Shown: piece by piece, positions 1 through 64,000 of the stretch
Layout: the number at the start of each line of letters is the position of its first letter
Numbering within the stretch: position 1 is the first letter of the stretch
Source: Adhaeribacter radiodurans
GTDB lineage: Bacteria; Bacteroidota; Bacteroidia; Cytophagales; Hymenobacteraceae
Reading direction: 5' to 3'
NCBI RefSeq assembly: GCF_014075995.1
Contig: NZ_CP055153.1
Location: 5,704,001-5,768,000 of the forward strand
DNA: 64,000 bases
Notes under the pieces: model-generated
Databases searched by the model: none
Told to the model about the DNA's origin: nothing
Seen by the model: the letters and a program-made list of their open reading frames with translations, nothing else
Translations under genes and position numbers: made by a program

Positions 1-831
1 AACAGTAAGCACCACCATGGCATTTTCGAAAGCCTTTTTGGTCATGATGTCCAAGGGCTTAATATCTTTAGCCAGAAGTTCCCGGATGGCAATACCAGCC
101 TGCACCGACTCTTCGGCTTTTTCCGGGCTAATAGCTGGGTTAGAAGAATTATAAGGCAAGGTCATCCCCATTGCTTCGGCGGCGGAGGCCATGGTATTAG
201 CGGTATACATACCACCGCAGGCACCTGCACCCGGACAAGCATGTTCTATTACACCTTTAAAATCTTCCGGCGAAATAGTACCGGCGTATTTTTCACCCAG
301 CGCTTCAAACGCCGAAACAATATCTAATTTCTTACCCGCAAATTTACCGGCCGCATCGCAGTAGTTACCGGGGGCAATGGTACCACCATAAACCATAATA
401 GCCGGACGGTTTAAGCGGGCAAAGCTGATCAGCGCACCCGGCATATTCTTGTCGCAACCTACCACGGCCACTACGCCATCGTAGCTTTGCGCATTTACTA
501 CTGTCTCAATAGAATCAGCAATAAGATCGCGCGACGGTAAAGAATAACGCATGCCAGGGGTCCCCATAGAAATGCCATCACTTACCCCAATGGTATGGAA
601 CACTAAACCAATTACATCCTCGGTGGTATTTACCCCATTTTTAACCAGTTTAGCTAAATCATTCAGGTGCATATTACACGGGTTGCCATCGAACCCGGTA
701 CTCACCACCCCAATCTGGGCCTTTTTCAGGTCGTCGTTGCTTAAGCCAATAGCGTGCAACATAGCCTGGGCGGCCGGATTGGTTTCTTCCTGGGTAACGA
801 GGTAACTGTAACGGTTTAATGTAGTACTCAT
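1..831 (-). CDS. ilvD: Dihydroxy-acid dehydratase, N-terminal 277 residues (runs off window)
   Basis: This Fe-S enzyme converts 2,3-dihydroxy-isovalerate and 2,3-dihydroxy-3-methylvalerate to the 2-oxo acids of valine and isoleucine synthesis. The minus-strand reading frame opens with ATG at 829-831 ([12 protein letters not shown]) and stays open to base 1. Family motifs are visible: CDKNMPG and [11 protein letters not shown], which carry cluster-binding cysteines, and [19 protein letters not shown]. Only the first half of a protein of about 560 residues is present; the rest lies outside the window. A leader peptide and terminator sit about 120-250 bases upstream, so the gene probably opens an ilv operon controlled by attenuation. 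Confidence 0.96.
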
Positions 832-950
832 TTTGGTTCCTTTATTTTAAAGCTTTTAAGGTTATATAACTGCCTTATTTCTAAATCTTAGAATCTGCTA
901 TGATTAAAACTTATCAGCGCTTTATGCCTATAATTTTAACCATTATGGTA

Positions 951-983
951 AAAAAAAGCGCCACTCTGTTGAAGGAATGGCGC
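951..983 (-). terminator. Attenuator terminator upstream of ilvD
   Basis: On the minus strand a 9-bp stem (GCGCCATTC pairing with GAGTGGCGC, one G-U pair) with an 8-base loop is followed directly by seven T. It lies between the leader-peptide stop codon and ilvD, about 120 bases before the ilvD ATG, so it would stop transcription before the structural gene. The 5' arm can instead pair with bases 1010-1017, which overlap the end of the leader peptide. This is the arrangement expected of an attenuator. Confidence 0.75.
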
Positions 984-1006
984 CGAGTATATTTTATCAA
1001 AATAGA

Positions 1007-1081
1007 TTACACCATCCATCGTTTAGCGTCGATAATGACGCTAAGAATAATTCGGTTCAGGACAGATGAAGTAAATAACAT
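1007..1081 (-). CDS. ilv leader peptide (24 aa) for attenuation
   Basis: A short minus-strand reading frame runs from ATG at 1079-1081 to TAA at 1007-1009. Of its 24 residues, ten are branched-chain amino acids (Ile x4, Leu x3, Val x3), with clusters Arg-Ile-Ile-Leu and Val-Ile-Ile in the middle. It precedes the terminator at 951-983 and then ilvD, whose product helps make isoleucine and valine. The composition and position match a classical leader peptide: ribosomes starved for Ile, Leu or Val would stall on it. A 6-bp hairpin (AGCGTC/GACGCT) lies inside the frame. It is too short for homology to be judged, so the call rests on composition and placement. Confidence 0.72.
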   Translation of the reverse strand: MLFTSSVLNRIILSVIIDAKRWMV

Positions 1082-1119
1082 GAGATCTTCTTTCGGGTAA
1101 TTTGTTTGTTAAAGCGTCG

Positions 1120-1149
1120 CTAATGTAAAAACAATTTTTAAAAACCAAA
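1120..1149 (-). promoter_or_regulatory. Possible Bacteroidota-type promoter for ilv leader/ilvD
   Basis: Read on the minus strand, TTTG at 1146-1149 is followed after 18 bases by TACATTAG at 1120-1127. The known Bacteroidota sigma factor consensus is TTTG near -33 and TAnnTTTG near -7, so the -7 box has one mismatch. The predicted start near 1112 leaves about 30 bases before the leader-peptide ATG. Confidence 0.4.
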
Positions 1150-1811
1150 AATTAAGATTTTAATTTCTATTCATTTTTTTGATTTCAGTTCGAAAATCAC
1201 AAAGTTTCAACTTAGTTTTATTTAAAATTTTACAACAAAAAAAATCATTTAAAGGAGTATGTTAAGAAATTTTTAAATTTTTAGCTTTCCTTTTGTAAAA
1301 TGATGAAAATTATAGAAATACTCTTTTAAACCAAACAACTACTCCCTGATAATCAGGCACAAACATTAATCTTTTACTATTTACCCCTATCTCCGAAAAA
1401 CTAAATCTTTCTGATTACAACGAATCGTATTTACCTTTCATATTGCTTAAAATGCCTTTCTTTATATAACCTACCCGGTTTACAACTTTATTTTAGTAGG
1501 AAACTTTTCTTCGCCAAAATTTTAGAAATTGGTGTTACCCAGATTTGAGCTTCTCCATTTATCTAATTTTTTCATTAACAGAAAAACTAAATTGCGGGAG
1601 TAAATTACCCTGACAAATTCCGGTTTTTTGCTTTTAGTAAGGGGAGTTTTATAACAATTTGCTTTTTGTTGTTAGACAGAACGTAATAAATTAAGTAACT
1701 GACTGAAAGTTTTGTTTACTTTGTTTTGAGATTTTGAAAATTATCGAGTTTCTTTCGCCTCGCAAAAAATTCAGGTTTTTAAATCTGGCAAAATCAACCT
1801 TATTCCATTAT
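1150..1811. other. Divergent intergenic region ilvD / thrA
   Basis: This AT-rich region has no convincing gene on either strand. A nine-codon frame at 1300-1329 with several Ile codons was considered as a second leader peptide but has no terminator after it. The thrA promoter must lie here, but no clean TAnnTTTG element is visible. Confidence 0.5.
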
Positions 1812-1849
1812 ACTTTAACCATGTAGAAAGCAGCGTTAAAGTTTTTTTT
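1812..1849 (+). terminator. Weak hairpin plus U-run just before thrA
   Basis: ACTTTAAC (1812-1819) can pair with GTTAAAGT (1835-1842) around a 15-base loop, and eight T follow. It ends 19 bases before the thrA ATG. The shape is that of an intrinsic terminator, so it could be a control point. The stem is AT-rich and short, and no Thr/Ile-rich leader peptide precedes it, so the call is tentative. Confidence 0.3.
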
Positions 1850-1868
1850 AGTTTTTATAAACGTTCGC

Positions 1869-4313
1869 ATGATAGTTTTAAAATTTGGCGGTTCTTCGGT
1901 AAGTACCCCGGAGAACATCTTAAAAGTACTAGGAGTGGTAAAATCACATTCCTCGGTGCATGAATTAGCAGTAGTAGTTTCGGCATTTGGTGGCGTTACA
2001 GATAGCTTAATTAGTATTAGCCGGTTAGCCGAAAAAGGCGACCTGACTTATAAGCAAGAGCTTAAAAAAATTGAAGATCGTCACCTGAGCACCGTTAAAG
2101 AGCTTATTCACGCTACGCGCCAAAGTGCTATTATTGCTAATGTAAAATTTTTACTCAACGAACTCGAAGATATTTTACAAGGGGTATTTCTGGTAAAAGA
2201 ACTAAGCCTGAAAACGCTGGATTTTATTCAAAGTTTTGGGGAGCGTTTATCGTCGTACCTGGTAGCAGAAGCGTTCAAAGAAAATGGGTTACCCGCATTT
2301 GCCGCCGATTACCGCCAGCTTATTGTTAGCGACCGGACTTACGGCAACGCCAAAGTACAGTTTGAAGTAACCAATGCCCGCCTTAAACAATACTTAACTG
2401 GAACCGACGAAATATCAGTAATTCCGGGTTTTGTGGCTACTACCGAACACGGCGAAACTACCACGTTAGGTCGGGGTGGCTCAGATTATACGGCTGCTAT
2501 TGTAGCAGCGGCTCTTGATTCGGCTAGCCTGGAAATCTGGACCGATGTAAACGGTATGATGACCGCTGACCCACGTCGGGTAAAAAATGCTATTCCGATT
2601 GAAGAATTATCGTACGAAGAGGCGTTGGAACTCTCCTATTTTGGAGCAAAAATTATTTATCCGCCTACCATTCAGCCGGCACTAAGCAAGAAAATTCCGA
2701 TCCGGTTAAAAAACACCTTCGAACCGGATGCACCCGGAACCTTAATTACCCACAACCCACGGCAAAGCGAAGCCCCGGTTAAAGGAATTGCATCTATCGA
2801 AAATATAACTTTGCTTACTATTTCGGGTAGTGGCATGGTGGGTGCCAGTGGTATTGCCATGCGCTTTTTTGGCGCTTTAGCCACCCAAAAAGTAAACGTT
2901 ATTTTAATTACCCAAGCTTCGTCGGAGCACGCTATCAGCGTTGGTATTAACCAACGCGATGCTACCCGGGCGCAACGAGCTATTGAACAAGAGTTTCAGT
3001 TAGAAATTCAAGCCGGAATAGTAGATAAAGTAAATATCCAGAGCGATTTGGCCATTATGGCCCTGGTAGGATCAAATATGAGAAATACACCAGGTATTGC
3101 CGGTAAATTATTCAGTTCTTTAGGCCGGAATGGCATTAACATTATAGCCATTGCCCAGGGAACTTCGGAGCTCAATATTTCCTGCGTTATCCAGAAGAAA
3201 GACGAAGAAAAAGCGTTGAATACCATACACGAAGCCTTCTTCCTTTCGGATATAAAAACCCTGCATTTATTTGTAGTGGGTACCGGTACGGTGGGTGCCA
3301 CCTTATTAAAGCAAATTAAAAATCAGGCTCCTAATTTATATAAAACTTTAGCGATTGACATAAAGCTGATTGGCCTTACCAACAGTAAAAAAGCGGTATT
3401 TAATGAAACCAGCATTCCGTGGTCTAACTGGGAAGAGACTTTAGAAAATGATGGACAAGAATCGAACATTGAAGTATTTGCAGACCGGATAGCCGAGCTA
3501 AATTTACCGAACGCCATTTTTGTAGATTGTACTGCTAACCCAGAAGTAGCTGCCACTTATAAGTTTTTACTGGAAAGAAGCATTTCTATTGTAACACCTA
3601 ATAAAATTGCGGCTTCTAGTAATTATCATACGTACAAAGAATTAAAAAGCCTGGCAGCTAAACGGGGGGTAAAATATTTATATGAAACCAACGTAGGAGC
3701 CGGCTTACCCATTATTAGCACCCTCACCGATTTAATCCGGAGCGGAGATACCGTATTAAAAATTGAAGGAATCTTCTCGGGCACGATGAATTATTTGTTT
3801 AACACCGTAAGTGCCGATAAAAAACTAAGTACGGTGGTGCAGGAAGCCATGGATTTAGGTTACGCCGAACCCGATCCGCGCATTGACCTGAGCGGTAAAG
3901 ATGTGGCCCGTAAAATTATGATTCTTGCCCGCGAAACTGGCGACAATCTGGAATTAGAAGATGTGCATATTAAACCATTCTTACCAGCTAACTGCTTACA
4001 GGATTCTGCCATGGATGAGTTTTGGCAAAACCTGCGTACGTACGAAGATACTTTTGAAGCGCAACGGGCCGAAGTAGAAAAACAAGGGAAAGGTTACCGC
4101 TTAGTAGCGTCTTGGCAAGATGGTAAAGCCCGCATTGAATTACGCGAAGTAGAAAAAAGCCATCCGTTTTATTCGGTTTCAGGTTCTGATAATATTATTC
4201 TGTTCACCACCGAGCGTTATAAAACGCAGCCATTAATTGTGAAAGGTTCTGGTGCCGGAGCAGAAGTAACTGCTGCCGGCGTATTCGCTGATATTATTCG
4301 GATTGCCAATTAG
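1869..4313 (+). CDS. thrA: Bifunctional aspartokinase / homoserine dehydrogenase
   Basis: This fusion enzyme catalyses the first step (aspartate phosphorylation) and third step (aspartate semialdehyde to homoserine) of the threonine/methionine branch. The 814-residue length is normal for the family. The kinase domain opens with KFGGSSV at the N-terminus. Two ACT-type regulatory segments lie around residues 310-460, and the Rossmann motif GTGTVG of the dehydrogenase is near residue 470, followed by the TPNKIA motif. It starts at ATG 1869, right at the conserved N-terminus. It is the first gene of thrA-thrB-thrC; the ACT segments imply allosteric feedback, usually by threonine. The gap to thrB is filled by heptamer repeats. 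Confidence 0.96.
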   Translation: MIVLKFGGSSVSTPENILKVLGVVKSHSSVHELAVVVSAFGGVTDSLISISRLAEKGDLTYKQELKKIEDRHLSTVKELIHATRQSAIIANVKFLLNELEDILQGVFLVKELSLKTLDFIQSFGERLSSYLVAEAFKENGLPAFAADYRQLIVSDRTYGNAKVQFEVTNARLKQYLTGTDEISVIPGFVATTEHGETTTLGRGGSDYTAAIVAAALDSASLEIWTDVNGMMTADPRRVKNAIPIEELSYEEALELSYFGAKIIYPPTIQPALSKKIPIRLKNTFEPDAPGTLITHNPRQSEAPVKGIASIENITLLTISGSGMVGASGIAMRFFGALATQKVNVILITQASSEHAISVGINQRDATRAQRAIEQEFQLEIQAGIVDKVNIQSDLAIMALVGSNMRNTPGIAGKLFSSLGRNGINIIAIAQGTSELNISCVIQKKDEEKALNTIHEAFFLSDIKTLHLFVVGTGTVGATLLKQIKNQAPNLYKTLAIDIKLIGLTNSKKAVFNETSIPWSNWEETLENDGQESNIEVFADRIAELNLPNAIFVDCTANPEVAATYKFLLERSISIVTPNKIAASSNYHTYKELKSLAAKRGVKYLYETNVGAGLPIISTLTDLIRSGDTVLKIEGIFSGTMNYLFNTVSADKKLSTVVQEAMDLGYAEPDPRIDLSGKDVARKIMILARETGDNLELEDVHIKPFLPANCLQDSAMDEFWQNLRTYEDTFEAQRAEVEKQGKGYRLVASWQDGKARIELREVEKSHPFYSVSGSDNIILFTTERYKTQPLIVKGSGAGAEVTAAGVFADIIRIAN

Positions 4314-4317
4314 AAAA

Positions 4318-4403
4318 TAGTCCATGGTCCATCGTTGATGGACATCATCATGGATTTAACCAAAAGATATTACCATGGACTGTCGTCTATGGTCTATCGA
4401 CTA
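4318..4403. repeat. Heptamer repeat arrays in the thrA-thrB gap
   Basis: Two degenerate 7-bp arrays face each other in the 95-base gap. The left one begins TAGTCCA then TGGTCCA at 4318-4331. The right one has units CTGTCGT, CTATGGT and CTATCGA at 4380-4400. AGTCCATGGT (4319-4328) is perfectly inverted at 4372-4381. The arrays begin 5 bases after the thrA stop and end 5 bases before the thrB ATG. The unit is shared with arrays at 5452 and 41472. Confidence 0.7.
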
Positions 4404-4408
4404 AAAAA

Positions 4409-5341
4409 ATGAAAGATAGTAACAGTATAAAAATATTCTCGCCGGCTACCGTTGCAAACGTGGCCTGCGGATTCGATATATTAGGATTTGCGCTCGATAA
4501 CCCGGGTGATGAAATTCAGGTAAGTATAAAGGATAGTCCGGGCATTTCGGTTCTGAATCAAACGAAGGACACCGTATTTCCGGCGGACGTAAACAAAAAT
4601 ACGGCGGTAGTTTCGTTACAGGCGTATTTATCGCACTTAGGCTCCGACCAAGGATTTGAAATTACTTTTACCAAGAAAATTAAGCCCGGGAGCGGTATTG
4701 GTTCCAGTTCGGCGAGTGCAGCCGCTAGTGTTTTTGCCGCCAATGAATTATTGGGTAATCCCATCAGCAAAGAAAATCTGGTGCAGTTTGCCATGCAGGG
4801 CGAAAAAGCCGCTTGCGGCGTAGCTCACGCCGATAACGTAGCCCCTGCCCTCTTAGGCGGTTTTGTATTAGTTCGCTCCTACGACCCCTTGGATATTATT
4901 TCTATCCCCTACCCCGAAGAGTTATACTGCACCATTATTCATCCGCAGATTGAGGTAAAAACCGAAGATGCCCGCAAAATTTTGCGTCAGGGTATTTCGC
5001 TGAAAGACGCTGTTAAGCAATGGGGTAACGTAGGCGGTTTAATTGCTGGTTTAATGAAAGGCGATTACGCACTTATCGGACGGTCGCTGGAAGATGCCAT
5101 AATTGAACCTATCCGCTCTATTCTGATTCCGGGTTACGATGCCGTGAAAGAAGCCGCCTTGGAAGCTGGCGCTTTGGGTTGTTGTATTTCTGGTTCGGGG
5201 CCCAGCATGTTTGCCTTAAGCCGCTCTGCGGAAGAAGCTAACCAGATTGCCGCCGCCATGAAAAAGGCCTTTACACACTACGAAATTGATAACATTGATT
5301 ACGTATCAAAGGTAAATAATCAAGGGCCGAAGGTGATTTAA
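4409..5341 (+). CDS. thrB: Homoserine kinase
   Basis: This cytoplasmic GHMP-family kinase phosphorylates homoserine to O-phosphohomoserine, the substrate of threonine synthase. The 310-residue length is typical. The GHMP ATP-binding motif (PGSGIGSSSAS) lies near residues 93-105, and a C-terminal GCCISGSGPSMFAL segment matches the family. The ATG at 4409 lies directly after the heptamer repeat region and gives the usual N-terminus (IFSPATVANVACGFD). It is the second gene of the thr operon. Confidence 0.95.
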   Translation: MKDSNSIKIFSPATVANVACGFDILGFALDNPGDEIQVSIKDSPGISVLNQTKDTVFPADVNKNTAVVSLQAYLSHLGSDQGFEITFTKKIKPGSGIGSSSASAAASVFAANELLGNPISKENLVQFAMQGEKAACGVAHADNVAPALLGGFVLVRSYDPLDIISIPYPEELYCTIIHPQIEVKTEDARKILRQGISLKDAVKQWGNVGGLIAGLMKGDYALIGRSLEDAIIEPIRSILIPGYDAVKEAALEAGALGCCISGSGPSMFALSRSAEEANQIAAAMKKAFTHYEIDNIDYVSKVNNQGPKVI

Positions 5342-5451
5342 TTTATGCACAGGCATTAAATTATAGTTTACTTTTACTTTTTAAGTAATCAGACTGAATC
5401 AAATACGGCTTTCCTGAATATAAATAATAAAACAAATAAAACATTACCCCC

Positions 5452-5479
5452 TGGACTATCAATTGTGGCCCGTGGACTA
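5452..5479. repeat. Heptamer repeat array before thrC
   Basis: Four 7-bp units lie end to end: TGGACTA, TCAATTG, TGGCCCG, TGGACTA. The array ends 12 bases before the preferred thrC ATG. An in-frame GTG at 5465 inside the array would wrongly lengthen ThrC by nine residues. The TGGACTA unit recurs at 41472-41499 and, inverted, at 4318. Confidence 0.65.
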
Positions 5480-5491
5480 AAAATTAAAACC

Positions 5492-6793
5492 ATGTCTTTT
5501 TACAGTACCAACCAGCAAACCCCGCACGTAAGTTTGCGCGAGGCCGTAACTAAAGGTTTAGCCGATGATAACGGTCTTTTTATGCCTTTAGAAATTCCGG
5601 AACTACCGCATAGTTATTTTGAGATTATTCAGGAAAAGTCATTACCTGAAATTGCGCTGGATGTGGCCGCTACCCTGTTGCGAGGCCAGATTGAAAGAGG
5701 CATACTGCAGGAAATTGTAGAAGAAAGCCTGAATTTTCCAATTCCGGTGGTACCGGTTCACGGCCGCATCCATACCTTGGAATTATTTCACGGACCAACT
5801 TCGGCGTTTAAAGATGTAGGTGCTCGGTTTATGGCCCGGTTGCTGGCGCACTTTGTAAAAGGCAGCGATCAGGAATTAACTATATTGGTAGCTACCTCCG
5901 GCGATACGGGGAGTGCGGTGGCCAACGGCTTTTTAGGCGTACCAGGCATTAATGTGGTAATACTATACCCGCATGGTAAAGTTAGCGACATTCAGGAAAA
6001 GCAATTAACTACCTTAGGTCAAAACATCAAGGCTTTAGAAATTGACGGTACGTTCGACGATTGTCAACGCTTAGTCAAACAAGCTTTTCTCGACCAGGAG
6101 TTGAACCAACGCATGCAGTTAACTTCGGCTAACTCCATCAATATTGCCCGGCTTATTCCGCAGTCATTTTACTATTTCCACGCTTATGCCCAGGTAAAAC
6201 ATTTAAGTGAGCGGGTAGTGTTTGCTACGCCCAGCGGAAATTTTGGTAACTTAACCGGTGGATTATTGGCTAAACGCATGGGCTTACCCGTAGCTAAATT
6301 TATTGCAGCTACTAACATAAACGATATTGTACCGGAGTTTTTAACCAGTGGCAATTTTAATCCGCGGCCTTCTACCCAAACTATTTCCAACGCCATGGAT
6401 GTGGGCAACCCTAGTAATTTCGTACGTCTCATGGATTTATATAACCAATCCGGCGATGCTTTGGGCGAAGACGTAGTAGGTTATCGTTTTACCGATGAAC
6501 AAACTAAAATGCTAATGCGCGAAGTATACGAAAACCACGGTTACATTTTAGATCCGCACGGCGCTATTGGGTACGGCGCTATCCGCGATTACCTGGCTAC
6601 CGATCCGGAAGCAATTGGTATATTCCTGGAAACTGCGCACCCGGCTAAATTCATGGATGTGGTAGAAGACGTTATCGGACAAAAAGTAAATATTCCGGAG
6701 AACCTGCAGGTAGTTATGCAAAAAACAAAGCAGTCTACCCGCATGAACCATAGTTACGACGATCTAAAATCTTGGCTATTGACCCGGGCTTAA
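5492..6793 (+). CDS. thrC: Threonine synthase
   Basis: This PLP enzyme converts O-phosphohomoserine to threonine. With ATG 5492 the protein has 433 residues and starts MSFYSTNQQTPHVSLREAV, the normal family N-terminus; the in-frame GTG at 5465 lies in repeat DNA and is less likely. The PLP lysine is in TSAFKDVGARF (Lys107), and the glycine-rich phosphate loop is in ATSGDTGSAV. It is the last gene of thrABC and is followed by a strong terminator. Confidence 0.95.
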   Translation: MSFYSTNQQTPHVSLREAVTKGLADDNGLFMPLEIPELPHSYFEIIQEKSLPEIALDVAATLLRGQIERGILQEIVEESLNFPIPVVPVHGRIHTLELFHGPTSAFKDVGARFMARLLAHFVKGSDQELTILVATSGDTGSAVANGFLGVPGINVVILYPHGKVSDIQEKQLTTLGQNIKALEIDGTFDDCQRLVKQAFLDQELNQRMQLTSANSINIARLIPQSFYYFHAYAQVKHLSERVVFATPSGNFGNLTGGLLAKRMGLPVAKFIAATNINDIVPEFLTSGNFNPRPSTQTISNAMDVGNPSNFVRLMDLYNQSGDALGEDVVGYRFTDEQTKMLMREVYENHGYILDPHGAIGYGAIRDYLATDPEAIGIFLETAHPAKFMDVVEDVIGQKVNIPENLQVVMQKTKQSTRMNHSYDDLKSWLLTRA

Positions 6794-6842
6794 AATTTAA
6801 AAATCCTTGCAAGGTTAAGCTAATCTGCCATAAGAGCAGCAT

Positions 6843-6873
6843 TGCCAGTGTCTTTATGGACACTGGCATTTTT
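6843..6873 (+). terminator. Intrinsic terminator after thrC
   Basis: A perfect 10-bp stem, TGCCAGTGTC with GACACTGGCA, has a 6-base loop and is followed by TTTTTG. It lies 50 bases after the thrC stop and closes the thr operon. Confidence 0.9.
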
Positions 6874-7193
6874 GTCTAAAATCACTTATAAAATTGAGTC
6901 TTATAGATTTTTAGCCCTTTGCACTTTACCTGATAAGCACTTGTTATGGAACCTACAGCTAAGACTTCTGCCAAGTACGTTTAAACTATTGCGTAAAAAT
7001 CTGTTTTTTTTCTTTTAAAGAAATTGCAATGATTAAGCCATTAAATTTAAATTTTTCAACGATTAACACGAACAAAATTATTTTTAATACTTAGGCTTGG
7101 ATATTTTTAAATAATTTCTGCATCTTTATTGAACGGCTTTATTTTTTTAATTTTCTGCGATTTTAGAAGAATAAAGTAGTATAATTGAATCTA
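6874..7193. other. Upstream region of leuA
   Basis: No gene was found in this AT-rich stretch. The octamer TTTTCTGC appears at 7151-7158 and again at 7223-7230, and in shortened form at 7115-7121. Its inverse, GCAGAAAA, is at 7194-7201. The repeated motif could be an operator, but no regulator is known from this sequence. Confidence 0.35.
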
Positions 7194-7294
7194 GCAGAAA
7201 ACTTAAATCAGATATTATTTTGTTTTCTGCAGTATAAATTACTGACGTAACCGGAGATTTCCGGATCGGCAGGTAAAGTCTGGCAACGTGCCAG
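7194..7294 (+). promoter_or_regulatory. Structured leader of leuA
   Basis: Three successive inverted repeats lie upstream of leuA: GCAGAAAAC/GTTTTCTGC (7194-7202 with 7222-7230), CCGGA/TCCGG (7251-7255 with 7260-7264), and CTGGCA/TGCCAG (7280-7285 with 7289-7294). The last is 37 bases before the leuA ATG and has no uninterrupted T-run after it. The region could be a regulatory leader, but it does not match any riboswitch I recognise. Confidence 0.4.
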
Positions 7295-7331
7295 CTTCTG
7301 TTGTTTTGAATATATTTAATCATTTTCTACC

Positions 7332-8516
7332 ATGAGCGACAAGGTCCATATTTTTGACACGACGTTACGCGACGGCGAGCAGGTGCCCGGCTGCCAATTA
7401 AACACCAAAGAAAAAATTGAAGTAGCAAAAGCACTGGAAGAACTAGGCGTAGATATTATCGAAGCTGGTTTTCCGATCTCCAGTCCCGGCGATTTTACTT
7501 CTATTATTGAAATATCAAAGGCAGTTTCGGAGCCAATAATTTGCGCGCTAACCCGGGCCAAAAAAGAAGACATTGATTGCGCCGTAGAATCGCTAAAATA
7601 TGCGAAACGCAAACGCATCCATACCGGCATTGGTGCTTCGGATATGCACATTCAGTACAAATTTAATTCTACCCGCGAGGATGTACTGGCACGGGGTGTT
7701 TACGCCGTAAAATACGCGAAGCAATTTGTAGAAGACATTGAGTTTTACGCCGAAGATGCCGGCCGGGCCGATTTGCCGTTCCTGGCTAAAATGATTGAAG
7801 AAGTAATTGCGGCTGGAGCTACCGTTGTAAATATACCAGATACTACCGGCTATTGCTTGCCCTGGGAATACGGCGCTAAAATTAAATATTTAAAAGAAAA
7901 CGTAAAAAATATTGATCAAGCCATTATCTCGGTGCATTGCCACAACGATTTAGGCTTGGCTACCGCAAACTCCATTGCTGGGGTTATTAATGGTGCCCGC
8001 CAGATTGAATGTACCATTAACGGCATTGGCGAACGGGCCGGTAATACCTCCTTAGAGGAAGTGGTTATGATTATGAAAAGCCACAAAGAACTGGAATTAA
8101 ACAACCGGATCAACACGCCGCGGATTTACCCTACCAGTCGTTTGGTATCGCGGTTAATGCGCATGCGCGTACAACCAAACAAAGCCATTGTGGGCGATAA
8201 TGCTTTTGCGCACTCTTCTGGTATTCACCAGGATGGCTTCCTGAAGCACCGCGAAACGTACGAAGTAATTGATCCGCACGATGTAGGGGTAGCTGATTCT
8301 TCGATTGTGTTAACGGCGCGCAGTGGCCGGGCCGCTTTAAAACATCGCCTGGAAAGCTTAGGCTATTTTGTTACTAAAGAAGACATCGACGAAATTTACC
8401 CGGAATACCTGGTAATGGCCGATGAATTAAAAGTTATTCAGGACGAGCATTTAACGGTGCTTTTTCAAAAATTAGAAACTAAACGGGAGCAAGCCGCTGT
8501 TAAAACCAACAGCTAA
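7332..8516 (+). CDS. leuA: 2-isopropylmalate synthase, short form
   Basis: This enzyme condenses 2-oxoisovalerate with acetyl-CoA, the committed step of leucine synthesis. The HMG-CoA-lyase-like barrel is complete: [12 protein letters not shown] at the N-terminus, HCHNDLG in the middle, GIGERAGN, and SGIHQDG near the end of the barrel. The protein stops at 394 residues, whereas common LeuA proteins have about 500. The C-terminal LeuA dimer (leucine-binding) domain is therefore missing. A homologous acyl-CoA condensing enzyme such as citramalate synthase is possible, but adjacency to leuC and leuD supports LeuA. leuC starts 8 bases downstream. Confidence 0.88.
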
Positions 8517-8524
8517 TTTTACAA

Positions 8525-9937
<1,413 letters not shown>

Positions 9938-9947
9938 GTGTACCAAA

Positions 9948-10574
9948 ATGGAAAAATTTAAAAAAATAACATCGAGCGCGGTTCCTTTACCGATTGAAGA
10001 TATTGATACCGACCAGATTATTCCGGCCCGGTTCCTAAAAGCAACTACCCGCGAAGGTTTTGGCGACAACTTATTTCGCGATTGGCGCTACGACAACCAA
10101 AATAACCCCAAACCAGAGTTTGTACTGAACAATCCGCAGTACAGCGGTAAAGTTTTAGTAGCCGGTAAAAACTTTGGTTGTGGCTCCAGTCGGGAACACG
10201 CGGCCTGGGCTATTAACGATTATGGTTTTAAAGTAGTTATTTCGAGCTTTTTTGCCGATATTTTTAAAGGGAATGCCTTAAACAATGGCTTGCTGCCGGT
10301 GCAGGTATCCGAAGAGTTTTTAGCAACTATTTTTGCGCATATTTTTGCCGATAGAAACACCGCATTAGAAGTTAACCTGGAAGAACAAACCGTGCGTATT
10401 GCCGGCACTGACTTAGTAGAAAAATTTGATATTAATCAATACAAAAAAACCTGCTTAATAAACGGCTACGACGATATTGATTACTTGCTAAGCTTGAAAG
10501 ACCAAATTGAAACTTACGAGAAAACCAGCAAATACCTAAGTCTGGTAGATTTAAAGCAGGAAGCGGAGGCATAG
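9948..10574 (+). CDS. leuD: 3-isopropylmalate dehydratase small subunit
   Basis: This swivelling-domain partner of LeuC has 208 residues. Family motifs are [13 protein letters not shown] near the N-terminus and [11 protein letters not shown], which contacts substrate. It is the last gene of leuACD and is followed by a strong bidirectional terminator. The leuB gene (3-isopropylmalate dehydrogenase) is not in this cluster and must be elsewhere. Confidence 0.96.
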
Positions 10575-10616
10575 ATTTAGCTATAAATTATTAGTATTTA
10601 GACTTACATTAATAAA

Positions 10617-10658
10617 ACAGAGAAGCCCGGTTTAAATAAACCGGGCTTCTCTGTTTTT
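10617..10658. terminator. Bidirectional terminator between leuD and the convergent hydrolase
   Basis: A perfect 18-bp stem (arms 10617-10634 and 10637-10654) has a 2-base loop, with TTTTT after it on the plus strand and TTTT after it on the minus strand. It serves leuD and the hydrolase gene that ends at 10657. Confidence 0.93.
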
Positions 10659-11772
10659 ACTTCTTACTCAAAGATATCGGGTAATTAGGTGGCAGTTCCG
10701 GATTTTTCAGGCCGGGAACATAAAAAGTAGCCAGTGTTTTTGCCAGATAAGGATGAAAGCCGCGTTGGTTGGTGAGCACTATAAAAGTGAGCTTCTGGTC
10801 ATCGAACCGCACGTAATCGGCTAAAGCGGGTCCACCACTGTGGCCGGATAATTTATGACCCTGGTACATCTCCGAAGCAAAACCAATCCCGAAATCACCT
10901 TTGCCGCCGGCTTTAAGCGGCACATTGTTTAGTACTAAATTCTGAGTAGCCGGAGTTAAAAATTTTCCTTCGTCCAGAGTCTGGGCTATCTTGGCTAAAT
11001 CCAGAATAGAGGTATATACGCCACCCGCGGTATAGCCGGTACTGCCAAACTGCATGTCGCTTACTTTATAATCTGTCTTTTGCCAGGAGTACACAGCAGC
11101 TTCTTTCGGCAAAACGGCGTGCATCCGGATAAAGCTATCGTCGTTGTTGTTAACAAAGGTATGCTGCATGCCTAAAGGGTCGAGCACATAGGTTTTCAGC
11201 ACTTCATAGTACGGTTTCTTTAGTCTTTTTTCAATGATGTATTGCAAAATCCAATAATCCGAACTTACATAGAATGATTTAGTGCCCGGCTCATAGGTCA
11301 TTTCTTGTTTTTTGGCTAGTTCAAAAGCTTCTTTGGTGGTTTTGGCTTTAGAAAAATCCCCAATCCAAATGCCTGACTGGTGAGCGGCTAGTTGTTTAAT
11401 AGTGATGGGCTGCCAGTAATACGGAATAGAATCAAGTAGTTGCCCCAAAGTCTGGTCAGGCAGCAAAATCTTCTCATCAAATAGTTTACCCAGTAACAAG
11501 GCTGCAAATAATTTACTGCAGGAGGCCGTCTGAAAAACGGTTTCGGGATCAACTGGTGCCTTCCAGGAGAGGTTGGCAAAACCATACTGTCCTTGTTGAA
11601 TAATTTTCCCGTCTTTTACCACGGCATAAGCCAAACCCGGAATATGCTCGCGTTGCATAATATCACGCACAAACGCGTCGGCTTCTTTTTTAAAGTTTTT
11701 CTGGGCCATGGCGCCAGTTGTTACAAATAAAGCTAATACTAGCAGGCAACTCAGTTTTTTTAAATTTTTCAT
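10657..11772 (-). CDS. Secreted beta-lactamase-family serine hydrolase
   Basis: This is a 371-residue class C beta-lactamase/DD-peptidase-fold protein. ATG at 11770-11772 gives a clear signal peptide (MKNLKKLSCLLVLALFV, cleavage after GAMAQ), so I prefer it to the upstream in-frame start at 11844. The SxxK motif is SCSK in TASCSKLF, the Tyr motif appears as YVSSDY, and the third motif is GHSGG. Many such proteins are esterases or peptidases rather than true antibiotic-hydrolysing enzymes, and the substrate cannot be read from the sequence. It acts in the periplasm or at the surface. It is monocistronic and convergent with leuD. Confidence 0.85.
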   Translation of the reverse strand: MKNLKKLSCLLVLALFVTTGAMAQKNFKKEADAFVRDIMQREHIPGLAYAVVKDGKIIQQGQYGFANLSWKAPVDPETVFQTASCSKLFAALLLGKLFDEKILLPDQTLGQLLDSIPYYWQPITIKQLAAHQSGIWIGDFSKAKTTKEAFELAKKQEMTYEPGTKSFYVSSDYWILQYIIEKRLKKPYYEVLKTYVLDPLGMQHTFVNNNDDSFIRMHAVLPKEAAVYSWQKTDYKVSDMQFGSTGYTAGGVYTSILDLAKIAQTLDEGKFLTPATQNLVLNNVPLKAGGKGDFGIGFASEMYQGHKLSGHSGGPALADYVRFDDQKLTFIVLTNQRGFHPYLAKTLATFYVPGLKNPELPPNYPISLSKK

Positions 11773-11935
11773 TTTTTCGGATAGATGTATGATACGAGGT
11801 ACACCACAAAGATGGCGCATTTGCACCTGCAACATCAATCGCATATAAGGGTGAATTTAAATAGCTTAAAAGTAGGCGTATCCCATAAAAGGGTGATATT
11901 ACAGTTCGGGCATTTTAAAGGTATAGCGGATGTGT

Positions 11936-11943
11936 TATCTTTG
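11936..11943 (+). promoter_or_regulatory. Possible -7 element for the two-component operon
   Basis: TATCTTTG is a perfect match to the Bacteroidota -7 consensus TAnnTTTG. No TTTG lies at the expected -33 position. The predicted start would be only about 9 bases before the kinase ATG, giving a very short leader, so this is tentative. Confidence 0.3.
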
Positions 11944-11959
11944 GTAGTAACCTATTGGT

Positions 11960-14800
11960 ATGCAAAAATTTAAAACAACTTTTATTTGGACGATTGCGGT
12001 AGCGGGAATTCTCTTTGCAAATTTCAGGGGAGTAAGTGCGCAATCCCGTTCGTATGTATACCAGCACCTCGACCGGGAAGATGGACTAGCCAGCAGTATT
12101 GTACTGGCTATATTGCAAGACCGGGAAGGGTACATGTGGTTCGGCACCGATAATGGTTTGCAACGCTACGATGGCCGTAAGTTTACGCATTACCGGCACC
12201 AGTCACATAATCCCAATAGTTTAGGTTCGGATATTATAGAAGCCTTACTGCAGGACACTAAAGGAAATATCTGGATTGTTTCTCCCACCAGCATTACTCG
12301 TTTTTCTCCTGGCCAGAATACGTTTACCCGGATTCCGGTTTTAGCCCAGTTTAAAACCAACGGCTTGCCCCGGCAATGGCAACTTCAGGAATGCAACAGT
12401 AACCTGCTCCTTAGTTCCCAGGATGGGTCAGCTAGGGCTATATTTAACTCCGCCAAACAAGCTTTTCTGCCGGTTACTGCCACAGAGCACAATTTATTTT
12501 GCACCCCGGCACCCGTAAACAATGCCGTTTCTTTGCCCGGTAACGAACAGTATAACTTTTATAAAGACAAACAAGGCAATACGTGGGCTGGGGCGGAGCA
12601 ATTTTGGGTGCAATACGCCGGAACGGCTACTTTCCAACGTGTGCCCCCGGGCAATTTGGCTCGTTATTCCTTAATTTATAACCACATTTACAGTATTACG
12701 CAAAATAAGGAAGGCACTATCTGGCTAGGTACCGATAAAGGTATTTATTATTTTAATCCCGAAAAACAGCGGTTTTTTACGGTTACTACCGCATTTGATT
12801 CCGAGAAAAATACTCCGGAATCAGATGCGGTTTCCGGATTTCTGGAAACTATTACCGGCGAAATCTGGGTAAGCTCGGTTAATAAGGGTTTGCGGGTCTA
12901 TAATCAACAATTTAAACTACTCCGCACGTATCAACCATCTCCGAAAGGCTTTATCCAGCAGGCTTCGTGCGTAATAGAAGACCGCCGACACCAGGTTTGG
13001 GCGGGTGGCAATGGCATGTTGTTACAAATTAAAAATGCAGGTATTTCTGCCAAGCCCTTCAGATTTCCTTTATTAAAAAATCAGGTAATGGTAAAAGCTG
13101 CTTTAGATTCTTCCGGCATTATCTGGTGGGGAACCAATACCGGTTTATTAATTCGCCATAACCCCACTACCAACCAAATGACTCCTTTAAATCTAAAAAA
13201 TCAAACAGGAGGAGCGGACATAGGTCAGATTAAACGTATTCTGTTGGGGCAGGATGGTTCGCTGTGGATAGCCACTTCGTTAAACGGAGTATTTCGGTTA
13301 AATGCCCTTACCGGCAAAGTAATGGACCATTATACCACTGCTACCAGGCCCCACGGCTTACTTAGCAACGAAACCGGCGAAATGATTTGGTTAAACGATT
13401 CTACGCTCGTTATCTCTACCAACCAAGGACTCCATTATTTAAATTTTAAAAACAATAACGTTACTTACCTCACCACCGCCAATGGTTTACCCGCTAACGC
13501 TGTTCTTAACTTAATTAAAGCTTCTGATAAATATTTATTTCTGACTACCCAATTCAGTTTAAACCGTTGGAACCTGCAAACCAAAACGGCCACTGGTTAC
13601 GGAATACGTGATGGCTTAGTAAATGAATCGTACGCATTTAATACGGGCTACCAATTACGCGATGGCCGCCTGTTATTAGGCACCTTGCAGGGATTTTATT
13701 ATTTCCATCCAGATAGTTTAAATAATATAGAACTCCCCCCGGATGTAAGCATAACCGGCTTCCGGATTTTTGACCGGAACCTACCGGTAAAAGAATCAAC
13801 TTTGCGAAAAGATGGATTGCATTTAACCTACAATCAAAACTTTTTTACCATTGAATTTGCTGCTTTAAATTACTACGACGATGGCAAAATTAGCTACGAA
13901 TACCAGCTGCAAGGCGTTGACCCTGCTTGGCGGAATGCCGGCTCCAACCGCTTTGCCAGTTACACAAATCTTAATGGCGGAACATATCAATTTAAAGTAA
14001 GAGCCCGCTTGTCGGATGGCACTCTTTCCCGGCAGGTCACCTCATTTCCGCTGGTAATTGCCCAGCCTTTCTGGAAAACCTGGTGGTTTATCTGTCTGAT
14101 TCTTTTATTGCTGGCTGCCCTAGGGTTCGGGATATATAAACTACGCATTAACCGGCTACTAGCTTTGCAACAGGTACGCACCCGTATTGCCCGCGATTTG
14201 CACGACGATATGGGCTCTACCCTGAGTACTATTACTATTTTCTCGGATATGGCGAAGCAGCAAGTCCTGACCAATCCTGCTGTTACGCAGAATTATCTGA
14301 ACAAAATAAGCGATTACTCGCACCAGATGATGACTACCATGGATGATATTGTCTGGTCGATTAACCCCCATAACGATTCGCTGCAAAACCTGACAGCCCG
14401 CATGCGCGAAGTGGCTACGGAACTTTTAGAAGCAAAAAACATCGCGTTTTCCATCGAAACCGACGCAGCTTTAAACACTACGCGTTTACCCCTGGAACTG
14501 CGCTACGATTGTTTTATGATTTTTAAAGAAGCGTTGAACAACATAGCCAAATACGCGCAATGTTCTCAGGTTTGGATTAATCTAAGCGTTACAGCAAATA
14601 TATTTTTTTTAAAAATAAAAGATAATGGGCAGGGATTTGATGTGTCAACTGCGAATTCCGGTAACGGATTATTGAATATGCAGAAACGGGCCCAAAACAG
14701 AAACGGTCACATCAATATTAAATCAGGAATGAGTCAAGGCACCACTATTGCTCTGGCGGTTCCGCTTTCCGGTATTAATTTTAAACCTACAAGAGTATGA
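11960..14800 (+). CDS. Two-component-propeller sensor histidine kinase
   Basis: This 946-residue sensor has a signal peptide (cleavage after VSAQ), then about 600 periplasmic residues of Reg_prop propeller blades (for example YMWFGTDNGL, TIWLGTDKGI, SLWIATSLNG). A Y_Y_Y domain with YEYQLQGVDPAWRNAG follows, then one membrane span (WWFICLILLLLAALGFGI near residue 715). The cytoplasmic part is a HisKA_3 kinase, with His748 in RDLHDDMGSTL and the ATPase motifs DNGQGFD and GNGLLNM. Unlike the large one-piece hybrids of Bacteroides it has no fused receiver. The receiver gene overlaps its stop by 4 bases (ATGA). Related sensors often detect polysaccharide fragments, but no polysaccharide genes are adjacent. 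Confidence 0.92.
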   Translation: MQKFKTTFIWTIAVAGILFANFRGVSAQSRSYVYQHLDREDGLASSIVLAILQDREGYMWFGTDNGLQRYDGRKFTHYRHQSHNPNSLGSDIIEALLQDTKGNIWIVSPTSITRFSPGQNTFTRIPVLAQFKTNGLPRQWQLQECNSNLLLSSQDGSARAIFNSAKQAFLPVTATEHNLFCTPAPVNNAVSLPGNEQYNFYKDKQGNTWAGAEQFWVQYAGTATFQRVPPGNLARYSLIYNHIYSITQNKEGTIWLGTDKGIYYFNPEKQRFFTVTTAFDSEKNTPESDAVSGFLETITGEIWVSSVNKGLRVYNQQFKLLRTYQPSPKGFIQQASCVIEDRRHQVWAGGNGMLLQIKNAGISAKPFRFPLLKNQVMVKAALDSSGIIWWGTNTGLLIRHNPTTNQMTPLNLKNQTGGADIGQIKRILLGQDGSLWIATSLNGVFRLNALTGKVMDHYTTATRPHGLLSNETGEMIWLNDSTLVISTNQGLHYLNFKNNNVTYLTTANGLPANAVLNLIKASDKYLFLTTQFSLNRWNLQTKTATGYGIRDGLVNESYAFNTGYQLRDGRLLLGTLQGFYYFHPDSLNNIELPPDVSITGFRIFDRNLPVKESTLRKDGLHLTYNQNFFTIEFAALNYYDDGKISYEYQLQGVDPAWRNAGSNRFASYTNLNGGTYQFKVRARLSDGTLSRQVTSFPLVIAQPFWKTWWFICLILLLLAALGFGIYKLRINRLLALQQVRTRIARDLHDDMGSTLSTITIFSDMAKQQVLTNPAVTQNYLNKISDYSHQMMTTMDDIVWSINPHNDSLQNLTARMREVATELLEAKNIAFSIETDAALNTTRLPLELRYDCFMIFKEALNNIAKYAQCSQVWINLSVTANIFFLKIKDNGQGFDVSTANSGNGLLNMQKRAQNRNGHINIKSGMSQGTTIALAVPLSGINFKPTRV

Positions 14801-15432
14801 TTAAGATTTTGCTCTACGAAGACAATGCTCCCCTCCGCGAAGGGCTTTCCATGCTTTTTAATGGCACCGAGGGTTTTACGGTTCTGGCCGCTTTTCCGAA
14901 CTGTAACCATATAATCAATCAGATAGAACAATATCAGCCCGATGTTATTCTCATGGACATTGACATGCCCGGCATGGGGGGAATTGCCGGTTTAAAACTC
15001 ATCCGGAGCCATCATGAACGGGTAAAAGTGGTAATGCTAACTGTTTTTGATGATAACGAAAATGTATTGCACGCCATGCAAGCAGGCGCCGATGGCTATT
15101 TATTAAAAAAAACACCTCCCGCTAAGCTCCTGGAATCGGTGCGCGATGTTTACGAAGGCGGCGCTCCCATGACCTCTTCTGTGGCCCGGCAAGTTTTGCA
15201 ATTATTTGCCTATCAGCCACCCGCCAAAGAAACAAACTACTACCAGTTAAGCGACCGCGAAAAAGAAGTTTTACACTGGCTCGTAAATGGCTACAGCTAC
15301 AAAATGGTGGCCGCGCAACTGTTTATTTCCCTGGAAACAGTACGCACCCACGTAAAAAAAATTTACGAAAAATTGCAGGTAAACTCTAAAACCGAAGCGG
15401 TAGCCAAAGCTTTTAAAGATAATATTCTGTAA
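14797..15432 (+). CDS. NarL/LuxR-family response regulator
   Basis: This 211-residue cytoplasmic DNA-binding regulator is the partner of the kinase just upstream, whose stop codon it overlaps by 4 bases. The receiver domain has the acidic pair near residues 8-9, the phosphate acceptor Asp54 in LMDIDMPG, and a Lys in LLKKTPP. The C-terminal LuxR-type helix-turn-helix starts at LSDREKEVL and contains ETVRTHVKKIYEKL. HisKA_3 kinases are generally paired with this class of regulator. Its target promoters are not visible here. Confidence 0.94.
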   Translation: MIKILLYEDNAPLREGLSMLFNGTEGFTVLAAFPNCNHIINQIEQYQPDVILMDIDMPGMGGIAGLKLIRSHHERVKVVMLTVFDDNENVLHAMQAGADGYLLKKTPPAKLLESVRDVYEGGAPMTSSVARQVLQLFAYQPPAKETNYYQLSDREKEVLHWLVNGYSYKMVAAQLFISLETVRTHVKKIYEKLQVNSKTEAVAKAFKDNIL

Positions 15433-15473
15433 TCTATTTGCTCCCCATTATGTGCATCCTAAGAAGCGCATTA

Positions 15474-15565
15474 AGGCAATTACTGGTTATATCCAGAATT
15501 CCAATCTTAAGCCGCTTTCTATTTTACTAAATGAAGGCTTAATATAAATGCGCTTTTCCTTAACC
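15474..15565. other. Inverted repeats between converging genes
   Basis: AAGCGCAT (15474-15481) pairs with ATGCGCTT (15548-15555). CCTTAACC (15558-15565) pairs with GGTTAAGG (15574-15581), which overlaps the stop codon of the converging AraC gene. Neither has a clear T-run, so termination function is uncertain. Confidence 0.3.
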
Positions 15566-15575
15566 CAAATGATGG

Positions 15576-16406
15576 TTAAGGAGAAATAAACGTCAGCTCG
15601 CTAGGCACCTTGCCGAATTTTTTCTTAAAAGAATGCGAGAAGTGAGCCTGGCTTTCAAAGCCCAGATCTAAATAAATGGCAGAGGGTTTCTGGTGCTTAA
15701 TCTCAATAAGATATTTTGCTGTAGTCAACCGCTTATCCTGCAACCAACGACGGGGTGGTGAACCGAACGTTTTTTGAAAATCACGTTTAAAACCCGCCAG
15801 GCTGCGACCAGTTAGCTGTGCAAATTTCTCAACAGGAACATTAAAATGAAAGTTACTGAGCATAAACTTTTTCAGGTCAATCTTGTAAGGTTCTGAAAAG
15901 TCGAACAGGAAGTTGCGAAGCCCGGGCAAAGCAAGCAATAGCAGTTTAACCCCTTCTTTTACTTTCAGAATTCCCATTTCGTCTGTCATAGCTGCTCCTG
16001 AGCTTCGGGCGTATGGTACAATAGATTGAAAATATCCCTGCAGAAATTCGTTAGTTGGAATTAAGACGTTAGGCGGACCAATATATTTGCCGTCTGCCTG
16101 CAACTTTTCTTCTAACGCTATCTTGCGTAACAAGTCTTCCTGCAGGGATATCACAATGGTTTCATAATTCCCTCCGGGCAGCGGTGTTTTAGTAAGCGTA
16201 CCCAACTGATTTTTGCCAATCAGCAGCATTTCTCTCCCAGCCATCCCAGCCATCGAAATTTTTTGCTCGGAGGTTTCTAGGGTAAACTGTCCTGAAACCT
16301 GCAGTATCAAGGTAGGATTGTTCCAAAAACATACTTTCTCCCTACGCTCGGCTGAGAGGTACGAATAGAAAATTACGCCGGGGAGAATTTCTGCGGGACT
16401 GGTCAT
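15576..16406 (-). CDS. AraC-family transcriptional regulator
   Basis: This is a 276-residue regulator with a cupin-like N-terminal half and a C-terminal AraC double helix-turn-helix from about residue 175 (LAGFKRDFQKTFG, then GFESQAHFSHSFKKKFG and PSELT). Its ATG directly follows the TAA of the aldo/keto reductase gene with no gap, so the two are translationally coupled and probably functionally linked. It probably controls the reductase or its own operon; the inducer is unknown. Confidence 0.9.
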   Translation of the reverse strand: MTSPAEILPGVIFYSYLSAERREKVCFWNNPTLILQVSGQFTLETSEQKISMAGMAGREMLLIGKNQLGTLTKTPLPGGNYETIVISLQEDLLRKIALEEKLQADGKYIGPPNVLIPTNEFLQGYFQSIVPYARSSGAAMTDEMGILKVKEGVKLLLLALPGLRNFLFDFSEPYKIDLKKFMLSNFHFNVPVEKFAQLTGRSLAGFKRDFQKTFGSPPRRWLQDKRLTTAKYLIEIKHQKPSAIYLDLGFESQAHFSHSFKKKFGKVPSELTFISP

Positions 16407-17378
16407 TTAGCGTTGTAAGTAAGTGCTGCCAAGTATAGCGCCTGTGGCAAAAGTAGTGTTTAAGGTGTTCATTTCCTCCGGCGTAAATACAATATCCATC
16501 GCTGCCATGTTTTCCGGCAAGCGAGACCGGCGACTCATACTAACTAAAGGCATAATTTGATTGCCTTGCTCCTTTACCCAGGCAATTGCAATTTGTGTGG
16601 GCGTATAACCTTTGTTGCTGGCAATCTGCTTTAAAATTTTAACTTTTTCCAAGTTATGCATTAAGTTTTCACCTTGAAAACGAGAGAAATGGTTACGATA
16701 ATCGTTTTCGGCAAGCGGTACTTTCATGTCGCTGGTCAATAAGCCTTCAGCAGTATTAGCGAAGGCCACTATGCCGATGCCTAGCTCCTTTGCTGTTGGC
16801 AGCAGTTCGCTTTCTATCTGGCGGTCGGCCAGTGAGTAACCAATTTCCAACGCACTTATAGGATGAATAGCATTGGCTTTACGAAGTTGGTTAGCGGTAA
16901 TTTCCGATACGCCAATGTAACGAACTTTTCCTTCTTTAATCAGGTCGGCAACTGTTCCAATAATGTCTTCTACCGGCACGCTGTTATCCATCCGGCTAGG
17001 CTGGTAGAGGTCAATGGTATCAACACCCAAACGGATGAGAGAATAATTTATAAAATTCTTGATGGCGATGGGGCGCAGATCCATTCCCAGCCACTGACCG
17101 TTGTGAAAGATAGCGCCAAATTTTACGCTAATAAAGGCATCGTCTCTCCTGCCTTTAATGGCTTTGCCTATCAGCATCTCATTATGACCAGCACCATAAA
17201 AGTCTCCGGTGTTCAAAAAATTAATACCACTATCCAATGCTTCATGAATTGTAGCAATACTTTCTGTTTCGTCGGGTGTAGAACCGCCCCAGATAGAAGA
17301 CATACGCATACAGCCTAAACCAAGCTTAGATACGAAAGGACCATTTAGGCCCAACTGAATTTTTGTGATGTTTTTCAT
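16407..17378 (-). CDS. Aldo/keto reductase
   Basis: This is a 323-residue NAD(P)H-dependent oxidoreductase with a TIM-barrel fold. ATG 17376-17378 is preferred over the upstream in-frame start at 17399 because the family begins near MKNITKIQLG. Family features are GLGCMRMS, the catalytic Tyr in NTGDFYGAGHNE, and the Lys in SVKFG. The position that often carries the catalytic His in this superfamily reads LYQPSRMD here, as in several AKR subgroups whose members have LYxPxR. The substrate is unknown. It precedes, and is coupled to, the AraC regulator. Confidence 0.9.
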   Translation of the reverse strand: MKNITKIQLGLNGPFVSKLGLGCMRMSSIWGGSTPDETESIATIHEALDSGINFLNTGDFYGAGHNEMLIGKAIKGRRDDAFISVKFGAIFHNGQWLGMDLRPIAIKNFINYSLIRLGVDTIDLYQPSRMDNSVPVEDIIGTVADLIKEGKVRYIGVSEITANQLRKANAIHPISALEIGYSLADRQIESELLPTAKELGIGIVAFANTAEGLLTSDMKVPLAENDYRNHFSRFQGENLMHNLEKVKILKQIASNKGYTPTQIAIAWVKEQGNQIMPLVSMSRRSRLPENMAAMDIVFTPEEMNTLNTTFATGAILGSTYLQR

Positions 17379-17824
17379 AATGCAAAGATCAACATTCAAA
17401 CCAGTTAGATGTTTCTTCTATGGCTCAAATGCTTTGCCTGTACGGCTCACCACAATTATTATTTTAATTTATAACTTATAGATTTGATTTTACTATCAAA
17501 AAAGACTGTTTTCTGATAGAATTCCCTTTAGGCAAATTGATGCTTCTTCTAATCGGTAAAATAGCAATAAACAAAGTGGCAATCTAACGGTAAAGTTCAC
17601 ATCCGTTACTTCTTCGGTCAGCGCCCGCAAACCATACCTTTCGCTAATTCGTTTATTCTGTGTTATTATATTACTGCTGCTACACGATTCAAAAAATAAG
17701 CCTTTGTTTTAAAATGTGTAGTAGTGGCAAAGGCGGTTAAACCCAGGCAAAATATCCGAGTTTTATCCGCGTTTAAAAATTACCGTGCTTGAATAAAACT
17801 TGTTTAAATTTTTACCAGAAAGCC
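17379..17824. other. Intergenic region with no recognised feature
   Basis: It lies between the diverging reductase operon and the sugar-dehydrogenase-like lipoprotein. No small gene, strong hairpin or clean promoter element was found. An in-frame ATG at 17789 exists but lies upstream of the better lipoprotein start. Confidence 0.4.
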
Positions 17825-19033
17825 ATGAAGCAGTTGCGCTTACTTTTCAGCTTGATTTTATTTTTATTTATAACTAGTTGCGACAAAGAAAAATCGGATG
17901 ATAACACCACTCCCACTCCTGACCCGAACGTAAATCCTCCGGCTATTACTGATTATACGCTTACCGAAGCTTTTCCTGCTTTAAAGTTTGATAAACCCGT
18001 GGAGTTAACCAGCCCTGATGATGGCACTAACCGGATTTTTGTGGTAGCGCAGAACGGTAAAATTCACGTATTCCCTAACCTAACTACGGCTTCGGAAGCT
18101 CCGGTATTTCTGAACTTAAGCCCGAAAGTGGCTACTGGCGGTGAGCTGGGCTTATTAGGGTTAGCTTTTCATCCGGATTACAAAACTAACGGCTACTTCT
18201 ACGTGAACTACACCCGGGGTAATCCGCTAACAACGGTTATTTCCCGATTTAAAGTAAGTGCTGCTGAGCCTAATGTAGCTGATCCTAACAGCGAACAGAT
18301 ATTGCTAACCTACGCCCAACCATATAGCAACCACAACGGTGGTAAGCTCGCATTTGGCAACGATGGATACTTGTATATTGCTTCCGGAGACGGCGGTAGT
18401 GGCGGCGATCCACAAAACAACGCCCAAAACCTACAAAAGCTTTTAGGTAAAATTTTAAGAATTGATGTAAATGCTCCATCTGGCAATTTGTCTTACGCCA
18501 TCCCCACCGATAATCCTTATAAAGGCAACACCGAGGGTTTCCGGGAAGAAATTTACGCTTATGGCTTACGGAATCCCTGGCGCTTTAGCTTCGACCGGCC
18601 AACGGGCACTTTATGGGCTGGCGACGTAGGTCAGGGCAACATAGAAGAAATTTCTATTATCAAAAAGGGCAGCAATTATGGCTGGAAAATCCGGGAAGGA
18701 AATACTTGCTTTGGAACGGCGAATTGCGATTTAACTGGCCTGGAAGAACCTATTTGGAGTTATCCGCAAAACACCGAAAACGGTCGGTCTATAACCGGAG
18801 GTTACGTGAGCCACGATAAAAATCTAACTGGTTTAGAAGGCAAATATATTTACGGTGATTACGTATCAGGTAATATCTGGGCTTTAACTTTTAACGGAAA
18901 CCAGACCGTTACAAATGAATTAATAACCAAAGCAGCCGATAATATTTCATCTTTCGGGGAAGACAGCCAACAAGGACTTTATATTTTGGGTTATTCGAGC
19001 GGTAAAATCTATAAGTTTACTTCCAAGCAATAA
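17825..19033 (+). CDS. PQQ-type glucose/sorbosone dehydrogenase-like lipoprotein
   Basis: This 402-residue protein is exported and lipid-anchored: ATG 17825 gives a signal with lipobox FITSC, then an acidic, Pro-rich linker. The rest is a GSDH six-bladed propeller with GLLGLAFHPDY, the motif SNHNGGKLAFGNDGYLYIASGDGG, YGLRNPWRFSFD and NYGWKIREG. Family members oxidise aldose sugars with PQQ, but many homologues have lost activity or act on other compounds. The gene stands alone. Confidence 0.87.
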   Translation: MKQLRLLFSLILFLFITSCDKEKSDDNTTPTPDPNVNPPAITDYTLTEAFPALKFDKPVELTSPDDGTNRIFVVAQNGKIHVFPNLTTASEAPVFLNLSPKVATGGELGLLGLAFHPDYKTNGYFYVNYTRGNPLTTVISRFKVSAAEPNVADPNSEQILLTYAQPYSNHNGGKLAFGNDGYLYIASGDGGSGGDPQNNAQNLQKLLGKILRIDVNAPSGNLSYAIPTDNPYKGNTEGFREEIYAYGLRNPWRFSFDRPTGTLWAGDVGQGNIEEISIIKKGSNYGWKIREGNTCFGTANCDLTGLEEPIWSYPQNTENGRSITGGYVSHDKNLTGLEGKYIYGDYVSGNIWALTFNGNQTVTNELITKAADNISSFGEDSQQGLYILGYSSGKIYKFTSKQ

Positions 19034-19415
19034 ATCAATTTACTATTTATTACAAAACTACAATCTAACCTAGCCCCCTTGAAGTGCACCCAAACCCATT
19101 AAAATAATGGTCAGGTCAATTTTATTAAACTCGTCTTTGTCATATAAAGAAGTTTGTTTGTTTAATCGTTGATTGCTCTTTTTCTACTGCCGTAAACATT
19201 AAAGAGCGTATCACTAGCTTTATTATAGTAATATTTAAGTCAATTTAACGTTTTTTGAATACCCAGCTAGAAGCAAAGTAAGACTTGTTTAATTTTCTTC
19301 TTAATTTTGCCGGCAGCATTCCCGATAGTTTTAAAAGATTTTTAACAGAACTTTATTTTGGTCAGGAATGCTTTCCTTTACTCAGCGAATTAGATTTCAG
19401 AAAGCATTTTTTAAT
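19034..19415. other. Intergenic region upstream of def
   Basis: No gene was found. A short hairpin CCATTA/TAATGG lies at about 19098-19112. A sequence resembling a -7 element (TTATTTTGG) near 19350 lacks one T of the consensus. Confidence 0.35.
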
Positions 19416-19985
19416 ATGATATACCCTATTACTGCCTACGGTGACCCGATTTTACGGTCTAAAACCAAAGAGCTTACAGATAATTACCCGGATCTAAAAA
19501 AATTAGTAACTGATATGTATGATACCATGTATCATGCGCACGGTGTAGGACTAGCAGCCCCCCAAATTAGTAAAGGTCTTCGTTTGTTTGTGATTGATTC
19601 GGCACCGTTCGAAGAAGATGAAGAGAAGAAGAAGTTAGCTGTAAAACAAGCTTTTATTAATCCTCAAATTTTAGAAGAAAACGGCGACGAATGGGCTTTT
19701 GAAGAAGGTTGCTTAAGTATTCCGGGCATACGGGAAGATGTTATCCGGCCCGCAAATGTAATTATCCGGTATTTCGACGAAGATTGGAACCAGCACGAAA
19801 AAACGTTTGACGGCATGGTGGCCCGCATTATTCAGCACGAATACGACCACATTGAAGGAGTTTTATTTACGGATCATTTATCAGGTTTCCGCAAACGCCT
19901 GTTGAAAAGCAAACTTACCAAAATAAGCAAGGGTGACGTAGATGCTGATTACGTAATGCGCTTTTACAACAGTAAAAAGCTTTAG
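19416..19985 (+). CDS. def: Peptide deformylase
   Basis: This metalloenzyme removes the formyl group from nascent protein N-termini in the cytoplasm. ATG 19416 gives 189 residues starting MIYPITAYGDPILRSK, the family N-terminus; the longer frame from 19368 adds 16 unsupported residues. All three motifs are present: GVGLAAPQ, EGCLSIPG (metal Cys) and QHEYDHIEG (two metal His, first at residue 141, and the catalytic Glu). A strong hairpin follows. Confidence 0.97.
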   Translation: MIYPITAYGDPILRSKTKELTDNYPDLKKLVTDMYDTMYHAHGVGLAAPQISKGLRLFVIDSAPFEEDEEKKKLAVKQAFINPQILEENGDEWAFEEGCLSIPGIREDVIRPANVIIRYFDEDWNQHEKTFDGMVARIIQHEYDHIEGVLFTDHLSGFRKRLLKSKLTKISKGDVDADYVMRFYNSKKL

Positions 19986-19989
19986 ATAC

Positions 19990-20024
19990 TTACGCTAGCT
20001 AAAACATCTTATTAGCTAGCGTAA
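19990..20024 (+). terminator. Hairpin after def
   Basis: A perfect 13-bp stem (TTACGCTAGCTAA with its inverse) lies 5 bases after the def stop. The tail ATTCTATT is only moderately T-rich. A second 13-bp perfect inverted repeat with a 56-base loop follows (20035-20047 with 20104-20116), also in the convergent gap to the cyanophycinase gene. Confidence 0.55.
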
Positions 20025-20170
20025 ATTCTATTCTCCGGAAGAACTTACCAGAACCTAAAAAATAATAGCAAGAAGCATCTTTCTTTTGGCACATTGTTTT
20101 GATTAAGTTCTTCCGGAATTACCAAATAAAAAATTCATCCTAACCCTACACCTACTTTAAATTTACTTTT

Positions 20171-20992
20171 TTAATTATTGGGGTCAGTAACCTGCTGAAG
20201 TATTGTTTTTAATCTTCTATCGGATAAACAATAGCGGTGCCCTTCTACGAGCAAGTGCATTACCAAATGCTCTACCGCAATAGGCGAACCATACGCCACT
20301 TCATCAATATTACAGTATTCTATCTTACTGCCATCAATAATCGTTACCACGCCGGGTCCGAATACTTCTACTAAATCGCCTTCTTTTATAATAACTCCGG
20401 TCTCCTCGCCTAAACCAATACCTATATAATTGGGCCATTTGGCAATAGCTACAGCCAACCTACCGAAGCGGCCCCGCTCGGTAAAATGAGAATCTATGTA
20501 CACTTTTTGCACGAACGACAAGCCGGAGCAAGTTTTGGTTTCTCCTTTTACTAAGGAGTTAGAACCATAACCTTCGTAAATCATACGATTTGAAATAGCA
20601 CTGGCACCAGCGCTGGTACCGGCAATTACTATTTCTTCTTCGCGGTAACGCTGCTGCATCAATCGTTGCACCTCGGTATCGAGTAAAAAACGGTTTATGC
20701 GGCGCTGGTCCCCTCCGGTAAAAAAGAAAACATCGGCCCGCCGGATTCGCTCTAAATACTCTGGTTTATCGGCGCTGTTATCTTCATCAATGTGCATTAC
20801 GTGGGCACTTTTTAAACCCAACTCTACAAATGCTTCCTGATAAGCTTCTCCCGATTCCTGAGGCGAAGGAGCGGCGGTAGTAATTACTTCTACTACTGAA
20901 CTGGCGTGGCAATAGTCGGCCCGGATGAGTTGCAGCAAGCCATCGTCGTCGCCACCACCGAGCGCAATTAAAGTACCTTTTGGTTTTGTCAT
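20171..20992 (-). CDS. cphB: Cyanophycinase
   Basis: This is a 273-residue serine exopeptidase of the S51 class that cleaves the Asp-Arg storage polymer cyanophycin into dipeptides. The nucleophile lies in GTSAGAS (Ser127), preceded by FFFTGGDQ; DSHFTERGRFGRL and GIGLGEETG are further family segments. No signal peptide is visible, fitting a cytoplasmic enzyme. No cyanophycin synthetase or isoaspartyl dipeptidase gene lies within the window, so its partner genes are unlinked or absent. Confidence 0.9.
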   Translation of the reverse strand: MTKPKGTLIALGGGDDDGLLQLIRADYCHASSVVEVITTAAPSPQESGEAYQEAFVELGLKSAHVMHIDEDNSADKPEYLERIRRADVFFFTGGDQRRINRFLLDTEVQRLMQQRYREEEIVIAGTSAGASAISNRMIYEGYGSNSLVKGETKTCSGLSFVQKVYIDSHFTERGRFGRLAVAIAKWPNYIGIGLGEETGVIIKEGDLVEVFGPGVVTIIDGSKIEYCNIDEVAYGSPIAVEHLVMHLLVEGHRYCLSDRRLKTILQQVTDPNN

Positions 20993-21160
20993 AGGCTATT
21001 TTTCAAAGAAACTCTCTTTGCATACTCGTTCCAGATATAACAGGTTATCCTTAATAGTAAATTATAGCCCGATAAATAGTAATTCTAAATACTAGTTATT
21101 TTGCAGCAATATAATAGCGGTTAGAAATTAGGAACTAGTGTACTCCTGGCAAATTCCAAA

Positions 21161-21916
21161 TTATTTTACTAATGCTTTATTCACCGGAGTAGGACTATTA
21201 AAAAGATCGCTGTTTATATTCTGGCTCACTACAATATCTTTCATATTCATTTTTTCGTCGCCGCGGCCGGAAGAAATTAGAATTTTACCGTATTTCTGGT
21301 AATCTGTCCACGGTCGGGTAAATCCTGGCTTTTCGTCGGAAGCATTCTTAAAATAAGACCACTCGGTAACTAAGCCCGCTTTTTTGTCTATTGCTATAAT
21401 GTAACGGTTATTTGGAGTAACGCCCACGTTTTGAAAAGTAAGCTCTATTAAATCGGCATCAGCCCCGGTCTGGGTTTTTCCTTCGCCTTTATATTTAAGG
21501 GTTACCCCATTATCGCGGAGCTTAAACGGCATAAGAAACCAGTAAGAGTTGTTTGCCCAAACGGCATATTGCTTATTTAGTATTTCCTGACGCTTTGCTT
21601 CATCAGCCAGTACTTTACCTTTGCTGTAAACGGTTCCTTGTTTAGTATTTAAATCTGAAATAACCACTAAGGTATCTTTTTCATAGCGGAATTTATTTTC
21701 GTATTTATCCCAGATGTGGTACTGATCGCGCCAGCTCCAGGCAATATACCGGGTATTGTTCCAGTTTTTCATACCACCCATATTCTTGATTACTTTATCT
21801 GCAAGGGCTAGCGCCTGTTCATCGGAACCATTATTAGAATTTTGTGCCCGTATAAAGCCAGGTAGTAAAAAGAGTAACCCAAGAATGTAAATCCAGTTGA
21901 TAGATTTGCGAAGCAT
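21161..21916 (-). CDS. Secreted protein of unknown function
   Basis: This 251-residue protein has a signal peptide (hydrophobic ILGLLFLLPGF, cleavage after IRAQ). The body is rich in aromatic residues (WSWRDQYHIWDKYENKFRYE) and alternates beta-prone segments such as LIELTFQNVGVTPNNRY and GLVTEWSYF. That pattern recalls LolA-like or DUF6503-type half-barrel proteins that bind lipid, but I cannot confirm a family. It is periplasmic or surface exposed and appears monocistronic. Confidence 0.65.
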   Translation of the reverse strand: MLRKSINWIYILGLLFLLPGFIRAQNSNNGSDEQALALADKVIKNMGGMKNWNNTRYIAWSWRDQYHIWDKYENKFRYEKDTLVVISDLNTKQGTVYSKGKVLADEAKRQEILNKQYAVWANNSYWFLMPFKLRDNGVTLKYKGEGKTQTGADADLIELTFQNVGVTPNNRYIIAIDKKAGLVTEWSYFKNASDEKPGFTRPWTDYQKYGKILISSGRGDEKMNMKDIVVSQNINSDLFNSPTPVNKALVK

Positions 21917-22278
21917 ATAGTTCCAGAATATGATTTCAGAAAATTTAACTGATTAAAGATAGAAAAAGAATAATAAATAAGACATCCGTTTCCTCCCTCT
22001 TTTATAATCATCTATTTATTACCTCCACTTGTAATGAATTCGGGCATTTATAATGCTTAAATGCTTAAAATAAAACTCTCCCTTTTAACAATTACCAAAC
22101 AAAAATTAACCTGAGCCGTTCGGCTTGCGTAAGGGGGCAAAGATAAGGCAAGGCTTTAACAGAGCAAACAATCCGTTTTAAGGATAAAAGAATCAACTAA
22201 ATGGATTTTGATTAAATTAAAATCAGGACGGTTGAAACCCTTGCCTAACTCTTTAATTTTAAGAATTTACGTAAAAAA
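21917..22278. other. Divergent intergenic region
   Basis: It lies between the secreted protein (minus) and the BrkB-family gene (plus). No gene, strong hairpin or perfect promoter element was seen. Confidence 0.35.
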
Positions 22279-23244
22279 ATGGCAAAATATACTTTTAAAG
22301 ATGTACTGGATATTTGCAAACATTCAGTCTCGGAGTTCATGGAGAACAATTCTTTCCGTTTGGCCGCAGCCCTTTCTTATAATACTATTTTCGCGCTTCC
22401 GCCTTTATTGCTCATTATTATTACGGCTGCCAGCACTTTTTTAGGCGACGTGGATTGGTCGAGTAAATTGGCCCTCCAAATTCAAGGTATGATTGGCAAA
22501 GACGGCGCGGCTGAAGTGCAGAAAATGGTAGATAATATCAATCACAACGATGCAAAAGGAATTATGGGCTGGGTTGGAATTGCCGCCCTTATTTTTACGG
22601 CTACTACTTTTTTTATAACCCTACAGGATTCGCTTAATACTATTTGGAACGTAAAAGCCAAGCCTAAAAACAATTTTATGAAAGTAGTAAAGGACCGGTT
22701 CTTATCTTTTGGATTAATTATAAGTATATCTATCCTTATGCTAATTTCTTTTGTAATAAGCGCAGTCCTGACTATTATGATGGATATCTTAACCAGGTTC
22801 CTTCCGGATGTAGCCGTTATTATAATGCAGTTGGTAGATATTGCTTTTTCTACTGGTTTTATTACCTGCTTGTTTGCATTTACTTTTAAGTATTTACCGG
22901 ATGCCGTCATTCGCTGGAAAGATGTTTGGATAGGCTCATTTTTAACGGCAGTACTTTTTGTATTAGGTAAGTATCTTATTGGCTTCTATTTAGGAAACAG
23001 TAATGTTGGTTCGGCTTATGGCGCGGCGGGTTCTGTAATTATTATCTTAGTCTGGATTTACTATTCTTCGCTGATCATCTTTTTTGGGGCCGAATTTACC
23101 CAGGAATACGCCAATCGGTTCGGAGAAAGAGTACGCCCGAAATCGCACGCAGTAGAAGTTGAGTGGCGGGAAGTAACCCACGAAGATAGCCCCGAAAGCC
23201 AAGCTGGCCGACCACCCGCTCAAGGTCGTTTTCGTAAAGATTAA
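22279..23244 (+). CDS. YihY/BrkB-family inner-membrane protein
   Basis: This 321-residue multi-pass membrane protein belongs to the YihY (virulence factor BrkB) family. About six hydrophobic segments are visible, including FALPPLLLIIITAAS, GWVGIAALIFTATTFF, ISISILMLISFVISAVL and SVIIILVWIYYSSLIIFFGAEF. The conserved N-terminus (RLAAALSYNTIFALPPLL) and the C-terminal YYSSLIIFFGAEFTQEYA are family hallmarks. The C-terminal tail is charged. The family's molecular function is not settled. A strong terminator follows. Confidence 0.9.
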   Translation: MAKYTFKDVLDICKHSVSEFMENNSFRLAAALSYNTIFALPPLLLIIITAASTFLGDVDWSSKLALQIQGMIGKDGAAEVQKMVDNINHNDAKGIMGWVGIAALIFTATTFFITLQDSLNTIWNVKAKPKNNFMKVVKDRFLSFGLIISISILMLISFVISAVLTIMMDILTRFLPDVAVIIMQLVDIAFSTGFITCLFAFTFKYLPDAVIRWKDVWIGSFLTAVLFVLGKYLIGFYLGNSNVGSAYGAAGSVIIILVWIYYSSLIIFFGAEFTQEYANRFGERVRPKSHAVEVEWREVTHEDSPESQAGRPPAQGRFRKD

Positions 23245-23270
23245 GCGAAGAATAAAAATTATTCTCACCA

Positions 23271-23308
23271 AAAAGGCAAACCTGTATACCCAGGTTTGCC
23301 TTTTTATT
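23271..23308 (+). terminator. Terminator after the BrkB-family gene
   Basis: A 14-bp stem (arms 23271-23284 and 23291-23304, AAAAGGCAAACCTG and its inverse) with a 6-base loop is followed by a T-rich tail, 26 bases after the stop codon. Confidence 0.9.
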
Positions 23309-23659
23309 TTTTAGGCCTATCTAGCTTATGAAAAGATAGTAAAGCTCTGGTTTTACCAATAAACCATCATTACTATCTCAAAACCCGCCTTAATGTTCTC
23401 ATTTAAAATTAAAATTCAGAGCAATGTTGTGAGGGGCTAATATGCTCCTTATAGGTCATTTATACCTTTATATAAAATCTATTATATAAAAATCTTAAAA
23501 TATAATAATTTAATAATAATTGGCATGATTATTCTTGTTTTAAACAGGTTTCCTAAGAATAAATTACCTGTTAAATAAAGATTATAACACTTGATATAAG
23601 TTTTACCCTAATAAATAACAGCTCTTCTACCCAATACAAATACTTATTCGTTTTAGCCT
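23309..23659. other. Intergenic region upstream of the delta-60 protein
   Basis: This is very AT-rich. No gene, repeat array or clear TAnnTTTG element was found. Confidence 0.35.
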
Positions 23660-26600
23660 ATGTTATCTAAACCTCTACATTTTTTTAACAACCCGAGTTA
23701 CTCTACACTAGTAAGGCTGGTTAGTTTCTTTTGTTTCCTTCAAATCTTGGTACCTAACCTTCAAGCCCAAAATGTAGACCCTAATTATAAACCATCGGTA
23801 TACAGCAAGTATGAAATGGATGGGCAAATATTAGCCAGTGCGTTGCAACCTGCTGATCGTAAACTTATTATTTCCGGCGATTTTACTGTAGTAGATGGTT
23901 CCAGCCGCAAATCTTTGGCTCGTTTAAATGCGGATGGCAGTTTAGATTTAAGTTTTAATCCGGGTACCAGCGTTAATGATAATATTTACGCAATTGCCTT
24001 ACAACCCGACGGTAAAGTTTTAATTGGAGGAATGTTTACCGAATACAATGGTAAACTTCAAAACAAAATAGCCCGATTGAATAAAAATGGCAGCTTAGAT
24101 ACTACTTTTAACACGGGTCAAGCAGCTTCTAATAATTTTTCCATTGGCACCGGTCCCGATAATTACATTAATGCCATTGAACTGCAAGCCGACGGCAAAA
24201 TAATAGTAGGTGGGTATTTTACCACAACCACCGGTTTTTACTTAAGTAAAATCGCCCGCCTTAACCCAGATGGTACCATCGATACTTCTTTTAATCCGGG
24301 TTACGGGGTAAACAATACGGTAAATACGGTTGCGGTACAGCCAGACGGTAGAATAATAATTGGTGGTTCATTTACGGCGGTAAACAAAATTAGCCGGGTT
24401 CGGATTGCTCGCCTTAACACCGATGGAAGCCTGGATGCTAGTTTTGATGTAGGCATGGAAGTAAGCTCAGATGCTACTACTAAACTAGATAAAGTAGTTT
24501 TACAGCCAGACGGCAAAGTGCTTATTGCCGGAGATTTTGTTTCGGTAAAAGGACATCCACAACGTTATTTCGCCCGCCTGAATGCCGATGGTAGCTTAGA
24601 TGCAGAATTTAATCAAGGAAGCGGTGCCGATGGTGTAGTGAACTACTTACTGCAGCAACCCGATGGTAAAATAGTGCTGGCCGGCGAATTTACTACTGTT
24701 AACAATATATCTAGTCAGCATATTGCCCGCTTAAATTCAGATGGTACTATAGATGCGAGCTTTACCCCAGGTACAGGCGCTGATGGCAAAATCGTTACTT
24801 TAGCTCTGTTCCCGGATGGCAACATTGCCGCTGCGGGTAGCTTTACATCTTATTCGGATGTAGAATGTCAGAATATAGTGCAGGTAACCTCCACCGGAAA
24901 GCTTAATACCCAGTACAATATTGGCAAAGGTAATCGCAGTAAAGTAAAAGCCCTATTAGTTCAGCCGGATGGAAAAGTGCTGATTGGCGGTAACTTTGCT
25001 ACGGTAACGGGCTTCTCCCGCAACTTTGTGGCCCGTTTAAATGCGGGCGGTACTTTAGACCGTTCTTTTAATACAGGTATTGGGCCCAACGATTTCGTTA
25101 ATGCTTTAGCCCTACAAACGGATGGCAAAGTTTTAGTAGCGGGCAACTTTATCGCCGTTAACGACGATAGCAGTTATTCCTATATTGCCCGCTATAATGC
25201 CGACGGTAGCTTTGATAAAACATTTTCACCCAAAGTAGATGCCGTAATTGAAGCAGTGGCAGTACAACCAGATGGAAAAATTTTAATCGGGGGTAATTTC
25301 TCGAAAGTAAATGATCAGGCCCGTTCGCGGATTGCCCGCTTAAATGCCGATGGATCTCTGGACGAAACTTTTAAATATGCTACCGGAGTAAATAATGCTA
25401 TTACAGCTCTTCTTGTTGACTCGGAAGGCAGAATTGTTATTGGCGGTACTTTTACCAGAGTAAATAATATTGGCCGCAAATACTTGGCGCGTCTTTTTTC
25501 GGATGGCCGCCTGGATATAGATTTTTATTCAGGTGTTGGTCCAGATGGTGCAGTTAAAGTACTGGTACAACAACCGGATGGTAAAATTCTTTTTGCCGGA
25601 TTATTCTCTAACTTTAACGGAGAGAGTAAAAAAAGCATTGCTCGTTTAAATACCGATGGCTCCCTGGATGCTAGTTTTAACACTGGCTCTGGCCCGAACA
25701 ATGCTATCTATACGGTATTTCTTCGGTCAGATGGCCGCATAATGGTAGGGGGTACGTTTACCGAAATAGCTGGAATGGTTCGAAATCGGGTAGCCCGTTT
25801 AAAAGCGAATGGCAGCCTGGATCCTACCTTTGATCCGCGGGTAAAAGGTAACGTTGGAACCAACCGCGAAGTAAATACCTTGGCTCTATTACCGGATAAT
25901 CGTTTGTTATTAGGCGGATACTTTACCATGATTGCCGGTAAAGGCCGTACCCGTATTGCCATGCTTTCGGCTAAAGCTTCTCAAACAATCAACATGCCCG
26001 TAATTGAAAGCAAAACGGAACAAAGTGGCCCTTTCCCTATCACGGCTACTGCTTCATCCGGTTTAGAGGTAAAGTTAGAAGTAATTTCTGGCCCGGCCAC
26101 CTTGGAAGGTACTACTTTAGTAATTACCGGACCCGGAGAAGTTAAAGTAAAAGCTACTCAACCGGGCAACGAAGATTACGAAGCGGCTCCTGCAGTGGAA
26201 CGCACTTTTTGCGTAAGTCCAACGAAGCCGCAAATTACCGTAAATGGCAATGTGCTTACTTCCAGCAGCGATACCAACAACCAATGGTATTATAACGGCG
26301 AAGCTATTGCCAAGGCTACTGGTAAAACCTATACTGTTACAAAAGCGGGTGAATATACCGTAGTAGTAGCTGTTGGTAGCTGTGCTTCCGCAACTTCGGA
26401 TAGCCAAGGTATTAGTGAAGAAACACTAGAAGAATTAAAACCTATTACGGCGCTTACGGCCTATCCTAACCCAGCTACTACTGATTTAAAAATAAAAGGC
26501 AGTAACATTGGTACTGGACAAATAACTATAACTTTTTACGATGCTGCAGGCCGCAAAGTGGGACAAGAACAGGTAGTTAGTTCAGTTAAAGATTTAGATA

Positions 26601-26695
26601 TAACCGTATCAGTAGCTCGTTTACCGCGCGGATACATGATTTTACAAGTGGTTACTCCTAATGGCGTTATCCGGACACCTTTTATATTAAAATAA
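23660..26695 (+). CDS. Secreted delta-60 repeat protein with type IX sorting domain
   Basis: This 1011-residue protein has a long signal peptide (cleavage after NLQAQ). From about residue 55 to 775 I count 14 tandem repeats of 50-60 residues with the pattern LQPDGKVLIGGxF...ARLNxDGSLDxSF; repeat 7 is degenerate. Fourteen blades fit two seven-bladed propellers. An Ig-like region follows (SGLEVKLEVISGPATL), then a segment ending before a C-terminal type IX sorting domain (YPNPATTDLKIKG ... PFILK). It is exported across the outer membrane, presumably to the surface. Its ligand is unknown. Confidence 0.92.
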   Translation: MLSKPLHFFNNPSYSTLVRLVSFFCFLQILVPNLQAQNVDPNYKPSVYSKYEMDGQILASALQPADRKLIISGDFTVVDGSSRKSLARLNADGSLDLSFNPGTSVNDNIYAIALQPDGKVLIGGMFTEYNGKLQNKIARLNKNGSLDTTFNTGQAASNNFSIGTGPDNYINAIELQADGKIIVGGYFTTTTGFYLSKIARLNPDGTIDTSFNPGYGVNNTVNTVAVQPDGRIIIGGSFTAVNKISRVRIARLNTDGSLDASFDVGMEVSSDATTKLDKVVLQPDGKVLIAGDFVSVKGHPQRYFARLNADGSLDAEFNQGSGADGVVNYLLQQPDGKIVLAGEFTTVNNISSQHIARLNSDGTIDASFTPGTGADGKIVTLALFPDGNIAAAGSFTSYSDVECQNIVQVTSTGKLNTQYNIGKGNRSKVKALLVQPDGKVLIGGNFATVTGFSRNFVARLNAGGTLDRSFNTGIGPNDFVNALALQTDGKVLVAGNFIAVNDDSSYSYIARYNADGSFDKTFSPKVDAVIEAVAVQPDGKILIGGNFSKVNDQARSRIARLNADGSLDETFKYATGVNNAITALLVDSEGRIVIGGTFTRVNNIGRKYLARLFSDGRLDIDFYSGVGPDGAVKVLVQQPDGKILFAGLFSNFNGESKKSIARLNTDGSLDASFNTGSGPNNAIYTVFLRSDGRIMVGGTFTEIAGMVRNRVARLKANGSLDPTFDPRVKGNVGTNREVNTLALLPDNRLLLGGYFTMIAGKGRTRIAMLSAKASQTINMPVIESKTEQSGPFPITATASSGLEVKLEVISGPATLEGTTLVITGPGEVKVKATQPGNEDYEAAPAVERTFCVSPTKPQITVNGNVLTSSSDTNNQWYYNGEAIAKATGKTYTVTKAGEYTVVVAVGSCASATSDSQGISEETLEELKPITALTAYPNPATTDLKIKGSNIGTGQITITFYDAAGRKVGQEQVVSSVKDLDITVSVARLPRGYMILQVVTPNGVIRTPFILK

Positions 26696-26715
26696 ATTAG
26701 TAAACTAACCAATAA

Positions 26716-26760
26716 AACAAAGCTGCCAACCAGAAATCTGGTTGGCAGCTTTGTTATTTA
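26716..26760 (+). terminator. Terminator after the delta-60 protein
   Basis: A perfect 19-bp stem (arms 26716-26734 and 26737-26755) with an AA loop begins 21 bases after the stop. The T-run is short (TTATTT), but the stem is very strong. Confidence 0.85.
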
Positions 26761-27234
26761 CTAAATTTCAGGTCATGCTTTACTTTGTAAGTATTACAAA
26801 AATTGGCTTTTAAGACGTCTGATTATCAAAGTAAATTAAAATCAAATATTTAAAAGTAACAGTTACTTCTCAATCATCGCTTATCCTGAATCAGCTTTTT
26901 CGCTTTGAAACTTGTGTAAACGATTTTAATAAGCTAGCTCAAGCACTTTAATTAGAAGTCTATAGCTTAAAAATTTATTCTTCGCTGCTTGCAACCAAAT
27001 CCACTTAAGTTGGGTCATTTAGCTGGAACCCTGATTCTTATAAAGTCTTCAATCTGAATTATTAAAATTACTTTATTTGCTCCTTACAAGAGTTTGTTTT
27101 TTACTTTCTTTTCTTTGAAAATAGCTCTTTTACATCATTACTCTGTTTTTTGCTAAACGGTTAATTATTACCAAGCCGCTATAGCTAGTGTTAAGGTGCC
27201 TTTACTGAAATTAACTGGTTTATATCCATAGATT
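26761..27234. other. Intergenic region with no recognised feature
   Basis: The 474 bases between two secreted-protein genes contain no convincing gene, array or hairpin. Confidence 0.35.
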
Positions 27235-28560
27235 ATGCTTAAACGTACCTCATTCCCACTGCTATTGAACTACTCAAGCGTTTTTAGCTTGTTTATTCTG
27301 GCCATTGGGCTGTTAACCAGTTGTACCAATGAGTGTGAAGGCACGTATACCTACAAAGTTTATGAGCCGGTTTATTTATCGCGAGCTGAGCTTTTAGCTT
27401 CTATAGGCTCCCAGCCGGCTAAGCCTCTCCGAAATACAGGTAAAATTTACACGATCGGTTCTTATATTTTAGTGAACGAGGCAAACGAAGGCATCCACGT
27501 AATTGATAACAGTAACCCCACAAAACCACAAAACATTAGCTTTATTTCTATACCGGGCAATGTAGATATGGCTGTTAGAAACCAAATATTATATGCTGAT
27601 GCCGCTTCTGATTTACTAGTGCTTGATTTTAGTAATCCAACTACAGTAAAATTCAAAAAACATTTAGAAAACGTTTTCGAATCTACAGCAACTCTTTCCA
27701 CGTCCGGAGCAGTAATGCCAACCGATCCCAATAAAGGTTTAGTAATTAGTTATAAAGAAAAACTAGTGACAGAAAAGCGGAAGTGCGACGATGTATTACC
27801 GAATAGAAATGGTTGGGTTGAAGGCGATATGTTATTTGCTACACCAACATACAACAGTAATGGAAAATCGAATTATGGCGGTTCCACGGGAAAAGGAGGT
27901 TCCATGGCTCGGTTTACTATTAATGGCAATTACCTCTATACCGTTGGCTCCAGTAAAATGGACGTTTTTAATTTAACTGATTCCAACAATCCGCAGCAGG
28001 AAACATCGGTTGTTTTAGGTGGCGGCATTGAAACTATTTTCCCGTACCAGAACAAATTATTTATTGGTTCAAACGCCGGCATGCTTATTTATAGCTTGGC
28101 AAACCCTGCCGCTCCTACCTACTTAAGCAGCTATTCCCATTTACGGGCCTGCGATCCGGTAGTAGTGGAAGGAAACTATGCTTATGTTACTTTACGCACG
28201 AATTCAAATTCCTGGTGTGGCAGCAGTAATACGAACCAGTTAGATGTAGTAGACATTAGCAACATTACCACGCCTCAAATTTATAAAACGTACCCAATGC
28301 AAAACCCGCACGGACTGGGTATTGATAAGAACTTACTTTTTATTTGTGAAGGGAACTACGGCCTGAAAGTTTTTGATGCCACCAATCCTGGTTACATTCA
28401 GAATAATCAATTAACTCACTTGCAAAACCTGCATGCCTTTGATGTAATTCCTTTAGGTAAAAATTTACTAGTAATCGGCGAAGACGGTTTTCGGCAGTAC
28501 GACTATTCTAACCCAAAAAATTTAAAGTTTTTAAGTAAAATTCCAGTGGCAAAAAAATAA
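27235..28560 (+). CDS. LVIVD-repeat surface lipoprotein
   Basis: This 441-residue protein has a signal with lipobox LLTSC and is thus a lipoprotein. It contains repeated LVIVD-type propeller segments: EGIHVIDNSNPTKPQNISFI, LLVLDFSNPTTVKF, MDVFNLTDSNNPQQ, LDVVDISNITTPQIYKTY and LKVFDATNPGYIQ. Such proteins are common in Bacteroidota and are of unknown role, probably structural or binding. An N-terminal Cys after the anchor (CEGTYTYKVYEPVY) is typical of this group. No partner gene is adjacent. Confidence 0.85.
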   Translation: MLKRTSFPLLLNYSSVFSLFILAIGLLTSCTNECEGTYTYKVYEPVYLSRAELLASIGSQPAKPLRNTGKIYTIGSYILVNEANEGIHVIDNSNPTKPQNISFISIPGNVDMAVRNQILYADAASDLLVLDFSNPTTVKFKKHLENVFESTATLSTSGAVMPTDPNKGLVISYKEKLVTEKRKCDDVLPNRNGWVEGDMLFATPTYNSNGKSNYGGSTGKGGSMARFTINGNYLYTVGSSKMDVFNLTDSNNPQQETSVVLGGGIETIFPYQNKLFIGSNAGMLIYSLANPAAPTYLSSYSHLRACDPVVVEGNYAYVTLRTNSNSWCGSSNTNQLDVVDISNITTPQIYKTYPMQNPHGLGIDKNLLFICEGNYGLKVFDATNPGYIQNNQLTHLQNLHAFDVIPLGKNLLVIGEDGFRQYDYSNPKNLKFLSKIPVAKK

Positions 28561-28731
28561 TTATTTCGGGCTGATAAAGTTTTTATTATCTGGCTTTTCA
28601 GGCAAATAGAAGACATAAATAGACAAATAGCACTTTAAAATTTTACTAATAAAAAATATATATTTAACAATAAATTAATCTGCTAATTACAAATTATTTA
28701 CTAAATTTAATTTTTAATTGAATAAATTTTA

Positions 28732-28890
28732 TACCTTTGTCTTAATACCGAAAGGAAGAATAATTTACAACTGTAAGTAAATTAGATAAGAATAGTTTAA
28801 AAACTAAATCCTGAATTTATAAAGATTTTGCTTTACTTGTTCACTGTTCAAATGAAAGCGCCTGGTAAGTTTACCAGGCGTTTCCTTTTA
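28732..28890 (+). ncRNA. Candidate small RNA between the LVIVD gene and rlmN
   Basis: A perfect -7 consensus, TACCTTTG, lies at 28732-28739 in a TTTTATACCTTTGTC context that resembles strong Bacteroidota promoters. No protein gene follows on the plus strand. About 140 bases later a 10-bp stem (28859-28868 with 28871-28880) and a tail TTTCCTTTTA could end the transcript. No TTTG stands at -33, and the hairpin also serves the convergent rlmN gene. The RNA is therefore a hypothesis. Confidence 0.3.
28859..28888. terminator. Terminator in the rlmN convergent gap
   Basis: CGCCTGGTAA and its inverse form a 10-bp stem with a 2-base loop. The plus side has the T-rich tail TTTCCTTTT; the minus side has CTTTCATTTG. 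It lies 13 bases after the rlmN stop codon. Confidence 0.7.
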
Positions 28891-28892
28891 AA

Positions 28893-29960
28893 TTAAGCTT
28901 GAACTGCTTGTTCTTCTTTAGTGGCTAACTGTCCGCAAGCCGCATCAATATCTTTACCCCGGCTCCGTCGCACATTTACTTGTACGCCTCTATCGGCCAG
29001 ATAATACACAAACTTAGACAAGTGATCGTCGTCGGTATTTTTAAATAAGGCGGCTGCAATCGGATTATATTCGATAATATTCACTTTACACGGAATTACT
29101 TTAGTAAAACGATACAGTTCTTCAGCGTCCTGCAAGGTGTCGTTAAAGTTCTCAAATACAATATACTCGTAGGTAACTTTACGACCGGTAATTTGGTGGT
29201 AATATTGTAAGGCTTCCGTTAATGCCGCCAGCGAATTAGTTTCGTTTATGGGCATTATCTCGTTGCGCTTTGTATCGTTAGCTGCGTGTAAGGACAAGGC
29301 TAAATTAGCTTTAATACCATCATCAGCCATTTTTTTGATCATTTTAGCAATACCTGCGGTACTTACTGTTATCCGGCGGGCAGCCATATTTAAACCATCC
29401 GCCGAAGAAGTAATGCGTTCAATAGCGTTCATTACGTTGGCGTAGTTGAGCAAAGGCTCACCCATTCCCATAAACACAATATTCGTAAGAGGTATACCGT
29501 ACGCATTCAGGCTTTGCTGATTGATTAATATTACCTGATCGTAAATTTCAGCCGCATCCAGATTCCGTTTGCGCTCCATGTAACCGGTAGCACAAAATTT
29601 ACAGGTTAACGAACAACCTACCTGGCTCGACACACAAGCGGTTTTACGCTCATCGTGTGGTATTAAAACCCCTTCTACAATATTGCCATCAAATAATTGG
29701 AAAGCCGATTTTATGGTACCATCGGTACTGCGCTGGTGCTTGGCTACCTGCACGGTATTAATGGCAAAATGAGCAGCTAATTTTTCGCGTAAAGGCAACG
29801 AGATATTATTCATCTCAGTAAACGAGCGGGCCGCATGCTTCCAAAGCCATTCGTACACTTGTTTGGCCCGGAATGGCTTTTCCCCGTTTTCGGTAAACCA
29901 AGTCTTAAGTTCGTCCAGCGAAAGTTTCCGGATATCGTTCTTTTTACTCGTTGTTATCAT
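28893..29960 (-). CDS. rlmN: 23S rRNA/tRNA adenine-C2 methyltransferase RlmN
   Basis: This radical-SAM enzyme methylates C2 of A2503 in 23S rRNA (and A37 in some tRNAs). The 355-residue protein has the cluster motif CxxxCxxC as Cys116, Cys120 and Cys123. The methyl-carrying Cys is in the C-terminal ACGQL motif. FMGMGEPLLN and STAGI are family segments. A perfect TATTTTTG element on the minus strand (29965-29972) sits only a few bases before the ATG, so the transcript may be nearly leaderless if that is the promoter. Confidence 0.96.
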   Translation of the reverse strand: MITTSKKNDIRKLSLDELKTWFTENGEKPFRAKQVYEWLWKHAARSFTEMNNISLPLREKLAAHFAINTVQVAKHQRSTDGTIKSAFQLFDGNIVEGVLIPHDERKTACVSSQVGCSLTCKFCATGYMERKRNLDAAEIYDQVILINQQSLNAYGIPLTNIVFMGMGEPLLNYANVMNAIERITSSADGLNMAARRITVSTAGIAKMIKKMADDGIKANLALSLHAANDTKRNEIMPINETNSLAALTEALQYYHQITGRKVTYEYIVFENFNDTLQDAEELYRFTKVIPCKVNIIEYNPIAAALFKNTDDDHLSKFVYYLADRGVQVNVRRSRGKDIDAACGQLATKEEQAVQA

Positions 29961-30139
29961 GCTACAAAAATAATAAAATATATCTGGCTTTTAATTAATA
30001 ACTTATAGCTACCCTTTAACAGCTGCTACTCAAATGCTTTTACCAGACATATAGGCCAAACAAAACCCGGAACTCAATAGTTGCAGGTAAAAATTTGTTT
30101 TCGGTTTATCTAAAGCTTATTCTATAACAACCTTAGTGT

Positions 30140-30568
30140 TTATTGCATTACTTCCATTTTAGCGCGTACATCCGCCGGAACCGACATTACTTTTCGGGTG
30201 GTATAATTAAAGCATAGCATACCGGTTTTGGCATAAGCAACTGGTTTATTATTTTGGTTGGTTACGTGGTATACTAAATCAAAGCCATATTTACTAAAGT
30301 CGGTGGGCGCTATTTGTACGGTAAGTATATCTCCTAAAAATCCTTCGCCTTTGTATTCTATGGCTACATCGGCCATAATTAAAGCACCACCGCCCAACTC
30401 TAACTCTGAATAACCCAATGATTGCAGGTATTGCAAGCGGGCGTCGTGCAGAATACTTAATAAAGTATCGTTCCCTAAATGTCCGCCGTAGTTAATGTCC
30501 GAGATTCGAACTTTTATTTCGGTACGAAAAGAATATGTAGTGGGTAAATCAATTTTAATTCTAGCCAT
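30140..30568 (-). CDS. Acyl-CoA thioesterase, hotdog fold
   Basis: This 142-residue protein of the 4HBT family hydrolyses acyl-CoA thioesters. ATG 30566-30568 (MARIKIDLPTTY) is preferred; the longer in-frame start at 30589 would run into the heptamer array. The catalytic region reads RISDINYGGHLGNDTLL, where an Asp-Ile-Asn-Tyr-Gly-Gly-His pattern matches the family active site, and the central helix follows (LSILHDARLQYL). The substrate chain is unknown. The divergent gap to mnmD carries an inverted repeat pair. Confidence 0.87.
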   Translation of the reverse strand: MARIKIDLPTTYSFRTEIKVRISDINYGGHLGNDTLLSILHDARLQYLQSLGYSELELGGGALIMADVAIEYKGEGFLGDILTVQIAPTDFSKYGFDLVYHVTNQNNKPVAYAKTGMLCFNYTTRKVMSVPADVRAKMEVMQ

Positions 30569-30573
30569 GAAGT

Positions 30574-30608
30574 CAGTTGCAAGTTGCAACTTGCAAGTTA
30601 CAGGTTAT
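30574..30608. repeat. Heptamer array, left arm of an inverted pair
   Basis: Five 7-bp units of the type CAGTTGC, AAGTTGC, AACTTGC, AAGTTAC, AGGTTAT begin 5 bases upstream of the thioesterase ATG. Bases 30591-30606 are perfectly inverted at 30736-30751 (16 bp). The 130 bases between hold no gene. Confidence 0.7.
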
Positions 30609-30735
30609 CTATTACAAGCTCCAAGTTGTACAGCTATAACAATAAAGCTTATGACACTTACTTTATTTATTGTACCTGAATATTTTTTAATTGTGAAAGA
30701 CCAATCAACTATCGGATTTTTCAATATTATATTTC

Positions 30736-30770
30736 AACCTGTAACTTGCAACCTATAACCTCCAACTAAC
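30736..30770. repeat. Heptamer array, right arm, ending at mnmD start
   Basis: Five 7-bp units (AACCTGT, AACTTGC, AACCTAT, AACCTCC, AACTAAC) end three bases before the mnmD ATG at 30774. This arm mirrors the array at 30574-30608. Confidence 0.7.
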
Positions 30771-30773
30771 TTC

Positions 30774-31442
30774 ATGAAAACCGAAATTAGGCCAACCAAA
30801 GATGGGTCTGTTACTTTATACGTACCGGAACTAGATGAGCATTATCATTCTATAAATGGTGCTTTACAGGAGTCGATGCACGTGTTTATCCGGGCTGGAT
30901 TAGAATATGTGTGGCACAACCAATTAGAAGCTACGGTTCTGGAAATAGGTTTTGGTACGGGCTTAAATGCGCTACTTACTTTAGAACAAACGTTACTAAA
31001 TGCGCAAAAGGTTTTTTACCATACCCTGGAAAAATATCCTTTATTACCAACTCTAATAGACCAAATGCATTTTGAGCAATTTATCTTTAATAAGCAGTTA
31101 CTACATTTTTTGCCAACTTTACACACTACTCCCTGGAACGAACCGGTAACTATTACTCCCGCGTTTACCCTTTTAAAATCAGAAACCGATCTGCGCACTT
31201 ACCTTTTGCCGCCTGATTATTATAGTGTTATTTATTTCGATGCTTTTGCTCCCGAAAAGCAACCCGAACTTTGGACAGATGCTATTTTCGAAAAGCTGTA
31301 TACTGCCTTACAACCAAATGGTTGTTTAGTAAGTTATTGCGCCAAGGGTAGTTTTAAACGCAGCTTAAAAGCCGCCGGATTTATCATAGAAGCGTTACCT
31401 GGGCCCGCCGGAAAACGGGAAATGACCCGGGCTTTTAAATAA
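30774..31442 (+). CDS. mnmD: tRNA (5-aminomethyl-2-thiouridine)-methyltransferase MnmD
   Basis: This SAM-dependent methylase completes mnm5s2U34 in tRNA wobble positions. The 222 residues match the stand-alone MnmD form, equal to the N-terminal half of MnmC; the FAD oxidase half is absent. Motifs are TVLEIGFGTGLNALL (SAM site), VIYFDAFAPEKQPELW (family signature) and the C-terminal GPAGKREMTRA. It starts at ATG 30774 immediately after the repeat array. Confidence 0.93.
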   Translation: MKTEIRPTKDGSVTLYVPELDEHYHSINGALQESMHVFIRAGLEYVWHNQLEATVLEIGFGTGLNALLTLEQTLLNAQKVFYHTLEKYPLLPTLIDQMHFEQFIFNKQLLHFLPTLHTTPWNEPVTITPAFTLLKSETDLRTYLLPPDYYSVIYFDAFAPEKQPELWTDAIFEKLYTALQPNGCLVSYCAKGSFKRSLKAAGFIIEALPGPAGKREMTRAFK

Positions 31443-31575
31443 AAGGATGGTTCGCGAACCCAGTTTCTTGCTCTACATATTCTGAGAACTTGTAAGAGTG
31501 CTATCCGTTTGATACGCTAAAAGGAAAAAACACCATTTGCCTGGCCGGCTAATATTTTACTAAAAACGTACGCTA

Positions 31576-31878
31576 ATGGCTAAGAATAAAAACAAAAAGA
31601 AATCGGGAAAAAGAAATAAGAAGAAAAAAAGTAAAAATAACTTTACCAATATAATAGCCGATGCAGTTGCTGATTTAGCCCGCAAAAGCACAAAAAAAAT
31701 TATTAAATCGTTGGAGAAAAAAGGCGAAAACTTATTTAGTATTCTGGCTCCGGCTGTATTAAAAATTACTAACGGAAAAGAAAGTGCCATAAAAGAAAAA
31801 GCTAATTCAGAAGAACCTGCCCCCCACGAAGATAAAACAGAAGAAGATAAACTAGAGGCTAAAAGCTCTGAAAAGTAA
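31576..31878 (+). CDS. Lysine-rich small protein of unknown function
   Basis: This 100-residue protein has a strongly basic N-terminus (KNKNKKKSGKRNKKKKSKNN), a short amphipathic middle (NIIADAVADLARKSTKKII) and an acidic tail rich in Glu and Asp. No family is recognised. Its charge layout suggests binding to nucleic acid, or simply disorder. Clear codon structure and an ATG after a purine-rich stretch support it being real, but it is a low-complexity sequence. Confidence 0.55.
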   Translation: MAKNKNKKKSGKRNKKKKSKNNFTNIIADAVADLARKSTKKIIKSLEKKGENLFSILAPAVLKITNGKESAIKEKANSEEPAPHEDKTEEDKLEAKSSEK

Positions 31879-31961
31879 TCTAGTGCTGCTTTATAATATT
31901 AAGGGTATCTTTTGAAATGTATCTAAATTTTGGAGTGCGCTAAACAAGAAAGGATTCTTAC

Positions 31962-32366
31962 TTATAAAAACCTGAGTTTTAATTCGGGGGTAGGCAGCCA
32001 GCAACTTTCTTGTTTACCAAACCACCGGTACCGGTTTTTAGCTAACCCTACGTATACAAGGTCGCGGATAAAAGCAGGTAAAATAATAGCAATATACGCA
32101 AACGACCAGCCCCCACTTAAGTGGCGCAGAATCCGTAAGGCAGCCGTAGATCGGGTATAAAATTTATTATTTTCGACTAGTACAACGGTATCCATTGCAT
32201 AATCAGGAAAATGAACCTGTTGCAAAATTTCACGACCAACTTCTGATTGTAACGCGGCGAACCGGAAATAACTTTTAGGATCGTGCCGAATCACAAACTG
32301 CACAAATCCATTGCACAAATTACAAACACCATCGAACAAAATTATGGCAGGAGCAGCTTCGGGCAT
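31962..32366 (-). CDS. DCC-family (DUF393) thiol-disulfide oxidoreductase-like protein
   Basis: This 134-residue protein starts with the family signature FDGVCNLCNGFV (a CxxC pair) and then HDPKSYFRFAALQSEVGREIL, TVVLVENNKFYTRSTAALRIL and YRWFGKQESCWLP. The family is predicted to be redox active but is little studied. Related proteins are often next to or fused with HTTM membrane proteins. An HTTM gene lies 0.8 kb away on the other strand, beyond the Thr-repeat lipoprotein. Confidence 0.88.
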   Translation of the reverse strand: MPEAAPAIILFDGVCNLCNGFVQFVIRHDPKSYFRFAALQSEVGREILQQVHFPDYAMDTVVLVENNKFYTRSTAALRILRHLSGGWSFAYIAIILPAFIRDLVYVGLAKNRYRWFGKQESCWLPTPELKLRFL

Positions 32367-32637
32367 ATTCTTTTTTTAAGTAATTTAAGTTTACACAGAT
32401 AGATTGTAACTGGTTAACAGGTTAGTACTGATTAAGTTTAACAAAATTTTCTTTCCGCTCGTATCTTAGCTTCAACACGGGTTACCTTTTATATAAAAGC
32501 CGTATTAATGGTTTAGTTAGCCTAAGTACAATTTTTTTTTATGAATTGTTAACCTTAAAAGAATACCAAACGTATAGCAGGCAACTAATAAAATTATATT
32601 TAATACTAAAAATTATAACATTAGTTAAAGTAAAACT

Positions 32638-33099
32638 ATGAAAAAGACTTATTTAAGTATTCTAGCAGCAGCTTTTGTAGCAACAACCACTTTTACTTCT
32701 TGCTCAAGCACCAATACAGATACTGGTACTAGCGGTACTGGTACTTCTACTACCGATGATGCCACCGGAACTACCTCTGGTACAACTAGTGGCACAACTA
32801 GCGGTACTACCGATGGCAGTACTACTGGAACAACTGCTGGCGGTACAACCAGCGGAACCACTTCAGGAACAACTACCAGCGGTACTACTGATGGCACTAC
32901 TACTTCTGGTACCACTAGTGGCACTACAACCGGTACAACTAGCGGAACCACTTCAGGAACAACTGACGGTGGAACAACAGCTGGTACTACTTCCGGTACA
33001 ACCAGCGGAACTACTGCTGGTGGAACAACAGCTGGTACAACAACCGGCGGTACTACTGCTGGCGGCACCACTGCTGGTGGTTCAACAACCGGCAATTAA
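32638..33099 (+). CDS. Thr/Gly/Ser-repeat lipoprotein
   Basis: This 153-residue protein has a signal peptide with lipobox FTSC, then about 130 residues made only of Thr, Gly, Ser and a few Ala and Asp in TSGT/TAGG units. The repeated codons leave long open frames in two other frames, which are artefacts. It is probably a flexible outer-membrane-anchored linker or surface coat protein. The repeat is in multiples of 3 bases, so copy-number changes would alter length without breaking the frame. Terminator at 33128. Confidence 0.75.
   Translation: MKKTYLSILAAAFVATTTFTSCSSTNTDTGTSGTGTSTTDDATGTTSGTTSGTTSGTTDGSTTGTTAGGTTSGTTSGTTTSGTTDGTTTSGTTSGTTTGTTSGTTSGTTDGGTTAGTTSGTTSGTTAGGTTAGTTTGGTTAGGTTAGGSTTGN
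32755..33095 (+). repeat. Low-complexity tandem coding repeat
   Basis: This is an internally repetitive segment of the lipoprotein gene, built from ACT/ACA/ACC (Thr), GGT/GGA (Gly) and AGC/TCT (Ser) codons in short units of 6 to 24 bases. The varied synonymous codons mean the DNA repeats less exactly than the protein does. Confidence 0.8.
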
Positions 33100-33127
33100 T
33101 ATTTAGAAATACATTTGCGAAAGCATT

Positions 33128-33162
33128 AAAAGGCATGAACCATTATGGTTTTTGCCTTTTTT
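33128..33162 (+). terminator. Terminator after the Thr-repeat lipoprotein
   Basis: AAAAGGCA pairs with TGCCTTTT and AACCA with TGGTT, separated by a 2-base internal loop, followed by a T-run. It begins 28 bases after the stop. Confidence 0.8.
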
Positions 33163-33204
33163 CATTTCTGCCTCGGAGATAAAAGTAAATCAGGTTACTT
33201 TAGC

Positions 33205-34701
33205 ATGCACTATCTTTTACTTTATTTAAAAAAAGTTTTTACGGTAGATGTTCGGGCCCTTGCCTTAATGCGCATTGGTATTGGGTTTGTTATATTACTC
33301 GATTTAGGAATACGGGCCACTGATCTGGAAGCGCATTATGCCAATATGGGCGTTTTGCCGCTGCATGTACTTTTCCAGTATAACTGGGATCCTTATTTTA
33401 TCTCGCTTCATGCTATTAGTGGTTTATGGCAAGTACAAGCGGTGCTTTTTTTAATAGCCGCCTTATTTGGTTTTTTATTATTAATTGGGTATCGCACCCG
33501 GTTGGCAACTATTGTATCGTGGTTTCTTCTTTTATCCCTGCAAAACCGAAATTTACTTATTGGGCAAGCCGGCGACGATTTGTTGCGCATGATTTTGTTC
33601 TGGGCTATATTTTTGCCTTGGGGCCGGTTTTATAGCCAGGATGCTAAAAGAGCAAACAACCTTCATCCGGAAAATTTACATTTTAGTGCTGCGTCGGCAG
33701 CATTTATAGTGCAGATTATGCTGGTTTACGTTTGTACGGCCTTACTTAAAAATTCCCCCGAATGGCACACAACCGGTACAGCCTTGTACTACGCCCTTAG
33801 TTTAGATCAAGTATTAATGCCCGGAGGCAAATTAATTTATCCTTACTCCGGCTTACTCCATTTTTTAACGCTCAGCACGTATTACATTGAGTTGTATTTA
33901 CCATTTGTTTTATTAATACCTTTTTATACTTCTTTTTTCCGGCTTTTAGTGGTAGGCGTACTAACCGGTTTTCATTTAGGTATTAGTGTAACCCTTTTCG
34001 TAGGATTGTTTTACCTGATAAATTTAGTTTCTTTTATAGGTTTATTACCTGCACCCGCTCTTAATTGGTTCGATGCCAAATTGTTACCTCATATTCAAAA
34101 TTTGGGTTACCGTTTACGGCGTTTTTCCTTTAACATTAAAAACCCAATTCAGTTACGTTTTAACTGGCAGCTACCCGCCGCCCGAAAAGCCATATTAATA
34201 ATTGTAAAAGAAGGATTTGTAATATCGGTTTTGCTTTATGTAATCTGGTGGAATTTCTCGAATGTACCGCAAATCAATCACCCTATGCCGGTAAGTGTTC
34301 GCTGGCCCGGAATGCTATTGCGGGTTGATCAGCATTGGGGAATGTTTGCCCCGGAAGTTTTTAAAGATGATGGCTGGTATATTTTAGAAGGAGTAACTGC
34401 TACTCATAAACATATTGACCTAAACCGGAATGGCCAACCTGTAACCGAAAGAAAACCAGAATCGGTAGTAGCTTTATTCAAAAACGACCGCTGGCGCAAA
34501 TACGGCGAGAATTATTTATTCGTAAATAATGCTTTTATGCGCCCTTATTTTTGTCATTACCGTCTTCGTATCTGGAACGAAGCCCATCGCCCGGAAGACA
34601 AAGTTAGCGAGTTACAGGTTATTTACATGAAAGAACGCACCTTACCCAACTACCAACCGGTAAAACCCAAACGAGAGGTGCTATGTACCTGCAGTTTGTA
34701 A
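33205..34701 (+). CDS. HTTM-domain membrane protein
   Basis: This 498-residue multi-pass membrane protein is of the HTTM (horizontally transferred transmembrane)/vitamin-K-dependent carboxylase-like family. ATG 33205 (MHYLLLYLKKVF) is preferred because the in-frame GTG at 33145 overlaps the preceding terminator. Segments include RIGIGFVILLDLG, HYANMGVLPL, QNRNLLIGQAGDDLLRMILFW and a C-terminal globular part with LRVDQHWGMFAPEVFKDDGWY. Members of this broad family are not generally proven carboxylases. A DCC-family gene lies nearby. Confidence 0.85.
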   Translation: MHYLLLYLKKVFTVDVRALALMRIGIGFVILLDLGIRATDLEAHYANMGVLPLHVLFQYNWDPYFISLHAISGLWQVQAVLFLIAALFGFLLLIGYRTRLATIVSWFLLLSLQNRNLLIGQAGDDLLRMILFWAIFLPWGRFYSQDAKRANNLHPENLHFSAASAAFIVQIMLVYVCTALLKNSPEWHTTGTALYYALSLDQVLMPGGKLIYPYSGLLHFLTLSTYYIELYLPFVLLIPFYTSFFRLLVVGVLTGFHLGISVTLFVGLFYLINLVSFIGLLPAPALNWFDAKLLPHIQNLGYRLRRFSFNIKNPIQLRFNWQLPAARKAILIIVKEGFVISVLLYVIWWNFSNVPQINHPMPVSVRWPGMLLRVDQHWGMFAPEVFKDDGWYILEGVTATHKHIDLNRNGQPVTERKPESVVALFKNDRWRKYGENYLFVNNAFMRPYFCHYRLRIWNEAHRPEDKVSELQVIYMKERTLPNYQPVKPKREVLCTCSL

Positions 34702-34979
34702 TTAGTAAATTTGAGTTTTATTATAAAATAAACTAGTTAAAGTTCTTAATTTAAAAAGTATCGGCCTGCTCCGCTTACTTCAAAAAAGCAAGTAAGCTCA
34801 CCAATTCTATCTATTTTCTTACAGGTTAATAAATTACCGCTAATCAAACTCATTCTTGCAAATGAATAAGTTTGATTTGATTTGGCCTGTTATCCCAAAT
34901 TCAGATTTAGTCTGTTTTTAACTACCTGCGTATATAGTAGTATAATTATAAGTACAATAAACCTTATAAAAATAAAACT

Positions 34980-35168
34980 ATGCCAAGAGGAGATAAATCA
35001 GCCTACACCGATAAACAGAAGCGGCAGGCCGAACACATTGAAGAAAGCTACGAAAAACAAGGCCTTAGCGAAGAGGAAGCAGAAAAACGCGCTTGGACTA
35101 CTGTAAACAAGCAAGACCATGGAGGTAAGAAAAGTGGTTCTGGCAGAGGAGCCAGCCAAAACAAGTAA
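34980..35168 (+). CDS. Small charged protein, MPRGDKS-type
   Basis: This is a 62-residue hydrophilic protein starting MPRGDKSAYTDKQKRQAEHI and ending in a Gly/Lys/Ser-rich tail (KKSGSGRG). Similar proteins are frequent in Bacteroidota and Proteobacteria and are sometimes labelled plasmid stabilisation protein without proof. It may be a stress-induced protein. A possible -7 element (TAAGTTTG at 34867-34874) lies about 105 bases upstream, and a strong terminator follows. Confidence 0.72.
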   Translation: MPRGDKSAYTDKQKRQAEHIEESYEKQGLSEEEAEKRAWTTVNKQDHGGKKSGSGRGASQNK

Positions 35169-35200
35169 CTTAAATAAAAACAGATAAAATTGAACTACAA

Positions 35201-35238
35201 GGAAGCACCTGAATTTGAATTCAGGTGCTTCCTTTTTT
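35201..35238 (+). terminator. Terminator after the small charged protein
   Basis: A perfect 15-bp stem (GGAAGCACCTGAATT and its inverse, arms 35201-35215 and 35218-35232) is followed by six T. Confidence 0.93.
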
Positions 35239-35246
35239 ACTATATT

Positions 35247-35768
35247 TTACATTGCCCAATCTTCCGGCATCCGGTGATTTCTGTTTGTTTGGCTAATTGC
35301 CTGAGCCGTAGCAGCAGTAACAAGTCCGCCTAGCAGGTACCAGGCAATGGTCATTGCTTTTGTTTGCGGGGTGCGGCCGCTCGGTTCTTCTCCTAAACCC
35401 ATTGGCCCGGGTAATACTACTCCCCCAATACCTGCCAAAGAACCTAGCAAAGTACCTTTTACCCAAGGTTGCTGACCGTTCGCTCCTATTGAATAGTATA
35501 AAGTGTTCGAAACCAAATCACCTATAATAGACCAATTAAATAATTCGTTTGCTTCGGGTGGCTGTTCATCCAGTTTGTACATGCCTTTAGCAATGGCGCG
35601 CATACCCAGTACATCCATCCGGGGTGCATCCGGTATAAAGCGTCGGGCAGTTTCATGAATTAAGGTTACCGCAACGGCTCCGGCCAGGCCACTCCCTAAA
35701 GCCTGCCAAATGCTATTCTGTCCACGGTCTTTATACTTTTTCTTTTGTTTTTTTAACTTAGTTTTCAT
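35247..35768 (-). CDS. Membrane protein of unknown function
   Basis: This 173-residue protein begins with a very basic stretch (KTKLKKQKKKYKDRG). Two or three hydrophobic segments follow (ALGSGLAGAVAVTLI, GTLLGSLAGIGGVVLPG, IAWYLLGGLVTAATAQAI). The segment LIHETARRFIPDAPRMDVLGMRA is notable but matches no family I know. It sits among other small stress-type genes (34980, 35915, 36649). Confidence 0.6.
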   Translation of the reverse strand: MKTKLKKQKKKYKDRGQNSIWQALGSGLAGAVAVTLIHETARRFIPDAPRMDVLGMRAIAKGMYKLDEQPPEANELFNWSIIGDLVSNTLYYSIGANGQQPWVKGTLLGSLAGIGGVVLPGPMGLGEEPSGRTPQTKAMTIAWYLLGGLVTAATAQAISQTNRNHRMPEDWAM

Positions 35769-35914
35769 AGTTTTTTCTGGTTATAAGTAAGCGATACGGA
35801 GTAAAATATACATCATACAATTATTAAAAATAGTATTGTAGAACAGCTAAACGGAATAGTAAAAATTAAATTTATATCGGTTTTGTCTGCTAAGCCTTCG
35901 GTGTACAAGAAAAT

Positions 35915-36415
35915 TCAACTTTTCTTACGCGGAATAATACTAATATTTCCACTCCGCTCTAAATAAGCTTCCTGCACTTCCTCAATCTTGGTTAATTTGC
36001 CATCCAGGCGCAGTATTTCGTGTAAATCATGAATGGTAATATTAGCTTTCTTCATATTATCTTCCTGTAACCGCCCCTCCTTAATCATGGCCAGTTTTTC
36101 CCCTTTTATAAGCTTACCAAACGTATGGTTATGTTTTGCAATCCAGGCAAAGAGCCAATGCAAGGCTACCAGCACAATGGTGGTAATAAGAGTAGGTATA
36201 AAAGGGGAATTTCCGGTAATCGTACGGCTAAGTATGGAGCCCAGAATAATTCCCAGAACAATATCAAAAGCGGCATTTTTGCTAAAAACACGACGGTCGC
36301 CGACCCGCACCAAGGCAATAGCTAAGCAAAATATTATAATTCCCCGGATACTCATTTGCCACCAGTTTATGGCATTAGAATCCGGGCCAATTATATGCCG
36401 AAAGGTTTCTTCCAT
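35915..36415 (-). CDS. DUF421 (YetF-type) membrane protein
   Basis: This 166-residue protein has an N-terminal membrane region (about three hydrophobic segments: GIIIFCLAIALVRVG, AFDIVLGIILGSILSRTI, TLITTIVLVALHWLFAWI) and a cytoplasmic alpha/beta tail with the family pattern LIKGEKLAMIKEGRLQ and an ISI segment. The core LVRVGDRRVFSKNAAFDIVLGI matches DUF421. Molecular function is unknown. A second, divergent DUF421 gene lies at 57883. Confidence 0.86.
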   Translation of the reverse strand: MEETFRHIIGPDSNAINWWQMSIRGIIIFCLAIALVRVGDRRVFSKNAAFDIVLGIILGSILSRTITGNSPFIPTLITTIVLVALHWLFAWIAKHNHTFGKLIKGEKLAMIKEGRLQEDNMKKANITIHDLHEILRLDGKLTKIEEVQEAYLERSGNISIIPRKKS

Positions 36416-36602
36416 TTATCTCCTACAATTTTGTCCAGATGTTATGAACGAAACGCCCTTAGTAAAGTTATAGAAATGCAAGTGCATGCGCAGAGATAAA
36501 CAAGTACAATACAACGGCGAAATCAGGAACCAACAAGTACCCCCCGGCCCGTAAAGAAGAGCGATTTTTACTAAAATAAGTTTAGGCTAGCCCCAAAAAT
36601 AA

Positions 36603-36633
36603 AAAAGCCTGGTACTTGTAATACCAGGCTTTT
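36603..36633. terminator. Terminator after the 91-aa stress-type protein
   Basis: AAAAGCCTGGTA (36603-36614) pairs with TACCAGGCTTTT (36622-36633). On the minus strand a long T-rich tail follows, 15 bases beyond the stop of the gene at 36649. Confidence 0.88.
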
Positions 36634-36648
36634 GCTATAATTACTATT

Positions 36649-36924
36649 TTAGTAAGTACGGGACATATGCGCTACGTTCCGGAAGTTCATACCAGAACGT
36701 TTAGAAAGATAAGCCGCCCCTAATACTAACAGTGCGCCGCCAACTACTTTCTGGGTAGTGCTCATACCTTTTACTTTACTGGCTGCCATAGTACCAAATT
36801 GTTTTAACTGATCTGGCACTTTGTTAAAATCAATATTTTTTAAGTAAGAAGTAGCATTCCCTAAAATGTTATTGACATCTGCATTATCTGCTGGCTGATT
36901 CAAATTATTTGCATTATTTTCCAT
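36649..36924 (-). CDS. Small protein with one membrane segment
   Basis: This 91-residue protein starts at ATG 36922-36924 (MENNANNLNQPADN); the in-frame start at 36957 adds 11 unsupported residues. An Asn/Asp-rich N-terminus is followed by an amphipathic stretch (SYLKNIDFNKVPDQLKQFG) and a single hydrophobic segment (VVGGALLVLGAAYL). The layout resembles small stress-induced or YqjD-like membrane-anchored proteins, though I cannot assign a family. Confidence 0.6.
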   Translation of the reverse strand: MENNANNLNQPADNADVNNILGNATSYLKNIDFNKVPDQLKQFGTMAASKVKGMSTTQKVVGGALLVLGAAYLSKRSGMNFRNVAHMSRTY

Positions 36925-37177
36925 AGCTGTAAGATTTAAGTTACGTGTAAAATACAACGGCTTCTCCTTTCTGTTTATTAGTACTACGAGAAGTAGCCGG
37001 AATAATTTTATCGGAAAACTGCCTTTTTTGTTACACTAAAAGTTAATTTTATTTCTGCAGGTAAGCTATTTACTGTTACTACCAGCCATACTACCCTTTG
37101 AGTGGGAATTAATTAAGTTGGTGCCGCATTAAAAAACAATTACTAAATTGCCGGCTTATTTTACATGTTATTTTACC

Positions 37178-37906
37178 ATGACGTACGCCGATTTTGTAAA
37201 AAATATTTCGTTCCGTTTTATTAAACCCAACACCAAACAACCCATTGGTACGGGTACCTTAAAGCGTACTTTACCTAAGCTTGGCCTTTCGCTGGATGTA
37301 CTTAACACGGTACTACCTGAAAAGCACGCCGAAATGAAAGAAAGGCTGAAAACGGTTTGTAAAATACCCCGCATGTCTACTTTTGCCGTTGGCGCTATGA
37401 TTAACCGGGGAGTAGCCGAAATGAAATCCGGCGAAGCATTTGTGAATGTGGGAGTGTGGAATGGTTTTACTTTTTTGTCGGGGGTAGCGCATAATCCTAC
37501 TAAAACCTGTATTGGGGTAGATAATTTTTCGCAGTTCGGTGGACCGCGCGAAGCCTTTCTCAAAAGGTTTAATACCCTTAAAACTACCAATCACAATTTT
37601 TTTGATATGGATTACCTGGAGTATTTTAATCGGCTCCATACCTCAAAAATTGGCTTTTACATTTACGACGGCGACCACAAATACGACGATCAACTAAAAG
37701 GATTACAAGTAGCCGAACCTTATTTTTCAGAAAACTGCATTATTTTAGTAGATGATACCAATTGGCCGGAACCCCGGCAGGCTACCTACGATTTTATGCA
37801 AAGCAGCCCCAATAAATACCAGGTCTTACTGGATATAAAAACCTACCGCAACGGCCATATTACCTACCACAATGGTATTATCTTGTTTCAAAGAGTAAGT
37901 AGGTAG
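37178..37906 (+). CDS. SAM-dependent methyltransferase-like protein (class I, methyltransferase_24 type)
   Basis: With ATG 37178 this is a 242-residue protein. The glycine-containing SAM site appears as AFVNVGVWNGFTFLSG, then CIGVDNFSQFGG, the YIYDGDHKYDDQLKGL segment common to class 24 methyltransferases, and IILVDDTNWPEPRQA. The substrate cannot be inferred; similar proteins modify small molecules or sugars. The last codons and stop lie in a heptamer-repeat stretch. Confidence 0.78.
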   Translation: MTYADFVKNISFRFIKPNTKQPIGTGTLKRTLPKLGLSLDVLNTVLPEKHAEMKERLKTVCKIPRMSTFAVGAMINRGVAEMKSGEAFVNVGVWNGFTFLSGVAHNPTKTCIGVDNFSQFGGPREAFLKRFNTLKTTNHNFFDMDYLEYFNRLHTSKIGFYIYDGDHKYDDQLKGLQVAEPYFSENCIILVDDTNWPEPRQATYDFMQSSPNKYQVLLDIKTYRNGHITYHNGIILFQRVSR

Positions 37907-37925
37907 TTGTTGATTGTTAGATTAA
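37898..37925. repeat. Heptamer array at the methyltransferase 3' end
   Basis: Units AGTAGGT, AGTTGTT, GATTGTT and AGATTAA follow at 7-base spacing and span the stop codon of the methyltransferase gene. It may be the partner of the array at 38054 across the convergent gap. Confidence 0.45.
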
Positions 37926-38053
37926 TAAGTTTCTGATAAACGGTAAATAGCTATAAATTGTAATTTAATCCGGTTTCGTTAAAGGCTCTAATTATCAGAA
38001 TAAAATTAGACTGCGGTTTATTTAATGGAAGAGCTTGTGGATTAATAATTTGA

Positions 38054-38095
38054 AACCTATAACGTACTACTTAAAACTTACTACGTACTTAAACC
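38054..38095. repeat. Heptamer array next to the GNAT gene stop
   Basis: Six 7-bp units (AACCTAT, AACGTAC, TACTTAA, AACTTAC, TACGTAC, TTAAACC) end one base before the stop codon of the acetyltransferase gene at 38097. Confidence 0.55.
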
Positions 38096-38096
38096 C

Positions 38097-38552
38097 TTAT
38101 AAACTAAGTTCCATCTGAATATCGGCGCGTTTGTATTCGCTAGCAGTAGCAGGTACCAGCCGGAAACCCATTTTCTGGTAAATGTGCAAGGCAGGAACTA
38201 ACGAGCGGTGACTTAATAAAATCAATTTTTTAGCTCCCATTTCCCGGGCTTTAATTATGGCCGCAGCTACCAGTTGCTGACCTATTTTTTTACCTTGCAT
38301 TGTTGCGGTAACCGCCATTTTACCAAGTTCGTATTCGGTGTCATTTATTTTTAATAAGGCGCAAGTTCCTACTGTTTGGCCCTCGTAACGAGCCATTAAG
38401 ATTTCGCCACCCTTAGCAAGAATATAACTGTCCGGATTATCTAAAATTTGATTATCAATATCTTCCAGGGTAAAATATTTAGTAATCCATTCGTGGTTTA
38501 ACTCCCGGAAACTGCCCGCATCGGCAGGAGTATAAGAATCAATTTGAAGCAT
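38097..38552 (-). CDS. GNAT-family N-acetyltransferase
   Basis: This 151-residue protein has the acetyl-CoA site as TMQGKKIGQQLVAAAI after the strand YELGKMAV, and a C-terminal LHIYQKMGFRLVP segment typical of GNAT enzymes. Substrate unknown. It ends 14 bases before the DUF3616 gene's start region and may be cotranscribed with it (DUF3616 first). Confidence 0.9.
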   Translation of the reverse strand: MLQIDSYTPADAGSFRELNHEWITKYFTLEDIDNQILDNPDSYILAKGGEILMARYEGQTVGTCALLKINDTEYELGKMAVTATMQGKKIGQQLVAAAIIKAREMGAKKLILLSHRSLVPALHIYQKMGFRLVPATASEYKRADIQMELSL

Positions 38553-38566
38553 AAATTCCAGTCAAT

Positions 38567-39658
38567 TTAAAATGCATACAAATCAGCGAGAACTGCATTT
38601 TCATTTACTTTCCGTTCTTCGGCAGGGCTATCAAAAACAACAATAGCATGATGCGGATCGTAAACGGTAATCCCTTCGGCTTTGTTCTGGCCGGTTGTAT
38701 CGCCGCTGCCGTGGGGCACCTCAAATAAACGTTCCAGTTCTTTACGATGGGTAATGCTCTGTCCAGATTTTAGTAAAGCCTGAGGCCATCTGTAAAGAGC
38801 AATGGTACCGTCCAGGTCCATGGAAGGACCCGCTAAAATTAAAATATCTTCCCCGGAAATATCTAACTCCCGAATACCCATGCCTTCCAGGTGTAAAAAA
38901 TGTTTTATATACAATTCACCTTTCGAGCCAATAGGTTTTAACTCAAAATAACCTTCATGGGTATCCTGCACCGCAACTTCCAGAATCATTGCCCAACCCC
39001 GCAATACTGGTCCGCGCAAACCAATAAAAATGCGTTCGCCATGTACGGCCAAACCTTCAATATCAAAACCATTATCTTTACCCGGAATTTTTAAAAAATC
39101 CTGCACGTGAATATCATCGGCGAGTGCTTCCATTAATTGGTTAGTACCGGCTTGGTTACCAATTAACTGGGCTGCCGATAGCATAAATTTATGTTCGTAC
39201 GGATGCGTAGAGTGATTAACTAAACTAATCTCACCAGTTTCTTTGTTACGGATTAAAGGAATGCGGGCGAGCAGATAGCGGTTAGGATCAACTTTTAGTT
39301 TAGCTAAGCGCTTCATCTGGTCGGTAGGTTCCTGGCTCTTTTTGGGTTTCCGCCGGGCTAAACTATGCGAACCTACCAGCCATAAGTAATGCTCTTCTAA
39401 GGCGATACCTTCAATATCTATCTCGTTATCGGTACCAGCCGGTAGTTTCAGGAACTGACTTAAATCGAAGGAATGGTGTTCGCCAAAGGTATCTTCGTTT
39501 ATCTTTTTCAAGCGTTCCAGGGAACAACGCTCATCGCAACTCACCCACAGATAATCGCCGGTCCGTAAAATGGTAGATAAACCTTCGCGTACGTGTTTGC
39601 CATCGGCGTTTAAACTTAAGTCTGGATTAAATTCTAAAGTTACGGTACTCTTTTTCAT
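38567..39658 (-). CDS. DUF3616 protein
   Basis: This 363-residue protein is read from ATG 39656-39658 (MKKSTVTLEFNPDLSL); the longer in-frame start at 39697 is not supported. It contains repeated propeller-like segments (GLSTILRTGDYLWVSCDE, DIEGIALEEHYLWLVGSHSLARR, GFDIEGLAVHGERIFIGLRGPVL, GITVYDPHHAIVVFDSP) that define DUF3616. There is no signal peptide. Function unknown. It is followed by the GNAT gene on the same strand. Confidence 0.84.
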   Translation of the reverse strand: MKKSTVTLEFNPDLSLNADGKHVREGLSTILRTGDYLWVSCDERCSLERLKKINEDTFGEHHSFDLSQFLKLPAGTDNEIDIEGIALEEHYLWLVGSHSLARRKPKKSQEPTDQMKRLAKLKVDPNRYLLARIPLIRNKETGEISLVNHSTHPYEHKFMLSAAQLIGNQAGTNQLMEALADDIHVQDFLKIPGKDNGFDIEGLAVHGERIFIGLRGPVLRGWAMILEVAVQDTHEGYFELKPIGSKGELYIKHFLHLEGMGIRELDISGEDILILAGPSMDLDGTIALYRWPQALLKSGQSITHRKELERLFEVPHGSGDTTGQNKAEGITVYDPHHAIVVFDSPAEERKVNENAVLADLYAF

Positions 39659-40044
39659 AGTCTTTAATACCGGATTGTTAGCCCAGCTACACTGCAAATA
39701 GTAATTTTAATCAAACGGTTTTTACCTCATTTTATTTGCCAAACCTAACATTTCTGTTTTTACCCGCAGATTGCGGCTAAAGTTAAAATATTACAGCTAT
39801 AATTCTTCTACCGTTATATTACAGGCAGTTACTAATTGTGTATTTACTAAATTTAAAGCAATACTCAGCCTTTCTAAGTAAAGAGACACAAGTATCAAGA
39901 TATTAGATATTAGACTTTTGTGGGTATAAATAACAGAATATAAATGCAATATTTTGTTAACCTCAACATCCAGTATATTAAACTAATTTTATCCAGTTAC
40001 TTATTTTAATTTACCATAAAGCAAGCTGGGGACTAATAACAAAT
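39659..40044. other. Intergenic region with a short repeat
   Basis: No gene was found. AGATATT is directly repeated at 39898-39911 and followed by AGAC, a short 7-bp-period array related to the unit TAGATAT at 41289. Otherwise it is featureless AT-rich DNA. Confidence 0.4.
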
Positions 40045-40068
40045 AAAGCTCCCAAAGACAGGAGCTTT
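40045..40068 (-). terminator. Terminator of the ABC export operon
   Basis: AAAGCTCC (40045-40052) pairs with GGAGCTTT (40061-40068), followed on the minus strand by ATTTGTTATT. It lies about 90 bases after the adaptor gene's stop codon. Confidence 0.7.
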
Positions 40069-40155
40069 CTCTATCAGGCAAACTAACTTTGGTTTAGTTA
40101 CTAAAATACGTTCCTATCATTGCTATACTAGTCAGTTTTTAAAATTGAAATTAAC

Positions 40156-41265
40156 TTAGCTACTCTTTTTTTCGGGAACTTCCGGCTCTTTTACTTTAAT
40201 TTTATTATCCTTCGAGATACCCGAAACTACTTCAATGTTTATACCATCGGAGATTCCGGTTTTAATTAGTTGTTTTTTAAACTGCTGAGGCCCGGTTTCT
40301 ACCTCCACGTACGTACTGTCTTTGCCTTTACCGAACTGCAGTAAACTTTCTTTTAAGGCCAGTACATTTTCTTTTTGGTCGAGTACAATATCGGCATTGG
40401 CGCTGTAACCTGCCCGAATAAAATCTTTCGGATCAAGTAATACTTTGGCCCGCACCTGAAATTTTATCGCTCCTTCTTCGGTAACACCTTTAGGTGCAAT
40501 GTACTCCAGTTTAGCTTTAAAGGTACGATCTTCAATCGCGCCAATGGTTAAGTTCAGGTTCATGCCTTCGCGTACTTTACCTACTTCCGACTCATCAATT
40601 TTACCCTCAAAAATAAGGTCTTTCATATCGGCCACCGTAGCAATAGTGGTGCCCTCGTTAAAGTTATTCCGCTCAATTACCGACGTTCCTACTTTTACCG
40701 GCACATCGAGCAGCATGCCATCAATGGTAGAATACACCAAAGTAGAACCACCTCCGGTGCGTTGGGAGGCACCTTTTAAGGCAATTTGTAAATTGTTTTC
40801 GGCGGAGGTAAGGGCTTCTTTTTTCAGGCTGGCATCCAGGCGAAAGCGGTTAAACTCTTGCTCGGCAATTACTTTCTGATTAAATAATTGTTGCTGGCGG
40901 GCCAGTTCACGCTGGGCTTCGGCGTAGTTAATGCGGGCACTCTGTAAACCCGACTGCGCATTATTTACGTTGGCTACGTTGGGCACAATTTTAATTTTAG
41001 CCAATAATTGTCCACTTTTTACTATTTGCCCCGCCTCTACGTACAACTGTTCCACAATGCCTGAAACCTGCGATTTTACCTGCACTTCTTTGCGTGGCAC
41101 GATAGAACCGGTAGCTACGGTTTTTTTAATGATGTTGGTGTAAAATGGCTTTTCGGTTTTATAAACTACCGGACCGGTGTTAGCTTTTTTGTAAAAATAA
41201 TAACCCAGCCAACCCGAAAGCCCCAGAAATAGTATCCCCACCAAAACCAAAATTACTTTTTTCAT
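40156..41265 (-). CDS. Periplasmic adaptor (HlyD/MacA-type) of ABC exporter
   Basis: This 369-residue membrane-fusion protein links the inner-membrane permeases to an outer-membrane channel. It has one N-terminal membrane span (VILVLVGILFLGLSGWLGYYFY), then a lipoyl-like half (EVQVKSQVSGIVEQLYVEAGQIVKSG), a coiled-coil hairpin (ARINYAEAQRELARQQQLFNQ), and beta-barrel domains including GMLLDVPVKVGTSVI. It is the last gene of the operon ATPase-permease-permease-adaptor; no TolC-like gene is present. The exported substrate is unknown. Confidence 0.92.
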   Translation of the reverse strand: MKKVILVLVGILFLGLSGWLGYYFYKKANTGPVVYKTEKPFYTNIIKKTVATGSIVPRKEVQVKSQVSGIVEQLYVEAGQIVKSGQLLAKIKIVPNVANVNNAQSGLQSARINYAEAQRELARQQQLFNQKVIAEQEFNRFRLDASLKKEALTSAENNLQIALKGASQRTGGGSTLVYSTIDGMLLDVPVKVGTSVIERNNFNEGTTIATVADMKDLIFEGKIDESEVGKVREGMNLNLTIGAIEDRTFKAKLEYIAPKGVTEEGAIKFQVRAKVLLDPKDFIRAGYSANADIVLDQKENVLALKESLLQFGKGKDSTYVEVETGPQQFKKQLIKTGISDGINIEVVSGISKDNKIKVKEPEVPEKKSS

Positions 41266-41274
41266 ATTTAAAAC

Positions 41275-41316
41275 TAGATGTTAGATGCTAGATATTGGAC
41301 GTTAGATATTAGAATT
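41275..41316. repeat. Heptamer array upstream of the adaptor gene
   Basis: Six perfect 7-bp steps (TAGATGT, TAGATGC, TAGATAT, TGGACGT, TAGATAT, TAGAATT) begin 9 bases upstream of the adaptor ATG. Confidence 0.7.
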
Positions 41317-41401
41317 ATTTTTTTGATTTATGGTTTAGTAAATATCTATTTTACATCAACCACCCCAACCCTCCTTATTTAAGGTGGGGAGCTTTTTTAC
41401 A

Positions 41402-41499
41402 TTTACCAAGTTCCATTTACCAACCTGCTTTTTAACCTGTCAACTTTCCAACCTTTCAATCAAAAAATCTGTGGACTATGGACCATAGACCATGGACTA
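41402..41499. repeat. Compound repeat array between permease 2 and adaptor
   Basis: Three kinds of array follow one another: TTTACCA/AGTTCCA/TTTACCA at 41402-41422 (7-bp period), AACCTGTC/AACTTTCC/AACCTTTC at 41434-41457 (8-bp period), and TGGACTA/TGGACCA/TAGACCA/TGGACTA at 41472-41499 (7-bp period). The last ends three bases before the permease stop codon. A terminator-like hairpin on the plus strand lies at about 41365-41399. Confidence 0.65.
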
Positions 41500-41502
41500 A
41501 AA

Positions 41503-42756
41503 CTATTCATCGCGTAGGGCTTCTACCGGATTTACCCGGGCGGCTTTGGCAGCGGGTATTAAGCCGGCCAACGCTCCGGAAAAAACCAAGAGCAACACTG
41601 CCGTAAGGGCAATGGGCACGTTTACCTCGGGGTTAGAAAAATAACCGGCATCCACGTTCAGGCGCGTCATCAGGTAATCAATTAAGGCAATAATACCCGT
41701 ACCGGCAATCAGTCCTAACCAACCCGCTACTCCGGTTATAACAATAGATTCCTGAATAATTAAACTGATGATGGACCAGGGCGTAGCTCCCAATGATTTA
41801 CGAATGCCAATTTCCTTGGTGCGTTCTTTTACCACAATCAGCATAATGTTACCCACCCCAATAATACCGGCGATAATAGTGCCGATGCTCACAATCCAGC
41901 TAAAGGTGGCTATACCGGTAAATAACCCTTGTATTTCTTGAAACTCTTTTTCGATATTGGCAGACCCAAAAGCCTTTAAATCATCAGGAGCCACGGAATG
42001 CCGTTTCATGAGCATTTGTTTTACTTTATCTTCTACCAAGGCAGCGGGTACGCCCGGTTTGGGTGTCATGGCAAAATAGCCCACTTTATTTACTTTATTA
42101 TAGGTTTGCTGCAAGGTAGTTAGCGGCAGAAAAATCGTTTGGGCATCCTGGGTTAACTCTTCGCCTTTACCTACTCCCCGGAAAATACCTACTATTTGAA
42201 AATAAATACCTTTAACGCGAATATACTGGCCAATCGGGTCTTCGTCTTTCTGAAAAAGTACTTCTATCACCCGTTCTCCTACCACTGCAATTTTGCGCTT
42301 TTCCTGCATGTCGATGTTGTTTAAAAAGCGGCCTTTTAAAATGTGCATCGGTTTTACTTCCCGGAAATCAGGGTTGTCGCCACGTACCGTAAAAGAGGAG
42401 CTTTTGCTTAAGCGGTTTACCGTGAACGTACCATCCAGATCGTTACTCGGCGCAATTACCGCTACCTCCGGTACTTCGGCCATTACGGCAGCAATATCGT
42501 CGTTTGTAAGTTGAATAAACCGGCCAGCTTTTAAACCTTTATAAGGCACCGCAGTCCGTTGCGTCCAGACGAAAACTGTATTTTTGGCAATATTAAAATC
42601 TTTGATCACCCCATTCTCCAAACCTTTACCCGCACCCAGCAACACAATCAGCATAAATATTCCCCAGAACACGCCAAAAGCCGTTAAACCCGTACGCAGC
42701 TTATGTTTGCGCACGGTAGCATAAATCTCCGCCCATTTGTCTATATCAATTACCAT
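41503..42756 (-). CDS. ABC exporter permease 2 (MacB_PCD/FtsX type)
   Basis: This 417-residue permease has an N-terminal membrane helix (TAFGVFWGIFMLIVLLGAGKG), a periplasmic MacB-like domain of about 210 residues, and three C-terminal helices (IGTIIAGIIGVGNIMLIVV, GVAGWLGLIAGTGIIALI, ALTAVLLLVFSGALAGLIP) with the FtsX signature VKERTKEIGIRKSLGATPW. It is a paralogue of permease 1 at 43224; the two probably heterodimerise. Its ATG (42754-42756) is part of the first unit of a heptamer array, so the first residues MVIDIDKW are partly repeat-derived. Confidence 0.92.
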   Translation of the reverse strand: MVIDIDKWAEIYATVRKHKLRTGLTAFGVFWGIFMLIVLLGAGKGLENGVIKDFNIAKNTVFVWTQRTAVPYKGLKAGRFIQLTNDDIAAVMAEVPEVAVIAPSNDLDGTFTVNRLSKSSSFTVRGDNPDFREVKPMHILKGRFLNNIDMQEKRKIAVVGERVIEVLFQKDEDPIGQYIRVKGIYFQIVGIFRGVGKGEELTQDAQTIFLPLTTLQQTYNKVNKVGYFAMTPKPGVPAALVEDKVKQMLMKRHSVAPDDLKAFGSANIEKEFQEIQGLFTGIATFSWIVSIGTIIAGIIGVGNIMLIVVKERTKEIGIRKSLGATPWSIISLIIQESIVITGVAGWLGLIAGTGIIALIDYLMTRLNVDAGYFSNPEVNVPIALTAVLLLVFSGALAGLIPAAKAARVNPVEALRDE

Positions 42757-42779
42757 TTACCAAGTACCATTTACCAGTT
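42752..42779. repeat. Heptamer array overlapping the permease 2 start codon
   Basis: Four 7-bp units (ACCATTT, ACCAAGT, ACCATTT, ACCAGTT) span the ATG of permease 2 and the gap to the four-helix-bundle gene. It mirrors the array at 43188-43222 on the other side of that gene. Confidence 0.7.
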
Positions 42780-42791
42780 ATTGTTGTACAT

Positions 42792-43157
42792 TTAGTTTTT
42801 ATCAATGCGCATTTTCTTGAGAGTGGCAAAAAGCATTTTACTTAATTCTTCCGCATCTTGGTAGATACTTATAAATAATTTCTCATCTAAAAAGGAAGTG
42901 TCCTTAAGTAAGTTTAACCAGTATTTGGTTTCCAAACATTCTTTATAAGCAATAGATAGCTTAGCTGAAAAATCAGCATCAGATATAGCTCCGTTTGCCT
43001 CTGCTATATTTGCGCCAATAGAAGTCCCACTCCTTAAAAGCTGTTTAGATAATATATTTTCCTTTTTTTCTTTATTCAAGTATTGATAAGCGTTTACTAT
43101 TCTAATGGCAAATGCATATGCTTTATCAAAAAGTACATTCTGTTTCCCACCTATCAT
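42792..43157 (-). CDS. Four-helix-bundle protein, 23S-rRNA-intervening-sequence (S23) family
   Basis: This 121-residue all-helical protein carries the family core KQLLRSGTSIGANIAEAN followed by DFSAKLSIAYKECLETKYWL. The family was first known from intervening sequences of 23S rRNA genes, and related proteins (bAvd) accompany diversity-generating retroelements; the stand-alone form has no settled function. Here it sits between two ABC permease genes on the same strand and is flanked by inverted heptamer arrays. A paralogue in the same configuration lies at 47094. No rRNA gene or reverse transcriptase is near. Confidence 0.9.
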   Translation of the reverse strand: MIGGKQNVLFDKAYAFAIRIVNAYQYLNKEKKENILSKQLLRSGTSIGANIAEANGAISDADFSAKLSIAYKECLETKYWLNLLKDTSFLDEKLFISIYQDAEELSKMLFATLKKMRIDKN

Positions 43158-43187
43158 GTTTTATTATCTTTTAAGTTAACTTCTAAC

Positions 43188-43222
43188 ACTTGGTAATTGA
43201 TAAATGGTAAATGGTAAATGTA
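43188..43222. repeat. Heptamer array between four-helix-bundle gene and permease 1
   Basis: Units ACTTGGT, AATTGAT, AAATGGT, AAATGGT and AAATGTA end one base before the stop codon of permease 1 (43224-43226). Its units are the inverse of those at 42752-42779, so the pair brackets the four-helix-bundle gene. Confidence 0.7.
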
Positions 43223-43223
43223 A

Positions 43224-44468
43224 CTAATCGGCCCGAAGGGCTTCGATGGGTTTGATGTGGGCGGCTTTTAGGGCAGGAATTAACCCAGCCAAAGCACCGG
43301 CTAACACCAGCAGAATAGTAGCCGATATGGCTACCCCCAGATCTACTTCGGGATGTGCGAAGAATGGTAAGTCTACTCCATTAGATTCGAGTAAATACCG
43401 GATAATGTCCAGAAGCCCGGCGCCGGCGAGTAAACCTAAATAACCCGAAAAAGCAGTAATAACAATAGATTCCTGCAGAATAAGGCTTACTACTGAAAAA
43501 GGTGTTGCTCCTAAAGCCTTACGTATCCCAATTTCCCGAGTCCGTTCTTTCACGATTATCAGCATAATGTTGCTCACGCCCACAATGCCGGCGATGAGGG
43601 TACCAATACCTACAATCCAGACAAAAATTTCAATTCCGCGGAATAAACTGTTGATTTGGTTCAGCTCGGTCTCGTTGTTATTCACGTACAAAGCCATAGA
43701 ATCGTCGGCGGAGAATTTGTGCCGTTGCGCCAGCGCTTTTTTTACTTTATCTTCAATTTGCTTGGCCGGTATTCCGTCTTGCCCCACCATCGCCATCATT
43801 TGCACTTGGTTAGGCTGGTTAAACGTGACCTGGAGGGTAGAAAACGGAATGTACGCCCGCTCTTCGCGGCGGGCACCATTGTTACCTTTAATATTAAAAA
43901 CACCTACTACTTTAAAATAAATACCCTGGATATTTACGTACTCGCCAATAGCATTCTGGTCACCGAAAAGCACTTTTTTAGCCGCTTCGCCGAGTATTAC
44001 TACTTTGCGTTTTTCTTTTGCATCCAAGGCGTTTAACAATCGGCCTTTATTCAGTCGTTCGCCGTTGAGCAGCAGAAAATCATCCGTAGCACCGAAAACC
44101 TGGTACGAACCGTTTTGCTTTTTATAGTTAATAGTAAACTCCCCGAAAAGCCGGTTGCGTGGTGCAATAATTTTGATATTACCTATCTCCCGCATAATAG
44201 CAGTAAGATCATCGTTGGTAAATTTTATTTCACGGCCGGGTGCCAGCCCCTGGTGGGCTACTGAGGTACGGCCAGTAAAGAAAAAGATGCTATTTTTAGC
44301 TCCTTCGCCAAACCGGTTATAAATACCATTCTGTAAACCTTTGCCCATACCCAGCAACAAAACCAGCATAAAAATTCCCCAGAACACGCCAAACGCCGTT
44401 AAGAACGAGCGCAGTTTATTTTTGCGCAGCGTACCCCGAATTTCCTGCCATTTATCAAGGTCGAACAT
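43224..44468 (-). CDS. ABC exporter permease 1 (MacB_PCD/FtsX type)
   Basis: This 414-residue paralogue of permease 2 has the same layout: N-terminal helix (TAFGVFWGIFMLVLLLGMGKG), MacB periplasmic domain, and C-terminal FtsX helices with VKERTREIGIRKALGATPF. The two proteins begin similarly (FDLDKWQEIRGTLRKNKL against IDIDKWAEIYATVRKHKL). It follows the ATPase gene and precedes the inserted four-helix-bundle gene. Substrate unknown. Confidence 0.92.
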   Translation of the reverse strand: MFDLDKWQEIRGTLRKNKLRSFLTAFGVFWGIFMLVLLLGMGKGLQNGIYNRFGEGAKNSIFFFTGRTSVAHQGLAPGREIKFTNDDLTAIMREIGNIKIIAPRNRLFGEFTINYKKQNGSYQVFGATDDFLLLNGERLNKGRLLNALDAKEKRKVVILGEAAKKVLFGDQNAIGEYVNIQGIYFKVVGVFNIKGNNGARREERAYIPFSTLQVTFNQPNQVQMMAMVGQDGIPAKQIEDKVKKALAQRHKFSADDSMALYVNNNETELNQINSLFRGIEIFVWIVGIGTLIAGIVGVSNIMLIIVKERTREIGIRKALGATPFSVVSLILQESIVITAFSGYLGLLAGAGLLDIIRYLLESNGVDLPFFAHPEVDLGVAISATILLVLAGALAGLIPALKAAHIKPIEALRAD

Positions 44469-44474
44469 GGTTAT

Positions 44475-44505
44475 TAGTCGATAGTCTACAGACCATAATC
44501 CATAG
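44475..44505. repeat. Heptamer array upstream of permease 1
   Basis: Units TAGTCGA, TAGTCTA, CAGACCA and TAATCCA follow at 7-bp spacing from 6 bases upstream of the permease 1 ATG. The unit resembles that of the thrA-thrB gap. Confidence 0.6.
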
Positions 44506-44590
44506 TGGTTAGGTAATTATTTGCTGAATAGTTAAGCATTTGAATGGTTCTTTAGTATCTAGTTCTGTAGAGTAGTATAATTTTACTAAA

Positions 44591-44639
44591 ATTGGTAAAT
44601 GCTAACTGGTAATGGGTAATGGGTAATTGGTACCTGTTA
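44591..44639. repeat. Heptamer array encoding the C-terminal tail of the ABC ATPase
   Basis: Seven 7-bp units (ATTGGTA, AATGCTA, ACTGGTA, ATGGGTA, ATGGGTA, ATTGGTA, CCTGTTA) run across the ATPase stop codon at 44602-44604 and about 12 codons into the coding sequence. Confidence 0.7.
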
Positions 44640-45318
44640 AATGAACCGGGTCACTTACAATTAAACCATCTTTCAGGCGAATAACGCGGTCAGTTTGGGC
44701 AGCAATATCGTTTTCGTGAGTTACAATAATAACCGTCATGCCTTCGCGGTTTACTTCTTTAAAAAGCTCCATTACCTCGTAAGACGTTTGCGTATCCAGG
44801 GCACCGGTAGGTTCGTCGGCTAATATTAATTTAGGTTTGCTAATTAAGGCCCGGGCAATAGCCACCCGTTGGCGCTGCCCGCCTGATAATTCATTCGGCG
44901 AATGGTCAGCCCGGTCGAGTAATCCCACCCGGTCTAAATATTCTAAAGCAAGTTTATTTCGTTCCCGGCGACTTACTTTTTGGTAATAAAGCGGTAGGGC
45001 TACGTTTTCCATCGCGTTCTTAAAAGAAAGCAGGTTAAACGATTGAAAAACAAAACCCAGAAATTTATTGCGGTAATAAGCAGCTTTGGTTTGGGATAGA
45101 TTTCGAATATGGGTACCAGCCAGGTAATAATCGCCAGCATCATAATCATCCAGAATACCTAAAATATTAAGCAAAGTAGATTTGCCGGACCCCGATGATC
45201 CCATAATAGATACCAGTTCTCCTTCTTCTAAGGTGGTGTCAATACCCTTTAGTACATGCAATTTGTTATGCCCAACAGCATAGTATTTATGGATATTCTG
45301 CAGTTTAATGATGGACAT
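44602..45318 (-). CDS. ABC exporter ATPase (LolD/MacB type)
   Basis: This 238-residue nucleotide-binding subunit energises the permeases encoded downstream. Walker A is GSSGSGKST (residues 40-48), the signature is [15 protein letters not shown], and Walker B is [12 protein letters not shown] followed by the His loop IIVTHEND. The family usually ends just after [10 protein letters not shown]; here about 10 extra residues ([11 protein letters not shown]) are encoded by a heptamer array. It is the first gene of the operon ATPase-permease-(four-helix protein)-permease-adaptor. Confidence 0.95.
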
Positions 45319-45541
45319 TGGAGTAAGGGACGTAGGATTTACTCTAAACTAAGTCTTTGAAATTGAAAACGATAATTTACTGGTAAAATAGTATATGGAG
45401 TAACAAAAGATAAAAAATTATACCTTATACCTGGTACCAATGGTATTTATGATAGCAGATGCATTTCACCAGCGAAAAGTTGTCTGGTTCGAAAATTATT
45501 TTTTCTAAATCTGCATTAGGCTTGTTGGGGTTTGTATCATA
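45319..45541. other. Upstream region of the ABC export operon
   Basis: This contains the operon promoter by position, but no perfect TAnnTTTG element is visible on the minus strand. No gene was found. Confidence 0.35.
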
Positions 45542-45577
45542 AAAAAGCCATCTGCTTTTTAAAACAGATGGCTTTTT
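45542..45577. terminator. Bidirectional terminator after lpd
   Basis: AAAAAGCCATCTG (45542-45554) pairs with CAGATGGCTTTTT (45565-45577) around a 10-base loop. It lies about 75 bases after the lpd stop and closes the sucA-sucB-lpd operon. Confidence 0.88.
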
Positions 45578-45652
45578 AATTTTCTTTATGTATCAAAGAA
45601 TACCGGAAAATACTTTATTTAAATTCAAGTTAAAACTTTATCCATTTTTCAC

Positions 45653-47056
45653 TTAAATGTGGATTGGCCGGTTTTCTGTGGCTGCCAAGCAAGCTTCTTT
45701 CATGGCTTCGGTGTACGTTGGGTGCGCGTGGCTCATACGAGCTATATCTTCAGCCGAGGCCCGGAATTCCATCGCTACTACGGCTTCGGCAATTAAATCC
45801 GCAATCCGGGGACCAATCATGTGGACGCCCAAAATTTCGTCGGTTTCTTTATCCGCCAGTACTTTCACGAAACCATCGGTGTCCATAGATGCTTTGGCCC
45901 GACCAGACGCTTTAAACGGAAAAGAACCTGATTTATAAGCGCGGCCTTGTTCTTTTAATTGTTCTTCGGTGAAACCTACTCCAGCTACTTCCGGCCAGGT
46001 ATACACGACGCCGGGAATCAGGTTATAATTAATGTGCGGCTTTTGCCCTACAAGCTGTTCAGCCACTAAAACACCTTCTTCTTCGGCTTTATGGGCCAGC
46101 ATCGCCCCCCGAATAACGTCGCCGATGGCGTAAATACCTGGTACATTGGTGCGTAAATGATCATCCACAGCAATCATGCCGCGCTCGCCCATCTGCACAC
46201 CAGCATTTTCTAAACCTAGACCTTCAGTATAAGGTTTGCGGCCAATAGATACCAGACAGTAATCCCCTTCAAAAGTTACAGTTTCACCTTTCGGATTTTG
46301 GGCAGTTACTGTTACGCCTTCGCCGGTGTTGGTAGCGCCCGTTACTTTGTGCTGAAAGTAAAATTCAAAGCCTAAGGTTTTCTTTAAAATACGCTGTAGT
46401 TCTTTGCCTAATGCTTTATCCATGGTCGGAATAATGCTATCCAGAAACTCGACAACTGTGATTTTAGCGCCCAACCGGGCATAAACCGAACCTAATTCCA
46501 GACCAATTACGCCGCCGCCGATAATAACCATGTGCTTGGGTACTTCTTTCAGTTCCAATGCTTCCGTGGAGGTAATAATCCGTTGCTTATCCACTGGAAT
46601 AAAAGGCAACACTGTTGGTTTAGAACCCGTGGCTATAATAGTATTGGTGGTTTCAATTTCCTGAGCCGTACCATCTTGCGCGGTAATCTTAATCCGGTTT
46701 TTATCTACAAATGAACCCAGACCAAAATACGTATCGATCTTGTTTTTTTTCATCAGATAAGTAATACCATCGTTGTTTGATTTTACTACTTCTCCTTTGC
46801 GGTTGATCATTTGCTCCAGATTAACCTGTAGGTTATCCAATTCAATGCCGTGCGTTTTAAAGGTATGCGCCGCGTTGTGGTAATGCTCCGAAGAATCGAG
46901 CAAGGCTTTAGAGGGAATACAACCTACGTTTAAGCAAGTACCACCCAGTACATTATATTTTTCAATGATGGCGGTTTTCAGGCCAACCTGGGCACACCGG
47001 ATGGCCGCCACATAGCCGCCCGGGCCAGAACCAATCACTACAACATCGTATTTCAT
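45653..47056 (-). CDS. lpd: Dihydrolipoyl dehydrogenase (E3)
   Basis: This flavoprotein reoxidises the lipoyl groups of the 2-oxoglutarate dehydrogenase E2 and passes electrons to NAD+. The 467-residue protein has the FAD site VIGSGPGGYVAAIRC, the redox disulfide GGTCLNVGCIPSK (Cys41, Cys46), the NAD site IIGGGVIGLELGSVYARLG and the C-terminal HAHPTYTEAMKEA with the catalytic His. It is the third enzyme gene of the operon. Its upstream gap is entirely heptamer repeat, so translation starts directly after the array. Confidence 0.96.
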   Translation of the reverse strand: MKYDVVVIGSGPGGYVAAIRCAQVGLKTAIIEKYNVLGGTCLNVGCIPSKALLDSSEHYHNAAHTFKTHGIELDNLQVNLEQMINRKGEVVKSNNDGITYLMKKNKIDTYFGLGSFVDKNRIKITAQDGTAQEIETTNTIIATGSKPTVLPFIPVDKQRIITSTEALELKEVPKHMVIIGGGVIGLELGSVYARLGAKITVVEFLDSIIPTMDKALGKELQRILKKTLGFEFYFQHKVTGATNTGEGVTVTAQNPKGETVTFEGDYCLVSIGRKPYTEGLGLENAGVQMGERGMIAVDDHLRTNVPGIYAIGDVIRGAMLAHKAEEEGVLVAEQLVGQKPHINYNLIPGVVYTWPEVAGVGFTEEQLKEQGRAYKSGSFPFKASGRAKASMDTDGFVKVLADKETDEILGVHMIGPRIADLIAEAVVAMEFRASAEDIARMSHAHPTYTEAMKEACLAATENRPIHI

Positions 47057-47066
47057 TTTATATAAT

Positions 47067-47094
47067 TAGAAATTATGAATTAGAAATTAGAAAT
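47067..47094. repeat. Heptamer array, left inverted repeat of the four-helix-bundle element
   Basis: Units TAGAAAT, TATGAAT, TAGAAAT and TAGAAAT lie at 7-bp spacing between the lpd start and the stop codon of the small gene. Bases 47071-47096, which include that stop codon, are perfectly inverted at 47466-47491 (26 bp). Confidence 0.85.
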
Positions 47095-47459
47095 TAAGCA
47101 TTCGCCTTCATCGAGATTAGAATGCTATTAATAATTCGTCTGATTTCTAGCCCATCTTCATGAATGGATTCAAACGCTTTTTCAGAAAGATATTGACTGT
47201 CATTGAGCAGCCGTAACCAGTAAAATGTTTCTCTGGCTTCTTTTGCCGCAATATTTAATTTATGAACGAAATCAGCTTTAGAACTTGCAGCGATTGCTTC
47301 TTCCACATTGGCTCCAATAGAAGTTCCGCTTCTAAGCAATTGCTTAGCCAAAACAAACTCTTTTTGCTCCTGGGTTAAATATTTATAAAGCTTGATAATC
47401 CGAAGGGCGAAGGCATAACTCTTATCACAAATTACATTCTCCTTCTTGCCTTCTGCCAC
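47094..47459 (-). CDS. Four-helix-bundle protein, S23 family, bracketed by inverted repeats
   Basis: This 121-residue paralogue of the protein at 42792 shares the core KQLLRSGTSIGAN and the same length. It begins with GTG at 47457-47459, since the only upstream ATG is in the repeat and meets an in-frame TAG at once. The gene lies between sucB and lpd, and the flanking arrays touch its start codon and include its stop codon. Function is unknown. The bracketed structure looks like a compact mobile or inserted unit, though it carries no transposase. Confidence 0.9.
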   Translation of the reverse strand: MAEGKKENVICDKSYAFALRIIKLYKYLTQEQKEFVLAKQLLRSGTSIGANVEEAIAASSKADFVHKLNIAAKEARETFYWLRLLNDSQYLSEKAFESIHEDGLEIRRIINSILISMKANA

Positions 47460-47460
47460 A

Positions 47461-47492
47461 ATTTCTAATTTCTAATTTCTAATTCATAATTT
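47461..47492. repeat. Heptamer array, right inverted repeat of the four-helix-bundle element
   Basis: Units ATTTCTA (three times), ATTCATA and ATTTTAT run from the start codon of the small gene almost to the sucB stop codon (47495). It is the inverse of the array at 47067-47096. Confidence 0.85.
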
Positions 47493-47494
47493 TA

Positions 47495-49213
47495 TTACAC
47501 GCCCAACAATAAACGCATTGGGTCTTCGAGCAGCTCTTTCACGCGAACTAAGAAGCTAACTGATTCACGGCCGTCGATGATGCGGTGATCGTACGATAAC
47601 GCTACGTACATCATCGGGCGAATAACTACCTGGTCATTGATCGCAATTGGGCGATTAACAATGTTGTGCATACCTAAGATGGCCGATTGCGGTGCGTTAA
47701 TGATAGGCGTAGACATCATGGAGCCAAATACGCCCCCGTTGGTAATGGTAAAGGTTCCACCAGTCATTTCCTCAATCGAAATTTTATTTTCGCGCGCTTT
47801 CTTAGCTAAACGAACAACTTCTTTTTCTACGCCATCCAACGATAAGCTTTCGGCATTACGGATAACCGGCACTACCAAACCTTTAGGAGCAGAAACGGCT
47901 ATAGATATATCACAGAAATCGTTGAAAACAATTTCATTTTCTTCGAGTTGGGCGTTTACAGCTGGCCATTCTTGTAAGGCTACCGTACAAGCTTTCACGA
48001 AGAACGACATAAAGCCCAGGTTCACTTCAAATTTTTCTTTGAACTTGTCTTTGTACTTTGCCCGGATGTCCATAATCGGCTTCATATCTACTTCGTTAAA
48101 AGTAGTCAGCATGGCCGTTTCGTTTTTAACCGCTACTAACCGACGGGCTACCGTTTTCCGTAAGCTCGACATCCGTTCACGACGCTGATTACGGTTACCC
48201 GAAGTGGCCGGCGCAGAAGCTGGTTGCGAAGTTGCTGGCTTTGAAGCAGGAGCAACAGGCTGTGCTTGTGGCGCCGCAGCAGGTTTAGCCTGCGCACCTA
48301 CGGCATCTTCTTTCGTAATGCGGCCATCCCGGCCAGAGCCAACCACATCCGTTGCATTAATACCTTTTTCAGCTAATATTTTACCAGCAGCCGGCGAAGG
48401 AGTGCCACTAGCATAGGTTTGAGCTCCCCCGTTAGAGGCCGCAGCGGCTTGCGCGGACTGGGATGCAGGTGCGCTGGCCGGAGCAGCTGGAGCACCGGAA
48501 ACAGCACCTGTAGTACTTTCGATGGTACAAATAACGGAACCAACCGGTACAGTTTCACCTTCCGGGGCTACAATGTGTAAAGTACCGGCAACTTCGGCGG
48601 GTAATTCAAAAGTAGCTTTGTCGGATTCCAATTCGCAAATAACTTCGTCGAGAGCAACTACTTCACCATCTTTTTTAAGCCATTTAGAAATAGTTACTTC
48701 AGTAATAGATTCGCCTACGGTAGGAATTTTAATTTCTTTGGAACCGCCAGCGGCTGTAGCTGCGGCATTGCCTACCTGCGGGTTATTATTAGTTGACACT
48801 GGATTGTATGAGCTGTCGGCTACCGGAGCTTTTTCGGCGGCAGGTGTACTCTGCGGATCCGTAATGGTTTTGGCTTCGGCGGGTTGTGGTTCTGCTACTG
48901 CACCGCCGTAACCAGAGCCACTGCCTTTACTTTCGGCGCTGGCCCCACCGGTGGTAGTACCCGTACCGTTGCTGCTACCGCCCTCCTCGATGCTACATAG
49001 TACCGTACCAATCGGAATGGTTTCGCCTTCGGCTACTATAATGCGCAATATACCGGCTCCTTCAGCTGGTAGCTCAAAGGTGGCTTTATCCGACTCCAGT
49101 TCACAAATAACTTCGTCCATTGCTACTTGGTCGCCGTCTTTTTTTAGCCATTTGGCAATAGTTACTTCGGTTATCGACTCGCCCACCACGGGCACTTTTA
49201 CTTCCAATGACAT
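47495..49213 (-). CDS. sucB: 2-oxoglutarate dehydrogenase E2, dihydrolipoyl succinyltransferase
   Basis: This 572-residue enzyme transfers the succinyl group to CoA. It has two lipoyl domains, each with the [12 protein letters not shown] loop (the first lipoyl Lys is residue 43, the second near 205), two Ala/Pro/Gly-rich linkers, an E3-binding domain ([23 protein letters not shown]-type) and the catalytic core ending with the HxxxDG motif in [11 protein letters not shown] single lipoyl domain is usual for this E2, so two is a variant. The neighbours sucA and lpd support the 2-oxoglutarate rather than the pyruvate complex. Confidence 0.94.
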
Positions 49214-49221
49214 ATATCTTT

Positions 49222-49368
49222 GAGTTATGAGTTAAAAGTTAAGAGTTATGAGTTAAAAGTATACAATTAGAAATAAGGTTTATAAGATAAATTTAAAAAT
49301 TTAAACCTACTTACTTTTTACCTCTTTCCAACTCTTAACTTTTAACTTATAACTCTTAACTAAATACT
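49222..49368. repeat. Empty inverted-repeat element between sucA and sucB
   Basis: The left array has GAGTTAT, GAGTTAA and AAGTTAA units (49222-49260). The right array has CTTAACT, TTTAACT and TATAACT units (49327-49368). Bases 49222-49247 and 49330-49355 are inverted repeats of 26 bp with one mismatch. An inner 7-bp inverted pair AGGTTTA/TAAACCT lies at 49276-49308. There is no gene inside. It starts 9 bases upstream of the sucB ATG and ends 2 bases before the sucA stop. Confidence 0.8.
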
Positions 49369-49369
49369 A

Positions 49370-52141
49370 CTAAATCGCGAATGCTTTTTCGATAAGCTCG
49401 CGTTGTTCTTTGTTATGGATTTTAAGATAACCAGTAGCTGGCGATGAACTAGCTTTACGGGCAATAACATCCTGCAAAATATTTTTGAAGCGTAAAGCCC
49501 GTAAAATATACGCCCAGTAACCCATGTTAGATGGTTCTTCCTGTGCCCAGTATACCTTCGGATTATTGTATTTACTTAATTCGGCTTCCAGTTGCAAGTG
49601 CGGGAACGGATGCAATTGCTCCAGGCGAATAACAGCTACATCTTTTCGATTGTTTTTTTGCTGCTCATCAAATAAATCGTAATAGAATTTACCGGAACAC
49701 ATAATTACTTTGGTTACCTCGCTCGCTTCGGCATACGTATCGCCAATTACTTCTTTAAAAGAACCAGATGTAAATTCAGATACCGGCGACACGGCTAACG
49801 GATGACGCAGCATGGATTTTGGGGCCATGTTAATTAACGGCTTCCGGAATGGCAACGCTAATTGGCGACGCAGCACGTGGAAGAAGTTAGCCGGTAAAGT
49901 AATGTTGGTTACAAAAATATTGTATTCGGCAGCTAGCTGTAAAAATCTTTCCGGGCGGGCATTGGAGTGTTCCGGACCTTGGCCTTCGTAACCGTGCGGC
50001 AATAACATTACCACACCGTTCATCCGTTGCCATTTAGACTCGGAAGGCGTAATAAATTGGTCGATCATTACCTGGGCGCCGTTGGCAAAATCACCGAATT
50101 GTGCTTCCCAGATTGCTAAAGCGTTAGGGTTGGCCATGGCATAACCAAATTCAAAGCCTAATGCCCCGTATTCCGAAAGCAAGGAGTTGTAAATTCGCAT
50201 TTTCTCCTGGTTTTCGTCGATGTAATTTAAGCTGTTATAACCTGAATTGGTTTCAGCATCGTGCAATACAGCGTGCCGGTGCGAGAAAGTACCGCGCTGT
50301 ACATCTTGTCCGCCTAATCGTACAATCTTATTTTCCAGCAATAGCGATCCGTAAGCCAGTAATTCAGCCGCAGCCCAGTTCAGGGTTTTGGTGTTAAAGA
50401 ACATGTCCTGCCGTTCTTTTAGCAATTTTTCAATCTGCTTTAAAGGTTTAAAACCTTCCGGAATAGTAGAAAGTGCTTTACCTACTTTTTCTACTACTTC
50501 CTGGCTAATACTGGTATCCGGCGATTTGTCAAAATCTTCGGGAGTTGAGCGGCGTAATACCTGCCATTCTTTTTCCAGTACCTGGTAATTGTAAGGTAAT
50601 GGTTTTTGTTTTACTAAATTCAAACGGTCTTGCAGTAAATCACGGAACTCTTTGTCCATGTTTTCGGCTAGTTGCGCGTTTACTTCGCCCCGGTTAATTA
50701 ATACTTTATTATAAATTTCCCGCGGATTCGGGTGCTTGGAAATCAGGTTATATAATTGCGGCTGCGTGAACTTAGGCTCGTCGCTTTCGTTGTGCCCATG
50801 ACGGCGGTAACAAACCATATCCACAAAAATATCCGCGTGGAAACGCTGGCGGTATTCGGTAGCAACCTGTACGGCGTAAACTACAGCTTCCGGATCGTCG
50901 CCGTTTACGTGTAATACCGGGGCATCAATAATTTTAGCTACGTCTGTTGAGTAAATAGAGGAACGGGCATCTTCAAAATCGGTAGTAAAACCAACCTGAT
51001 TATTAATTACAAAGTGAATAGTACCTCCGGTTTTATAACCTTCCAGTTGCGACATTTGAGTTACTTCGTACACAATGCCTTGACCAGCCAGAGCTGCATC
51101 CCCGTGAATTAAAATAGGCAGGATTTTATCGTAATCGTTTTTGTACATGCTGTCAATTTTAGCCCGTACAAAACCTTCTACCACTGGGTTAACTGCCTCT
51201 AAGTGCGAGGGGTTAGGCGCCAGTTTTAAATTTACTTTTTTGCCCGACACCGTAGTTACCTCGCTGGAATAACCCATGTGGTATTTTACATCGCCATCGC
51301 CCATGGTTAAATCCGGTACGGCAGTACCTTCAAACTCACTAAATATTTGCTCGTAAGTTTTTCCCAGGGTGTTAGCCAGCACGTTTAAACGGCCGCGGTG
51401 GGCCATCCCAATCATTACTTCTTCTACGCCCAGTTCAGAGGCTTTATCAATAATGGCATCCAAAGCCGGAATGGTAGTTTCGCCGCCTTCCAGAGAAAAA
51501 CGTTTCTGACCTAAAAATTTAGTGTGCAAAAAGTTTTCGAAAACAACAGCTTCGTTTAACTTTTTCAGAATCCGCTTTTTGTGCTCCAGAGGTGGATCAA
51601 AATTTAAAAATTCTTTCTCAATCTTATCCCGGAACCAATCCAGTACTTCCGGGTCGCGGATGTACATGTATTCAAATCCGATAGTTTCGGTATAAATCTT
51701 ATTCAGTGCTGTAATAATGTCGCGCAGCGAAGAAGCGCCAATACCAATAGCTTCTCCGGCCTGAAAAACAATATCCAGATCGGCTTCGGATAAACCAAAA
51801 TCTTTTAAATCCAATAAAGCTTTCCGGTCTTTGCGCGGACGAACCGGGTTTGTTTTAGAAAGCAGGTGCGCCCGGCTCCGGTAAGCCTGAATCAGGTTAC
51901 GTACTTTTAACTCCCGGTCAATGTCGGAAGTGGAAGCTGCCGGTGCAGGAGCGGTTTTGCTGGAACCATTAGCAGATGGAGCGTTATGTCCATTTTCTGA
52001 CGTATATTTAACGGAGAAATCGTACCCCTCAAAAAACTTACGCCAGCCAAAATCTACTGATTCTGGGTCTTGTTGATAGGCTTTATACAACTCATCAATG
52101 TACGATGCGTCTGCATTAGCAATATACGAGAAACTACTCAT
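49370..52141 (-). CDS. sucA: 2-oxoglutarate dehydrogenase E1
   Basis: This 923-residue thiamine-diphosphate enzyme decarboxylates 2-oxoglutarate and succinylates the E2 lipoyl group. It has the N-terminal FGWRKFFEGYDF tether region, GMAHRGRLNVLANTLGK, HGDAALAGQG and RRHGHNESDEP in the cofactor-binding region, and a transketolase-like C-terminal half (LPHGYEGQGPEHSNARPERFLQ). The length fits the family. It is the first gene of sucA-sucB-lpd and carries a good promoter upstream. Confidence 0.96.
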   Translation of the reverse strand: MSSFSYIANADASYIDELYKAYQQDPESVDFGWRKFFEGYDFSVKYTSENGHNAPSANGSSKTAPAPAASTSDIDRELKVRNLIQAYRSRAHLLSKTNPVRPRKDRKALLDLKDFGLSEADLDIVFQAGEAIGIGASSLRDIITALNKIYTETIGFEYMYIRDPEVLDWFRDKIEKEFLNFDPPLEHKKRILKKLNEAVVFENFLHTKFLGQKRFSLEGGETTIPALDAIIDKASELGVEEVMIGMAHRGRLNVLANTLGKTYEQIFSEFEGTAVPDLTMGDGDVKYHMGYSSEVTTVSGKKVNLKLAPNPSHLEAVNPVVEGFVRAKIDSMYKNDYDKILPILIHGDAALAGQGIVYEVTQMSQLEGYKTGGTIHFVINNQVGFTTDFEDARSSIYSTDVAKIIDAPVLHVNGDDPEAVVYAVQVATEYRQRFHADIFVDMVCYRRHGHNESDEPKFTQPQLYNLISKHPNPREIYNKVLINRGEVNAQLAENMDKEFRDLLQDRLNLVKQKPLPYNYQVLEKEWQVLRRSTPEDFDKSPDTSISQEVVEKVGKALSTIPEGFKPLKQIEKLLKERQDMFFNTKTLNWAAAELLAYGSLLLENKIVRLGGQDVQRGTFSHRHAVLHDAETNSGYNSLNYIDENQEKMRIYNSLLSEYGALGFEFGYAMANPNALAIWEAQFGDFANGAQVMIDQFITPSESKWQRMNGVVMLLPHGYEGQGPEHSNARPERFLQLAAEYNIFVTNITLPANFFHVLRRQLALPFRKPLINMAPKSMLRHPLAVSPVSEFTSGSFKEVIGDTYAEASEVTKVIMCSGKFYYDLFDEQQKNNRKDVAVIRLEQLHPFPHLQLEAELSKYNNPKVYWAQEEPSNMGYWAYILRALRFKNILQDVIARKASSSPATGYLKIHNKEQRELIEKAFAI

Positions 52142-52168
52142 GAATACTGGTTATTATTAAACGGTTTT

Positions 52169-52197
52169 CAAATGTAAATACTTTACTTAAATTCAAA
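52169..52197 (-). promoter_or_regulatory. Promoter of the sucA-sucB-lpd operon
   Basis: On the minus strand TTTG (52194-52197) is followed after 17 bases by TACATTTG (52169-52176), a perfect match to the TTTG/TAnnTTTG consensus of Bacteroidota. The predicted start near 52161 leaves a leader of about 20 bases before the sucA ATG. Confidence 0.6.
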
Positions 52198-52562
52198 AAA
52201 TTCGTATTCGCATAAACGAATATATCTGTAAAACAATCAAGTAAATGCATTAGTGCAGTTTTGCTCTTAAATGTAGCAGACACTAATTACTTTGATACTT
52301 AAAAATTGTATTTGCAACATCTACGGGCTTATACGAAATATAGCAGTCAAGATGAATATTTTAGCGGTAAAATTTGATGATTTTTTTCTAACAAACAACA
52401 GGTTTCAGGTAATTTCATAAGGTTGTTCATTGAATAATTTTTAATAAAATATTTATTAAATTTTAATTCGCCGACCTTGATTTACTATTAAAATGTATGC
52501 CGTTGACCATCTGTTAATTCCCAAACAAAATTTATCTTACGAAAAAATTAATTTTAAATCGT
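52198..52562. other. Divergent intergenic region upstream of the M49-like gene
   Basis: No gene or array was found. It must hold the promoter of the metallopeptidase gene, but no perfect element is visible on the plus strand. Confidence 0.35.
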
Positions 52563-54251
52563 ATGAAAAGAGAATATTTTCAAATTCTGTTTTTAATAAG
52601 TGCTTTTTGCTTATTGAGTTGCAATAAAAATCAAAAAGAACAAACCAATAATCAGCAAGCAACTACGGCAAATCAAGACCAAGCCAGCAATACTAACTCA
52701 GTAACTCCAATTCACAAACGTTTAGGGAAGTATGTGCAGGTAAAACTTACTTCAGATTTAAACGGATTATCTGCCAAGGAAAAACAAATGCTGCCCTTGC
52801 TGATAGAAATTGCCCAGATAATGGATGACCTTTTTTGGTACGAAGCTTATGGCAACCGTGACTCTTTGTTAACCGTCGTGAAAGATGGGGCTACCCATAA
52901 ATTTGTAGAAATAAATTATGGACCTTGGGACCGGCTGGAAAACAATGCCCCCTTTATACCGGGTGTAGGCCCTAAACCTGAAACAGCCAACTTCTACCCG
53001 AAGGATATAACCAAAGCCGAATTTGAAAAAGCTAATCTGAAAGATAAAAAAAGCCACTACACTTTTCTGCGCCGCGATGCGCAGGGAAAATTAATAACGG
53101 TGCCTTATCATGTGCAATTTAAAACCCAAGTAGAAAAAGCGGCGTCTCTGCTACGTGAAGCCGCTGGTTTAGCAGAAGATGCCGGTTTAAAGAAATACCT
53201 GGCTTTACGCGCCGAAGCTTTATTAACCGATAAGTACCAACCCAGCGATTTAGCCTGGATGGATATGAAAACGAATACCATTGATTTTGTGGTTGGCCCA
53301 ATTGAAGTGTACGAAGATAAATTGTATAACTACAAAGCCGCGCACGAAGCTTACGTGCTGGTGAAAGACCAGGCCTGGAGTAAACGCCTGGCTAAATACG
53401 CGGCGTTTCTGCCGGAACTGCAAAAAGGCTTACCCGTACCGGCTAAATACAAAACCGAAACCCCGGGCACTGATTCCGATTTAAATGCGTACGATGTAAT
53501 CTATTATGCCGGCGATTGCAATTCGGGTAGTAAAACCATTGCCATTAATTTGCCCAACGACGAAGAAGTGCAACTGAAAAAAGGTACCCGCCGCTTGCAA
53601 TTAAAAAACGCCATGCAGGCGAAGTTTGATAAAATTATGGTGCCAATTACCCAAACTTTAATTGCCCAGGATCAGCAACAACTTGTTAATTTCGATGCTT
53701 TTTTTGCCACCACCATGTTCCATGAGGTAGCGCACGGTTTAGGAATTAAAAATACAATAAACAAAAAAGGCACCGTGCGCGATGCGTTAAAAGAACAAGG
53801 ATCGGCGCTGGAAGAAGGCAAAGCGGATATTCTGGGTTTGTACATGATTACGCAACTTCATAAGAAAGGCCAGATAGAAGGCGATTTAAAAAGTTATTAT
53901 ACTACTTTCCTGGCGGGTATCTTCCGGTCGGTGCGGTTTGGGGCGGCTAGTGCCCATGGCCAGGCCAACATGGTGCGGTTTAACTTTTTTGCGCAAAACG
54001 GGGCTTTTGTACGCGATGCCGCTACTGGTACCTACCGGGTAGATTTTGAAAAAATGGAACAAGCCATGAACAAGCTCTCCGAGAAAATACTCACCCTACA
54101 GGGAGATGGAGATTACACCGGCGTAAAGCAACTTTTAACCGAACAAGGTAAAATAAGTACGGAACTGCAAAATGATTTAAACCTATTAGCTCAAGCGGAA
54201 ATTCCGGTAGACGTGGTTTTTGAACAAGGCAAAGAAGTATTAGGGCTTTAA
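52563..54251 (+). CDS. Zinc metallopeptidase lipoprotein, M49 (dipeptidyl-peptidase III)-like
   Basis: This 562-residue lipoprotein (lipobox LLSC, then an Asn/Gln-rich linker) has the zinc motif HEVAHGLG (His387, Glu388, His391) and a second acidic motif EEGKADILG (Glu417/418) 30 residues later. This matches the M49 layout, though classical M49 enzymes have HExxGH with one extra residue, and here it is HExxH. Substrate unknown; it probably acts in the periplasm or at the surface. It is monocistronic. Confidence 0.8.
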   Translation: MKREYFQILFLISAFCLLSCNKNQKEQTNNQQATTANQDQASNTNSVTPIHKRLGKYVQVKLTSDLNGLSAKEKQMLPLLIEIAQIMDDLFWYEAYGNRDSLLTVVKDGATHKFVEINYGPWDRLENNAPFIPGVGPKPETANFYPKDITKAEFEKANLKDKKSHYTFLRRDAQGKLITVPYHVQFKTQVEKAASLLREAAGLAEDAGLKKYLALRAEALLTDKYQPSDLAWMDMKTNTIDFVVGPIEVYEDKLYNYKAAHEAYVLVKDQAWSKRLAKYAAFLPELQKGLPVPAKYKTETPGTDSDLNAYDVIYYAGDCNSGSKTIAINLPNDEEVQLKKGTRRLQLKNAMQAKFDKIMVPITQTLIAQDQQQLVNFDAFFATTMFHEVAHGLGIKNTINKKGTVRDALKEQGSALEEGKADILGLYMITQLHKKGQIEGDLKSYYTTFLAGIFRSVRFGAASAHGQANMVRFNFFAQNGAFVRDAATGTYRVDFEKMEQAMNKLSEKILTLQGDGDYTGVKQLLTEQGKISTELQNDLNLLAQAEIPVDVVFEQGKEVLGL

Positions 54252-54596
54252 AATTAAATTACCAGAAAAATTTTCGTTTTAAGTGTAAGCATTACGCTTC
54301 TGCAAGGCTATACTTGTTATTTTTCTTGCCCTGTATGCTGGTAGGTTTTACTTTTTTTACATTGACAGCAGGCTAGCTGGTTGTGCTATTCCGCTAGTAT
54401 AGTTTATAGCTGATACCCAACCGCAATACTTTGAGCACAATAATACTTTGAGCACAATTCCACTCAGAACCTTTGAATACCCACGTGCGAAACTTTTGCG
54501 GAAGCCTGTCAGTACATAATAGCATTATATTTTATACTTTGGGCAGCTTTTCCGCCATCCAACAGCCGTGCTGGTGAAAGCGTACGTTTATCTTTT
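54252..54596. other. Intergenic region with a tandem duplication
   Basis: A perfect 17-bp tandem duplication, AATACTTTGAGCACAAT, occupies 54425-54441 and 54442-54458. No gene was found. It lies about 140 bases upstream of the PAS kinase gene. Confidence 0.6.
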
Positions 54597-57320
54597 ATGA
54601 CTTCAACCAAAACTGGAGCACCCCTTGATTTAGAATTGCTCTTTCATCAACTTCCGGGGCTTTACTTAATTTTAGATCCAGCTTTAACTATTATTGAAGT
54701 TAGCAACTCGTATTTAAAAGCAACCTTAACGAAGCGGGAGAATCTCATTAACTACTACATTTTTGATGTTTTTCCGGATAATCCAGCTGCTTCTGAAGCC
54801 AACGCAGCAAGTAATTTACGGGCATCGCTCCAGCAAGTACTTCAGCAGAAAAGAACGCAGAAAATGGCTATCCAACGGTACGATATTCCCCGGCCAGCGG
54901 AACAAGGAGGCGGTTTTGAGAAGCGCTATTGGAAAGTACGGAACAAACCAGTTAAAAATGCGGCTAATGAAATACAGTATATAATTCACCAGGTAAAGGA
55001 TATTACCTTCTATTATCAGGAAAAGCAAGTTTACCAGCTTAACGAAGAGTTACTGCACGTAGCAATGCAAATGATTAACGATGTTATCTGGGATTGGAAC
55101 CTGCCGGATAATAAAATTATCTGGAGTGATGGTTTTAACACCCGGTTTGGCTACCAAAAAGAAGATGTCGAACCTACCGTTTACTCTAAGTATTCTCGCA
55201 TTCATCCAGAGGATGTAGAACGTATCGAGCATAGCATACAAACGGTGATACAACATGGCCTGGAAGTTTGGAGCGATGTGTACCGCTTTAAACGAAAAGA
55301 TGGCTCTTTCGCCGAAATACTAGACCGGGGATTTGTACTGCGCGATAGTCAGCAGAAGCCGTACCGCATGATTGGGGCAATGATTGATATAAGCCAAACC
55401 AAACAAGCAGAAGAAGATGCCCGGCAAAGCGCTTTCCGCTTTAACAGTTTAATGGAATCCTTGCCCCTCATGACCTGGACTGCCTTGCCCACCGGAAAAG
55501 TAAATTATTATAACCAGCGTTGGTCGGAGTACTTAGGAATATCGCAAAAAGAATTATTAGAAATTGGGTGGGAGCACTACATTCATCCGGAAGACAAAAC
55601 CCTTACGCAAACTAAGTGGCAACATGCAGTAACTACGGGTACTCCGCTGGAAGTGGAGAACAAGTGGCGCTCCGTTAGCAGTGCCGAATACCGCTGGTTT
55701 TTAGTCCGGGCAGTTCCCATTCGCGACGAAAACGATGAAATTATATTATGGATTGGTTCGCATACAGATATTGACGTACATAAGCGATTTCAGGAAGAAC
55801 TGCAAATACGCGACGAAAAGCTACAACGTATGCTCCAGCAGGCTCCGGCGCATTTTTGTTTAGTAAAAGGGCCAGATCAGATTATTGATTTTGCCACTCC
55901 GGGCATTCAGCAACTTTTTGGTAACCGCGAATGCATTGGATTACCCATTGGTACAGCCTGGCCCGAAATTGAGGAACAAGGCCTAACCCGCTTAATGAAG
56001 CAAGTATACTCCAGCGGAGAGCCCCTCGTTTTTCAGGAAACCAAAGTAATGGTAGACCGCCTTAATAAAGGGCAATTACAAGAAGGTTATTTTAGCTTTA
56101 CTTACCAGCCTTTCCGGGACAGCCAAAACAGGATAGAAGGCGTACTCATTTTAGCCGTTGAAGTCACCGACCAAGTAATAGCTAAACGGCAGGCCGAAAT
56201 ACTAACCAAACAACTACGTGCCGAAAAAGAACGATTTGAATTTCTGGCCGAAACTATACCGCAATTTATCTGGACTACGGACCAGCAAGGCTACCACGAT
56301 TACTTTAACCAACGCTGGATTAATTATACCGGCTACGATGTAGAAGCGAGCCGGGGTACCGAAATGTGGCGAAATCTACTGCACCCGGACGACAGGGAAC
56401 GATCTCAAACCCGCTGGGAACATTCGCTACGAACCGGTGAATTTTACGAAGTAGAATATCGGTTTAAAAGCAAAGAAGGAAACTATCGCTGGTTTTTAGG
56501 GCAGGCTACCCCCATGCACGATGTCAACGGCAACATTACCAAATGGTTTGGAACCTGCACCGATATTGAAGAAAAAAAACGCTCCGAAGAAGAATTATTA
56601 ACTATTAACCAGGAACTCCGCAAAACCAACGAAGATTTAGATAGCTTTGTCTACACGGCCTCGCACGATTTAAAATTACCCATTATAAGTATGTCGCGCA
56701 TCTTTAGCGAGCTTACCCGTTCGGCGCAGTTTACAGCACCCGATGCCGAAATACTAATAACCATGTTTCATAAATCGCTGGATCAGCTTCATACTACCAT
56801 CCGGGATTTAACCGACATTGTGCAGGTACAAAAAAACTTAGACCAACATCAGGAAATTACTTTGTTCACTGATGTTATTCAGGAAGTTCAGTTAAGCATA
56901 CAAGACATAATTAAAGAATCGGATGCTCAAATTATTGCTCATTTTGAGGCAGCCCCTACTATTTACTTTTCGCGCGTTAATCTTAAAAGTATTATCTACA
57001 ACTTACTTAGTAACGCTATAAAGTACCGTTCTCCGCACCGAAAACCAGTTATAAACATAAAAACAGATAAAGAAAATGAATTTATAGTACTAACCGTACA
57101 GGATAATGGATTAGGTATTAACTTAGAGCGGCATAAAGGCAAACTATTTCAAATGTTTAAGCGCTTTCATAACCATGTAGGTGGTTCCGGAATTGGCTTA
57201 TACATTATAAACCGGATTGTACAGAACAATGGCGGACATATAGAATTAACCAGCGAAGTAGATGCCGGCACCACTTTTAAAGTATACTTAAAGCAGCAGG
57301 AGCGGACGCGCAGTACATGA
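54597..57320 (+). CDS. Multi-PAS sensor histidine kinase (soluble)
   Basis: This 907-residue kinase has no membrane segment or signal peptide. Five PAS-type domains are visible, starting near residues 10, 150, 275, 405 and 545; three carry typical PAS_3 patterns (WSDGFNTRFGYQKEDVEP, YYNQRWSEYLGIS, YFNQRWINYTGYD). The HisKA box is ASHDLKLPI with His690, and the ATPase domain has NLLSNAIKYRSP, DNGLGIN and GSGIGLYI. No receiver is fused. The response regulator overlaps its stop by 4 bases. It probably senses a cytoplasmic signal such as redox or light, but no cofactor residue can be named. Confidence 0.92.
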   Translation: MTSTKTGAPLDLELLFHQLPGLYLILDPALTIIEVSNSYLKATLTKRENLINYYIFDVFPDNPAASEANAASNLRASLQQVLQQKRTQKMAIQRYDIPRPAEQGGGFEKRYWKVRNKPVKNAANEIQYIIHQVKDITFYYQEKQVYQLNEELLHVAMQMINDVIWDWNLPDNKIIWSDGFNTRFGYQKEDVEPTVYSKYSRIHPEDVERIEHSIQTVIQHGLEVWSDVYRFKRKDGSFAEILDRGFVLRDSQQKPYRMIGAMIDISQTKQAEEDARQSAFRFNSLMESLPLMTWTALPTGKVNYYNQRWSEYLGISQKELLEIGWEHYIHPEDKTLTQTKWQHAVTTGTPLEVENKWRSVSSAEYRWFLVRAVPIRDENDEIILWIGSHTDIDVHKRFQEELQIRDEKLQRMLQQAPAHFCLVKGPDQIIDFATPGIQQLFGNRECIGLPIGTAWPEIEEQGLTRLMKQVYSSGEPLVFQETKVMVDRLNKGQLQEGYFSFTYQPFRDSQNRIEGVLILAVEVTDQVIAKRQAEILTKQLRAEKERFEFLAETIPQFIWTTDQQGYHDYFNQRWINYTGYDVEASRGTEMWRNLLHPDDRERSQTRWEHSLRTGEFYEVEYRFKSKEGNYRWFLGQATPMHDVNGNITKWFGTCTDIEEKKRSEEELLTINQELRKTNEDLDSFVYTASHDLKLPIISMSRIFSELTRSAQFTAPDAEILITMFHKSLDQLHTTIRDLTDIVQVQKNLDQHQEITLFTDVIQEVQLSIQDIIKESDAQIIAHFEAAPTIYFSRVNLKSIIYNLLSNAIKYRSPHRKPVINIKTDKENEFIVLTVQDNGLGINLERHKGKLFQMFKRFHNHVGGSGIGLYIINRIVQNNGGHIELTSEVDAGTTFKVYLKQQERTRST

Positions 57321-57766
57321 GAAAAATTATACCCCTAGATTTAATAATGCTGGTAGATGACGACGACACTACTAATTACCTGAATCATCGTTTGTTAACT
57401 CAGTTAAAAGCCGCTCATCAAATTAAAGTGGTGAAAGACGGCGAAAAAGCGCTTGAATACTTAACGCACGCTTGCGATAAAGCAAATCACGCTACCCATC
57501 CTTGTCCGGATTTAGTATTTATGGACATTAAAATGCCGGTAATGGATGGTTTTGAATTTCTGGAAATGTACCAGCAAGCAGACTTAGCCTTAAAAAATAA
57601 AGTAATTATTTTAATGTTAACTTCTTCGGCCAGCTTTTACGACCTGGAACGTTTAAAAAAATACGAAGCGGTTAAAAAACATTATTCCAAATCTCTTTCC
57701 GAAGCCGACGTAAAAGAAATACTGACGGAGTATTTTCCGGAACACATTACCGCTGTAGAAAACTAG
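57317..57766 (+). CDS. Single-domain response regulator (CheY-like)
   Basis: This 149-residue receiver-only protein has the phosphate-accepting Asp70 in FMDIKMPVMDGFE, the acidic cluster VDDDDTTNYL and a C-terminal Lys in KHYSKSLS. It overlaps the kinase stop codon by 4 bases (ATGA), so it is the cognate partner. With no output domain, it probably acts in a phosphorelay or by protein contact. Confidence 0.93.
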   Translation: MRKIIPLDLIMLVDDDDTTNYLNHRLLTQLKAAHQIKVVKDGEKALEYLTHACDKANHATHPCPDLVFMDIKMPVMDGFEFLEMYQQADLALKNKVIILMLTSSASFYDLERLKKYEAVKKHYSKSLSEADVKEILTEYFPEHITAVEN

Positions 57767-57882
57767 CCCGGCTCCGGAATATTTTCTGCTATAATGGTAA
57801 AGCAATATCCGCAGCATTCTTACTTTTTTGTTAAATACTTTTTAATCGTATCTGCTTTTTAATAGGATAATTGATTTACTAA

Positions 57883-58407
57883 ATGGATTTAGAACAAAAT
57901 ACCTACCTGCAAGTTGCTTTTCGGGCAGTAGCAGTGTACGTATTTATTATCCTAGCCATCCGGTTATTTGGTAAAAAAGAACTTTCTCAACTATCGGTTA
58001 TTGATTTAGTATTTATACTGCTCATCAGCAATGCAGTGCAAAATGCAATGGTGGGTACTAATACTACTCTTGCCGGCGGGTTGGTAGCAGCAGGTGCCTT
58101 GTTTGTAGCCAACTACCTTTTAAAATTAACTATTTACCGTTCGCGCGTTTGGAGTAAGCTCTTACAAGGCGAACCAGTTATGCTTATTTACAGAGGGCAG
58201 GTAAAACCCGAAAATTTGCGCAAAGTTCATTTGTCTATAGCAGAATTAGAGGGAGCCGCCCGGGAACATGGCGTGGAGCATTTACGCGAAGTAGATTTAG
58301 CCGTTTTAGAAATTGATGGCAATATTAGTATCCTGACCCACGATTTTAAGCAACAACATATTAGCCGCCGTAAAACCAGGCCTCCCCAGACCAATAATAT
58401 AGATTAG
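57883..58407 (+). CDS. DUF421 (YetF-type) membrane protein
   Basis: This 174-residue protein has N-terminal membrane helices (AVAVYVFIILAIRLFG, VIDLVFILLISNAVQNAM, LAGGLVAAGALFVANYLL) and a C-terminal alpha/beta region (LLQGEPVMLIYRGQVKPENL, EGAAREHGVEHLREVDLAVLEIDGNISIL) typical of DUF421. It is only distantly similar to the DUF421 protein at 35915. Function unknown. Confidence 0.88.
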   Translation: MDLEQNTYLQVAFRAVAVYVFIILAIRLFGKKELSQLSVIDLVFILLISNAVQNAMVGTNTTLAGGLVAAGALFVANYLLKLTIYRSRVWSKLLQGEPVMLIYRGQVKPENLRKVHLSIAELEGAAREHGVEHLREVDLAVLEIDGNISILTHDFKQQHISRRKTRPPQTNNID

Positions 58408-58726
58408 TATAGTTTTATTCTATTCCCAGAATCTTTCTTCCGGCTGGTATAATTTTCTGTTCTTTAATTAAATAATCTGTTTATTATTTTAAAGTTTACT
58501 AATTACCGGCAAGTATTTCGGGGAAGGAGCATAATGGGTGGTGAGGATACCACCATATGCGATATTTTCTGTTTTTTATTTGTAATACTACATAGTCTCT
58601 AATATATGTAGTTGTAATTAATTTAGTAAAATCAGAAGTTAATTAAATTTTAAAGCTAGGATTTTTGCAGACTTTAAATTAAAATCAAAGTTCTTCTACT
58701 TACTTTTCGTACTATAATTTATAACT
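58408..58726. other. Intergenic region with a palindrome
   Basis: ACTACATA (58587-58594) is inverted as TATGTAGT (58605-58612), separated by 10 bases. Such a site could be an operator for the M28 peptidase gene 115 bases downstream. No gene was found. Confidence 0.35.
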
Positions 58727-60433
58727 ATGAAAAAACTTTTTCTTGTGGCGCTTGCTGGCTTTCCCTGGTTATTTGGTTGCAGCGAGAACAATCGTAAACC
58801 GGCAGAATCTGCTGCTGTAAATACCGAAGCCATTCAACCAGCACTTACTAGCTTTACCGCCGACGATATTCTAAAACATACTAAAGTACTGGCTTCGGAT
58901 GCCTACGAAGGCCGGGCACCCGGTACTAAAGGCGAAGATTCTTCGGTAGCTTACCTTACCCGCCAGTTTAAGCAATTAGGGCTAGCTCCCGGCAACCCCA
59001 ATGGCACGTACATACAAGATGTGCCGCTTTACGGTTTTGCAGCTCAGCCTACCGCTTCTTTTACCGCGAACGGCAAGAAAATTAATCTTTCTTTTCCGAA
59101 CGATTACGTGGCTTTTTCGCACCAATACAAACCCCGCGTTACTGTTACTAACTCCGACATGGTATTTGTGGGTTATGGTATTGTAGCTCCCGAATATGGT
59201 TGGGATGATTACAAAGGCGTGGATGTAAAAGGCAAAACCATTGTAATGCTGGTAAACGACCCACCCATTCCGGATGGTAGCGACACTTCTAAATTGGATA
59301 GTAAAATGTTTGGTGGTCGGGCCATGACGTATTACGGTCGCTGGACGTACAAATATGAAATTGCTTCGGAAAAAGGAGCGGCAGCCGCTATTATTATTCA
59401 CGAAACCGAACCAGCCGGTTATCCTTACGAAGTAGTATCGGGCAGCAACAGCCGCGAAAACGTAGATATTCAAACGCCAGATAAAAATGCCGGGCAAGTA
59501 GCCGTAAAAAGCTGGATTACCACCGATAAAGCCAAAGAATTATTTGCCGCTTCGGGCCAGGATTTTGCTAAACTTAAAAAAATGGCGATTCAAAAAGATT
59601 TTAAACCGGTTGCCTTATCCGCCAAAGCCAACTTTGATTTAAAATTAACTTTACGTGAACTCAAAAGCCATAACGTTATTGCTAAACTAGAAGGTTCTGA
59701 CCCCAAATTAAAAGACGAATACGTAGTTTATACCGCCCACTGGGACCACCTGGGCAAAGACCTTAAACTTACCGGCGACCAGATTTACAACGGCGCTTTA
59801 GATAATGCTACCGGTACGGCTGGCCTGCTCGAATTGGCTGAAGCATACAAAAAATTGCCCGAACCACCTAAACGCTCCATCTTATTTCTAGCGGTAACTT
59901 CCGAAGAAAAAGGCTTATTAGGCTCCAAGTATTACGCGGCTAATCCTTTGTATCCGCTTAATAAAACTCTGGCCGATATTAACATGGATGTTCTCAATGC
60001 CTATGGCCGCACCAAAGATGTAATTATTATTGGTTATGGCAACTCTACTTTAGATGATATTTTAGCTAAGGCGGCGCAAACCCAAAACCGGAAAATTGTA
60101 CCGGAAGCTACTCCGGAAAAAGGATCGTTTTATCGTTCCGATCATTTCGAGTTTGCGAAACAAGGCGTGCCTGCGCTTTACGCCGAATCCGGCGAAGAAG
60201 CCGTAGACAAGCCGCAAGATTATTTCCGCAAAAAAGCCGAAGCGTATACGGCTAACGATTACCACAAAGTATCTGACGATATTAAAACCGATTGGGATTT
60301 TTCCGGTGCCGTTCAGGATCTACAATTGTACTTTCTGGTGGGTTACGATGTCGCCCAAGGTGATAGGTACCCTGAATGGAAACCCGGCACCGAGTTTAAA
60401 GCCAAACGAGAAGCCATGCTTAAACAGCAGTAA
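58727..60433 (+). CDS. M28-family zinc aminopeptidase lipoprotein
   Basis: This 568-residue protein has a signal with lipobox LFGC. It is a cocatalytic-zinc peptidase with an inserted PA-type domain (roughly residues 130-290, [14 protein letters not shown]). Zinc and catalytic residues are visible in [41 protein letters not shown] and the later ADINMD and [12 protein letters not shown]. Family members remove N-terminal residues from peptides or hydrolyse folate-like substrates. It is probably periplasmic or surface exposed and is followed by a strong terminator. Confidence 0.94.
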
Positions 60434-60460
60434 CATTTAGTTTTCCATCTTCAACCTCAA

Positions 60461-60493
60461 GCCTGAATAAAGATAATTTATTCAGGCTTTTTT
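60461..60493 (+). terminator. Terminator after the M28 peptidase gene
   Basis: A perfect 11-bp stem GCCTGAATAAA/TTTATTCAGGC with a 5-base loop is followed by six T, 28 bases after the stop. Confidence 0.92.
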
Positions 60494-60749
60494 ATTCTGG
60501 CTTCCTAATTATCCATTATGGAGTAACTATATTTAGCAAAAATTACTTTTTTAAAGACAGCGGATCTATTAAGTCGGCGTTCATGGTTTGAATACCAGTT
60601 TTAATGGTTAGTTTGGAAACGGGGGCAAAGTTGCTGATTAGCAAATTGTATTACTCTTCATTTTAAAATAAAAACATCAGTTTGGGTTACCTTTAAGCGA
60701 ATAAGGTATTAAACCCAAAATTGACAATAATCTCTTTTAATAAATTAGT
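60494..60749. other. Intergenic region with a possible gene remnant
   Basis: On the minus strand a 35-codon open stretch at 60543-60650 ends in TAA and reads like the C-terminus of a protein (APVSKLTIKTGIQTMNADLI), but it has no start codon or upstream body. The rest holds no recognised feature. Confidence 0.3.
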
Positions 60750-60977
60750 ATGAAAAATCTGACCAAAATTTCGGTTTTAGCGTTTGCCGCTCTTTCTTTT
60801 ACCTTTGCTTCTTGCGACTCTAAAAAAGCCGAGAACGCCGAAACTACCACAGAAAGTGCCATTGACGCAGCAGGTGCTGAACTTGATTCGGCCACTACTC
60901 CTACCGAAGGTGATACCGCTGTAGTTCAAGATCAACCCGTTCAAGACGGCGTTGTTGATTCGACTGGTACTAAATAA
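60750..60977 (+). CDS. Small acidic lipoprotein
   Basis: This 75-residue protein has a clear lipoprotein signal (LAFAALSFTFASC, lipobox FASC). The mature part is about 55 residues rich in Glu, Asp, Thr and Ala (TTTESAIDAAGAELDSATTP). It has no known domain. A strong terminator follows, so it has its own transcript. Confidence 0.78.
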   Translation: MKNLTKISVLAFAALSFTFASCDSKKAENAETTTESAIDAAGAELDSATTPTEGDTAVVQDQPVQDGVVDSTGTK

Positions 60978-61003
60978 AAAAGTTTACTTCTTTTGAAGCT
61001 TCA

Positions 61004-61035
61004 GCCTTGCTCCTTATCGGGAGCAAGGCTTTTTT
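61004..61035 (+). terminator. Terminator after the small acidic lipoprotein
   Basis: GCCTTGCTCC (61004-61013) pairs with GGAGCAAGGC (61020-61029), followed by six T. Confidence 0.92.
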
Positions 61036-61293
61036 ATTAGTACTTATTACCCTGCAAACTGTATAAGTAATCGGCCAAACAATTCCGACTTTATGCATTT
61101 CTACTAAGTCACTTTTATTTCATAACTTAATTAACTACCTGGCGCGTACCTTCCTTATTAAGATTACATTTCTATTTTTTTGCTGGTAAACTTCCCTTGG
61201 TGCTTGTACAACTTTTACTTACCTTACATAATACTTTACGGCGAGAAATGGTCGTTTTACTTAAAAGTATTTTTCACTAAAAGTTAATCAGCC
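61036..61293. other. Intergenic region with no recognised feature
   Basis: The bases upstream of the DUF6152/DUF6644 pair hold no gene, array or clear promoter element. Confidence 0.35.
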
Positions 61294-61650
61294 ATGGTTT
61301 TACTCCGAAAAAGTGTTGCCGCTCTTATTTTTTTAGTAATTACTTCCTTTACTCTTTTTCATCATGGTTGGGCCGATTACGACCAGGATAAAACAATTGA
61401 TTTTACAGGTACTATTCAGGAATTTACGTTCGAGAACCCCCATGCTATTGTGAAAGTGCAACAAGATAAAAAAGTCTGGACCGTTGTACTGGCACCAACC
61501 AGCCGTATACAGGAACGGGGCGTTCCAACGGCTAAATTAGCTAAAGGAAATCAACTGCACGTGGTAGGCTATCCGCACAAAGAAAAGAAAGACGAAATGC
61601 GGGCCGAGCGCATTTTTGTAGGTAAAGAAAAATACGAACTTCGCCGATAG
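61294..61650 (+). CDS. DUF6152-like secreted protein
   Basis: This 118-residue protein has a signal-anchor segment (ALIFLVITSFTLF) followed by HHGWADYDQDKTIDFTGTIQEFTFENPHAIVKV, and later RIQERGVPTAKLAKGNQLHVVGYPHKEKKDEMRAERI. This pattern, including the NPH motif, matches DUF6152 as I know it. Its function is unknown. The next gene starts 1 base after its stop, so the two are one unit. Confidence 0.82.
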   Translation: MVLLRKSVAALIFLVITSFTLFHHGWADYDQDKTIDFTGTIQEFTFENPHAIVKVQQDKKVWTVVLAPTSRIQERGVPTAKLAKGNQLHVVGYPHKEKKDEMRAERIFVGKEKYELRR

Positions 61651-61651
61651 T

Positions 61652-62128
61652 ATGGTAAATTGGCTAGACTGGCTGGAGCATAGTGCTTTGGCTATTGTTA
61701 TTCGCCGGTCGTCGTGGCTGTATCCAGCCCTCGAAATAGTTCATATTATTGGTATTGCTTTGCTGGTTGGGGCGGCATTTCTTTTTGACTTGCGGCTCCT
61801 AGGATTTTCCCGGCACTTGCCCGTAGTTGGCTTAGCTAATCACTTGCTTACCTGGTCTCGCCGTGGCCTTATTTTAATAGTACCTTCGGGAATTTTACTT
61901 TTTAGTACCAATGCTGTTGCCTTAGGCCAGGATTTTACTTTTTGGCTTAAAATTGCGGCCATAGTATTAGCTGGCTTAAATGCCCTGGTGTTTCATACCC
62001 AAACTTTTCCTGCTTTAAACCCTTCGGATAAAAATTATTTTCTTCCGGTCCGGGCTAAGCTTTCAGCGCTTTGTTCTCTTATTCTCTGGACAGTGGTAAT
62101 TGCCTGTGGCCGCCTGCTGGCATATTAA
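61652..62128 (+). CDS. DUF6644-like integral membrane protein
   Basis: This 158-residue protein has four hydrophobic segments (ALEIVHIIGIALLVGAAFLF, GLILIVPSGILLFSTNAVAL, FWLKIAAIVLAGLNALVFH, LCSLILWTVVIACGRLLAY). Conserved-looking His residues stand in EIVHIIG and LVFHTQT, as in heme- or metal-binding membrane proteins, though this is a guess. It starts 1 base after the DUF6152 gene, so the pair is coexpressed and probably interacts. Confidence 0.82.
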   Translation: MVNWLDWLEHSALAIVIRRSSWLYPALEIVHIIGIALLVGAAFLFDLRLLGFSRHLPVVGLANHLLTWSRRGLILIVPSGILLFSTNAVALGQDFTFWLKIAAIVLAGLNALVFHTQTFPALNPSDKNYFLPVRAKLSALCSLILWTVVIACGRLLAY

Positions 62129-62257
62129 CTTAGATAAGCAACAGTTGGTTCGTACGGGCTACGTGGCGGATAATGCAACTAAATAATTGTTAAGAAGTAT
62201 TAAAACAATCTCTAATCTTTTAAGCTATTATTTCTATAGACTGACCTAAGCTTTATT

Positions 62258-63667
62258 ATGAATAACACGCGCATTGAGCACGACTTTATCGGCGAAAAAG
62301 AAATTCCGGCCGAAGTTTATTATGGCGTTCAAACTTTTCGGGCTCTCGAAAATTTTAATATTACCGGCCAACGTATTTCGCAGGAACCATTTTTTGTGCA
62401 AGCCTTAGCTTATGTAAAAAAAGGGGCCGCGTTGGCGAACCGCGAATTAGGAGTATTAGATCCGCAAATTGCGGATTTTATTATAAAAGCCTGCGACCGT
62501 GTTATTGCCGGAGAATTTATAGATCAGTTTCCGTCGGACATGATTCAAGGGGGAGCGGGCACTTCGGTAAACATGAACGCCAACGAAGTAATCGCGAATA
62601 TTGCTCTGGAAATGATGGGGCACGCCAAAGGCGATTACCAGTATTGCCACCCCAATAACCACGTTAATTTTTCGCAATCTACCAACGATGCCTACCCCAC
62701 TGCTTTCCGGATTGCTTTACTTAATAAACTAACTGCTTACACGCAGTCGCTTACCGCTTTATCTGCCGCCTTTGAAGCGAAAGGCGTGGAATTCAAGAAT
62801 GTGTTAAAAATGGGTCGTACCCAACTTCAGGATGCGGTACCTATGTCGATGGGTGATGAGTTTAAAGGATTTGCCAATACTTTAGCCGAAGAAGTAGGCC
62901 GCTTGGAAGATGCCAAACAATTAATTGCCGAAATAAACATGGGTGCCACCGCTATTGGTACCGCCGTTAATGCCCCCGCCGGCTACCCCGAGTTGGTTAC
63001 AAAATACTTAGCCGAAATAACCAGTTTGCCTTTGTACCTGGCACCTGATTTAATTGAAGCTACTTCTGATACCGGCGCGTACGTGCAGCTTTCGGGGGTA
63101 TTAAAACGCACAGCTGTAAAAATTTCTAAAATTTGCAACGATTTGCGTTTGCTTTCTTCGGGCCCGCGTACCGGTTTGTTCGAAATTAGTTTGCCCCAAA
63201 TGCAACCAGGTTCTTCTATTATGCCCGGTAAAGTAAATCCGGTTATTCCGGAAGTAGTAAACCAAACCGCTTATTACGTTATTGGCGCCGATCTTACTAT
63301 TACGCTGGCTGCCGAGGCTGGTCAGTTGCAATTAAACGTAATGGAGCCGGTTATTGCATTTTCGTTGTTTACTTCTATTAGTTACATGACCAATGCTTGT
63401 TATACACTGCGCGAAAAATGCGTGTTGGGCATTGTTGCTAACAGCGCCCGCACCCAGGAAATGGTGATGCACAGCGTAGGTATTGTAACCTTGCTTAATC
63501 CTATTGTTGGTTACGAAACCGCCGCTGCTACGGCCAAAGAAGCGCTACAAACCGGCAAATCCATTTACCAGATTGTAGTAAAAGAGCGACAATTGATTAC
63601 GCAGGAAAAATGGGATGAACTGTACTCCTTCGATAATTTAATTAAACCAAAATTTGTAACGGGGTAA
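62258..63667 (+). CDS. aspA: Aspartate ammonia-lyase (aspartase)
   Basis: This 469-residue enzyme reversibly converts aspartate to fumarate and ammonia, linking amino-acid and TCA metabolism. It is of the fumarase/aspartase superfamily; the N-terminus RIEHDFIGEKEIPAEVYYGVQT and the substrate loop GSSIMPGKVNPVIPEVVNQ match aspartase more than fumarase. Other motifs are QGGAGTSVNMNANEV and GRTQLQDAVPM. It stands alone, followed by a heptamer array and a bidirectional terminator. Confidence 0.92.
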   Translation: MNNTRIEHDFIGEKEIPAEVYYGVQTFRALENFNITGQRISQEPFFVQALAYVKKGAALANRELGVLDPQIADFIIKACDRVIAGEFIDQFPSDMIQGGAGTSVNMNANEVIANIALEMMGHAKGDYQYCHPNNHVNFSQSTNDAYPTAFRIALLNKLTAYTQSLTALSAAFEAKGVEFKNVLKMGRTQLQDAVPMSMGDEFKGFANTLAEEVGRLEDAKQLIAEINMGATAIGTAVNAPAGYPELVTKYLAEITSLPLYLAPDLIEATSDTGAYVQLSGVLKRTAVKISKICNDLRLLSSGPRTGLFEISLPQMQPGSSIMPGKVNPVIPEVVNQTAYYVIGADLTITLAAEAGQLQLNVMEPVIAFSLFTSISYMTNACYTLREKCVLGIVANSARTQEMVMHSVGIVTLLNPIVGYETAAATAKEALQTGKSIYQIVVKERQLITQEKWDELYSFDNLIKPKFVTG

Positions 63668-63679
63668 AAGAACCTAAGT

Positions 63680-63707
63680 AGTTGTTCGTTATTAGTTGTT
63701 CGACAAA
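63680..63707. repeat. Heptamer array downstream of aspA
   Basis: AGTTGTT, CGTTATT, AGTTGTT and CGACAAA follow at 7-bp spacing from 13 bases after the aspA stop codon. The AGTTGTT unit also occurs in the array at 37905. Confidence 0.5.
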
Positions 63708-63846
63708 TAAATTATTAGCAATTAATTAGTTAAGGCATAATCGAAACTAATTTCGTTAAAGTACTTATTTCACTTTTCTGATACCCAATGTTTATATAAT
63801 TTTTGATAAACCATTAGTATCATATATTAACCGCAGATAAAATAAA

Positions 63847-63892
63847 AAGCCCCGTTACAAACCAAACTTAGTTTAGGTTTGTAACGGGGCTT
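63847..63892. terminator. Bidirectional terminator
   Basis: A 17-bp stem, AAGCCCCGTTACAAACC and its inverse (arms 63847-63863 and 63876-63892), stands in the convergent gap. T-rich sequence lies on both sides. Confidence 0.9.
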
Positions 63893-63908
63893 AATTTTAA
63901 ATGAACAA

Positions 63909-64000
63909 TTATAATTTAGCTACTTGGCCGTTTTTACGGGTTTTTAATTTATGGTAAACTAAGTTACCAACTTCTTTACCTTCTTGCGCCCCGTACTCGT
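63909..64000 (-). CDS. C-terminal end of an unidentified protein (runs off window)
   Basis: The last about 30 codons of a minus-strand gene are present, with stop TAA at 63909-63911. The C-terminus reads LVYHKLKTRKNGQVAKL and is basic. The body lies outside the window, and I do not recognise the family. Confidence 0.6.
   Translation of the reverse strand, partial: EYGAQEGKEVGNLVYHKLKTRKNGQVAKL

Follow-up and report, generated by a model that had tools for sequence, protein, structure and literature searches.

An S23 gene between inverted heptamer arms in the sucA-sucB-lpd operon of Adhaeribacter radiodurans: a probable link between 23S-rRNA intervening sequences, heptanucleotide repeats and orphan S23 genes

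Introduction

IS elements and MITEs, as well as REP-RAYT systems, are bounded by terminal inverted repeats and occur as full and shorter copies with similar ends, and the tandem heptanucleotide repeats of cyanobacteria go by the name of STRR. Closest to the element described here are the intervening sequences (IVS) in the 23S rRNA genes of Leptospira and Coxiella. The Coxiella IVS is 428 nt long, ends in a 28-bp terminal stem that is cut by RNase III and has tandem heptamers GACAGAT just ahead of its S23 ORF; its S23 protein is reported as probably not made, the ORF being in decay, and the idea of a mobile element was raised in the same paper and left unresolved (PMC4990558). IVP ORFs have also been described from 16S and 23S insertions of CPR bacteria (PMC11270868).

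Repeats with a period of seven have a literature of their own. TAACTGA repeats are found in Beggiatoaceae, Cyanobacteria and Bacteroidetes, where horizontal transfer was suspected with no mechanism evident and S1, Csp or Csr proteins were proposed as binders (PMC4679880), and the same heptamer is mentioned for Thiomargarita (PMC4853749). Repeats of GGGAATC/GGGGATT were described from Xanthomonas and Nostoc, heptamer repeats being over-represented in several bacterial genomes (PMC4692102). The sections of these two papers that deal with the repeats treat them alone and name no S23 partner (PMC4679880, PMC4692102). The P6b stem of the Nostoc trnL intron is built of the heptamer classes TDNGATT and NNTGAGT, whose origin is stated as not known (PMC4476775). 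Finally, a resemblance between S23 and Avd was reported earlier (PMC10053308). Among the papers listed by our searches of the open-access literature, none beyond that on the Coxiella heptamers joins S23 to heptamer arms.

Results

The window, by which we mean the whole stretch of 64,000 nucleotides analysed from Adhaeribacter radiodurans, carries the gene order sucA-sucB-S23-lpd on its minus strand, with sucB (47495-49213) upstream and lpd (45653-47056) downstream of a small S23 (23S_rRNA_IVP) gene at 47094-47459 that starts with GTG and encodes 121 aa. Read on the plus strand, the left arm of the element (47064-47096, 3' in the coding sense) is a period-7 array of AATTAGA and its right arm (47460-47492, 5' in the coding sense) the inverted copy, an array of AATTTCT; each holds 4.7 copies of the 7-base unit, and the inverted copying extends to an irregular unit. 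The perfect part is an inverted repeat of 27 nt (100% identity, 47070-47096 and 47466-47492), contained in a wider one of 36 nt at 86% (47060-47095 and 47460-47495). The S23 stop codon lies within the left arm, the right array starts directly at the start codon, with the perfect repeat 6 bases off the GTG, and the stop codon of sucB is 2 bases from the element. The first-pass annotation had described a perfect 26-bp inverted repeat around the gene, inside this operon and with this placement of stop and start codons; the description is accurate, except that the repeat is 27 bp, with the extra base on its outer side. It had also noted the absence of a transposase, and S23 is the only ORF of at least 80 aa in the 423-bp unit. 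A toxin-antitoxin pair was rejected, the unit being without a second gene, and so was a chance repeat: when the whole window was resampled 20 times under a Markov-1 model, the best inverted repeat (spacer 21-700) scored 16.5 against 27 for the real one.

In size (about 430 bp), in a terminal inverted repeat of about 28 bp with an S23 ORF inside, in the lack of a transposase and in sporadic distribution the element is like the 23S rRNA IVS of Leptospira and Coxiella. Unlike them, it lies between protein genes of an operon and not in an rRNA loop, and, unlike that of Coxiella, its S23 gene is intact and subject to purifying selection; RNase III excision, as reported for the Coxiella IVS, would in the window element be a prediction.

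The window protein matches PF05635 (E 8.8e-29, 100.3 bits, cut-off 33.8) and TIGR02436 (E 1.4e-31, 109 bits, cut-off 24). The four-helix bundle expected from the sequence at first reading is also what AlphaFold2 predicts, with a mean pLDDT of 95.7, and the nearest structures agree with it: 2RLD, of Bacteroides thetaiotaomicron BT_0352, is the best PDB match (E 3.4e-10, 56-58% identity over five chains) and 2GSC matches as well (E 3.7e-4), both deposited without known function. Avd (4DWL), a four-helix bundle of similar fold from diversity-generating retroelements (DGRs), aligns to the model with TM scores of 0.71/0.80, but only with E 0.12 and at rank 20, after unrelated helical bundles, and the bAvd Pfam match of the protein is below its cut-off. 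Neither a reverse transcriptase nor template/variable repeats, as a DGR would have, were recognised by eye among the ORFs of 42-52 kb; the sole RVT_1 match of the genome (G000) is on another contig (G000:C1).

A second S23 gene of the window, likewise on the minus strand and of 121 aa, lies between two ABC-permease genes (42792-43157) and has the same layout with another heptamer: a left arm of the TTTACCA type at 42747-42776 and its inverted copy, TGGTAAA, at 43191-43220 (plus strand). The genome holds five S23 genes in all, two of the five matches containing a stop. Inverted arms flank all five, every time with a different sequence, and period 7 is clear in four but not in the fifth (L001). 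In L001 the stop of the S23 match (1501-1830 of the locus, G000:C2:546364-546693) falls inside a long internal inverted duplication, GTGCGATTCC...GGAATCGCAC; in L005 (G000:C2:3688718-3689005), whose match also has an internal stop, the GTTGCAG arms still match well. The window contains further repeats. Unpaired period-7 arrays, for which our detector found no inverted partner, occur near permease/ABC genes at 41274-41313, 41469-41497 and 44590-44632; a 17-mer is perfectly duplicated in tandem at 54425-54458 (AATACTTTGAGCACAAT); and degenerate tandem repeats of 12-42 bases with GGTACAAC-like units at 32779-33093 probably belong to a repetitive protein region.

S23 genes are present in 7 of 8 genomes of the genus, 173 of 200 of the family and 45 of 61 of the phylum, in 0-7 copies within the genus, and 37 plasmid records have a match. 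A single S23 query protein gave no match in 50,697 phage records. For the flank survey we took 30 genus loci out of 35 S23 matches, 10 of the plasmids, loci of the family and the phylum, and the best 80 of at least 586 loci from a scan that took a single genome for each species over several phyla, including CPR bacteria; the family, phylum and scan loci are the best-scoring ones and not a random draw. Arms were called from the best ungapped inverted match between the 230-base flanks (score of at least 12) and periodicity from the lag-7 self-match of each flank. Inverted arms were found at 141 of 174 S23 genes, two of the 80 scan loci being dropped from this count for flanks shorter than 150 bases: 27/30 in the genus, 27/27 in the family, 20/29 in the phylum, 10/10 on plasmids and 57/78 in the scan. 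Period-7 arrays stand on both sides of 105 of the 174; period 8 is a minor form (13/174), and periods 5, 6, 9 and 10 sum to 3. Nine of nine cyanobacterial plasmid loci and a Gemmatimonadota locus (octamers) are among those with arms above threshold.

At the same threshold the flanks match in direct orientation at only 28 of the 174 genes, and the controls score close to zero: ParE-toxin genes of the same family have inverted arms in 1/30 cases and two-sided period 7 in 0/30, lpd loci in 1/16 and 0/16, and random intervals of S23 size from the genus, from which S23 elements had not been removed, in 12/600 and 3/600. A control on ORFs, also unpurged (14/233 inverted, 8/233 period 7), was given no weight. 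In the scan alone inverted arms reach the threshold at 57 of 80 loci, versus 17 of 400 mispaired flanks and 14 of 80 in direct orientation; an earlier mispaired-flank control was discarded because it contained high-scoring pairs, which are probably orthologs lying on opposite strands. Of a second set of 174 loci, changed a little from the first (L095 and L102 excluded, all 80 scan loci included, flanks below 100 bases not judged), 140 have arms, 131 have both arms and an intact protein, and 15 have neither arms nor arrays. Some redundancy should be noted: L114, from an Adhaeribacter MAG, is the same locus as L006 of G006, with identical protein and arms and the same neighbours, and the protein of L176 is identical to that of L084.

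The arm units vary among elements, octamers replacing heptamers in some, and by eye the ends of different elements share no common sequence. In the 5' arm G outnumbers C in 107 of 140 elements, C outnumbers G in 19, and the two are equal in 14. No known RNA family, rRNA included, was detected at the 20 scan loci tested, mostly of other phyla. The repeat-bracketed layout is thus general for S23 genes across phyla, and the earlier suggestion that it would tie them to repeat biology is borne out: inverted heptamer flanks are the rule at other S23 genes too. That most of the S23 relatives examined sit between mirror-image heptamer blocks suggests that S23 is the partner of such repeats.

Arm and protein also vary together. 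Mean arm similarity is about 0.22 for S23 pairs below 50% identity, 0.26 at 50-60%, 0.37 at 60-70%, 0.55 at 70-80% and 0.83 above 80%, and the correlation persists when only elements that have no flanking protein in common are compared (Mantel r 0.172, 0/1000 permutations). A deltaproteobacterial (L146) and a cyanobacterial (L116) S23, 71% identical, have common TCAGCTATCAGC arms at unrelated sites; similar arms were seen in only 4 of 9 pairs that are 70-80% identical and lack a shared context. We regard the partnership of S23 and its arms as strongly supported. All 34 pairs with at least 80% protein identity share their flanking genes and are therefore vertical orthologs, so that within this set no recent transposition was seen.

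Heptamer hairpins also occur without S23. In the window one such hairpin fills the sucA-sucB gap (49222-49355, arms 49222-49247 and 49330-49355, spacer 82) and another, of the GTTGCAG type, lies at 30566-30776 (arms 30566-30606 and 30736-30776, spacer 129), with arms resembling those of the S23 element L005. Our detector, which misses the degenerate arms of L001, found 14 inverted heptamer/octamer pairs in 504 kb of the genome, three of them bracketing S23 and three weak and A/T-rich. Among 19 S23-less heptamer hairpins of four genus genomes (spacer up to 250) 13 match S23 arms of the same genome with a score of at least 12, one of the 13 being an S23 element's own arm and another only just reaching that score. 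On average the hairpins score 15.4 within the own genome, 9.3 with other genus genomes and 7.4 with a family sample. When G007 is compared by eye with G000, G003 and G004, both arms of the sucA-sucB hairpin differ together. The presence of S23 does not predict the number of such hairpins: G170, which has no S23, has 4 pairs in 40 kb, whereas none was found in four further genomes without S23 and at most one in each of five genomes that carry it. The 40 kb covered in G121, in G136 and in G000 contain no inverted heptamer pair.

The gene is not at the same place in all relatives. Within the genus, four of the eight genomes have an S23 element at sucB-lpd, with AATTAGA arms in G000 and G007 and AGTTAAG arms in G003 and G004 (in G004 the gene is in two fragments); the empty sites sought in relatives are the other four, where the gap is about 107-111 bases. 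In the empty gap of G005, the sucB stop is directly followed by AATTATGAGTTAGAAA, which comes close to the two outermost units of the arm in G000 (0/2000 shuffles); the likeness is reached in 17/2000 shuffles for G006, 216/2000 for G001 and 843/2000 for G002. It may be that target sequence was copied into both arms of the element, or that G005 and G006 (gaps L035 and L036) bear the scar of a lost one. The permease-permease gap is occupied by S23 elements in four genus genomes, G000 and G003 with unlike heptamers and G004 and G001 with octamers.

Cyanobacterial plasmids offer three further filled/empty pairs. A Nostoc plasmid (C052) has the order TraM-S23-hypothetical, and S23 is absent at this site in two C057 plasmids; in Nostoc ATCC 53789 a GGGAACA hairpin without S23 lies there, and its left junction is that of C052. 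Other Nostoc plasmids (L271, L272) have other inserts in the TraM-downstream gap at about 1410-1750, that of L271 with TTCAAAAT-type inverted repeats, and the gap looks like an insertion hot spot. Calothrix brevissima has integrase-S23-hypothetical, while three plasmids have both genes 3 bases apart, about 11 bases being replaced. Nostoc edaphicum has nrdB-S23-nrdA, with a Calothrix counterpart that lacks S23. No target-site duplication was visible by eye at these three pairs. On plasmids of Pseudanabaena galeata (L106) and Anabaena sp. 90 (L107) an S23 element stands between cas6 and cas4 in CRISPR-cas operons. The CRISPR-association figure of a 2023 terascale CRISPR survey includes 23S rRNA IVP (PMC10910872), which may thus be there as an inserted element rather than as a Cas component.

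The mobile or self-inserting unit of the first-pass annotation survives in part: sites without the element exist, and mobility is supported by them but not by recent copies, as all 34 close pairs share their flanking genes; neither a target-site duplication nor a mechanism of transposition was found.

S23 is under purifying selection, with dN/dS of 0.02-0.12 in 9 of 11 chosen ortholog pairs (the other two being saturated). In the same 11 pairs, gaps not counted, the arms are 545/589 identical (92.5%) and the rest of the flanks 2189/2597 (84.3%); between G000 and G007 the arm bases are 54/54 identical, against a difference of 41% at synonymous sites. When each context cluster is represented by one element (103 clusters, linked only within the 131 elements that have arms and an intact protein; 75 with clear neighbours; strands called from open frames), S23 runs in the direction of both neighbours in 61 of 75, against both in 4 and mixed in 10 (61 vs 4, p 4e-14); in annotated plasmid records it is antisense to both in 3 of 9 cases. 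RNA folding against shuffles gave z -4.6 for the window element, with a long stem predicted, and z -7.4 for the sucA-sucB hairpin. Mismatches between the arms show no excess of G-U (137, versus 146 A-C), which speaks against selection for RNA pairing alone, and in three ortholog groups an arm resembles its partner in the same element no more than it does the arms of other elements.

Discussion

The reading that we favour, at a probability of roughly 70%, is that the unit between sucB and lpd is an IVS-like hairpin insertion whose S23 gene is read from the host transcript and encodes the cognate protein of its heptamer or octamer arms. S23 would then be made from the transcript of the host operon, and the arms would pair in this transcript or in single-stranded DNA. 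RNase III might cut the stem, by analogy with what is published for the 23S-rRNA IVS, and so part the S23 message from the flanking cistrons. The protein, a putatively ring-forming four-helix bundle with an Avd-like fold, would recognise its own arm unit, in which case the S23-less hairpins would be its non-autonomous dependants. New copies would arise rarely, by a host-dependent and transposase-free route that leaves no target-site duplication, in short gaps between co-directional genes or in loops of structured RNAs, and would from then on be inherited vertically.

A wider form of the idea, towards which we lean slightly, makes S23 proteins the dedicated partners of a previously unrecognised, cross-phylum group of hairpin elements that lack a transposase and end in tandem heptamers, the S23 of each lineage recognising its own unit. 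The group would include the 23S-rRNA IVS, the cyanobacterial and Bacteroidota heptanucleotide repeats, the stem of heptamers in Nostoc trnL and the many orphan 'four helix bundle protein' genes. S23 elements share with the tandem heptanucleotide repeats the 7-bp period, the mostly intergenic position and hosts among Cyanobacteria and Bacteroidetes, and they have heptamers standing head to tail in intergenic DNA just as the cyanobacterial repeats do. In Nostoc trnL P6b the hairpin sides are complementary heptamers as well, and one class repeatedly replaces another in place; unlike the elements described here, it lies within a group I intron, and the part of the source that describes it mentions no S23 gene (PMC4476775). 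Terminal inverted repeats, and S23-bearing and shorter S23-less copies with similar ends, recall IS/MITE and REP-RAYT systems. A classical IS or MITE was nevertheless rejected, there being no transposase and no target-site duplication seen, and the heptamer ends vary from element to element.

It is also conceivable, if unlikely, that S23 has long been an ordinary gene of the host with an RNA-binding role in the cell, its hairpins being host elements for regulation or mRNA processing and nothing being mobile. Strong purifying selection, the vertical inheritance of all 34 close pairs at the same site across genera, the orientation of S23 with its neighbours and the slower evolution of the arms compared with the other flank sequence all fit such a gene. 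They have to be set against the filled and empty sites at sucB-lpd and on cyanobacterial plasmids, the unlike elements with different arms in one permease gap of four genus genomes, the copy number of 0-7 in one genus, insertion into gene pairs as unrelated as those next to an integrase, nrdB-nrdA and cas6-cas4, and some S23 pairs of different phyla that share arms at unrelated sites.

Spread by reverse transcription of the hairpin transcript, with S23 acting like Avd and a DGR or group II intron providing the reverse transcriptase in trans, we likewise consider improbable. The likeness of fold to Avd, earlier reported (PMC10053308) and with the weak scores given above, and insertion mostly in the sense of transcription speak for this route; the symmetry of the arm mismatches speaks against it, as does the lack of an RVT_1 match in G003, with 6 S23 copies, and in G005, with 3, although old copies could outlive loss of the enzyme. 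That the arms are independent slippage repeats of AT-rich gaps, with S23 merely preferring repeat-rich gaps, is very improbable: some heptamer arrays do have neither S23 nor a detected partner, and heptamer repeats are over-represented in several bacterial genomes (PMC4692102), but the arms are placed inverted in 141 of 174 cases versus 28 in direct orientation, inverted heptamer pairs are missing from 40 kb each of three S23-bearing genomes, and the window arms are inverted copies down to the irregular unit.

The insertion element with its cognate protein remains the best reading, and it brings orphan S23 genes together with heptanucleotide repeats and the intervening sequences of 23S rRNA. 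S23 genes are common and their structures have been solved since 2006, yet they are still without an assigned function. Their association with the arms ties these orphan genes to little-studied bacterial heptamer repeats, the spread of which is unexplained (PMC4679880, PMC4692102), and offers the protein a concrete candidate substrate, its own arms. It suggests that the rRNA IVS is a special case of an element that is usually found between genes for proteins; a paired stem at such a place would cut the message or divide it into parts.
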